This document shows positions 1 to 38,422 of a stretch of DNA of 38,422 nt, in pieces. Positions within the stretch are counted from its first letter, which is position 1, and every line of letters starts with the position of its first letter. Both the position numbers and the translations under genes were made by a program. The DNA lies in the NCBI GenBank assembly GCA_017472605.1, contig JAFUPV010000059.1, positions 1-38,422 on the forward strand, in the 5' to 3' direction. A model generated the notes under the pieces. The model worked only from the letters and a program-made list of their open reading frames with translations, had not been told where the DNA came from and did not search any database. This DNA comes from Lachnospiraceae bacterium. Lineage in GTDB: Bacteria > Bacillota > Clostridia > Lachnospirales > Lachnospiraceae.

Positions 1-1349
1 ACGACTGTCTCCACATGTCCACTCCACCCAAACATATCACACCCCTTCACTGCCTCAATCTGATACCCTCTGCTCACCAGATACTTCAGATCTCTCGCCA
101 GTGTCGCGCTGTCACAGCTCACGTAGACCACCCGTTTCGGTTCCATTGCAACGATGGTATCAAGCAGCGTCTCATCGCATCCCTTACGCGGCGGATCCAC
201 AACGATCACATCCGCTTTCTCGCCATGCGCCTCGTACCATTCGGGAAGGACTTCCTCCGCCTTGCCGACAAAAAACTCCGTGTTTTCCAGCCGGTTGCGC
301 TTCGCATTCTCTCTGGCGTTCTCAATGGCGGCCGACACAATCTCAACACCGTAGACCTTCTTCGCCTTCTGCGCCAGGAACAGGGAAATCGTACCGATGC
401 CGCAGTACAGGTCCCAGACGATCTCATTTCCATTCAAACCGGCAAACTCCAGCGCCGCGCCGTAAAGCTTCTCCGTCTGCCGCGGATTCACCTGGAAAAA
501 GCTCAGCGGGGAAATCCGAAACATCAGTTCGCCGATCTTATCCTCCAGATATCCCTCTCCGTAAAGGTTCAGCACCCGGTCACCAAGGATCACATTCGTG
601 TTTTCCTTATTCACATTCAGGCAGATGCTTGTCATTCCAGGCACCGCGAGAAGACGCTCAACCAGCTTCTCACTGTGGGGCAGGAAGTCCCGGTTGATCA
701 CCACGCAGACCATGATCTGACCGGTATGGAAACCATTTCGAATCAGCAAGTGGCGCACGATTCCCTTTCCCGTCTCCTCCTGATAGGGCGAAACATGGAA
801 TTCCTCCATAAAGCCCTTCACGATCCGGATGATCTCTGCATTCACGGTTGGCGACAGCAGACAATCTTCACATTCGATGATGGAATGGGTTCGGCCGGCA
901 TAGAAACCGGCGATTGTCTTTCCGTCCCGATCCACACCAAACGGCACCTGCGCCTTATTGCGGTAGCGCCACGGATCCTCCATGCCCATGACCTCGTTCA
1001 CCTTCAAATCCGTAAATCCGCCGATCCGGCGCAGATTTCCTTCAATCTTCCTGCGTTTAAACTCCAGCTGAGCCTTATAGCTCATTGCCTGCAGTGTGCA
1101 GCCGCCGCACTGTCTCGCCACCGGACAGGCGGCTTCCACGCGGTCAGCCGAAGGGGAGCCAACCTCCATCAGCCTTCCATATCCATAGTTCTTTTTTACC
1201 TTAATCGCCTTCACCCGTGCCACATCACCAATGACCGTATCTTTCACAAAAAGGGGGAAGCCATCGACCTTGCCGATGCCCTCTCCCTCTACTGTCATGT
1301 CTTCGATGGTGACCACATAATCCTGGTTTTTAACCACTGTCAAACTCAT
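1..1349 (-). CDS. rlmD: 23S rRNA (uracil-5-)-methyltransferase, RlmD/RumA (TrmA) family, C-terminus cut by window edge
   Basis: SAM-dependent methyltransferase that puts a methyl group on C5 of a uracil in 23S rRNA. Reading the minus strand gives an N-terminal TRAM-like beta region (residues about 1-60), then the 4Fe-4S cysteines C75, C81 and C84 (CPVARQCGGC) with a fourth Cys in ECEDC further on. Near the right end of the protein is VDPPRKGCDETLL followed by VVYVSCDSATLARDL, which holds the catalytic Cys of SCDS. The last visible residues, GHVETVV, are the usual near-C-terminal signature, so only a few residues lie outside the window. The ATG at 1349 has AGGAG five bases upstream. It follows yhaM by about 100 nt with no terminator, so it is probably the last gene of the htrA-like/yhaM operon. 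Paralogues (RlmCD, TrmA) cannot be told apart by eye. Confidence 0.9.
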   Translation of the reverse strand, partial: MSLTVVKNQDYVVTIEDMTVEGEGIGKVDGFPLFVKDTVIGDVARVKAIKVKKNYGYGRLMEVGSPSADRVEAACPVARQCGGCTLQAMSYKAQLEFKRRKIEGNLRRIGGFTDLKVNEVMGMEDPWRYRNKAQVPFGVDRDGKTIAGFYAGRTHSIIECEDCLLSPTVNAEIIRIVKGFMEEFHVSPYQEETGKGIVRHLLIRNGFHTGQIMVCVVINRDFLPHSEKLVERLLAVPGMTSICLNVNKENTNVILGDRVLNLYGEGYLEDKIGELMFRISPLSFFQVNPRQTEKLYGAALEFAGLNGNEIVWDLYCGIGTISLFLAQKAKKVYGVEIVSAAIENARENAKRNRLENTEFFVGKAEEVLPEWYEAHGEKADVIVVDPPRKGCDETLLDTIVAMEPKRVVYVSCDSATLARDLKYLVSRGYQIEAVKGCDMFGWSGHVETV

Positions 1350-1451
1350 CTGATCTCCTATCCTTTTCGCGTTTCCTGATGATTTCGAATGCGCAGCAGG
1401 CTCTTCCAGCGCTCCCGTCACAGAAATCCTTCTCTGCGTTTCCTCCAAAAT

Positions 1452-2393
1452 TTACTCCACAACCGTCCGCTTCACATTGCTGTCCATCAGTCTGTTAAAT
1501 CCAAGCCACTCGCCCGGCGCCGCATTCTCCAGCAGTTCCTTCATAATCTGAATCTTTGCGTCCGTATTATCAGCAAAATACAGAGCAGCCGCCTCGATGA
1601 TCGCCGGTTTTTTCGGAGAACCATATTCATATTCGCCGTGGTGGGCGAGGATGCAGTGCTTCAGCTCCGAAGCAAGCTTCACCGGGAAGCCCGGAATCTC
1701 GCGGATCTTTTCTCCTACCATCTCACAGCCGATGATGATGTGTCCCAGCAGCTGGCCGTCATCGGTATAGTCATTAACCGGGAACGCTGCCAGCTCCTTT
1801 GTCTTGCCGATGTCATGGAACATGGCTGCAGTCAGCAGCAGATCACGGTTGATGATCGGATAGTGATCGCTGTAAAACTTGCAGAGTCTTGTTACCGCAA
1901 CCGTATGCTCCAGCAGACCGCCGATGAATCCGTGGTGTACGGATTTCGCTGCGGAATGGGAACAGAACATCTTGGCAAACGCCTTGTCCTCCACATAGAA
2001 GCTTTCTGCCAGCTTGCGAAGATGAGGCTGCTGGATCAGATTAATGTAGCCGACCAGTTCTTTGTAAAGCGCATTCGGATCCTTATCCGTTGTGGGGAAA
2101 TAGTCCTTCGGATCATATTCTCCCTCTTTTGCCCGGCGGATCCGACGGACATTGATCTGATATGCGCTGTTATAAACAGTTACTTCTCCGTCCACATGGA
2201 TAAAATCCATGGTCTCAAAATGATCAATCGCTCCGTTCAGCTCCCAGACCTTGCCATCCAGTGTGCCCGTCTTATCCTGCAGGACCAGAGAATAGTAATT
2301 TCTTCCTGTTTTTGCTGTTGCTGTAATCTTGTTCTTACACAGAAAAATCTGTGACACTCTTTCGCCTTCGCGAAGCTCCTGAATATATCTCAT
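1452..2393 (-). CDS. yhaM: 3'-5' exoribonuclease YhaM-like (OB fold plus HD domain)
   Basis: A 313-residue cytosolic protein, the usual length for YhaM/CbfA. Residues about 1-90 form an OB-fold nucleic-acid-binding domain. An HD phosphohydrolase domain follows, with LEHT (His163) and the metal-binding HD pair at His193-Asp194 in AMFHDIGKTKE, then further His residues in LAHHGEYEYG. The family degrades RNA or short DNA from the 3' end. The ATG at 2393 has GGAAAGG eight bases upstream. It lies between the HtrA-like gene (51 nt upstream) and rlmD, in the same direction, without a visible terminator, so an operon is likely. Family assignment is firm; the physiological substrate is inferred from Bacillus homologues. 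Confidence 0.9.
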   Translation of the reverse strand: MRYIQELREGERVSQIFLCKNKITATAKTGRNYYSLVLQDKTGTLDGKVWELNGAIDHFETMDFIHVDGEVTVYNSAYQINVRRIRRAKEGEYDPKDYFPTTDKDPNALYKELVGYINLIQQPHLRKLAESFYVEDKAFAKMFCSHSAAKSVHHGFIGGLLEHTVAVTRLCKFYSDHYPIINRDLLLTAAMFHDIGKTKELAAFPVNDYTDDGQLLGHIIIGCEMVGEKIREIPGFPVKLASELKHCILAHHGEYEYGSPKKPAIIEAAALYFADNTDAKIQIMKELLENAAPGEWLGFNRLMDSNVKRTVVE

Positions 2394-2444
2394 GCGTTAT
2401 ACCTTTCCGTTTCAATCGAATTATTTCATTTATGTCAGAAACAC

Positions 2445-3632
2445 TTACCGTTCTCCAAGCATTACTTCTATTTCCATGGGTTCGTAGGTATCCTGAACCA
2501 TCCGCATCAGCTGTACCGTGACATTGTCCCCGATCTCACAGCTTTGCAGATACTGCCAGAGCTGACTGCTGTTTTCAACGGCAGTCCCGTCCAGCGACAG
2601 CACAATGTCTCCGGGCTGAATTCCGGAAGCCTTGGCCGGGCTGTCATCCGCAACCATTGTCAGATACATGCCCTTGGGGATCTCAAATTCCTCTGCCGCT
2701 TCTGCACTGATCTGTTCCCCGCCAATTCCCAGAAACGCAAACGGCTCTCCGGCGATCATCCGGTCAATGATTCCATTGATATCGTCCATTGCGGCAGCGG
2801 TTATCATATGTACTTCCTGGGAACCGGTTCTTTTCAGCATCCATCCGATCAGCTCTCCTTCCTGGTTCAGAAGGACACCGTCTCCCAACGGATCTGCCGG
2901 CATGTCGGTGCACAAAAGAAGAAGACTTCCATCATAGGTTTCCTGCTGATACCGATAGACCAGATGCCCATAGTTGACCGACCCGAAATGGGAATAGGGA
3001 CTGCCCGCCGCAATGACTGTATCTCCAGCTTTCAGCTCTTCGGTACTTCCCATATCGATCACCGGAAGTGCTGTGCCGTCCGGCAGCTCATCCGTTCCGA
3101 CAACAAGAAGGCTGATGTTCTCAACCTGATCCCGGAACGCTTCCTCTGCCTCGATCTCATCCGTTCCGATCGAAACATAGATCGTTTCCGCAGAGTCAAT
3201 GGTGTCCGCAGAGGTCAGAATGTAATACCAGTCCTCATCCACAGCCACAACCACGCCAAAGGTTTCTGCCACACTGTCCACGGACGGCTCCGCAATCAGC
3301 CAGTCACCGCTGCCGTATACGGTCCTTATCCGGACAAAGGAATCCTTTACCGCCTCATATCCGTCCAGAATGGAATCGGTTCGTTCTCTTTCCTGTGTTT
3401 CCCGCTCTGCGCTTTCCGTTTCTTCCTCCCGGACAGTCGGTTCTTCTGTCTGCGTTTTCTCCGCCTCAGCTGCCGGCAGGCGCAAAATCAGCAGAAAACA
3501 GCAGCCGGAAACGCATCCGAAAAGAATTGCGGAAACAACAAGTGAGATCAGGGAACGTTTCTGCCGACGCCGATGTTCCCGGATTATCGTTTCATTAATA
3601 TAGGGAATCTCTTCCCGTCCTTTGTGATCCAT
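2445..3632 (-). CDS. Membrane-anchored HtrA/DegP-like PDZ protein with degenerate catalytic triad
   Basis: A 395-residue protein with a cytosolic basic N-terminus, one membrane segment (about 28-51), an acidic linker (about 57-86), a chymotrypsin-fold HtrA-like domain (about 90-290) and one PDZ domain (about 300-395, with SPAKASGIQPGDIVLSLDG). The HtrA core is recognisable, but where active HtrA has YILTNNHV this protein has YILTSADTI (His to Asp143), where it has DLAVLKV this has NISLLVV (Asp to Asn172), and the GNSGG serine loop reads DPLGDGVLL with no Ser. It therefore looks like a pseudoprotease, perhaps a sensor or adaptor at the cell surface. I chose the ATG at 3632, with GAGGTG nine bases upstream, over a TTG at 3653. 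First gene of the operon with yhaM and rlmD. Confidence 0.85.
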   Translation of the reverse strand: MDHKGREEIPYINETIIREHRRRQKRSLISLVVSAILFGCVSGCCFLLILRLPAAEAEKTQTEEPTVREEETESAERETQERERTDSILDGYEAVKDSFVRIRTVYGSGDWLIAEPSVDSVAETFGVVVAVDEDWYYILTSADTIDSAETIYVSIGTDEIEAEEAFRDQVENISLLVVGTDELPDGTALPVIDMGSTEELKAGDTVIAAGSPYSHFGSVNYGHLVYRYQQETYDGSLLLLCTDMPADPLGDGVLLNQEGELIGWMLKRTGSQEVHMITAAAMDDINGIIDRMIAGEPFAFLGIGGEQISAEAAEEFEIPKGMYLTMVADDSPAKASGIQPGDIVLSLDGTAVENSSQLWQYLQSCEIGDNVTVQLMRMVQDTYEPMEIEVMLGER

Positions 3633-3703
3633 GCAAATCATCACCTCTGTCAATTCAGACCGTCGCCCTCACCATGCGTGAAGGAAAACTGTCCTAAGTA
3701 TAT

Positions 3704-3732
3704 ATTATAATCCCTTCCAGAACACCTGTAAA
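3704..3732 (-). promoter_or_regulatory. Sigma-A-type promoter of the HtrA-like/yhaM/rlmD operon
   Basis: On the minus strand -35 TTTACA (3732-3727), a 17-bp spacer and -10 TATAAT (3709-3704). Transcription would start near 3697, about 65 nt before the ATG at 3632. It is divergent from the mutS2 promoter region. Confidence 0.75.
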
Positions 3733-3752
3733 CAATTTTCTGGAAAAAATAC

Positions 3753-3781
3753 TGGTGAACCCTGTGTAAGTGTGGTATAGT
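3753..3781 (+). promoter_or_regulatory. Likely extended -10 promoter of mutS2
   Basis: -10 TATAGT (3776-3781) preceded by TGTGG, an extended -10 arrangement; the -35 position (TGGTGA, 3753-3758) is a poor match. The start would be about 65 nt before the mutS2 ATG. Confidence 0.45.
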
Positions 3782-3851
3782 ATGAGTATCAGTCTGTAAC
3801 TGTTATGGTGTGGAGCAGTTACGCAATTGCTTACAGAAATGAGGACTTACT

Positions 3852-6236
3852 ATGAATGCAAGAGCATTAACTACCCTTGAATACGATAAAATCATCAGTC
3901 GTCTGACTGAACATGCGACAACTCCGCCCGGAAAAGAACTGTGCCGCAGTCTGACTCCGATGGATGCCATTTCCGACATCATCGCAGCGCAGAAAGAAAC
4001 AAGCGATGCCCTTTCCCGGATCCTCAGAAAAGGATCTCTTTCTTTTTCCGGCGTCCGTGATATCCGTGACTCCCTGATCCGTCTGAACGTGGGAGCCTCC
4101 CTCGGCATTGTCGAGCTTCTCCATATCAGTTCTCTGCAGCAGGCAGCTGCCCGTGCCATTTCCTACGGAAGACGCGAAACCGACGAGCTGACGGAGGATG
4201 CTCTGGATTCCTGTTTCAATTCCCTGCAGACACTGTCTGCCATGACAAGGGAAATCGACCGCTGCATCATTTCCGAAGAAGAAATCGCTGACGATGCCAG
4301 CCCCGGTCTTCGCTCGGTCCGCCGCAGCATGCACGCTGCCGAAGAAAAAATCCGAAATCAGCTGAACAGCCTTCTGGTCAATTCCCGTACCTATCTTCAG
4401 GACAACGTGGTAACCATGCGAAACGGCCGCTATTGTGTGCCGGTCCGTTCCGAATGTAAGGGAAACGTTCCCGGAATGATCCATGACCAGAGCTCTACCG
4501 GTTCCACCGTCTTTGTCGAGCCGCTCAGCGTTGTCAAACTGAACAACGAACTGCGTGAGCTGGAGATCAAAGAGCAGAAAGAAATTGAAGCTGTCCTTGC
4601 TGCCCTGAGCAACCTGGCTGCCGACTATCAGGCGGAGCTGAAAAGCAACATGGAAATCCTGATCCATCTGGATTTTGTTTTTGCAAAAGCCCAGCTGTCC
4701 CGCAGCTACCGCGGCTGTGAACCGCGGCTGACGACAAAAGGGATTGTCCGTCTGAAAAAGGCGCGCCATCCGCTGCTGGACCCGAAGCATGTTGTCCCCA
4801 TTGATCTGACCCTTGGAGAAAGCTTCGATCTTCTTGTCGTAACCGGACCCAACACCGGCGGAAAAACGGTGTCCCTGAAAACCGTCGGTCTTCTTACCCT
4901 GATGGGCCTTGCCGGTCTCCACATTCCGGCCAACGAAGGCTCCACCATCAACGTGTTTACCGAAGTCTATGCCGACATCGGCGACCATCAGAGCATTGAG
5001 CAGAGTCTGAGTACCTTCTCCTCACACATGACCAACATTGTTCAGATCCTTGAGAAAGCAGACCGGAACTCTCTTGTTCTTTTTGACGAGCTCTGTGCCG
5101 GTACGGACCCAACCGAGGGCGCCGCTCTGGCCATCTCCATTCTCTCCTTCCTTCACAACATGAAGGTCCGCACCATGGCAACGACCCACTACAGCGAGAT
5201 CAAGCTGTTTGCCCTTTCCACAGACCATGTGGAAAATGCCTGCTGCGAATTTGATGTGGAAACCCTTCGTCCGACCTACCGTCTTCTGATCGGTATCCCA
5301 GGAAAAAGTAACGCCTTTGCCATTTCCCAGAAGCTGGGACTTCCCGGCTATCTGATTGAGGACGCAAAGAAACGTCTTGACAGTCAGGATGAAAGCTTTG
5401 AAGACGTCATTTCCAATCTGGAAGCCTCCCGTCTGCGCCAGGAAAAGGAAGAGGCCGAAATCGCTGCCTATAAAGAGGAGATCCGGGAGCTTCGCAACCA
5501 GCTGGAATCCCAGAAGGAAAAGATGGACCAGCAGAAGGAAAAAATCATGCGCCAGGCCCAGGAGAAGGCCCGCAATGTCCTTCAGGAAGCGAAAGATTTT
5601 GCCGACGAAACCATCCGTATCATCAACAAAACCACAGACGGCAGCGGTGTCAGCCGCCTTCTGGAGGAAGAGCGCACCAAACTGCGCAATAAACTGAATC
5701 AGGTAACCGGCCCTGCAGAGATCAAAGCGCCGGAACCGAAGAAGAAAACCATCGACCCGAAAAAGCTTCAGATTGGTGACACGGTCCGTGTCCTTTCCAT
5801 GAATCTTACCGGAACGGTCAGCAGCCTGCCAAATGCAAAAGGCGACCTGTTTGTTCAGGCCGGCATTTTCCGTACGCAGGTAAAGCTTGCTGACATCGAG
5901 ATCATTGATGTTCCGACGATTTCCGGAGACGGCGTGCCTCAGAAGCGAATCAAGGGAAGCTCCAGCCAGATCCGCATGTCCAAATCTGCAACCGTCTCCT
6001 CCGAAGTTAATCTGATCGGAATGACTGTGGATGAAGCGATTCCGGCAATGGAAAAGTATCTGGACGATGCCTATCTCGCCCATCTGGAAAAGGTTCGTGT
6101 TGTTCACGGCCGCGGAACCGGAGCTCTGCGCAATGCCGTTCACCAGCGTCTGCGCCGGATGAAATATGTCAAGAATTTCCATCTGGGTGAATATGGTGAA
6201 GGAGATACCGGTGTAACGATTGTTGAATTTAAGTAG
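3852..6236 (+). CDS. mutS2: MutS2 family ATPase with C-terminal Smr nuclease domain
   Basis: A 794-residue protein of full family length. MutS-type clamp and lever helices occupy about 1-320. Walker A is GPNTGGKT at 332-339, the signature and Walker B region (LVLFDELCAGTDPTEG) at about 408-423, a long coiled coil runs through about 515-625, and the Smr domain is at about 718-794 with VHGRGTGALR. MutS2 lacks the mismatch-recognition domain of MutS. The family is linked to suppression of recombination and, in Bacillus, to splitting collided ribosomes (also called RqcU). The ATG at 3852 has GAGGA six bases upstream. It is followed after 90 nt by a two-component system on the same strand; no terminator with a T-run is seen between them. 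Confidence 0.95.
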   Translation: MNARALTTLEYDKIISRLTEHATTPPGKELCRSLTPMDAISDIIAAQKETSDALSRILRKGSLSFSGVRDIRDSLIRLNVGASLGIVELLHISSLQQAAARAISYGRRETDELTEDALDSCFNSLQTLSAMTREIDRCIISEEEIADDASPGLRSVRRSMHAAEEKIRNQLNSLLVNSRTYLQDNVVTMRNGRYCVPVRSECKGNVPGMIHDQSSTGSTVFVEPLSVVKLNNELRELEIKEQKEIEAVLAALSNLAADYQAELKSNMEILIHLDFVFAKAQLSRSYRGCEPRLTTKGIVRLKKARHPLLDPKHVVPIDLTLGESFDLLVVTGPNTGGKTVSLKTVGLLTLMGLAGLHIPANEGSTINVFTEVYADIGDHQSIEQSLSTFSSHMTNIVQILEKADRNSLVLFDELCAGTDPTEGAALAISILSFLHNMKVRTMATTHYSEIKLFALSTDHVENACCEFDVETLRPTYRLLIGIPGKSNAFAISQKLGLPGYLIEDAKKRLDSQDESFEDVISNLEASRLRQEKEEAEIAAYKEEIRELRNQLESQKEKMDQQKEKIMRQAQEKARNVLQEAKDFADETIRIINKTTDGSGVSRLLEEERTKLRNKLNQVTGPAEIKAPEPKKKTIDPKKLQIGDTVRVLSMNLTGTVSSLPNAKGDLFVQAGIFRTQVKLADIEIIDVPTISGDGVPQKRIKGSSSQIRMSKSATVSSEVNLIGMTVDEAIPAMEKYLDDAYLAHLEKVRVVHGRGTGALRNAVHQRLRRMKYVKNFHLGEYGEGDTGVTIVEFK

Positions 6237-6326
6237 GATCACAAAAACTGCCGGCAGGCACCAGGTCCGGCCCTGGCAGGCTGACACATCAGCTGTCTGA
6301 TCCGCTGTCATGAAAAGGAGGCATCC

Positions 6327-7025
6327 ATGTCTGAAAAACAAAGGATCCTGATCGTCGACGATGACGAAAACATTGCGGAGCTTATCTCCCTCTATCTGAC
6401 AAAGGAATGCTATGAAACGAGGATTGTCAGCGACGGAGATCAGGCAATCCCCGTCTGGCGCTCCTTCCGCCCCCATCTGATCATCCTCGATCTGATGCTG
6501 CCGGGAAAGGACGGCTACCAGATCTGCCGTGAAATCCGCCAGACAGACCATACACCGATCATCATGCTCTCTGCCAAGGGCGAGGTCTTTGACAAGGTAC
6601 TCGGTCTGGAGCTGGGCGCCGATGATTACATGATCAAACCCTTCGATACGAAAGAGCTGGTTGCCAGAGTCAAGGCAGTTCTTCGCCGCACCAGTACGTC
6701 TTCCACCATCTCTGACCAGAACGGACAGCAGGTCACCTGGCCGGATCTGATCATCAATCTGACCAACTATGCCGTTCAATACATGGGAAAGACCATTGAC
6801 ATGCCGCCAAAGGAACTGGAGCTCCTCTATTTCCTGGCATCCTCTCCCAATCAGGTCTTCACCCGTGAACAGCTTCTTGATCACATCTGGGGGTACGAAT
6901 ACATCGGTGACACCCGCACGGTGGATGTTCACATCAAACGTCTCCGTGAAAAACTGAAGGATCACCCCTCCTGGGCAATTGCTACCGTCTGGGGGATCGG
7001 CTATAAATTCGAGGTTAAAAAATGA
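6327..7025 (+). CDS. OmpR/PhoB-family response regulator
   Basis: A 232-residue DNA-binding response regulator. The receiver domain (about 5-120) has the acidic pair DDD at 11-13, the phosphoacceptor Asp55 in LIILDLMLPG, and the conserved Lys in DDYMIKPFD. A winged-helix domain follows (about 135-230), ending in TVWGIGYKFE, typical of the OmpR class. AAAAGGAGG sits just before the ATG. Its stop overlaps the start of the histidine kinase (ATGA type, 4 nt), so the pair is translationally coupled. The signal and regulon are not readable from the window. Confidence 0.93.
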   Translation: MSEKQRILIVDDDENIAELISLYLTKECYETRIVSDGDQAIPVWRSFRPHLIILDLMLPGKDGYQICREIRQTDHTPIIMLSAKGEVFDKVLGLELGADDYMIKPFDTKELVARVKAVLRRTSTSSTISDQNGQQVTWPDLIINLTNYAVQYMGKTIDMPPKELELLYFLASSPNQVFTREQLLDHIWGYEYIGDTRTVDVHIKRLREKLKDHPSWAIATVWGIGYKFEVKK

Positions 7026-8428
7026 AGTGGACACTTGCCAGAAAATTCCGGATCCTATCCGCCCTTTTCATGGCGCTCAGTTTTCTGCTAATTGCTGTCG
7101 GCGGTACAATCATTGTCCGCCGGCATCTTTTAAATACGAAGGTCAGCGCCATGAACAACATCTGCACGGTAATTCTGTCATCCCTGAACAGCCAGACAGC
7201 AAACCGACCGGATGATTCTCCTCAGAACACGGTAGCGAATACCCTTTCCCTGATGAGTCAGACCGATGAATATACAATCTGGATCATCGGCACAGACGGC
7301 ACCATTCTTGCTTCCAGCGACAGCCGGACCGATACGGTGATCCCGTTTAATCCGGCCCTGAAGGGAACGTATTTCCGCGGCACCTACAATGAATTTTTTC
7401 ATGAAGACACGATCAGTGTCTATGCGCCGGTCATCCCTTCCGGCGAATACCAGCCCTCCGGCTACATTCTTGTTCACTATCCCTATGCTTCCCTGAACCA
7501 TTCCAAGAACATGATCCTGAACCGATTCTTTCTTCTGTGGGGATTCTGTGTTGTTTTGTGGGGCGTCTTTGCGCTGATCCTCTACCGGATGGTGCATGTT
7601 CCTCTAAAGCGGATGCTCTATGCGGCAGAGGAATATATGAACAACCGGGACCGTGTCAATTTTTCCATCCGCAGCAGCGATGAGTTCGGTTCTCTCTCTT
7701 CGATTCTGAATCGGATGTTTTCCCGTTTCCAGGCGATCCATGCCGACCAGCGTCAGTTCATTGCCAACATCTCCCATGATCTGCGTTCTCCGCTGACTTC
7801 GATCAAAGGATATCTGGAGGCCATTCAGGACGGAACGATCCCGCCGGAACTGGAGGGAAAATACATCAACATCGTGATTAACGAGACAAACCGGCTTACC
7901 GACCTGACACAGAATCTCCTGACGCTAAATGCACTGGATTCCAGTCAGGAACCGCTGGAGCGGACACGGTTCGATATTCACAGCGTCATCCGTCAGGTTC
8001 TTCTGACCTTCGAGCAGCGCTGTCAGAAGAAGGGGATCCATTTCAATCTGATTTTTCAGGGAAAAAGCCAGATGGTTTCCGCTGACCTGATTAAAATCCA
8101 GCAGGTTCTCTACAATCTGATTGACAATGCCATCAAGTTCAGTCCTCCCGATGCCGCAATTGACATTACCACCACGCTGCAGTATGAAAAGATTTTTGTC
8201 TCGATCCGCGATTACGGAGAAGGAATTCCTCCGGACAGCCTGGATAAGATCTGGCAGCGTTTCTACAAAACAGACCCGTCACGCGGACGCGACAAGAAGG
8301 GAACCGGTCTTGGTCTTTCCATCGTCCAGGACATCATCCGTCTCCATGAAGAAACCATCCATGTAAACAGCACACTGGGAGAAGGAAGTGAATTCATCTT
8401 TTCTCTCGCTGTCGCGGCGCCCGCGTAA
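7022..8428 (+). CDS. Sensor histidine kinase partner of the upstream response regulator
   Basis: A 468-residue membrane kinase. Two membrane segments (about 11-31 and 166-188) flank an extracytoplasmic PAS/Cache-like sensor of about 130 residues. A HAMP linker (about 189-240), a HisKA domain with phosphoacceptor His252 in SHDLRSPLTS, and an HATPase_c domain follow, with N box (LIDNAIKF), G1 (DYGEGIP) and G2 (GTGLGLSI). The layout resembles ResE/WalK-type kinases, but the ligand is unknown. A bidirectional terminator follows three bases after the stop. Confidence 0.93.
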   Translation: MKWTLARKFRILSALFMALSFLLIAVGGTIIVRRHLLNTKVSAMNNICTVILSSLNSQTANRPDDSPQNTVANTLSLMSQTDEYTIWIIGTDGTILASSDSRTDTVIPFNPALKGTYFRGTYNEFFHEDTISVYAPVIPSGEYQPSGYILVHYPYASLNHSKNMILNRFFLLWGFCVVLWGVFALILYRMVHVPLKRMLYAAEEYMNNRDRVNFSIRSSDEFGSLSSILNRMFSRFQAIHADQRQFIANISHDLRSPLTSIKGYLEAIQDGTIPPELEGKYINIVINETNRLTDLTQNLLTLNALDSSQEPLERTRFDIHSVIRQVLLTFEQRCQKKGIHFNLIFQGKSQMVSADLIKIQQVLYNLIDNAIKFSPPDAAIDITTTLQYEKIFVSIRDYGEGIPPDSLDKIWQRFYKTDPSRGRDKKGTGLGLSIVQDIIRLHEETIHVNSTLGEGSEFIFSLAVAAPA

Positions 8429-8430
8429 AC

Positions 8431-8482
8431 AAAAAACTCCTGTCTGATCACCAGATCACTGGTATTTAGACAGGAGTTTTTT
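8431..8482. terminator. Bidirectional rho-independent terminator between the kinase gene and trmL
   Basis: Perfect 15-bp inverted repeat, AAAAAACTCCTGTCT (8431-8445) against AGACAGGAGTTTTTT (8468-8482), with a 22-nt loop. A-run and T-run flank both sides, so it can stop transcription from the kinase (plus) and from trmL (minus). Confidence 0.92.
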
Positions 8483-8494
8483 CCGTTTCTCAGA

Positions 8495-9004
8495 TTACGT
8501 TTCGTTCTGGTTCCAATGCAGGCGATGCAGTTCTCCCATCTTCTGCAGCTGGGCAAAGTTTTGCTGTCTCAGCGCTTCATAGAGAATGATTGCAACGGAA
8601 TTGGACAGATTCAGAGACCGGTAATGTTCACTCATGGGGATCCGGACACAGGATTCCTCGTAGTTCACCAGAATCTCCTCCGGAATACCGGCGCTTTCCT
8701 TTCCGAACATGATGTAGGCATCTTCTTCATAGGAGACGTCACAGTAAACCTGATGGGCTTTTGTTGTCGCCATGTACAGCTTTCCGGATGCCTGAGGATT
8801 CTTCTCCAGAAACTCCTCAAAGCTGGAATAGACATGGACATCCAGTTCCTTCCAGTAGTCCAGACCGGCCCGTTTCAGCGATTTTTCATCCAGAGAAAAG
8901 CCCAGCGGCTCAATCAGATGAAGGGACGTGCCGGTTACTACACAGGTTCGCCCGATGTTTCCCGTATTTGCCGGAATCTCCGGCTCCAATAAAACAATAT
9001 TCAC
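8495..9004 (-). CDS. trmL: tRNA (cytidine(34)-2'-O)-methyltransferase TrmL (SPOUT class)
   Basis: A 169-residue SPOUT methyltransferase. It opens with MNIVLLEPEIPANTGNIGRT, the hallmark of the TrmL/CspR family, and has the C-terminal trefoil-knot SAM site (MFGKESAGIP, then RIPMSEHYRSLNLSNSVAI). Homologues methylate the 2'-O of the wobble nucleotide in tRNA-Leu. Length is normal. It is the last gene of a minus-strand run that begins with the radical SAM gene, and sits 48 nt after the AIR-synthase-like gene; the hairpin at 8431-8482 ends the run. Confidence 0.93.
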   Translation of the reverse strand: MNIVLLEPEIPANTGNIGRTCVVTGTSLHLIEPLGFSLDEKSLKRAGLDYWKELDVHVYSSFEEFLEKNPQASGKLYMATTKAHQVYCDVSYEEDAYIMFGKESAGIPEEILVNYEESCVRIPMSEHYRSLNLSNSVAIILYEALRQQNFAQLQKMGELHRLHWNQNET

Positions 9005-9052
9005 AACATATCCTCCAACAATCGCTTCCTGTTTTTCCTCATGGAAAAAGGA

Positions 9053-10027
9053 TCAGATTTTCTGACGGAAGGTCTCCAGTTCATCCCTTGCCGGTTTATC
9101 CAGATAGCGGACCTCCTCCTCGTTGCGCAGGATTTTCGCCTTATCCGCCGTTATAAATCCAAGCAGCACTGCTTCCATCCCCTTCTCCTGCAGACGTGCG
9201 GCACATTCCTCCGCCTTTTCCGTTACCACAAGCATCATACCGTCTCCCGCCAGCTGATAGGGGTTGATGCGGTAAAACTCGCAGATCTCCACCGTCTGCT
9301 GACGAATCGGAATCTGCTTCATGGAAATGTCAAAGCCTTTGCCAAGCCCATCCGCCAGATACCACAGCGCAGCCAGCACACCGCCTTCCTGAACCGGATA
9401 CCTGTAACAGGAAAAGCCGTCAAGCGCTTCTGTGGCCTGTCTCAGGGAAAGTTCATTCCACCAGGCATCAGTCTTTTCCAGAAAAGCGCCTGCATAGCGC
9501 TTTTTCAGCGCTTCTCTTCCATTCTGTGCCAGAATCGCGACACCCGCCATTCCCGCGTGTCCAACTGCCAGAATTGCTGCTCCCGGCTCCGGCAGACATT
9601 CCTCTTTACACAGTTCACCCAAAAAAGAAAGTGTCAGAACAGGGACGGCAATCTGCTCTGCCGCCGTTACATGCATCTGCGCAAAATCTGCACCTGCTTT
9701 CCTGCAGAGCCCGCTCAGCTCTGCTGTCACATCAGCGAGCCTGCTTTCCTCCCAGTCCGTCGGAATCACGATGGCAGCTGATATCGCCTGCACCCTTCCG
9801 CCCTGGCAGAGAATCTGATTCTCTCCGCGGCAAAACAGAAGCCGCACCTCCTGTGCCATCCCGATGGTTCCGGTCAGAACCGCTGTCACCATCTGGTCTC
9901 CGTTTTTCCCGGACACCACCGCACAGTCTCTGTATCGCACAAAGCCGGGAAGCAGACCGCTTCCCGACTTCATCGGCTTTCTGACGCTTCGCTGCGTCAT
10001 ATTGTAAGAAATTCGTCCTGTATTCAT
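9053..10027 (-). CDS. AIR synthase-like (PurM/HypE fold) protein, degenerate
   Basis: About 324 residues resembling the HypE/PurM-like proteins common in Clostridia. The opening GRISYNMTQRSVRKP matches their N-terminus, and DCAVV corresponds to the usual GEDCAVL. The motifs that normally bind Mg-ATP look eroded: the DP(I/V)TG segment reads LTGTIG, the ANDLA segment reads RGENQIL, and the GGHTE segment reads FAQMHVTA. It may be a scaffold or have changed chemistry. No hydrogenase maturation genes are near, so a HypE role is not supported. I chose the ATG at 10027 because AAGGA lies eight bases upstream; an in-frame ATG at 10033 overlaps that site. Confidence 0.7.
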   Translation of the reverse strand: MNTGRISYNMTQRSVRKPMKSGSGLLPGFVRYRDCAVVSGKNGDQMVTAVLTGTIGMAQEVRLLFCRGENQILCQGGRVQAISAAIVIPTDWEESRLADVTAELSGLCRKAGADFAQMHVTAAEQIAVPVLTLSFLGELCKEECLPEPGAAILAVGHAGMAGVAILAQNGREALKKRYAGAFLEKTDAWWNELSLRQATEALDGFSCYRYPVQEGGVLAALWYLADGLGKGFDISMKQIPIRQQTVEICEFYRINPYQLAGDGMMLVVTEKAEECAARLQEKGMEAVLLGFITADKAKILRNEEEVRYLDKPARDELETFRQKI

Positions 10028-10092
10028 AGTCATTCCTTAGTCACTTCTAAAAAACTGAAATTTCCAGCTTTGCTGATAATTCCCTGCACTTA

Positions 10093-11652
10093 TCAGGGTG
10101 TATAGTTTTCTGCGGCAGTATTCGGATTCCAGTCTTCTCCGTTCTTAAAGGTTACCGTATGGTGAATGCTGAAGCTGAGGTACGGATAGACACCGGTACC
10201 GTATGCACACTGATACGCATAGCTTGTTACATTACAGTCACTGGCAATATACATCAGTCCCTTCATCGGTGCGTAACTATCGTAATTCAGCAGCTGTTCC
10301 TCCACCAGTACGCCATCAATGTAAATCTGCTTATAGGATTTTGCCACAACCTTTGGATGCGTCTCTACCGGTGCCGTAATCTTCTGACCAACACTGGCGG
10401 TTGGTCCATACACAACCTGACTGTTATCCACAACGACATTATACAGCTCTGATGCCGGATAGAAAACACATTCCAGCACTTCCGGCCGGTATGCAACACG
10501 GCGGTTTGCAGGCCGCTCTTCGATTCCCCAGACAACAACATGAATCTGTCCGTCGTAAATATAAGATTCCAGATAAATCGGATGGCTGTAATCATTTCTG
10601 AACTTCAGATCCTTACCACCGACTGCAACAGCTGCATCCAGTGCAGGCGGAACATAGGTAACGATCATGGAATGAGGGCTGCGCTCCGTTATTGTTACTT
10701 CTGCATTCAGAAGCGCATTATACAGGGTTGTTGTTGACTGACAGGTTCCTCCTCCCAACGCCGGAACCTGCTGTCCATTCTCATAGCCAGGAGCGATCTG
10801 ATATCCGTTTTCTTTGGAAACATCATAAATCGCATTGGTTGACATTTCCTGACCCGGATAGACAATCGTACCGTTGATCCGCTGCGCAGCAATCGTAATA
10901 TTTGTTGTACGTTCCCACGTACCGAGATTACCGGTTGCATAGGATCCGAGCGGCTGCGCTGAGTACGCAAAATCAGCCGACGTATAGTTTGGCTCTGTAA
11001 TGATGCAGGGCATGTCATAATTGATGTCCGCATGGTTATCATAGTCTGAAATCAGAGCCGTCAGATCAGTCATGATCGCTTCTACGTCAAACTCCTGACC
11101 GATGATTTCCGGTGATACCACCCACGCTCCGTTCTCACGTCTTGTCGTCGCATCAACAGGAGCCGCATAGTAGGTATCTGCCAGATTCTGAACTACACTG
11201 CGCACAGCCGATTCATCGTAGGTCAGCTGAATATCCAGATTCACAGGATTTGCATCCAGATCCTTCTGAAGCTTATACTGCTCGACGAAGTTTCCGGCAG
11301 TCAGGTAAGCGGACAGGTCATTGACCAGTTCCGGATTGGACCAGGTCATTCCAAAGCTGGAACCATTGTATTCAAACACATTATCAAAGGCAGACAGATT
11401 AATTTTTCGGTTCTGGACTTCGGATACATAGGTATTGACCCAGTCTGCTGCCTGCTGCAGAGTCATTCCCTCCAGACTCTGGCCTTCAATGGAAATACCG
11501 CGCTGGAACACCACATTCTGATTTGCCTTGCGGATCGTTATGTTATAGTTTACGTCAGCTTTGGCTGCCATCTGGTAACCAAGACCGCCCAGTACAAGCG
11601 CACCGCAGCCGGCTGCAATCGTAATCTGCTTTGCATACTTCTTAACGAACAT
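10093..11652 (-). CDS. VanW-domain envelope protein with peptidoglycan-binding-like N-terminal region
   Basis: A 519-residue secreted or membrane-anchored protein. A basic N-terminus and one hydrophobic segment (about 9-30) form a signal anchor. A YoaR-like putative peptidoglycan-binding region spans about 40-230. The VanW domain is about 240-375, with LGGGTCQSTTTLYNALL at 299-315 and SPHSM following. A G5-like beta segment is likely at about 385-465. VanW proteins are widespread in Clostridia and are not by themselves vancomycin resistance genes; the biochemical activity is unknown. AAGGAG lies five bases before the ATG. It is 25 nt downstream of the 50-residue membrane peptide gene, which suggests co-expression. 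Confidence 0.85.
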   Translation of the reverse strand: MFVKKYAKQITIAAGCGALVLGGLGYQMAAKADVNYNITIRKANQNVVFQRGISIEGQSLEGMTLQQAADWVNTYVSEVQNRKINLSAFDNVFEYNGSSFGMTWSNPELVNDLSAYLTAGNFVEQYKLQKDLDANPVNLDIQLTYDESAVRSVVQNLADTYYAAPVDATTRRENGAWVVSPEIIGQEFDVEAIMTDLTALISDYDNHADINYDMPCIITEPNYTSADFAYSAQPLGSYATGNLGTWERTTNITIAAQRINGTIVYPGQEMSTNAIYDVSKENGYQIAPGYENGQQVPALGGGTCQSTTTLYNALLNAEVTITERSPHSMIVTYVPPALDAAVAVGGKDLKFRNDYSHPIYLESYIYDGQIHVVVWGIEERPANRRVAYRPEVLECVFYPASELYNVVVDNSQVVYGPTASVGQKITAPVETHPKVVAKSYKQIYIDGVLVEEQLLNYDSYAPMKGLMYIASDCNVTSYAYQCAYGTGVYPYLSFSIHHTVTFKNGEDWNPNTAAENYTP

Positions 11653-11677
11653 TCTTACTCCTTTCGCTTCGCAATTC

Positions 11678-11830
11678 TTACATAATCGAAAACAGGGATG
11701 AAACCACCGTTGTAACTACCATTCCCAACGCCAGGATTCCCGCCATGACCGCAACGATCATCTGCTTTCTCTTCAGCCGCTTTGACTGATTCTTCGCCGT
11801 TTTCTTCGGCTGATTCTTAGACTGACTCAT
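11678..11830 (-). CDS. Small basic single-pass membrane protein (50 aa), unknown function
   Basis: I read a 50-codon frame from the ATG at 11830 to a TAA at 11678. The first 23 residues are very basic and glutamine/asparagine rich (MSQSKNQPKKTAKNQ at the start), followed by one hydrophobic helix at about 24-46 and a short tail ending FSIM. The charge pattern predicts the N-terminus inside the cell. AAGGAG lies 12 bases before the ATG, a rather long spacing. It sits between the radical SAM gene and the VanW gene, 25 nt from the latter, and has its own promoter upstream. I do not recognise a family. Confidence 0.65.
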   Translation of the reverse strand: MSQSKNQPKKTAKNQSKRLKRKQMIVAVMAGILALGMVVTTVVSSLFSIM

Positions 11831-11903
11831 CCGTTTTCAATTCTCCTTTCAGCATGTTCACCGGAGACGTTTTGACGCGCCGCCGAAAAAGACCATATCA
11901 TAT

Positions 11904-13697
11904 CTAATATATATGAAAGCCTGCTGTTTTGCAAGCATCATTTTCGAAAAAGTCCAAAATTACCAGTGGTTTTGCATTGAAGGTCTTGAAATCCCTGATC
12001 CGGTAATCAAACACTACCACCGTCGTTTTCCGTTTCACCGGTGTTCCATCCGTTTCGGACACAAAATCCCAGTCAAACACCTCCAGATGGGTCATCCGCT
12101 GAAGCTGTCTGCTGTCCGCCTCCGCGTACCCGCCAAGATACTGTCTCTTTGCTGCCTCTCGAATGTAGAACTGTTTTTCCTCTTCCTTCCATTCCGAGGA
12201 AGCACGGCAGAACAAAGGCCGGTCTTTTGCATTCTCTCTGGAGTAATAGTCAAAAGTCAGCAGCTGGCTGATCTGATCCCCTTCCTGCGGCCACCGCTCC
12301 ATCAGAAACGCTGCCGTCCTTTCATAAAGCTTTCTGCGTCCCGGCTTTCCGCCCTCTTCATGCAGCTTCCCAAGGAATTCTCCCAACAGCTCATAGACGG
12401 AAAACGAATCCGCGCACTTCTGTTCCAGATACCGGACAGTCATGGAAAACTGGCAGGTGTTATAGAAGGTTTCCACCGCTTCCTCCACCCGTTTCAGCCT
12501 GCGCAGCTCCTCAAAGCTGATCCAGTCTGTCTTTAATACTTCATAGGGCGGTCTGGACGAACACACCATTCCGTAGCCATCTGCTTCCTTCTCCATTTCC
12601 GTTCCGGAAAGAAGCTTCAGAAAGCCAAGCTGCAGCTGATCCGGATGCAGTTCATATACCTGGCAGAACGAACGGCGAAAGCTTTCATAGTCCTCATAAG
12701 GAAGGCCGGCAATCAGATCCAGATGCTGATGGATGTTCCTTCCTTCGGCAATCCGCCGCACCGCGGAAAAGATTCTTTCTCTGAAAGCCGTTCTCCGGAT
12801 TGCCCGCAGCGTCAGCGGATTTGTTGTCTGAACACCGATTTCAAACTGAACCAGTCCTTCCCGCAGCGTGGAAAGAAGCTGAAAATCCGCCTCCTCCAGC
12901 AGATCGGCACTGATCTCAAAATGGAAGTTGGTGATTCCGTTGTCATGGTCTCTCAGAAACGTCCAGATTTGGCGTGCCCGTTCCTTCTGGCAGTTAAATG
13001 TCCGGTCAACAAATTTCACCTGGGCCGTCTTCTGATCCAGAAAGTACTGCAGCTCCTGGTAAACCAGATCCAGATTGCGGAACCGCAGCTGCTTGTCAAT
13101 CGAGGAGAGACAATAGCTGCAGCGGTAGGGACAGCCTCTGGACGATTCATAGTAAACGATCCGGTTTTCGGGAAGCTCATCCCTTCCATAGACAAAGGGG
13201 ATCGCAGAAAAATCAACCGGTGCAGAGACTCCTCCGTTTTGAATGGTTCCGTCCGAATCCCGGTACACCAGACCGCTCTTCTCTTTTGGCAGCCGTTTCC
13301 CTTCTGCCAGCGCGCCAATCAGTCTCGCAAAAACAGCTTCTCCCTCGCCAACCATCACACCGGAAAGCCACGCATACCGGTTCATCAGCTCTTCTGCACG
13401 ATAGGAAACCTCCGGTCCGCCAACCCAGATTGCTGTTTGGGGAAGCAGCTTCGCCAGATCCTCTGCCAGATCGGTTACATAGCGGATGTTCCAGATGTAG
13501 CAGGAGAAACCGATCGCATCCGGCTTTCTTTGAAAAATATCCGCACGCACTTCTTCCGGATCCTGATTAATCGTATACTCCGCGATTGATACCGTTTCAC
13601 TTCCGCTTCCCAGACACTCCAGACTGCTTTTCAGACTGTATACCGCCGGATTGCTGTGAATATATTTTGAATTAACCGCAACCAAAAGAAACTTCAT
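11904..13697 (-). CDS. B12-binding-domain radical SAM protein with DUF4080-type C-terminus
   Basis: A 597-residue protein from the ATG at 13697, which has GAGG about eight bases upstream; a 21-residue upstream extension is not supported. Residues about 1-140 are a cobalamin-binding-type Rossmann domain (LLVAVNSKYIHSNPA at the start; VGGPEVSYRAEEL). The radical SAM core follows, with the 4Fe-4S cysteines C189, C193 and C196 in GCPYRCSYC and DLIAGLPYEDYESFRR downstream. The C-terminal 200 residues match the DUF4080 type that accompanies this class in Clostridia. The substrate is unknown; methyl transfer or ring rearrangement are class-level possibilities only. Probably first gene of the run ending at trmL. 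Confidence 0.87.
   Translation of the reverse strand: MKFLLVAVNSKYIHSNPAVYSLKSSLECLGSGSETVSIAEYTINQDPEEVRADIFQRKPDAIGFSCYIWNIRYVTDLAEDLAKLLPQTAIWVGGPEVSYRAEELMNRYAWLSGVMVGEGEAVFARLIGALAEGKRLPKEKSGLVYRDSDGTIQNGGVSAPVDFSAIPFVYGRDELPENRIVYYESSRGCPYRCSYCLSSIDKQLRFRNLDLVYQELQYFLDQKTAQVKFVDRTFNCQKERARQIWTFLRDHDNGITNFHFEISADLLEEADFQLLSTLREGLVQFEIGVQTTNPLTLRAIRRTAFRERIFSAVRRIAEGRNIHQHLDLIAGLPYEDYESFRRSFCQVYELHPDQLQLGFLKLLSGTEMEKEADGYGMVCSSRPPYEVLKTDWISFEELRRLKRVEEAVETFYNTCQFSMTVRYLEQKCADSFSVYELLGEFLGKLHEEGGKPGRRKLYERTAAFLMERWPQEGDQISQLLTFDYYSRENAKDRPLFCRASSEWKEEEKQFYIREAAKRQYLGGYAEADSRQLQRMTHLEVFDWDFVSETDGTPVKRKTTVVVFDYRIRDFKTFNAKPLVILDFFENDACKTAGFHIY
11906..11934 (-). promoter_or_regulatory. Promoter for the small membrane protein/VanW genes, inside the radical SAM 3' end
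   Basis: Minus-strand -35 TTGCAA (11934-11929), 17-bp spacer, -10 TATATT (11911-11906). It overlaps the last codons of the upstream radical SAM gene and drives leftwards into the 50-aa gene, with about 70 nt of leader. Confidence 0.6.
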
Positions 13698-13750
13698 TTC
13701 CTGTCCTCTTTTTCTTAACGAAAGTTCAATCCTTTTCCTCTTACCTGCAC

Positions 13751-13779
13751 AGTATACCACACCATGCTTCCGAAAAGAA
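13751..13779 (-). promoter_or_regulatory. Likely extended -10 promoter of the radical SAM gene
   Basis: Minus strand -10 TATACT (13756-13751) preceded by TGTGG, with a weak -35 (TTCTTT, 13779-13774) at 17 bp. The leader to the ATG at 13697 would be about 45 nt. Confidence 0.5.
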
Positions 13780-13863
13780 ATACTTATTTTATTACGCTTT
13801 TCTTACAATTCCGTCTTGCTTTTTTTCAGAAGATATGATACGTTATGCCTTAGACAAAAACGT

Positions 13864-13887
13864 ATCTGTTTATAGTTTTAAACAGAT
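13864..13887 (+). other. 9-bp inverted repeat upstream of the tandem hairpins
   Basis: ATCTGTTTA (13864-13872) pairs with TAAACAGAT (13879-13887), loop six bases. It could be an operator or a leader stem. It lies five bases before the tandem repeats and is not followed by a T-run. Confidence 0.45.
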
Positions 13888-13891
13888 GAAC

Positions 13892-13976
13892 CAATCCGAC
13901 CGAACATGTCACCGGCATGTTCGCCTGGATGCATAAGCAATCCGACCGAACATGTCACCGGCATGTTCGCCTGGAT
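13892..13976 (+). repeat. Two tandem copies of a 39-bp unit (period 46) with an 8-bp stem in each
   Basis: Units at 13892-13930 and 13938-13976 are identical over 39 bp and separated by seven bases. Each contains CGAACATG-TCACCGG-CATGTTCG (13901-13923 and 13947-13969), a perfect 8-bp stem with a 7-nt loop. The second copy ends 19 bp before the UDP-sugar pyrophosphorylase ATG, so both would be in its leader RNA or promoter. This could be a protein operator pair, an RNA element or an expanded intergenic repeat. Confidence 0.85.
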
Positions 13977-13995
13977 ACAGAATATGGAGGTATAT

Positions 13996-15225
13996 ATGAA
14001 CAGAGAGGAAGCAGCAGCGTTACTTTCGCGCTATGACCAGCTTCAGCTTCTCACCTACTTTGATGAGCTGAACGAAACCGAACAGAACTCCTTGCTTGCC
14101 CAGATCGAGTCCATCGACTGGAGCCTGCTTGATCTTTTAAAGAACCGTACTACAACAGAAGAATCCCGCGGTGTACTGGAACCGCTTGGCGCTCTGGAAG
14201 TCGATGAAATCGAGCGCCGAAGAGATGAATTCGAAGCAATCGGTGCAGAAGCCATCCGCAGCGGAAAAGTCGGCGCCGTTCTTCTTGCAGGCGGTCAGGG
14301 AACCCGTCTTGGCTATGACGGACCAAAGGGAACCTTCAATGTTGGTGTGACAAGAGATCTCTACATCTTTGAATGTCTCATTAACAACCTGATGGACGTT
14401 GTCAACCGTGTTGGTGCCTGGGTTCCGCTCTACATCATGACAAGTGATAAAAACCATGAGGAAACCACTTCCTTCCTCAAAGACCATTCCTACTTCGGCT
14501 ACCATGCCGATTTCATCCATTTCTTCAAACAGGAAATGGCTCCCAGTGTCGGCTATGACGGCAAACTCCTTCTGGAAGAGAAGGGAAAGCTTTCTCTCTC
14601 TCCAAACGGAAACGGCGGCTGGTTCTCCTCACTGATGAAAGCCGGCTACCTGGAAGTTCTGAAAGAAAGCGGTGTGGAATGGCTGACTGTTTTCGCTGTG
14701 GACAACGTTCTTCAGCGGATCAATGATCTCGCTTTTGTAGGCGGTGTGATCGCTTCCGGTTGCGAATGCGGCGGCAAAGTTGTCCGCAAGGCTGCTCCGG
14801 ATGAGCGCGTTGGTGTTCTCTGCCTGGAAGACGGCCGTCCGTCCATCGTTGAATACTATGAAATGACCGATGACATGATCCACTTAAGAGATGAGAAAGG
14901 AAATCTTCTCTACAACTTCGGTGTGATCCTGAACTACATGTTCCGCCTGGACCGTCTGGAAGAAATCCAGAACACATCCCTCCAGATCCATGTAGTCGAA
15001 AAGAAAATTCCCTATGTAGATGAAAACGGAACCATCGTAAAGCCGGAAACACCAAACGGCTATAAATTCGAAGCGCTGGTTCTTGACATGGTTCATCTGA
15101 TGAACAGCTGCTGTGCCTATGAGGTTGTCCGCGAGCGCGAGTTTGCGCCGATCAAAAACCTTCACGGCATCGATTCCGTAGATTCTGCCCGCGAGCTGCT
15201 TGTGAAAAACGGAGTCACCCTATAA
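13996..15225 (+). CDS. UDPGP-family UDP-sugar pyrophosphorylase (UDP-N-acetylhexosamine/UDP-glucose type)
   Basis: A 409-residue nucleotidyltransferase of the eukaryotic-like UDPGP family (UAP1/UGP type), not the bacterial GalU or GlmU type. The nucleotide-binding loop LLAGGQGTRLG is at about 106-116 region start (residues 106 onward), followed by GPKGTFNVG; later NGNGGW and VDNVLQRIND fit the uridine- and sugar-contacting loops. It should make a UDP-sugar from UTP and a hexose or N-acetylhexosamine 1-phosphate; which sugar is not decided by sequence reading. I chose the ATG at 13996 because GGAGG lies just upstream; an open frame extending 30 codons further only translates the tandem repeats. 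A strong terminator follows about 100 nt downstream. Confidence 0.88.
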   Translation: MNREEAAALLSRYDQLQLLTYFDELNETEQNSLLAQIESIDWSLLDLLKNRTTTEESRGVLEPLGALEVDEIERRRDEFEAIGAEAIRSGKVGAVLLAGGQGTRLGYDGPKGTFNVGVTRDLYIFECLINNLMDVVNRVGAWVPLYIMTSDKNHEETTSFLKDHSYFGYHADFIHFFKQEMAPSVGYDGKLLLEEKGKLSLSPNGNGGWFSSLMKAGYLEVLKESGVEWLTVFAVDNVLQRINDLAFVGGVIASGCECGGKVVRKAAPDERVGVLCLEDGRPSIVEYYEMTDDMIHLRDEKGNLLYNFGVILNYMFRLDRLEEIQNTSLQIHVVEKKIPYVDENGTIVKPETPNGYKFEALVLDMVHLMNSCCAYEVVREREFAPIKNLHGIDSVDSARELLVKNGVTL

Positions 15226-15328
15226 CAGAAAGAAGAACTCTGCGCGAGTTTCACTCGTTATCCTGACGCTCGCCGAAGGAGTGACCAGGCGCCCCCGCCC
15301 GGCACGCTGCTTTTGCAAAAGCGTAATC

Positions 15329-15398
15329 AAAAGAGTCTCCGAACAAAACAATCCGATCTGTGTTCCAGACGGTTGTATTTGTTCGGAGACTCTTTTTT
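15329..15398. terminator. Bidirectional terminator between the UDP-sugar pyrophosphorylase and kdpE
   Basis: A 19-bp near-perfect inverted repeat, AAAAGAGTCTCCGAACAAA (15329-15347) against its complement (15378-15396), flanked by A- and T-runs on the two sides. It serves both convergent genes. Confidence 0.9.
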
Positions 15399-15447
15399 CT
15401 GCGCATATTTAAACGTATTCGAAACGTATCCGGAACCTGTCCTTAAT

Positions 15448-16149
15448 TTATTCCACCCGCATCATCCGATACCCGACACCAATATGTGTCTGAATATACT
15501 GCGGAGAATCCGGTTCTCTTTCAATTTTCTTTCTGAGCGTTGCCATAAACACACGAAGAGAAGCCACATCATTATCCCAGCTGCTTCCCCATACCTTTTG
15601 TGTAATATAGGTATGTGTCATTACCTTTCCGATATTCTGCGCCATCAGGCAAAGGAGTTTATATTCGATGGGCGTTAAATGCAGTTCGTCCTCTCCAAGC
15701 CAGGCACAGCCTGCGGCGTAGTCAATTTTCAGTCTGCCGTTGACAAAAACGGCTTCGTTTGCTGACGAACCGTTCTGCATGGCTGCAAGATGACGCTGAG
15801 TAACACGAAGCCGCGCAAGCAGCTCTTCAACCGAAAACGGCTTGGTCAGATAGTCATCGGCACCGCAGTCCAGCGCTTCAATTTTATCCGTCTCCTCGCT
15901 CCTTGCGCTGATCACGATGATCGGCATATTCGACCAGGTCCGGATGCGCCGGATTACCTCCACACCGTCCATGTCCGGCAGTCCCAGATCCAGCAGGACG
16001 ATATCCGGGTTCCGGGAGGATGCCTCCATGATAGCGCCTTCGCCCGTGGGGACAGCACTGTATTTATAGTCATGTGTTTTCAGCGTCGTTGTGATCAGGT
16101 TGCGGATCGCCGCATCGTCTTCAACGACAAGAATCAGGGATTTATTCAT
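15448..16149 (-). CDS. kdpE: KdpE-like response regulator
   Basis: A 233-residue OmpR-class regulator. Receiver domain with ED at 10-11, phosphoacceptor Asp54 in IVLLDLGLPDMDG, and Lys in DDYLTKPF; winged-helix domain with LTPIEYKLL and THIGVGYRM, both typical of KdpE. It overlaps the end of kdpD by 8 nt, so translation is coupled. KdpE proteins normally activate the kdpFABC potassium pump; no such genes are in the window, so its targets here are unknown. Confidence 0.92.
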   Translation of the reverse strand: MNKSLILVVEDDAAIRNLITTTLKTHDYKYSAVPTGEGAIMEASSRNPDIVLLDLGLPDMDGVEVIRRIRTWSNMPIIVISARSEETDKIEALDCGADDYLTKPFSVEELLARLRVTQRHLAAMQNGSSANEAVFVNGRLKIDYAAGCAWLGEDELHLTPIEYKLLCLMAQNIGKVMTHTYITQKVWGSSWDNDVASLRVFMATLRKKIEREPDSPQYIQTHIGVGYRMMRVE

Positions 16150-18127
16150 TGATATTCACCTCACCTGCAGGTAATGTAAACGTAAAGACACAGCCATGAG
16201 GGACATGATCCGTCAGCCTCAGTTCACCGCCATGTGCGTTAATGATCGAACGGCAGAGAGGAAGACCCAGTCCAAGGCTTCGTCTGCTGTCAGCAATTTT
16301 ATTGTCGCCTGTGTAGAACATCTCAAATACACGCGGTTTCATTTCGTCAGGAATTCCTGCCCCGTTGTCGGAAATGCTTACGACGACCATGCCGTCCTGA
16401 TTTTTGGCGGCAATTCTGATATCAGAACCGGCAGGCGCATATTTGATCGCGTTATCAACAATATTGATGATAACCTGCATAATCAGTCTTGCATCAATCC
16501 GCGCAAGCAGCAGTTCGTCACCATATTCTACCGTTATGTTGTGTGCAGCGCCTTTTCGGCTGATGTGCTTCAGCGCTTCTTCAATCACCTCATCCATCAG
16601 CTGAACGGACATGTTAAAATTCATTCTTCCTTCTTCGATCCGCGTAACAGAAAGAAGGTTTTCCACAAGACTGATCAGCCACTGGGAATCGTCGGAAATA
16701 TCCGTAAACACCTGCATTCTCGTTTCGTCATCCATCATCTTCCAATTGACCAGAAGATTGCTGGCGTTTCCCGAAATCGAGGTCAGCGGTGTGCGAAGGT
16801 CATGGGAAATCGCGCGCAGCAGATTCGCTCTGAGCTGCTCATTTTTCGCCAGAACTGCCGCCTGCTCTTTCTCCTTTGCATTTCGGCTGTTCTGAATGGC
16901 AAGGGCACATTCGCCAAGTATGGAGAGCAGAAAGCTGTTTTCAAACGCGTCCACCGGCTTTCCGTTGATGTGGACGCCGATTACCCCGTAAACCTTCCTG
17001 TTGATCCGGATTGACAAATACAGAAACTTTGTATGATTCATCGTATCCGTAGTCGCCCCTGCGCGATGTCTGTTCTGATATGCCCACGCTGCCGCTTCCC
17101 GTTCTTCCCTGGAAAAAAACAATGTTGTGTCCGTCTCCGGAAGCACAGTTACCGGATATCCTTCCGAAAGCTTCCCGTCCAGTTCCGGGTACACAGCAAT
17201 ATCCCGTCTCAGCAGTTTCATCAGCTGAACTGCCGTGATATGGATCATTTCTTTTTCATTCTGCGCCTTCTGCAGCAGCTGGCTGGTATCAAACAGAATT
17301 TTTGTGCGGTATGCGGACCGTGAGGATTGTCTTGCATGATCCCCCAGCCGGTTGGCCAGGGTCGCTGTCACAACCGAAACGACAAGCATGATTGCCATCG
17401 TTACCGGATATCCCTCTTCATAGGCAAGAAAAGACATTCCCGATACCTGGAAAAAGAAACGAAACAGAATCACACAGCCGAGTGAACTGATTATGCCGCA
17501 AATCCTGCTTCTGGTAAACAAAGAAATCAGCAGCACGCCAAGATAGTAAACGGTAATAATATTTACTTCCGTAAATCCGACATCATAGAACAGGATTCCC
17601 AATACAGTCACAGCAGAAAGAATATACAGTGTGATCAGCAGATCCCAGACGGAAGGAATCACATTTCTGGCAGAGCCCGTCTTCTCCCTGTACCTGGTAT
17701 CCGCCAGGCTGTCCGGGATGATATGAATATCGATATTGGGAGCAATCTCTGTCAGCTTCTCCGTGAGCGTCGGCTTTCTCCAAAAATGACGGCGCTTCAT
17801 TCCGCTTCTTCCGATCACGATTTTTGTCACGCCTGAAATCCGTGCAAACTCGGCAATCTGAAACGAAACATCATCTCCGTAAACAGTCGTAACGGCAGCG
17901 CCGAAGGACTCCGCAAGGCGAACATGGCATTCCAGTCTCCTCTTATCCGTTTCGTCCATTTTTTCCGAATCGGGCGTCTGAACATACAGCGCAGTAAAAC
18001 TGCCGCCGAACGCTTTTGCCATTTTTGCACCGGTATTGACGATTTTCGCATTGGATGGGGAAGCCGACAGACACACAAGAATATGCTCCTCCTCTGCCGG
18101 CGAACCAAACGTTTTCTTTTGATCCAT
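16142..18127 (-). CDS. kdpD: KdpD-like sensor kinase lacking the N-terminal KdpD domain, with UspA domain
   Basis: About 661 residues, against roughly 890 for E. coli KdpD. The classical N-terminal KdpD domain with its Walker motif is absent; the protein begins with a universal stress (UspA) domain (about 14-140). That domain holds SAS (21-23), exactly 20 residues, then FTALY (44-48), the SXS-X20-FTAXY signature tied to c-di-AMP binding in S. aureus KdpD. Four membrane segments follow (about 163-258, DUF4118 type), a GAF-like region (about 275-415), HisKA with His442 in SHDLRTPLTS, and HATPase_c (DNGAGIP, SLGLGLPL). Start taken as ATG 18127; a GTG at 18136 is possible. It begins about 97 nt after atpC with no terminator between. 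Confidence 0.9.
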   Translation of the reverse strand: MDQKKTFGSPAEEEHILVCLSASPSNAKIVNTGAKMAKAFGGSFTALYVQTPDSEKMDETDKRRLECHVRLAESFGAAVTTVYGDDVSFQIAEFARISGVTKIVIGRSGMKRRHFWRKPTLTEKLTEIAPNIDIHIIPDSLADTRYREKTGSARNVIPSVWDLLITLYILSAVTVLGILFYDVGFTEVNIITVYYLGVLLISLFTRSRICGIISSLGCVILFRFFFQVSGMSFLAYEEGYPVTMAIMLVVSVVTATLANRLGDHARQSSRSAYRTKILFDTSQLLQKAQNEKEMIHITAVQLMKLLRRDIAVYPELDGKLSEGYPVTVLPETDTTLFFSREEREAAAWAYQNRHRAGATTDTMNHTKFLYLSIRINRKVYGVIGVHINGKPVDAFENSFLLSILGECALAIQNSRNAKEKEQAAVLAKNEQLRANLLRAISHDLRTPLTSISGNASNLLVNWKMMDDETRMQVFTDISDDSQWLISLVENLLSVTRIEEGRMNFNMSVQLMDEVIEEALKHISRKGAAHNITVEYGDELLLARIDARLIMQVIINIVDNAIKYAPAGSDIRIAAKNQDGMVVVSISDNGAGIPDEMKPRVFEMFYTGDNKIADSRRSLGLGLPLCRSIINAHGGELRLTDHVPHGCVFTFTLPAGEVNINE

Positions 18128-18223
18128 CTTTCTCACCGCCTTACGATGTTTTGCTTCATTGTATCACAAAAAAATGAAAATTTCTACCGGTATCCCCAAT
18201 TCCAGTCCCTGTTCTATTCCCTG

Positions 18224-20967
<2,744 letters not shown>

Positions 20968-20984
20968 GTATCATGCCTCCTTTC

Positions 20985-22763
20985 TCATTTACGGTTTTCC
21001 AGAAACCGCTTTGCTGTATCAATAATCTCATTCTTCAACTCATCGGAATAGGTCTTTCCGTGTTCAATCTTATGACAGACGGCGCTCTTATACTGTTCAA
21101 AATACGTAAGAAGCTCCTGCTGTACCAGCCGGATTTCTTTCTGCGGCACATCCACAAACAGTCTCGCCTGTGCACAGATCAGCGTAATTACCTGTCGGTG
21201 CAGGCTCATCGGTGCGTTTTTCTGCTGCCGCAGAAGCTGCATCAGTCCGGCGCCGTACTTAAGCTGCCGCGCCGTACCTGCGTCCAGGTCGCCTCCAAAC
21301 TGCGAAAATGCCTGCATTTCCCGATACTGCGCCAGGTCAAGCCGAACGGTTCCCACCGATTTTCTCATCACATTGGTCTGAGCTGCTCCTCCGACACGTG
21401 ACACAGACAATCCCACATTGACAGCCGGCCGCTGTCCTGCAAAGAACAGTTCGCTTTCCAGAAAGATCTGGCCGTCCGTTATGGAAATAATGTTTGTCGG
21501 TATGTAAGCCGAAACATCTCCCGCCTGTGTTTCCACAATGGGAAGAGCTGTCATGCTGCCGCCGCTCATCGTGTCCGACAACTGTGCCGAACGCTCCAGA
21601 AGCCTTGCATGCAGATAAAACACGTCACCGGGATATGCTTCACGTCCTGGTGACCGCTCCAGCAGCAGGCTGAGCGTGCGGTATGCAACGGCATGTTTGG
21701 AAAGGTCATCGTAAACAATCAGAACATCTCTTCCATGATACATAAAGTATTCGGCAACCGCGCAGCCTGCATATGGCGCAATATACTGCAGAGAAGCGGC
21801 ATCGCTCGCCGGAGAGGACACAACAACCGTGTAGTCCATCGCATCATGCTTCTTCAGTGTGGAAACAACCTTTGCAATGGAGGACGCTTTCTGTCCGATT
21901 GCGACATATACGCAGACGACATCCTTATTCTTCTGATTGATGATGGTATCCACTGCAAGCGTTGTCTTTCCTGTCTGCCGGTCACCGATGATCAGTTCAC
22001 GCTGCCCCCGTCCAATGGGAAACATCGCGTCAATGGCAAGAATACCGGTTTCCATCGGTCTGCCTACCGATTTCCGCTCGATAATACCGGGAGCCGGCCG
22101 TTCAATCGGATAATATTCTTTGGCTCCAATCTCTCCTCCCCCATCAACCGGCTTACCGAGTGGATCAATGATTCTTCCGAGTATTTTCTTGCTGATTGGA
22201 ATACCGGCTGTTCGCTGTGTTCTTACCACACGGCTGCCTTCATAAATCTCCGAGTCGTCGCCGAAAAGAACGATACCGTTTGTGCCGTCGGCGCGGATAT
22301 CCTGTACCATTCCTTTTACACCGCAGTCAAAAAGAACTATCTCACCGTACTCGACTTCACGCAGACCTTCAATGATTGCAATGCCGTCACCGACAGAAAC
22401 CACAAAACCGACCTGCTGATGTCCCACGTGAAGTTCGAAGTTTTGTATATCCTCACGCAGCAGCGATATAATCTGTGCAGGATCCTGCAGTTTTTGTAAC
22501 GACTGAAATGATTTCCGCAGCTGACGGATTCGCCCAAGCGTACTCCAGTCATAGTTTTCATCACCAACGAAAATGCGGAAGCCGCCAACTACACCAGGAT
22601 CCCTTTTTATTACAAAGTCAATTTCATCCGCCTGATATTCCGCCAGAAAGAACGCGCGCATTTTTTCCAACTGCTGTTCATCGGGCGGTGTCATACACTG
22701 GATTTCAACCGTTAAAACATTTTGCTCCTGCTCTTGCGAACTTTCAAAACTATTTTTTATCAT
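20985..22763 (-). CDS. atpA: F1Fo ATP synthase alpha subunit with an N-terminal delta (OSCP) C-terminal-domain fusion
   Basis: A 592-residue protein, about 85-90 longer than ordinary alpha (500-510). Residues about 97-592 are a standard alpha subunit: Walker A GDRQTGKT at 260-267, IGQKASSIAKV, SGGSMTALPIVETQAGD, and the arginine-finger segment ISVSRVGGAAQT (here LSVSRVGGAAQT). Residues about 16-90 instead match the C-terminal domain of delta: LTVEIQCMTPPDEQQLEKM, then RDPGVVGGFRIFVGD, then STLGRIRQLRKSF, which line up with the end of E. coli AtpH (VTAEVDV..LSEQQLAKI..IDKSVMAGVIIRAGD..GSVRGRLERL). The delta N-terminal helical bundle is absent. The ATG at 22763 has GAGG seven bases upstream and overlaps atpF by 14 nt, so no separate atpH fits. 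A continuous frame argues against a sequencing artefact. Confidence 0.95.
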   Translation of the reverse strand: MIKNSFESSQEQEQNVLTVEIQCMTPPDEQQLEKMRAFFLAEYQADEIDFVIKRDPGVVGGFRIFVGDENYDWSTLGRIRQLRKSFQSLQKLQDPAQIISLLREDIQNFELHVGHQQVGFVVSVGDGIAIIEGLREVEYGEIVLFDCGVKGMVQDIRADGTNGIVLFGDDSEIYEGSRVVRTQRTAGIPISKKILGRIIDPLGKPVDGGGEIGAKEYYPIERPAPGIIERKSVGRPMETGILAIDAMFPIGRGQRELIIGDRQTGKTTLAVDTIINQKNKDVVCVYVAIGQKASSIAKVVSTLKKHDAMDYTVVVSSPASDAASLQYIAPYAGCAVAEYFMYHGRDVLIVYDDLSKHAVAYRTLSLLLERSPGREAYPGDVFYLHARLLERSAQLSDTMSGGSMTALPIVETQAGDVSAYIPTNIISITDGQIFLESELFFAGQRPAVNVGLSVSRVGGAAQTNVMRKSVGTVRLDLAQYREMQAFSQFGGDLDAGTARQLKYGAGLMQLLRQQKNAPMSLHRQVITLICAQARLFVDVPQKEIRLVQQELLTYFEQYKSAVCHKIEHGKTYSDELKNEIIDTAKRFLENRK

Positions 22764-23271
22764 GCTTCGACCTCTCAGCAGTTATCGTATCTTCGGCAAG
22801 CCGGATAAACTCGTCATACAAAGCACTGTTGCGCTCAGGTGTCACCGTATCGCTCAGCAGCTTCTGCGTTGCACAAACCACCAGCTCACCAATCTCGGTC
22901 TGCGCGGATTCAAGAATGTGTTCCTTTCGTTCTTCTGCTTCCTGTTCTGCCGCAAGGAGAATGGCAGCTGCCTTTTCCTGTGCTTCTCTGATGTATTGGG
23001 CGGAAAGATCAGCCCATTCTTTCTCGGCAGCTTTCTTTCGTTCGGCGATTTCCTCATCTGCCCTGCGAAGCCGCTGTTCATACTCGGTTCGCAGTTTTTC
23101 GTTTTCTTCCGCAGACTCCCGATTCCTCTTCTCTTCCCCGGCAAACTGCTCACGGCGCTGCTCCAGAAAACGATTGACCGGTTTATACAGAAGAAACGTC
23201 AGACCGCCGGCAAGAAGAACAAAATTCAGCATATGCAGAAGAATCTGTAAAAAATCAATGTTAAGTGGCAT
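22750..23271 (-). CDS. atpF: F1Fo ATP synthase b subunit
   Basis: A 173-residue peripheral stalk subunit: N-terminal membrane helix (about 8-30, ILLHMLNFVLLAGGLTFLLY), then a long charged coiled coil (about 35-150) and a C-terminal segment expected to touch delta. PVNRFLEQRREQ is the usual post-membrane motif. The next gene is atpA, overlapping by 14 nt, where most operons have atpH. In this organism the b C-terminus may contact the delta-like segment fused to alpha. Confidence 0.93.
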   Translation of the reverse strand: MPLNIDFLQILLHMLNFVLLAGGLTFLLYKPVNRFLEQRREQFAGEEKRNRESAEENEKLRTEYEQRLRRADEEIAERKKAAEKEWADLSAQYIREAQEKAAAILLAAEQEAEERKEHILESAQTEIGELVVCATQKLLSDTVTPERNSALYDEFIRLAEDTITAERSKHDKK

Positions 23272-23283
23272 ATTCGTTCCCTC

Positions 23284-23658
23284 TTACAAAACAAAAATGA
23301 TAAGAATTGCAACAATCAGCGCATAGATAATTGCTGTCTCAATAAAGACAATACCAAGCATCATCGCAGAGTTTATTTTGGATGCCATTTCCGGCTGGCG
23401 TGCCATGCTTTCTGTGCTTTTCGAAATCGCCATTGCCATACCAATCGCACCTGCCGCTCCGACAACCGCTACAACAATTGCAGCCGCAATTGCTTTCGTC
23501 GAGAGAACATCGTTCCCGTTTGCCTCGGTATCCTGCACAGCAGCCACCGCCTGATCCGTCGAAGCAGGCTCTGCCGCTGCTGCGGAAACACTGCCAACCA
23601 TCGTCGCAGTCATTGTAAGCATCAGAATCATCATTAGGACAGTTATCATTTTTTTCAT
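23284..23658 (-). CDS. atpE: F1Fo ATP synthase c subunit with N-terminal presequence
   Basis: A 124-residue proteolipid, against 70-90 for most c subunits. Residues 1-25 look like a signal peptide (MKKMITVLMMILMLTMTATM, then SVSA, a plausible cleavage site), followed by an Ala/Glu-rich linker to about 50. The c hairpin is 53-124: helix 1, the polar loop ARQPE (86-90), and helix 2 with the ion-binding Glu107 in FIETAIIYAL. The helix-1 Gln that forms part of the sodium site in Ilyobacter-type c rings aligns with Met74, so the coordination set is incomplete and a proton ring is somewhat favoured, although Thr108 next to the Glu is compatible with sodium. Confidence 0.93.
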   Translation of the reverse strand: MKKMITVLMMILMLTMTATMVGSVSAAAAEPASTDQAVAAVQDTEANGNDVLSTKAIAAAIVVAVVGAAGAIGMAMAISKSTESMARQPEMASKINSAMMLGIVFIETAIIYALIVAILIIFVL

Positions 23659-23664
23659 ATCGGT

Positions 23665-24519
23665 TTACCTCTTTGCTTTCTTATTTTTTCTTTTTCGTGG
23701 TTTCGGCTCAACAGCTTCTCCATAGAAGATTGATACCAGTGTTGTAAGCACATAGGTCTGTACGATGGCATGCAGAAGTGTAAAAAGAACACCGACAATA
23801 ACAGGCAGTACAAAACTAAGGCTGACATAATAATAGACGAGCTCTGTTACCAGTAAACCGCTGATCAGGGCACCGAACAGACGGAAGCTCATTGAGATTG
23901 GAAGCGAAAAATCCTTCAACACGCCGAGCGCCCCCCGAAAACCGCCGCAGATGATACCCGCGCCAAGAATCAAGGCATATGACAGAACACCAAGGGCGAT
24001 TGCGGCATTGATATCCGATACCGGTGCCGGAAGGGACATGGAAACACCGGAGGCGGTGGGCCATTGAATTCCAAAAAGCTCGAACAGCGTTCCAAAGAAC
24101 AGATAAACACCGGCACTGAATATGTACGCTCCCACCAAACGGGGACGATGGTGACTGTTGCTGTTCGCCATATCCGAGAAAAATTCCACCAGCTTCTCAA
24201 TCATGCACTGGAATTTACCTGGTACCGTTTGAAATCCCGGAATTGTGAATATCCGGATCAGTGCTGCTGCCGTCAACAAGATTGCCGTAACCATGTAAGC
24301 GGAAATCAGTCCCGGATTCACCTCCAGCCCGAACAGATCCATTTTATTCTGCTCATGCAGCACACCATCCCGCATGACCTCCCTGATGTTTTCATGCCTG
24401 CTTCCGGGCGGCCATAAAAGCAGGATTCCAACCACGATTCCTGCAAGGACGGCAAGCCAAATTGCAAGAAAGATAAGCTTTTTATTCCTGCGTTTTTTGT
24501 TCATTGCATTTCTTTCCAT
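23665..24519 (-). CDS. atpB: F1Fo ATP synthase a subunit
   Basis: A 284-residue membrane subunit that carries the ion half-channels. The essential Arg is R213 in ISMSFRLFGALISG, and the last helix has VQTYVLTTLVSIFYGEA. The N-terminus (KKRRNKK) and C-terminus (PRKRKNKKAKR) are strongly basic. First gene of the atp operon, 6 nt before atpE; no atpI or atpZ precedes it. The ATG at 24519 has AGGA upstream; an ATG at 24504 is an alternative. Confidence 0.93.
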   Translation of the reverse strand: MERNAMNKKRRNKKLIFLAIWLAVLAGIVVGILLLWPPGSRHENIREVMRDGVLHEQNKMDLFGLEVNPGLISAYMVTAILLTAAALIRIFTIPGFQTVPGKFQCMIEKLVEFFSDMANSNSHHRPRLVGAYIFSAGVYLFFGTLFELFGIQWPTASGVSMSLPAPVSDINAAIALGVLSYALILGAGIICGGFRGALGVLKDFSLPISMSFRLFGALISGLLVTELVYYYVSLSFVLPVIVGVLFTLLHAIVQTYVLTTLVSIFYGEAVEPKPRKRKNKKAKR

Positions 24520-24591
24520 CCATTTTCCTGCCTTTCAGTCTGAAAATTGTATCACAAACAGCGTCCGAATCGGAACCTCTGTTCTGTCTCC

Positions 24592-24620
24592 ATTATACAT
24601 TCTTTCATTTTAAAAGAGTG
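24592..24620 (-). promoter_or_regulatory. Probable atp operon promoter
   Basis: Perfect minus-strand -10 TATAAT (24597-24592), about 70 nt before the atpB ATG. At 17 bp the -35 hexamer reads CACTCT, a poor match, so the promoter may be weak alone or depend on an activator. Confidence 0.5.
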
Positions 24621-24671
24621 TTAGGGGATTCTCTCCCGCATTAAGATTCTATAAAGATTTTACGCATTGCA

Positions 24672-24709
24672 GATCGGATCGAATGTGTCACCGGTATGCC
24701 GGATCAGAT
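24672..24709. repeat. Possible diverged relative of the 39-bp leader repeat
   Basis: The segment GAATGTGTCACCGGTATGCC within 24681-24700 resembles GAACATGTCACCGGCATGTTC of the repeats at 13892-13976, and is bordered by near-complementary GATCGGATC and GGATCAGAT. The remainder of the 24520-24864 gap holds the atp promoter, a minus-strand terminator, and a small hairpin CGATGTC-TCAG-GACATCG at 24796-24813; I see nothing else there. Confidence 0.4.
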
Positions 24710-24716
24710 AGAGACA

Positions 24717-24761
24717 CAAAAAAACCGCTTATGAATGAAATCAATCATTCATAAGCGGTTT
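24717..24761 (-). terminator. Rho-independent terminator of the secreted acidic protein gene
   Basis: 17-bp perfect stem, 24722-24738 against 24745-24761, with a 6-nt loop. The A-run at 24717-24724 on the plus strand reads as a T-run on the minus strand after the stem. It also insulates the atp promoter. Confidence 0.9.
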
Positions 24762-24864
24762 GCTCGCAGATATCCATCAGTCAGCGGATCTCATCCGATG
24801 TCTCAGGACATCGTTCTGACAATCCGGCTGCTTTGGCTCCTGATTCATTGTCTGACTGGTTTAA

Positions 24865-25959
24865 TTACTCAGCAGCTGCGGTCTCCATCTCAGCCATCAT
24901 CATGCTGTAGTAGATGATCACACCGTTCTTAACGATGTCTCTCAGAGGAGTTGCTTCCGGAGCAGTGATCTCGGAAAACTCACCATCCATGGTGGAAACG
25001 AAGCTTACCATTACATTCACGGTCTGCTCAGCCTCGGTAACGTTTACATCTGCAACAACTACCATTTCGGTCTCGGTCTGATCCACGGTGATGGTTCCCT
25101 CAACATCAATGGTCTCAAGAGCAGCTGCTACGGTCTCAGTCATGGAAGCAGACTCAACGCCCTCAACCTCGGTGTCTACACTCAGATCTGCGCTTGCCAT
25201 TGCCTCTTCCATTACCATGTCAACCATCATGTTGATCATCTCAACATTGGCATCAACGGTAGAAGTAGTGTCAACCTCTGCCATACCTTCAGCAGCTGCA
25301 AGGATGTAATCAGCAAATACGGTCTTCACATCAATGGTGCTCTCAGAATCAGTTGCCATCAGACCGGACAGCTCCTCACCATAGGTCTCATATACAGCCT
25401 CAAATGCAGTGACTGCTGCAAGCAGGGAATCATCGTTGAAAGAAACAACTGCACCGGTCTCGGTCTCGGTCATCTCAAAGCCGGATACACACTCCATCAG
25501 AGCAGCAGCAAGCTCCTCGCTTACAACCGGCTCCTCAGCGGCAGCAGCCTCGATCTCAAGCTTCGGGATTACAACGAACGGCTGATCAATACCAACCATT
25601 GTGGTCAGAGATACAAGAGAAGCGTCTCCTGTCATGTTCTGGTACAGACCAAGAACTGCATCAATGTTCAGGTAGCAGTCTCCTGCAACAACTTTTACCA
25701 GATCCGCAAGTTCAAGAGTCATCGGCTCCTCGGTTCCAAGCATAGACGGCGGAAGTGTTGCGTAAGCAGACAGAGAAGTATCTCCGCTCTCGCTGTTCAG
25801 TGCAACAAGACCAGCCTCCATGGTCTCTCCGTCAGCAGTAATTGCAATTGTGATCACATCACTGGAGCTGGCAACAGCAGCCTCTTCTGCCATTACAACG
25901 GTAGATACGGTTCCTGCAAGCAGCGCAGCGCTCAGAGAAGCAGCAACAAACTTTTTCAT
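24865..25959 (-). CDS. Secreted, highly acidic protein of unknown function
   Basis: A 364-residue protein. A clear signal peptide (MKKFVAASLSAALLAGTVST, then VVMAEE with probable cleavage after the Ala) is followed by a mature part dominated by Ala, Glu, Val, Thr, Ser and Met with almost no Lys or Arg, so the pI is very low. No lipobox Cys, membrane anchor, sortase signal or enzymatic motif is seen. Repeated short phrases such as VEGTITVDQTETEM and MMVDMVMEEAM suggest beta strands mixed with helices, somewhat like secreted cell-surface proteins. AAGGAGG lies eight bases before the ATG at 25959; the promoter is near consensus, so expression is probably high. I do not recognise the family. Confidence 0.85.
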   Translation of the reverse strand: MKKFVAASLSAALLAGTVSTVVMAEEAAVASSSDVITIAITADGETMEAGLVALNSESGDTSLSAYATLPPSMLGTEEPMTLELADLVKVVAGDCYLNIDAVLGLYQNMTGDASLVSLTTMVGIDQPFVVIPKLEIEAAAAEEPVVSEELAAALMECVSGFEMTETETGAVVSFNDDSLLAAVTAFEAVYETYGEELSGLMATDSESTIDVKTVFADYILAAAEGMAEVDTTSTVDANVEMINMMVDMVMEEAMASADLSVDTEVEGVESASMTETVAAALETIDVEGTITVDQTETEMVVVADVNVTEAEQTVNVMVSFVSTMDGEFSEITAPEATPLRDIVKNGVIIYYSMMMAEMETAAAE

Positions 25960-26004
25960 AATTCTATCCTCCTTCAATTGTCTTGTCAGTTAACAAGTGA
26001 GCCC

Positions 26005-26033
26005 ATTATACACGATAACCCTTTATTTTGCAA
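26005..26033 (-). promoter_or_regulatory. Strong promoter of the secreted acidic protein gene
   Basis: Minus strand -35 TTGCAA (26033-26028), 17-bp spacer, -10 TATAAT (26010-26005); the leader to the ATG at 25959 is about 40 nt. Confidence 0.8.
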
Positions 26034-26102
26034 GTGTTTTAAGGGATTCCTAAGCACTTTTTTAAATTAAAAGATTAAAGTTGTAAAAACGACTTTTCTT
26101 CC

Positions 26103-26131
26103 TTGCAAAAATGTGGTATACTGTGTATAAT
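26103..26131 (+). promoter_or_regulatory. Strong promoter of the gluconate 5-dehydrogenase gene
   Basis: -35 TTGCAA (26103-26108), 17-bp spacer, -10 TATAAT (26126-26131). It has the same hexamers as the divergent promoter 70 bp away. A second -10-like TATACT at 26118-26123 with TGTGG before it lies in the spacer. Confidence 0.8.
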
Positions 26132-26208
26132 TATGTATGATACGTAAGAGCGAATCGTTTCGTTCGTATATACATACCAATAAAAATTTAATCAGGAGGT
26201 TTACAACC

Positions 26209-27009
26209 ATGGATATGTCTTGTTTTTCTCTGACCGGTAAGGTTGCTTTAGTTACCGGCGCGTCCTACGGCATCGGATTTGCAATCGCAAAGGGAATGGC
26301 TTCTGCAGGCGCTACCATCGTTTTCAACGATATCAAGCAGGAGCTGGTAGACAAGGGTCTTGCTGCTTACAAAGAGGCCGGAATCGACGCTCACGGCTAT
26401 GTATGCGACGTTACCGATGAGGATGCTGTCAACAATCTGGTAGCTACCATCGAAAAGGAAGTTGGTGTGATCGACATTCTTGTAAACAATGCCGGCATCA
26501 TCAAGAGAATCCCGATGTGCGAGATGACTGCTGCTCAGTTCAGACAGGTAATCGACGTTGACTTAAACGCTCCGTTCATCGTTGCGAAGGCTGTTATCCC
26601 CAGCATGATCAAGAAGGGCCACGGAAAGATCATCAACATCTGCTCCATGATGTCCGAGCTTGGCCGTGAAACAGTTTCCGCATATGCAGCTGCAAAGGGC
26701 GGCTTAAAGATGCTGACCAGAAACATCTGCTCCGAGTACGGCGAGTACAACATCCAGTGCAACGGCATCGGACCTGGCTACATCGCAACTCCTCAGACAG
26801 CTCCGCTGCGCGAGATTCAGCCGGACGGCTCCCGTCATCCGTTTGACCAGTTCATCATCTCCAAGACTCCTGCTGCACGCTGGGGTGATGCAGAAGATCT
26901 GGCAGGCCCGGCAGTGTTCCTTGCTTCCGACGCTTCCAACTTCGTAAACGGTCACGTTCTGTACGTTGACGGCGGTATCCTTGCTTACATCGGAAAGCAG
27001 CCGCAGTAA
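26209..27009 (+). CDS. gno: Gluconate 5-dehydrogenase-like short-chain dehydrogenase
   Basis: A 266-residue SDR. The NAD(P)-binding motif GASYGIG is near the N-terminus, NNAG follows, the catalytic Ser is in INICSMMSELGRE, and the Tyr-Lys pair in SAYAAAKGG. The sequence, including IKRIPM, GPGYIATPQTAPLRE, HPFDQFI and the end LAYIGKQPQ, is very close to gluconate 5-dehydrogenases (Ga5DH/IdnO) of Firmicutes, which interconvert gluconate and 5-ketogluconate; KduD-type activity is the alternative. I chose the ATG at 26209 because AGGAGG lies eight bases upstream, removing a 24-residue upstream extension. No sugar-acid transporter or KduI gene is adjacent, so it stands alone as a single-gene unit ended by the hairpin at 27107. 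Confidence 0.9.
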   Translation: MDMSCFSLTGKVALVTGASYGIGFAIAKGMASAGATIVFNDIKQELVDKGLAAYKEAGIDAHGYVCDVTDEDAVNNLVATIEKEVGVIDILVNNAGIIKRIPMCEMTAAQFRQVIDVDLNAPFIVAKAVIPSMIKKGHGKIINICSMMSELGRETVSAYAAAKGGLKMLTRNICSEYGEYNIQCNGIGPGYIATPQTAPLREIQPDGSRHPFDQFIISKTPAARWGDAEDLAGPAVFLASDASNFVNGHVLYVDGGILAYIGKQPQ

Positions 27010-27106
27010 TAAAAGAAACGCGCTGCACGCGTAAATACGATCGTCTTTGACCGGACGTTTCCACGGCCTCTGCCCGGATGCTGAAAAAACGGATCGGATC
27101 AGAATC

Positions 27107-27170
27107 GAAAAAAGACCGCCTGCGGTCAATGCCATTTTCTTAATGCCATTGACCGCAGGCGGTTCTTTTA
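27107..27170. terminator. Bidirectional terminator between gno and fabH
   Basis: Long inverted repeat with arms AAGACCGCCTGCGGTCAATG (from 27112) and CATTGACCGCAGGCGGTTCTT (from 27147 on), with A-run before and T-run after; it serves the two convergent units. Confidence 0.85.
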
Positions 27171-27193
27171 CCTGATAATTTGACGATTCTGCT

Positions 27194-28198
27194 TTATTCA
27201 ATCATCCATGTCAGCAGAGCTGCTCCATACGTCAGTCCTGCGCCAAATCCTGCCAGAACAATCCGGTCACCTTTTTTCAGCTGTCCGCTTCGTCTGCACT
27301 GATCCATGAGCACAGGAACGCTTGCTGCGGACAGATTTCCTGTCTGCTGCACATTCATGGGGAACTTCTCCATCGGCTCACCGAGACGTTTTGCTGCGGA
27401 TCGGATGATTCGTTCATTGGCCTGATGAAGCAGATAGCAGGAAACCTGCTCCTTCTCCATCTGATTCTGCGCCAGAAGCTGCCTGATAATCCTGGGAACT
27501 GTAGTTACCGCAAACTGGTATACCGCCTGTCCGTCCATGTGCAGATCACAGTCGCAATCTTCGCCTTCCTGCTTTGCGTCCTTTGTTTCACAGAACGGAT
27601 GAGAGGCGATTCGTGTCCGGCACGTCAGGGACTGACCTGCTGCTCCGTCTGCACCAAGCAGAACATCCTCCATTCCCTCTTCTGCCGCTTCCAGAACCAC
27701 TGCTCCTGCCCCGTCACCAAACAGAATACAGGTGCTCCGATCCTTCCAGTTCACCAGATGCGACATGGCCTCCGCGCCGACGATCAGAACTTTTTTTGCC
27801 ATTCCGCATCGGATATAGGTCCATGCAGTACTCAGAGCAGTGATAAAACCGGTACATGCCACATTGATGTCAAAGCATGCTGCATTTTTCGCGCCGATCT
27901 TTGCCTGAATCAGGCAGGACAGATTGGGGAAAATATAATCGGCAGAAGCAGTTGCTGCCAGAATCAGATCAATCTCGTTTGCCTCTCTTCCCGCATCCTT
28001 CAGCGCCATCTCTGCTGCCTCTGAAGCAAGATCGGCAACGGCTTCTCCATCCGACAGATGCCTCTGACTGATTCCGGTCCTCTCCCGGATCCAGCTGTCG
28101 CTGGTATCCAGAATCTGTTCCAGGTCATGATTACTAATGATTCGTTTAGGCAGCGCGCTTCCGGTACCGGTAATGGCTGCCGTCCTTATTTGATCCAT
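27194..28198 (-). CDS. fabH: Beta-ketoacyl-ACP synthase III
   Basis: A 334-residue condensing enzyme that starts fatty acid synthesis from acetyl-CoA (or branched acyl-CoA) and malonyl-ACP. The catalytic triad is complete: Cys115 in DINVACTGF, His258 in LLHQANERI and Asn288 in TGNLSAAS. The insertion between about 198 and 220 (ETKDAKQEGEDCDCDLHMDG) is acidic and Cys-rich, somewhat unusual. GAGG lies upstream of the ATG. It is the last gene of the fab operon, whereas in many Firmicutes fabH is at the front. Confidence 0.95.
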   Translation of the reverse strand: MDQIRTAAITGTGSALPKRIISNHDLEQILDTSDSWIRERTGISQRHLSDGEAVADLASEAAEMALKDAGREANEIDLILAATASADYIFPNLSCLIQAKIGAKNAACFDINVACTGFITALSTAWTYIRCGMAKKVLIVGAEAMSHLVNWKDRSTCILFGDGAGAVVLEAAEEGMEDVLLGADGAAGQSLTCRTRIASHPFCETKDAKQEGEDCDCDLHMDGQAVYQFAVTTVPRIIRQLLAQNQMEKEQVSCYLLHQANERIIRSAAKRLGEPMEKFPMNVQQTGNLSAASVPVLMDQCRRSGQLKKGDRIVLAGFGAGLTYGAALLTWMIE

Positions 28199-28215
28199 TT
28201 CTTATCCTCAAATTC

Positions 28216-29967
28216 TTAAAAACTGCGGAAACGGTAGTACCGCTCCTGAGCGATCTCCTCCCGTTCTTTTCCGTCGTAAGAACATAAAAAGTCTTTGATT
28301 TCCTTTTTCATATATGCGGAAATCCGGTCTACAGTCTCCGGTGAAGCCTTTCCGAATTCCGGGATGATCTTGTCGATCACGCGCAGACGCTCCAGATCCT
28401 GGGCAGTCAGTTTCATTTCCTCCGCCGCTTCCTCTGCCCGGTCATTTGTCTTCCACACGATGGATGAATATCCTTCTGGCGAAAGAATGGCATAGGTGGA
28501 ATTTTCCAGCATCCATACCTTATTTCCCATACCGGTCGCCAGCGCACCGCCGCTGCCGCCTTCTCCAATGAAAATGCAGAGTACCGGAACGCTTAATCCG
28601 GACATTTCCATGATGCTTCTTGCGATAGCCTCACCCTGACCGCGCTCCTCCGCATCTACACCGCAGAATGCGCCGGGTGTATTGATAAAGCTGATGATCG
28701 GGCGGTTAAACTTCTCCGCCTGCTTCATCAGACGCACCGCTTTCCGGTATCCATCCGGCATCGGCATGCCAAAGTTATGTTCCATACGCTCCTGCATCGT
28801 GGTTCCCTTCTCTTCTCCGAGAATGGTTACCGGCTGACCGTCCAGAAACGCGATTCCGCCAAAGAGCGCCTTATCATCCCCATACAGTCTGTCACCGTGG
28901 GCTTCGACAAAAATATCGAAGATGCGTTTGATGTAATCCATGGAAGAGGGACGTGTGCTGCTTCTGCACTCACGTACCTTCTGCCACGGAGTCATTTCCG
29001 ACACCTTATTCTCTGTACCGTCCGCAAACGCACGCGAATCCGTCTGCATTCCTATTGCTGCCGTTTCCGGCTGTACAGCCGCCGTTTCTGCGCTGCTTCC
29101 CTCTTTCTTCTCAGACAAAAAGCCTGCGTAGGACGCTTCACTGCGATGGGAACGGATCAGGAAATGCATGGTCTTTTTCAGATTTTTACGCTCAACAATT
29201 CCATCGATCAGTCCGTGTTCCAGAAGAAATTCCGCAGTCTGAAAGCCCTCCGGCAGTGTCTGACCAATGGTCTGACGAATGACACGGGGACCTGCAAATC
29301 CAATCAGCGCCCCAGGCTCTGCCATGATCACGTCAGCCAGTGTCGCGAAGCTTGCCGTTACACCGCCCATGGTCGGGTCGGTCAGAATCGAGCAGTAAAA
29401 CAGTCCCGCATCCAGATGACGCTTGATTGCTGCTGCCGTCTTTCCCATCTGCATCAGAGAAATGATTCCCTCCTGCATTCTTGCGCCGCCGGAGCAGCAG
29501 AAAATGAACACGGGAAGACGCAGTCTGGTTGCCTTCTCAAACGCTCTTGTAATCCGCTCGCCAACGGCATATCCCATGCTTCCCATCAGAAAACGGGCAT
29601 CGCAGACACCGATTACAGCCCGGTCTCCAAAGATCTTACCTTCACCAACCGTTACAGCCTCCGACAGATTTGTCTTCTCACGGTTTGCCTGCAGCTTTTC
29701 CGGATACTCCGGGTTCTCCAGCGGATTGCTGTCCGGAATCTGCTCAAACCAGGGAGTAAAAGTCCGCGGATCAGTAACCATGTGAATCCGGTTCACCGTA
29801 TTGACACGGAAATATCCGCCGCATTTGGGGCAGATGTACTTTTTCTTAACCGCTTCTTCACGGTCAACCATTTCCTTACACTTCTGACACTGTATCAAAA
29901 CCGGTTTCTGCTGTGTTTCTTCTGTAACCGGAGCGGCTTTTTTACCAAATAAACCAAATAAAGCCAT
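28216..29967 (-). CDS. accDA: Acetyl-CoA carboxylase carboxyltransferase, fused beta (AccD) and alpha (AccA) subunits
   Basis: A 583-residue fusion. The N-terminal part (about 1-285) is AccD with the zinc ribbon cysteines C27, C30, C46 and C49 (CQKC...CPKC) and the crotonase-like region with CCSGGARMQEG. A linker of about 40 residues follows (SSAETAAVQPETAAIG), then AccA (about 325-583) with FVEAHGDRLYGDD, INTPGAFCGVDAEERGQGEA and GEGGSGGALA. It moves the carboxyl group from biotin to acetyl-CoA. Fused AccDA is known in some Clostridia. The matching accB (biotin carrier) and accC (biotin carboxylase) genes are not in this operon. AAGGAGG precedes the ATG. Confidence 0.95.
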   Translation of the reverse strand: MALFGLFGKKAAPVTEETQQKPVLIQCQKCKEMVDREEAVKKKYICPKCGGYFRVNTVNRIHMVTDPRTFTPWFEQIPDSNPLENPEYPEKLQANREKTNLSEAVTVGEGKIFGDRAVIGVCDARFLMGSMGYAVGERITRAFEKATRLRLPVFIFCCSGGARMQEGIISLMQMGKTAAAIKRHLDAGLFYCSILTDPTMGGVTASFATLADVIMAEPGALIGFAGPRVIRQTIGQTLPEGFQTAEFLLEHGLIDGIVERKNLKKTMHFLIRSHRSEASYAGFLSEKKEGSSAETAAVQPETAAIGMQTDSRAFADGTENKVSEMTPWQKVRECRSSTRPSSMDYIKRIFDIFVEAHGDRLYGDDKALFGGIAFLDGQPVTILGEEKGTTMQERMEHNFGMPMPDGYRKAVRLMKQAEKFNRPIISFINTPGAFCGVDAEERGQGEAIARSIMEMSGLSVPVLCIFIGEGGSGGALATGMGNKVWMLENSTYAILSPEGYSSIVWKTNDRAEEAAEEMKLTAQDLERLRVIDKIIPEFGKASPETVDRISAYMKKEIKDFLCSYDGKEREEIAQERYYRFRSF

Positions 29968-29990
29968 CTTAGACCTCCTTATATACGCGA

Positions 29991-30419
29991 TTATCCAATC
30001 GCAAATGTCAGCTCGGCGGTCGCTGCTTTTTCACCATTCACATAAGCGGTTCCTTTACCAACGCCAACCGGGCCCTTGACTGCGGTCAGCTCAACCTCAA
30101 GCGTCAGTACATCGCCAGGAACTACTTTTCTGCGGAAGCGTGCCTGCTTGATTCCTCCGAAATATGCGGTCTTGCCCTTATATTCCTCACAGCAGAGAAG
30201 AGCAACCGCTCCTGTCTGCGCCAGCGCTTCAATAATCAGCACACCCGGCATCACCGGCTCCTGCGGAAAATGTCCTGCAAAGAAGTTCTCCGTATAGGTC
30301 ACACACTTTTTACCGACTGCACGAACACCCGGCTCCAGCTCCTCAATTGTATCAACAAGCAGGAACGGATGTCTGTGCGGAATAATGTCCATGATCTCAG
30401 TTGTTGTTAATACTGCCAT
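29991..30419 (-). CDS. fabZ: 3-hydroxyacyl-ACP dehydratase
   Basis: A 142-residue hotdog-fold dehydratase. The family motif is complete: catalytic His50 in FFAGHFP and Glu64 in GVLIIEALAQ, with IIPHRHPFLLVD near the start. It removes water from 3-hydroxyacyl-ACP during chain elongation. GGGAG precedes the ATG. It lies between fabF and accDA, 22 and 23 nt away. No fabN/fabM-type isomerase is seen nearby, so the source of unsaturated fatty acids is not explained by this operon. Confidence 0.95.
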   Translation of the reverse strand: MAVLTTTEIMDIIPHRHPFLLVDTIEELEPGVRAVGKKCVTYTENFFAGHFPQEPVMPGVLIIEALAQTGAVALLCCEEYKGKTAYFGGIKQARFRRKVVPGDVLTLEVELTAVKGPVGVGKGTAYVNGEKAATAELTFAIG

Positions 30420-30441
30420 TTTCTCTCTCCCTGATCAATCC

Positions 30442-31677
30442 TTAATCGTTGTATTCTTTCAGAAGAATGCTGCTGTTATGTCCGCCAAATCCAAGAGAAT
30501 TACTCAGTGCATAGGGCACATGCTCCGTATATGCCGTCTTACAGTAATCCAGATCCATCTCTTCTTCTGCCTCTTCAAAACCAACCGTCCGGTGAATATA
30601 TCCCTCTTCAATGGTCTTGACACAGGTAATAAACTCCACAGCGCCTGCTGCACCGAGCAGATGGCCAATCATTGATTTTGTGGAATTCACATGAATCTTC
30701 TTTGCATGGTCGCCGAACGCCAGCTTGATTGCTCTTGTCTCATAAAGATCATTGTGGTGAGTTGATGTTCCGTGGGCATTGATGTAGGTAATGTCCTCCA
30801 TCCTTGCTCCTGCATCTGCTACCGCCTGCTCCATTGCCTTTGCCGCGCCTGCTCCGTCTTCTCTTGGAGAGGTAATATGAAAGGCATCAGAAGAACAGCC
30901 ATAACCTGCAACCTCCGCATAGATGTGCGCGCCGCGCTTCTTCGCATGCTCCAACTCCTCCAGAACAACAACACCGGCGCCTTCTCCCATGACAAATCCG
31001 TTTCTGTCCTTATCAAATGGAATGGAACAGCGTGCCGGATCCGTCGATGTGGAAAGAGCCGTCAGCGCCGTAAAACCGGAAATACCAAGAGGTGTCACGC
31101 TGCCTTCTGTACCGCCTGCAACCATCACATCCGCATCCCCGTACTGAATGGTCCGGAATGCTTCACCGATGGAATTGGTTCCTGTTGCACATGCAGTTAC
31201 AACATTGATGCTCTTACCCATCAGCCCGAACTGAATTGATACGTTTCCTGCCGCCATGTTTGAGATCATCATCGGGATCATCATCGGATTGACGCGGCCC
31301 GGTCCCTTCTGTGTCAGACGATCGTATTCACGCTCCATGGACTGCAGACTTCCGATACCGGAACCGATGGCACAGCCAACCCTCCAGGCATCTTCCTGTT
31401 CCATGTCAAGACCGGCATCCGCAATCGCCTCTTTTGCGGCAGCTACTGCAAACTGAGAAAAACGTTCCATTCTTCTCGCCGCTTTTCCATCCATATAGTC
31501 GGCAGCTTTAAAATTCTTTACCTCTGCAGCCAGAACTGCCTTATATTCTGCTGTATCAAAAGCCGTAATCCGGTCAAAACCGGTTTCGCCCTTCTTTACA
31601 CCATCCCAGAACGCTTCTACACTATGACCGATCGGGGTAATTGCTCCCATACCGGTAACTACAACTCTCCTGCTCAT
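30442..31677 (-). CDS. fabF: Beta-ketoacyl-ACP synthase II
   Basis: A 411-residue elongating condensing enzyme. The catalytic residues are all present: Cys163 in VVTACATGTNS, His302 in INAHGTSTHHND and His339 in STKSMIGHLLGA, one position off E. coli FabF numbering for the histidines. Phe-gate region GFGGHNSS is at the end. It condenses malonyl-ACP with acyl-ACP. GGAGG lies upstream of the ATG. Confidence 0.96.
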   Translation of the reverse strand: MSRRVVVTGMGAITPIGHSVEAFWDGVKKGETGFDRITAFDTAEYKAVLAAEVKNFKAADYMDGKAARRMERFSQFAVAAAKEAIADAGLDMEQEDAWRVGCAIGSGIGSLQSMEREYDRLTQKGPGRVNPMMIPMMISNMAAGNVSIQFGLMGKSINVVTACATGTNSIGEAFRTIQYGDADVMVAGGTEGSVTPLGISGFTALTALSTSTDPARCSIPFDKDRNGFVMGEGAGVVVLEELEHAKKRGAHIYAEVAGYGCSSDAFHITSPREDGAGAAKAMEQAVADAGARMEDITYINAHGTSTHHNDLYETRAIKLAFGDHAKKIHVNSTKSMIGHLLGAAGAVEFITCVKTIEEGYIHRTVGFEEAEEEMDLDYCKTAYTEHVPYALSNSLGFGGHNSSILLKEYND

Positions 31678-31710
31678 TCGAAACCTCCAAATCTGATTTC
31701 TTTTTCTTAC

Positions 31711-32457
31711 TTACATCGCCATTCCGCCGTCAACACAAAGAACCTGGCCGGTAACATAGGATGCGTCATCCGATGCCAGGAAGCAGATTGCCGCCGCAAT
31801 CTCTTCCGGTCTGCCCATCCGCTTCATCGGAATCTGAGTCACTAACTGCTTCTTCATTTCCTCCGCCAGCTTGTCTGTCATCGCCGTTTCAACAAATCCC
31901 GGAGCAATCGCATTCACTGTGATTCCCTTTCCTGCCAGTTCTCTGGCAACGGACTTTGTCAGGCCGATTACACCGGCTTTGGACGCGGAATAGTTTGCCT
32001 GACCCGCATTTCCCATCACACCGGAAATGGATGAAATGTTGATGATTCTGCCTCCGCGCTGCTTCAGCATATATTTTGCCGCATAACGGATCGTGTGATA
32101 CGTTCCCTTCAAATTAACAGCTATGACTTCGTCGAACGCTTCTTCACTCATGCGGAGAATCAGATTGTCTTTCGTGATACCCGCATTATTAACCAGAATG
32201 TCCAGCCTTCCATATTCGGCAATGATCTCTTCAATCATTTTCTGACAGTCATTCTCATCTGCTACGTTACAGCACCAGGCAATTGCATCACCGCCCATGC
32301 TTTTGATTTCCTGCACAACTGCTTCCGCTGCCTGACTGCTGCTGCTGTAATTTACAATTACCTTTGCGCCCTGTTTTGCCAGGCTCAGCGATGCCGCACG
32401 GCCGATTCCTCTGCCGCCGCCTGTTACCAGAGCAACTTTTCCATTCATATTCTGCAT
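31711..32457 (-). CDS. fabG: 3-oxoacyl-ACP reductase
   Basis: A 248-residue NADPH-dependent SDR. Cofactor motif GGGRGIG at 13-19, NNAG at 90-93, catalytic Ser143, Tyr156 and Lys160 (ISSISG and YSASK). The 3-oxoacyl-ACP reductase end (YVTGQVLCVDGGMAM) is typical. The ATG at 32457 has GAGGG a few bases upstream; a second ATG three codons on is too far from it. Confidence 0.95.
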   Translation of the reverse strand: MQNMNGKVALVTGGGRGIGRAASLSLAKQGAKVIVNYSSSSQAAEAVVQEIKSMGGDAIAWCCNVADENDCQKMIEEIIAEYGRLDILVNNAGITKDNLILRMSEEAFDEVIAVNLKGTYHTIRYAAKYMLKQRGGRIINISSISGVMGNAGQANYSASKAGVIGLTKSVARELAGKGITVNAIAPGFVETAMTDKLAEEMKKQLVTQIPMKRMGRPEEIAAAICFLASDDASYVTGQVLCVDGGMAM

Positions 32458-32554
32458 ATTTCCCTCATTCTAAAACGACAGTTCTCCTTGTCTCGCCCGT
32501 TTTACCGGCTGCCGTCACATCCGTCTCTGTCTGCCTGTTTCTCCTGTCACTGGA

Positions 32555-33478
32555 TTACTCGCGGCACAGTCTGACTACCTGTTCCAGATCCGACATCTTT
32601 TCCAGACTGCAAACTGCAGCTGACTTATCAATGCGTTTCATGAATCCGCTCAATGTCTTGCCGGGACCGATTTCCACAAACAGCGTGATGCCGTCGTGAA
32701 TCATCCGTTCCACACTCTGCTGCCAGCGAACCGAGGAAGAAACCTGCTTCACCAGCAGATCGCTGACTGTATCCGCATCCCTGACATAATCAGCCGTTAC
32801 GTTGCTGATATAGGGAACTGTAATGGGCTGAATGCTTCGTCCGGCAAGTACCTCCCTCAGCTGTTCTCCTGCTCCCTGCAGAAGACCGCTGTGGAACGGT
32901 CCGCTTACTTTCAGCGGAACGCAGCGCTTCACGCCCTGCTCTTTCAGCAGCGCGGCAGCACGGTCAACCGCATCCTTTTCTCCGGAGATTACCAGCTGTC
33001 CCGGACAGTTATAATTTGCTACGGTAACGATTCCTCCCGCTTTTTTGCAGCATTCCTCCACAAGAGCAGTCTCCGCTCCCAGCACAGCCGTCATTGCTCC
33101 GCCCTGCGGATAAGCCTCCTGCATGAAAATACCGCGCTTTCTTACTGCATAGAAAACATCCTCCGGCTTCATGATGCCTCCGGCAAGGACAGCAGTGTAC
33201 TCACCAAGACTCAATCCGGCATTCACAGAAGACTGGATTCCCTCCTGACGCAGAACCTCCAGCATAGCTGCTTCTGCAGTCACCATTGCGATCTGAGTAA
33301 ACTCCGTCTGATTCAGACGTTCATCCTCTTCAAAGCAAAGCCGGTCTACAGCCAGGCCTGCCGCTTCACTGGCACAGGCAAACACTTCTCTGGCACAGGA
33401 ACATGTATCATAAAAATCTTTTGCCATTCCCGGATACTGGCTTCCCTGTCCGGGGAACAAAAATGCTATTTTCTTCAT
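32555..33478 (-). CDS. fabD: Malonyl-CoA:ACP transacylase
   Basis: A 307-residue acyltransferase. Opens with MKKIAFLFPGQGSQYPGM; nucleophile Ser90 in GLSLGEY and His196 in GPFHSGLL complete the active site. It loads malonyl onto ACP. I chose the ATG at 33478, since MKKIAFLFPGQG is the family start and AGAGAG lies upstream; an ATG at 33496 would add six residues. It is preceded by a long intercistronic hairpin. Confidence 0.95.
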   Translation of the reverse strand: MKKIAFLFPGQGSQYPGMAKDFYDTCSCAREVFACASEAAGLAVDRLCFEEDERLNQTEFTQIAMVTAEAAMLEVLRQEGIQSSVNAGLSLGEYTAVLAGGIMKPEDVFYAVRKRGIFMQEAYPQGGAMTAVLGAETALVEECCKKAGGIVTVANYNCPGQLVISGEKDAVDRAAALLKEQGVKRCVPLKVSGPFHSGLLQGAGEQLREVLAGRSIQPITVPYISNVTADYVRDADTVSDLLVKQVSSSVRWQQSVERMIHDGITLFVEIGPGKTLSGFMKRIDKSAAVCSLEKMSDLEQVVRLCRE

Positions 33479-33500
33479 AATTTCTCTCTTTATCATAGGA

Positions 33501-33542
33501 ACAGCCGCAAAATATTTTCGTTTTACGAATATCTGCGGCTGT
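33501..33542 (-). other. Long intercistronic hairpin between fabK and fabD
   Basis: ACAGCCGCA (33501-33509) pairs with TGCGGCTGT (33534-33542), and the interior also pairs (ATATT-CG...CG-AATAT type). No T-run follows, so it is not a standard terminator. It may stabilise or process the fab mRNA, or tune the ratio of distal to proximal gene products. Confidence 0.65.
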
Positions 33543-33578
33543 CAATCTTTCTTCATCATTTTATCCGATCCGGATCAT

Positions 33579-34514
33579 TCACTCATATACCTTCTTTTTC
33601 AGAACGTCTGCTGCCTGATCCGTCACTTCTTTCAGAATCTCTGCACAGGACTGTCTGCGGGTTACAAGACCGGCAATCTGTCCTGCCATCAGTGTTCCGT
33701 TTACCACATCGCCATCCATCACCGCGCGGCGAAGGGAACCAAGAGTCAGCTTTTCCAGCTCCTCAAACGGTGCGCCCTCCTGTTCCAGCTTCAGATACTC
33801 GCGGCTCATTGCGTTTCGAAGCGTTCTCACTGGATGACCGTGCGACATTCCGGTTACTGTGGAGTCAATGTCTTTTGCTTTTAAGACACGCTCCTTGTAG
33901 TTCTCATGGATGATTGACTCATCCGCGACAAGAAAGCGGGTTCCCATCTGAACACCCACTGCTCCGAGCATCAGCGCGGCTGCCAGTCCGCGGCCGTCAC
34001 CAATTCCTCCCGCAGCTACAACAGGAATGGATACGGCATCAACAACCTGCGGAACAAGAGCCATTGTTGTCAGACTGCCGATGTGTCCTCCGGATTCCAT
34101 ACCTTCCGCGATTACCGCATCCGCGCCTTCCCGTTCCATCCGCTTTGCCATGGCAACGCTTGCAACCACCGGAAGCACCTTCACACCGGCAGCTTTCCAC
34201 TGTTCCATAAAACGTCCCGGACTGCCGGCACCTGTTGTTACCACCGGAACCTTCTCTTCCACAACGATCCGGGCTACCTCTTCAGCGTTCGGATTCAGCA
34301 GCATGACATTCACACCAAATGGTTTGTCTGTCAGCTTCTTTACTTCACGAATCTGCTCTCTGACAATTTCCGGCGGAGCACTTGCCGCACCAATGATGCC
34401 AAGACCGCCTGCCTCGGAAACAGCAGCCGCCAGATGATACTCGGCAACCCATGCCATTCCGCCCTGAATGATCGGATATTCAATTCCAAGCAGAGTTGTT
34501 AATTCCGTCTTCAT
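33579..34514 (-). CDS. fabK: Enoyl-ACP reductase II, FMN-dependent
   Basis: A 311-residue NAD(P)H- and FMN-dependent reductase of the nitronate monooxygenase-like fold. IIQGGMAWVAEYHLA at the start, His144 in EGMESGGHIGS at the position of the Streptococcus pneumoniae FabK catalytic His, and VVAAGGIGDGRGLAAAL plus GAVGVQMGTRFL for the FMN phosphate. It carries out the last reduction of each elongation cycle and is a FabI replacement insensitive to triclosan in known cases. Its ribosome site AAGGAG is within the last codons of acpP, giving tight coupling. Confidence 0.95.
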   Translation of the reverse strand: MKTELTTLLGIEYPIIQGGMAWVAEYHLAAAVSEAGGLGIIGAASAPPEIVREQIREVKKLTDKPFGVNVMLLNPNAEEVARIVVEEKVPVVTTGAGSPGRFMEQWKAAGVKVLPVVASVAMAKRMEREGADAVIAEGMESGGHIGSLTTMALVPQVVDAVSIPVVAAGGIGDGRGLAAALMLGAVGVQMGTRFLVADESIIHENYKERVLKAKDIDSTVTGMSHGHPVRTLRNAMSREYLKLEQEGAPFEELEKLTLGSLRRAVMDGDVVNGTLMAGQIAGLVTRRQSCAEILKEVTDQAADVLKKKVYE

Positions 34515-34519
34515 GTTAA

Positions 34520-34747
34520 TTACTCCTTATGTGCCTCTACGTAAGCAACGACATCGCCTACAGTCTTCATATCAGCGAAAGCCTCAGACGGGATCTCTAC
34601 GCCGAAGTTATCCTCGATCGCCATTCCCAGCTCAAACAGATCCAGAGAATCCACAGCAAGATCACCCTTGAAGGTTGTATCAGCAGTAATCACGGTATCT
34701 CCACAGTCAAGCTGCTCCTGAATTAATGCAATCATATCGTTTAACAT
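34520..34747 (-). CDS. acpP: Acyl carrier protein
   Basis: A 75-residue acidic four-helix carrier. The phosphopantetheine attachment Ser34 is in AVDSLDLFELGMAIED; helix III and the end (GDVVAYVEAHKE) are typical. First gene of the fab operon, with AAGGAG eight bases before the ATG, then a 5-nt gap to fabK. It is driven by a consensus promoter with a FabT-like operator. Confidence 0.95.
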   Translation of the reverse strand: MLNDMIALIQEQLDCGDTVITADTTFKGDLAVDSLDLFELGMAIEDNFGVEIPSEAFADMKTVGDVVAYVEAHKE

Positions 34748-34782
34748 AGTTATTACTCCTTTTTAGTTTTATTTTCATTTTA

Positions 34783-34795
34783 TTTGACTTTCAAA
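34783..34795 (-). promoter_or_regulatory. fabT box: FabT/FabR-like operator at the fab operon start site
   Basis: TTTGACTTTCAAA is a palindrome TTTGA-N3-TCAAA with the same arms as the FabT box of lactic acid bacteria (TTTGATTATCAAA). It touches the end of the -10 and spans the expected start site, the usual position for a repressor. No MarR-family fabT gene is in the window. Confidence 0.6.
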
Positions 34796-34823
34796 GTATA
34801 TAATGGTTCCATCCGATTGTCAA
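34795..34823 (-). promoter_or_regulatory. Promoter of the fab operon
   Basis: Minus-strand -35 TTGACA (34823-34818, consensus), 17-bp spacer, -10 TATACT (34800-34795). Confidence 0.85.
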
Positions 34824-34862
34824 GCGAATTTTATCAATTAATAAAAACGTAAGATTTCGCCA

Positions 34863-34932
34863 CAAAAAAGAAACCAGTCGTCATTCAACCGGATACAGCA
34901 TGCAAGCTGTCTTTCCGTTTTCGACTGGTTTC
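34863..34932 (-). terminator. Terminator of the xpaC-telA operon
   Basis: Outer stem GAAACCAGTCG (34870-34880) with CGACTGGTTTC (34922-34932); an inner stem ACAGC/GCTGT (34895-34899 and 34906-34910). The A-run at 34864-34869 gives a T-run on the minus strand. Confidence 0.85.
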
Positions 34933-34943
34933 CTCTTTCCTTT

Positions 34944-36095
34944 TTATCGGCTGATTTCAAGCAGCTTTGCCTTCATCTGCTGTTCCATTGCAAGAAGCTC
35001 CTGTTCTGCCTGCCGTCTCTTTTCGCGGCCCTCGTTCTGAATCCTCATTACTTCGTCAATGGTTTCGATCAGTGCCGCATTGGTCTGTGCCAGCGTCTGC
35101 ATGTCAACAATACCACGCTCCGATTCACGCATTGTTTCCGTTGTCGCCAGCTTCAGCTTTGCCGCATTTCTCTTCAGAAGCTCATTTGTCATGTCAGACA
35201 CTTCTTTGGACGCTTTTGCCGCCTGACCGGAATGCTCAACGCCCATGGCGATCAGCATCTGGTTCTTCCACAGCGGAATTGTATTCACAATCGTGGACTG
35301 AATCTTTTCCGTCATCAGCGTGTCGTTGTTCTGCACAAGGCGGATCTGAGGCGCCATCTGCATCGCAACCATTCTTGTCAGCTCCAGATCGTGAATCTTC
35401 TTCTCAAACCGGTCGATCTTTGCCGCGTAATCGCTTGCCTCCTGCGCGTCTTCCTGCAGACCGGTCTGCTGCGCTTTTGCCTTCAGCATCGTCAGTTCAC
35501 TGACCCGCGCCTGCTCAATCTTCTTCTTTCCCGCAAGAATGTACATGGAAAGCTCCTTGAAGTAGTTCTGGTTCAGTTTATACATCTGATCCAGCATCGC
35601 CACATCCTTCATCAGCTGGATCTGATGACTCTCAAGGGCTTCTACGATCTTGTTTACGTTCACTTCCGCTTTCTCATATTTTGCTTTCATTGCGGTCAGT
35701 TTATTCTCTGTCTTCCTGAACAGACCGAAAAATCCCCGGGACTCCTCTTCCTCTGAATCAAAATCCTTCAGCTCCGTTACCAGGCCGCTAAGCATTTCTC
35801 CGACCTCGCCAAGATCCTTCGTTTTAACACTCTCCAGGGCTTTTTCTGAAAAATCTGCAATCTTTTTCTGTGCACCGGCACCATATTGCAGAATCATCGT
35901 TGTGTTGTTCAGTTCAATCCGTTCCGCAAATGCTTCCACCTGTTTCAGCTCCTGCGGAGTGAGCATCTCTTCTTCCTCATACCTCTTCACAGGAGTCTCA
36001 ATCACAGGAGCCTTTTCCTTCGGTTCCTCTGCAAAGGGCTCAAATGTCAGTGTTGGCGTGTCCAGCTCCTTCATGAGCATATCTTTCTCTTCCAT
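34944..36095 (-). CDS. telA: TelA/YaaN family protein (toxic anion resistance family)
   Basis: About 383 residues, cytosolic, mostly helical with long coiled coils. Core phrases such as GFFGLFRK, LDQMYKLNQNYFKELSMYI and QIRLVQNNDTLMTEKIQSTI mark the TelA family (PF05816). Despite the name, tellurite resistance is shown for few members; a link to membrane or envelope stress is more general. The ATG at 36095 has AAGGA eight bases upstream; upstream ATGs at 36101 and 36134 fit worse. It follows xpaC by about 100 nt, a conserved pairing in Firmicutes. Confidence 0.9.
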   Translation of the reverse strand: MEEKDMLMKELDTPTLTFEPFAEEPKEKAPVIETPVKRYEEEEMLTPQELKQVEAFAERIELNNTTMILQYGAGAQKKIADFSEKALESVKTKDLGEVGEMLSGLVTELKDFDSEEEESRGFFGLFRKTENKLTAMKAKYEKAEVNVNKIVEALESHQIQLMKDVAMLDQMYKLNQNYFKELSMYILAGKKKIEQARVSELTMLKAKAQQTGLQEDAQEASDYAAKIDRFEKKIHDLELTRMVAMQMAPQIRLVQNNDTLMTEKIQSTIVNTIPLWKNQMLIAMGVEHSGQAAKASKEVSDMTNELLKRNAAKLKLATTETMRESERGIVDMQTLAQTNAALIETIDEVMRIQNEGREKRRQAEQELLAMEQQMKAKLLEISR

Positions 36096-36196
36096 CCTCA
36101 TTATCCTTCCTTCCCATGTTTCTTTCACCTGCATCCTTCAGCTCATAGTCCTGGCGTTTTCCATCTCCTTACCCGGTGCGCTTCTAAATCATTCGT

Positions 36197-37519
36197 TTAC
36201 TGCATCTTCCGCACGCCGGAGACACCTTCAAAAATGTCATCCATGCTGTGAAGTCCATCGTCCGTATATCCTTCCTGCGCCAGCAGTGTCTGCAGTACCT
36301 GAATATCTGTGGATATGTCCATGGTATCTTCTTCATATAAACTGTCAAGCATCTGCTCAAATGCCAGATTGATTGTGTCCAGCGTCTGCTCGATTTCCGC
36401 TTTCGACGCTTTGATCCGATCCGTTTCAATTTCTCCCTTTTCAAACTCACGATAAGCCTCCACAAGCTTAATCGTGGTCGGAAGATAGTAGTCTGTGAAG
36501 CGTTTCATCGATGGTAGCTTTTCCGGTGTTTTCTGGAGACGAATGAAGATCAGGCCAATTACCTTTTCCAGTTTGTCCAGCTTCTCGGAAATCACCGGCT
36601 CGGGCAGTTCATCGTTTACCTGGCGGATTATCGCCATGTATCTTACCCCATCTTCCATGGCTTCCTGCAGCTTCGGATCGATGGATTCCATGGATTCCTC
36701 TTCCGCTTCTTTGGCAGGACGACTGTCCTCTTCTCTCGCCTTTTTTGTCCGCTCTTTTGACTGAAGATACATCTCATAGGTTTCATCGGTTACCATCAGA
36801 CATGTTTCTTCGTCATCCATATGCCCCTGTAAAAAAAGACCTTCACGAATCATTTTCCGCAGATCGTTTCTTACAAAACGCTCCGACTTTCCAACTGCTC
36901 TGCTGAGTGTTTTCACAGCACAGATTGTCTTTGTTCCAATGCTCCGGACATAACAGCGGAAACGGTTTCGTTTTTTAATAGAAGAAACACCGATACTGAG
37001 ACCGGCTCCACCTGCCAGTGTGAGCGGCAGAAAGAAAAACAATCCAAGACGCTGAAAAATACCAAAACCGGTCATCCCTACTCCAAGAGCCAATGAAACA
37101 AGTGTCGGTATTCCGAACCCCGCTATTGCCAGACTTCCAAAGACAATTGCCAGAATTGCTCCAGGTTTCAGCGGCGCCTTTCCATACAGAGTGTCATTCT
37201 TTGACATTCTCCATCCACTCATTGTTTCCTGCGCTCTCTGTTCCTTTCTGACATTACGCTCCCATTCTCTTTGGTTTCTTCGTTTGTTTGCATGCGACCG
37301 GCTGTTGTTCCAGTCACCTTGATCCGAAGATCTTCCCGTCCAATTGTCCGCACTCTTATAGTTTATTGCCTGATCAATGGCACGGTTTACTTCTTTCAGT
37401 GCTCCATTCACTGTTTTTGATATCGCATCATTAAGCCCAGAAAAATCACCGTCTTCCAACGCATGATTCACAATATCCTTTATGTCTTTTCCAATTCTGG
37501 AAAAATCACGATTTTCCAT
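36197..37519 (-). CDS. xpaC: XpaC-like protein (5-bromo-4-chloroindolyl phosphate hydrolysis family)
   Basis: About 440 residues from the ATG at 37519. Residues about 1-70 are amphipathic helices (SRIGKDIKDIVNHALEDGDF), then a charged Asn/Arg-rich linker, two hydrophobic segments at about 118-165 (LAIVFGSLAIAGFGIPTL and FFFLPLTLAGGAGLSIGV), and a cytosolic C-terminal helical domain ending in a conserved PSMKRFTDYYLPTTIKLVEA motif typical of XpaC. The family is named from a Bacillus screen; its biochemical role is unknown. The long upstream open frame (start 37732) overlaps a tRNA terminator and the promoter, so I reject it. The ribosome site for 37519 is weak. Confidence 0.85.
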   Translation of the reverse strand: MENRDFSRIGKDIKDIVNHALEDGDFSGLNDAISKTVNGALKEVNRAIDQAINYKSADNWTGRSSDQGDWNNSRSHANKRRNQREWERNVRKEQRAQETMSGWRMSKNDTLYGKAPLKPGAILAIVFGSLAIAGFGIPTLVSLALGVGMTGFGIFQRLGLFFFLPLTLAGGAGLSIGVSSIKKRNRFRCYVRSIGTKTICAVKTLSRAVGKSERFVRNDLRKMIREGLFLQGHMDDEETCLMVTDETYEMYLQSKERTKKAREEDSRPAKEAEEESMESIDPKLQEAMEDGVRYMAIIRQVNDELPEPVISEKLDKLEKVIGLIFIRLQKTPEKLPSMKRFTDYYLPTTIKLVEAYREFEKGEIETDRIKASKAEIEQTLDTINLAFEQMLDSLYEEDTMDISTDIQVLQTLLAQEGYTDDGLHSMDDIFEGVSGVRKMQ

Positions 37520-37610
37520 CTGTTTTTTTACATCCGGGAAACCTGCTGTCCCACACGCTCCCGCAATTCCTTTCTGAAACCTCTTCTCCCTTTGCCGGGC
37601 AGATATCTCT

Positions 37611-37639
37611 ATTCTATGACAATCAATCCGTTTTTTCAA
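37611..37639 (-). promoter_or_regulatory. Promoter of the xpaC-telA operon
   Basis: Minus strand -35 TTGAAA (37639-37634), 17-bp spacer, -10 TAGAAT (37616-37611). The leader to the ATG at 37519 is about 85 nt. Confidence 0.65.
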
Positions 37640-37713
37640 GAGGTAATTTCTCAACCAGGAGTTGAAACACACTCTTTTTCGAATCTGATACTGTTTTGAG
37701 CAATGCGGGAAAC

Positions 37714-37746
37714 ACAAAAAAACAGCACTCATTATAAGTGCTGTTT
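37714..37746 (-). terminator. Terminator of the tRNA cluster
   Basis: Stem AAACAGCACT (37720-37729) with AGTGCTGTTT (37737-37746); the A-run 37716-37722 reads as a T-run on the minus strand, just after the tRNA-Arg 3' end. Confidence 0.88.
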
Positions 37747-37751
37747 CCTAA

Positions 37752-37825
<74 letters not shown>

Positions 37826-37828
37826 ATA

Positions 37829-37901
37829 TGGGGCCTATAGGGCTCGAACCTATGACCCTCTGCTTGTAAGGCAGATGCTCTCCCAGCTGAGCTAAGACCC
37901 C
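37829..37901 (-). tRNA. tRNA-Val (TAC)
   Basis: Acceptor GGGGTCT/AGGCCCC, anticodon stem TCTGC/GCAGA with loop CTTACAA, T loop TTCGAGC, discriminator A; no CCA encoded. Confidence 0.95.
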
Positions 37902-37934
37902 AAATATGAAATTGTTTTGCTGATTTCTCAGCAG

Positions 37935-38008
37935 CGACCCGAAGGGGGTTCGAACCCCTGACCTCCGCCGTGACAGGGCGGCGCTCTAACCAGCTGAGCC
38001 ACCGGGCC
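37935..38008 (-). tRNA. tRNA-Asp (GTC)
   Basis: Acceptor GGCCCGG/TCGGGTC, anticodon stem CCGCC/GGCGG with loop CTGTCAC, discriminator G as expected for Asp; no CCA encoded. Confidence 0.95.
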
Positions 38009-38048
38009 ATATGATAGTTTTGCTTTGAATCTTTAGTTTGTTGGTTAA

Positions 38049-38122
38049 TGGACCTTCAGGGACTTGAACCCGGGACCGACCGGTTATGAGCCGGTTGCTC
38101 TAACCAACTGAGCTAAAGGTCC
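38049..38122 (-). tRNA. tRNA with CAT anticodon (elongator Met or lysidine-modified Ile2)
   Basis: Acceptor GGACCTT/AAGGTCC, anticodon stem ACCGG/CCGGT with loop CTCATAA, discriminator A. The paired first base and lack of the GGG/CCC anticodon stem exclude initiator tRNA. Elongator Met against Ile2 cannot be settled by eye. Confidence 0.9.
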
Positions 38123-38125
38123 AAA

Positions 38126-38198
38126 AGCCGATGATCGGACTCGAACCGATAACCTGCTGATTACAAATCAGCTGCTCTGCCAATTGAGCCACATCGGC
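38126..38198 (-). tRNA. tRNA-Thr (TGT)
   Basis: Acceptor GCCGATG/CATCGGC, anticodon stem GCTGA/TCAGC with loop TTTGTAA, T loop TTCGAGT, discriminator T; no CCA encoded. Confidence 0.95.
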
Positions 38199-38227
38199 AC
38201 AGAACAGATTCTTTGCAAGAACCTGAG

Positions 38228-38299
38228 TGACTCCAAGGGGATTTGAACCCCTGTTACCGCCGTGAAAGGGCGGTGTCTTAACCGCTTGACCATGGAGCC
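38228..38299 (-). tRNA. tRNA-Glu (TTC)
   Basis: Acceptor GGCTCCA/TGGAGTC, anticodon stem CCGCC/GGCGG with loop CTTTCAC, T loop TTCAAAT, discriminator A; no CCA encoded. Confidence 0.95.
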
Positions 38300-38302
38300 A
38301 GA

Positions 38303-38374
38303 CTCCCCGAGTAGGGCTCGAACCTACAACAACTCGGTTAACAGCCGAGTGCTCTACCATTGAGCTATCGAGGA
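38303..38374 (-). tRNA. tRNA-Asn (GTT)
   Basis: Acceptor TCCTCGA/TCGGGGA, anticodon stem CTCGG/CCGAG with loop CTGTTAA, T loop TTCGAGC, discriminator G. First gene of the cluster in transcription order. Confidence 0.95.
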
Positions 38375-38422
38375 ATATAAGGTTACATTTTCATGTACCT
38401 TCAAAACTACACACAGAAATCA
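38375..38422 (-). other. Spacer upstream of the tRNA cluster, possibly downstream of an rRNA operon
   Basis: The minus-strand text TAGTTTTGAAGGTACATGAA is of a kind often seen in rRNA-tRNA spacers of Clostridia. No promoter for the tRNA genes is visible before the edge, so their promoter, or an rRNA operon, should lie beyond it. This is an inference from style, not a match. Confidence 0.3.

Follow-up and report, generated by a model that had tools for sequence, protein, structure and literature searches.

The window, as we call the whole stretch of 38,422 nucleotides analyzed here, carries an F-ATPase operon in which the C-terminal domain (CTD) of the delta subunit is fused to the alpha subunit. 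Judged by its sequence, it is close to certain that this fused, intact and constrained subunit is real. The likeliest reading, in which we have moderate confidence, is that the operon encodes a natural multi-stalk, probably H+-coupled second F1Fo-ATPase, with each alpha bearing its own b-docking domain; we prefer it because of the close analogy with an engineered twin made in Bacillus PS3.

The fused ORF (20985..22763, minus strand) encodes 592 aa; its ATG is at 22763, with the Shine–Dalgarno-like GAGAGG 5′ of it, and its stop codon ends at 20985. The Pfam model PF00213 (OSCP) matched residues 3-85 (E 3.3e-9) with its positions 89-171 of 172; the score of 37.5 bits was above the gathering cut-off of 22.3. 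Our own CTD profile (85.5 bits) placed the delta domain at residues 16-93 (22485..22718, minus strand), while our own profile of the delta N-terminal domain (NTD) had no match in the 592-aa fusion. Of the two domains expected of a delta/OSCP subunit only the CTD half was matched; by this measure the delta part is half a delta and no delta subunit. NCBIfam delta models gave at best E 2.9e-8 and 33.9 bits on residues 1-100; since only half of delta is there, scores below the cut-offs set for the whole protein were to be expected. The junction with the alpha N-terminal helix occupies residues 94-111 (22431..22484, minus strand). Alpha proper, residues 96-588 (21000..22478, minus strand), was matched by TIGR00962 with E 3.1e-214 and 712.3 bits against a whole-protein cut-off of 484.45; GDRQTGKT and SVSRVGGAAQ could both be read in it, and we take them to be the catalytic motifs, in place. 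The initial annotation had seen a likeness to the CTD of AtpH at residues 16-90, had placed the start of alpha proper near residue 97 and had suggested a PF00213 search of the N-terminal part; its limits were correct, the search gave the significant match above, and with PF00213 and TIGR00962 matching within one ORF the fusion that it proposed stands.

The best match in PDB to residues 1-134 was 9jc1_I, an engineered delta-alpha chain (E 4.1e-9), in an alignment that covers residues 29-134 and passes through the delta/alpha junction; from the chain name we infer that 9jc1 is the entry of Ueno et al. 2025. The fusion is beyond chance: the domain and the junction recur in many genomes, and the PDB match crosses the junction. 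Compared with seven relatives (L052-L058), the delta part had pN of 0.095-0.229 and pS of 0.745-0.908, the alpha core had pN of 0.052-0.147, and the first 15 residues were far freer (pN 0.249-0.465), pN/pS ratios being rough as silent sites are close to saturation. By these values the delta part is under constraint, though a weaker one than alpha, and a pseudogene reading of the ORF was rejected.

The operon, on the minus strand, has the order a (23665..24519, 284 aa, PF00119), c (23284..23658, 124 aa, PF00137 at residues 57-120), b (22750..23271, 173 aa, PF00430), deltaCTD-alpha, gamma (20047..20967, 306 aa, PF00231), beta (18621..20060, 479 aa, PF00006 and PF02874, with GGAGVGKT present) and epsilon (18224..18655, PF02823, listed from a TTG, with an ATG five codons further in). 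There is no separate delta in the operon; the 14-nt overlap between b and the fused gene leaves no space for one between them, and b had no PF00213 match up to E 10, so no delta domain is attached to it. By reading, SFRLFGA was found in a and the E of a VFIETAI stretch in c. At the '32' position c has M, followed by E-T-A (register set by eye on (A/G)RQPE), and this ion site looks to be of the H+ type. The c subunit also has an N-terminal extension of ∼50 residues, signal-peptide-like by eye; similar extensions were seen in L034, L043, L044, L052, L058, L070, L079 and L097.

Other genes of the window deserve a mention of their own. Upstream of the operon, 24865-25977 encodes a protein of 370 aa whose start, by eye, is signal-like; Pfam gave no match to it up to E 10. 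Downstream, at 15448-18136, there are a sensor kinase (Usp, DUF4118, HisKA, HATPase_c) and a response regulator, a KdpDE-like pair. At 28216-29967, beside a FabH-type gene, AccD and AccA are joined in one 583-aa protein (TIGR00515 at residues 10-277 and TIGR00513 at residues 318-582, both above cut-off).

Could plain alpha still be made from a fused gene? In each of the clade's 12 separate alphas the start codon lies 35 residues ahead of GDGI and has Shine–Dalgarno (SD) pairing of -7.1 kcal/mol or better. Past the delta domain, the window's junction has no in-frame ATG, GTG or TTG until the GTG at codon 113, use of which would remove the N-terminal helix of alpha. In a scan that left out the 15 residues next to GDGI, the junctions of 47 of 83 fused genes lacked a start codon (28 of 56 CTD-only genes and 19 of 27 with whole delta), and a junction start with SD pairing of -6 or better was present in five of the 83, as compared with 12% of random coding places. 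Since the window has no junction start and few junctions elsewhere have one with SD pairing, plain alpha is unlikely to be made, so that an alpha3beta3 head should carry three delta CTDs. On these grounds each F1 should have three CTDs and no NTD; three delta-like domains per F1 were also what the initial annotation had expected.

We also considered whether b or a nearby ORF conceals a delta NTD, and rejected this on the NTD profile, the gaps and the lengths of b. Among 59 rows of CTD-only genes (duplicates included) the gap between b and the fused gene was from -167 to +28 nt, with median -4, and b abuts the fused gene in G088 also. Median b length was 164 residues in CTD-only rows, 162 in whole-delta rows and 166 in unfused rows. 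An odd PF00213 match in G088 (22-170) was read as running into the tail of b in the same frame. The b C-terminus had the form LY..F[IL] in 17 of 20 rows among those listed, which favors the multi-stalk reading. Against that reading, mean entropy of b residues 141-165 was 2.07 in CTD-only, 1.73 in whole-delta and 1.33 in unfused rows, and the remainder of b was likewise more variable in CTD-only rows.

In ordinary enzymes the N-terminal helix of alpha meets the NTD of delta. This helix was less conserved in CTD-only genes than in genes with NTD kept in all four bins of core identity (0.46 vs 0.62, 0.62 vs 0.69, 0.67 vs 0.79 and 0.79 vs 0.84), in a comparison where pairs are non-independent and the groups differ in kinship; this lower conservation may serve as supporting evidence only.

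Among 61 genomes, those of the window and of 60 relatives, 32 gave a match, and the region took three forms: alpha with half delta, alpha with whole delta, and alpha and delta separate. Among the matches listed for 397 genomes of the family, a partial list from which weaker fused frames may be missing, at least 75 frames span the delta CTD and the head of alpha. At least 74 were confirmed as fusions: 47 CTD-only, 26 whole-delta and 1 b-deltaCTD-alpha; the remaining frame is at a contig edge, its fusion unconfirmed. Classes were called by our own CTD profile (>10 bits) and NTD profile (>30 bits), both built from this clade. The NTD profile scored 67-116 bits in whole-delta fusions, 34-64 bits in three more distant ones, and had no match in CTD-only fusions. 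Frame length is a poor guide (the 711-aa frame of G339 is CTD-only), and a count by size (28, 45 and 2 partial) was superseded by the count by domains. Whole delta fused to alpha was observed in L035, L037, L039, L041, L093, L098, L106 and others.

The best 80 of 569 loci in a GTDB genome scan, seeded with fused rows and thus giving no frequencies, mostly bear the titles of Lachnospiraceae or Clostridia MAGs from gut or rumen; the whole-delta form is carried by Lachnospiraceae A4, Eubacterium sp. MSJ-21 and Lachnospiraceae GAM79. Fused frames were also present in further families of the class (391 class genomes): from 16 stretches fetched outside the family, 15 were fused, in 12 families (14 CTD-only and 1 whole-delta, L157), and L167 was not. 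A survey of Clostridia had been suggested in the initial annotation; fusions proved frequent in the family and occur in further families of the class. Outside the class (398 phylum genomes), CTD-only fusions were found in five families; of 15 stretches fetched, 13 were fused (one partial), and L185 and L186 were not.

In the tree, 12 of the 13 fusions from outside the class formed one group (support 98) near ordinary alphas. These 13 (L172-L184, from the five families outside the class), and also L152 and L153, which come from within the class but from different families, are CTD-only fusions on alphas near the ordinary type. Joining the set outside the class with the window-type clade as one group was rejected (p-AU 0.010), as was a single clade of all CTD-type rows (p-AU 5e-58); L152 and L153, each tested singly, could belong with the set outside the class (p-AU 0.135 and 0.218), and no origin of their own was supported for either. 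The trees were quick ones, and the groups for AU tests were named after the trees had been seen. With this in mind, the sequences support at least two origins of the fusion, and no more than two. Within the window-type clade, where whole-delta and unfused sisters of the window's alpha are present, a single clade of all NTD-less rows was rejected (p 0.00024); therefore, the NTD was lost, or half-delta fusions were formed, more than once. The quick tree had 16 changes among the three forms, many of them on weak branches. The tree with the set outside the class included 21 of 93 window-type rows and left out the partial L183; rows dropped were duplicates L067, L095, L100, L127 and L137, the partial L092 and cores <420 aa, while L069, L113, L109 and L064 were additionally left out of the comparison of helix conservation.

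The triple fusion, known from one genome (the single genome covered by a search of its genus), is L169:4156-6489 (G094:C33), a single 778-residue chain of b, delta CTD and alpha. PF00430 matched residues 9-137 and PF00213 residues 131-249 (profile positions 54-171), followed by the alpha domains; the PF00213 match, by its limits, runs into the tail of b, and the NTD profile found nothing in the chain. Its genome has no further match for b (E up to 1e-5) or for delta. Plain alpha could still arise from an ATG within the chain, at codon 276 (SD pairing -7.7). If L169 is real and unprocessed, there would be three membrane-anchored b chains per F1, forcing three stator anchors.

How would an enzyme with such subunits work? 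Under the multi-stalk reading, each alpha would bear a delta CTD as a docking domain for b, while the delta NTD, normally single on the three-fold axis, is absent; the alpha3beta3 head would then offer three equivalent docking sites. It could thus assemble with two or even three b2 stalks and an a subunit for each, which would multiply the number of H+ per ATP. In synthesis mode such an enzyme could work at low proton-motive force (pmf); in hydrolysis mode it could act as a low-pressure, high-volume proton pump. Ueno et al. 2025 made such an enzyme from Bacillus PS3, deleting the delta NTD and fusing the CTD to alpha: as described there, as many as three b2 stalks and three copies of a can be present, with an H+/ATP ratio of 5.8 versus 3.0, and an equilibrium pmf of 68 versus 133 mV at Q = 2.5, and the authors attribute the one-stalk limit to the delta NTD (PMC12229609). 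The suggestion of the initial annotation that only one of the three domains could meet the b dimer is, in the light of these three stalks, probably wrong.

Fusion could also replace the NTD as an anchor in an enzyme with a single stalk, one CTD binding b2 and a, and two being idle or capping the head; we regard this as possible, though decidedly the less probable reading. The sequence would show identical signs if there were a single stalk and two idle CTDs, and the tether alone would account for the loss of the NTD. The whole-delta fusions (26 of 74), with three NTDs expected per F1, do not fit well with the simple symmetry story and suggest that fusion need not increase the number of stalks. 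Three-stalk particles were rare in the engineered enzyme, for which the authors blame loss during grid preparation; on the other hand, compared with a control sharing its epsilon truncation, its uptake of a is ∼2.2-fold and that of b 1.8-fold (PMC12229609). L169 also speaks against a single stalk, as it joins b to deltaCTD-alpha and supplies the only b and delta matches of its genome.

A further alternative involves the other F-ATPase of the same genome. A PF00213 search of this genome gave one other delta above cut-off, full length, on contig C52 (L050), adjoining an ordinary alpha and the remainder of an F-ATPase operon; by its gene content the cell has two F-type ATPases. The C52 c subunit has G-E-G and A-E-T-T-G-I-Y at its ion site (register by eye). 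This motif seems to fit the two-carboxylate Na+ site described for c of Fusobacterium nucleatum, with Glu at 32, Glu65 and a hydroxyl at 66 (PMC3692424). Thus, of the cell's two F-ATPases one may be coupled to Na+ and the other to H+. In a search for a link with Rnf, rnfC scored above cut-off in 10 of 16 genomes tested; in the window's genome (G000) there was none over cut-off.

The C52 delta could take part in the window's F1 and set one stalk there; another delta is likewise present in 28 of 43 genomes taken as CTD-only from the length of the fused frame. We consider such mixed assembly improbable. It has in its favor the full-length delta of the window's genome, of a kind present in 27 of the 43 (the 28th, G101, has it in two pieces); however, the alphas of the two operons are on different, well supported branches of the quick tree, and the idea is inapplicable where no other delta was found. 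In 15 of the 43 genomes there was a single gamma gene and no other delta above cut-off; among these 15, three showed an additional weak delta match (13.7-16.5 bits), the fused delta itself scored 21.6 bits in G318, slightly below the Pfam cut-off, and nine are ≥97% complete. The fused gene was the only delta above cut-off in 14 of 20 further genomes (the other six have a full delta too); the 14 include the one-contig genomes G690, G445 and G818, where it was the only delta found. From such genomes, the NTD seems dispensable once the CTD is tethered. In six of the 43 (G206, G318, G186, G006, G210 and G070) the fused delta was under the Pfam cut-off or unseen, and its sequence there is, by this sign, much changed.

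It is very improbable that an internal start or proteolysis gives two products, plain alpha along with some deltaCTD-alpha, which would restore one delta per F1: a few relatives do have an in-frame junction start with SD pairing (the five of 83, and ATG276 of L169), but the window's junction has no start, nor do those of half of the CTD-only fusions and 19 of the 27 whole-delta ones. A decayed or mis-assembled locus without function can practically be dismissed, even though much of the comparison material is metagenome-assembled, as all subunits are intact, the delta part is constrained and many other genomes, some of them in one contig, have the fusion too.

If the multi-stalk reading is true, multi-arm ATP synthases may exist in nature, and many fermenters would have a low-gear enzyme, working as ATP synthase or as proton pump. 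The proton cost of ATP, usually ascribed to the c ring alone, is set by how many stalks and a subunits there are. The laboratory enzyme of 2025 was an exception to the c-ring rule, and natural counterparts were predicted by those who built it (PMC12229609). This prediction becomes directly testable with a broad family whose sisters are unfused, whole-delta or half-delta, and which includes genomes where no other delta was found; one could also trace gain or loss of stalks through evolution.

The window's fusion belongs to a kind already known from Ueno et al. 2025. Like the engineered deltaDeltaN-alpha FoF1 of PS3, it has the delta CTD at the N-terminus of alpha, no NTD and no separate delta; unlike that enzyme, it is natural, has its own operon beside an ordinary F-ATPase, and its epsilon is not cut by design (PMC12229609). 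The sequence features of deltaDeltaN-alpha, an in-frame CTD-alpha with no NTD, no delta in the operon and no start at the junction, were all found in the window. As an N-type ATPase would be, the window's operon is a second F-like operon; N-type identity was rejected, however, as TIGR03324 scored 587.3 against a cut-off of 750.5. The b-delta fusion of mycobacteria and Gordonia is present in one copy per enzyme. There delta is joined to b, while in the window it is joined to alpha; the account of the delta-b protein fusion uses 'chimera fusions' for operon orders, and the N-type gene order given in it differs from that of the window's operon (PMC5709465). For N-type ATPase a high H+/ATP ratio was predicted (PMC12229609, Discussion). 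The closest natural likenesses are the fusions of delta and alpha without NTD named in the Discussion of Ueno et al., Acidaminococcus fermentans and UniProt G4Q3K6 and A0A1I2C5T3, likened here by their description in that paper, where a multi-stalk enzyme of A. fermentans is called highly likely, pending experiment (PMC12229609). The view of the initial annotation that no alpha-delta fusion was described has been overtaken by this engineered enzyme and these database-named natural cases (PMC12229609). Among the open-licence PMC papers listed in our searches, none has a title or displayed abstract that describes the window-type family, whole-delta fusions or b-delta-alpha. What our analysis adds to the known cases are a broad family, more than one loss of the NTD and the triple fusion.
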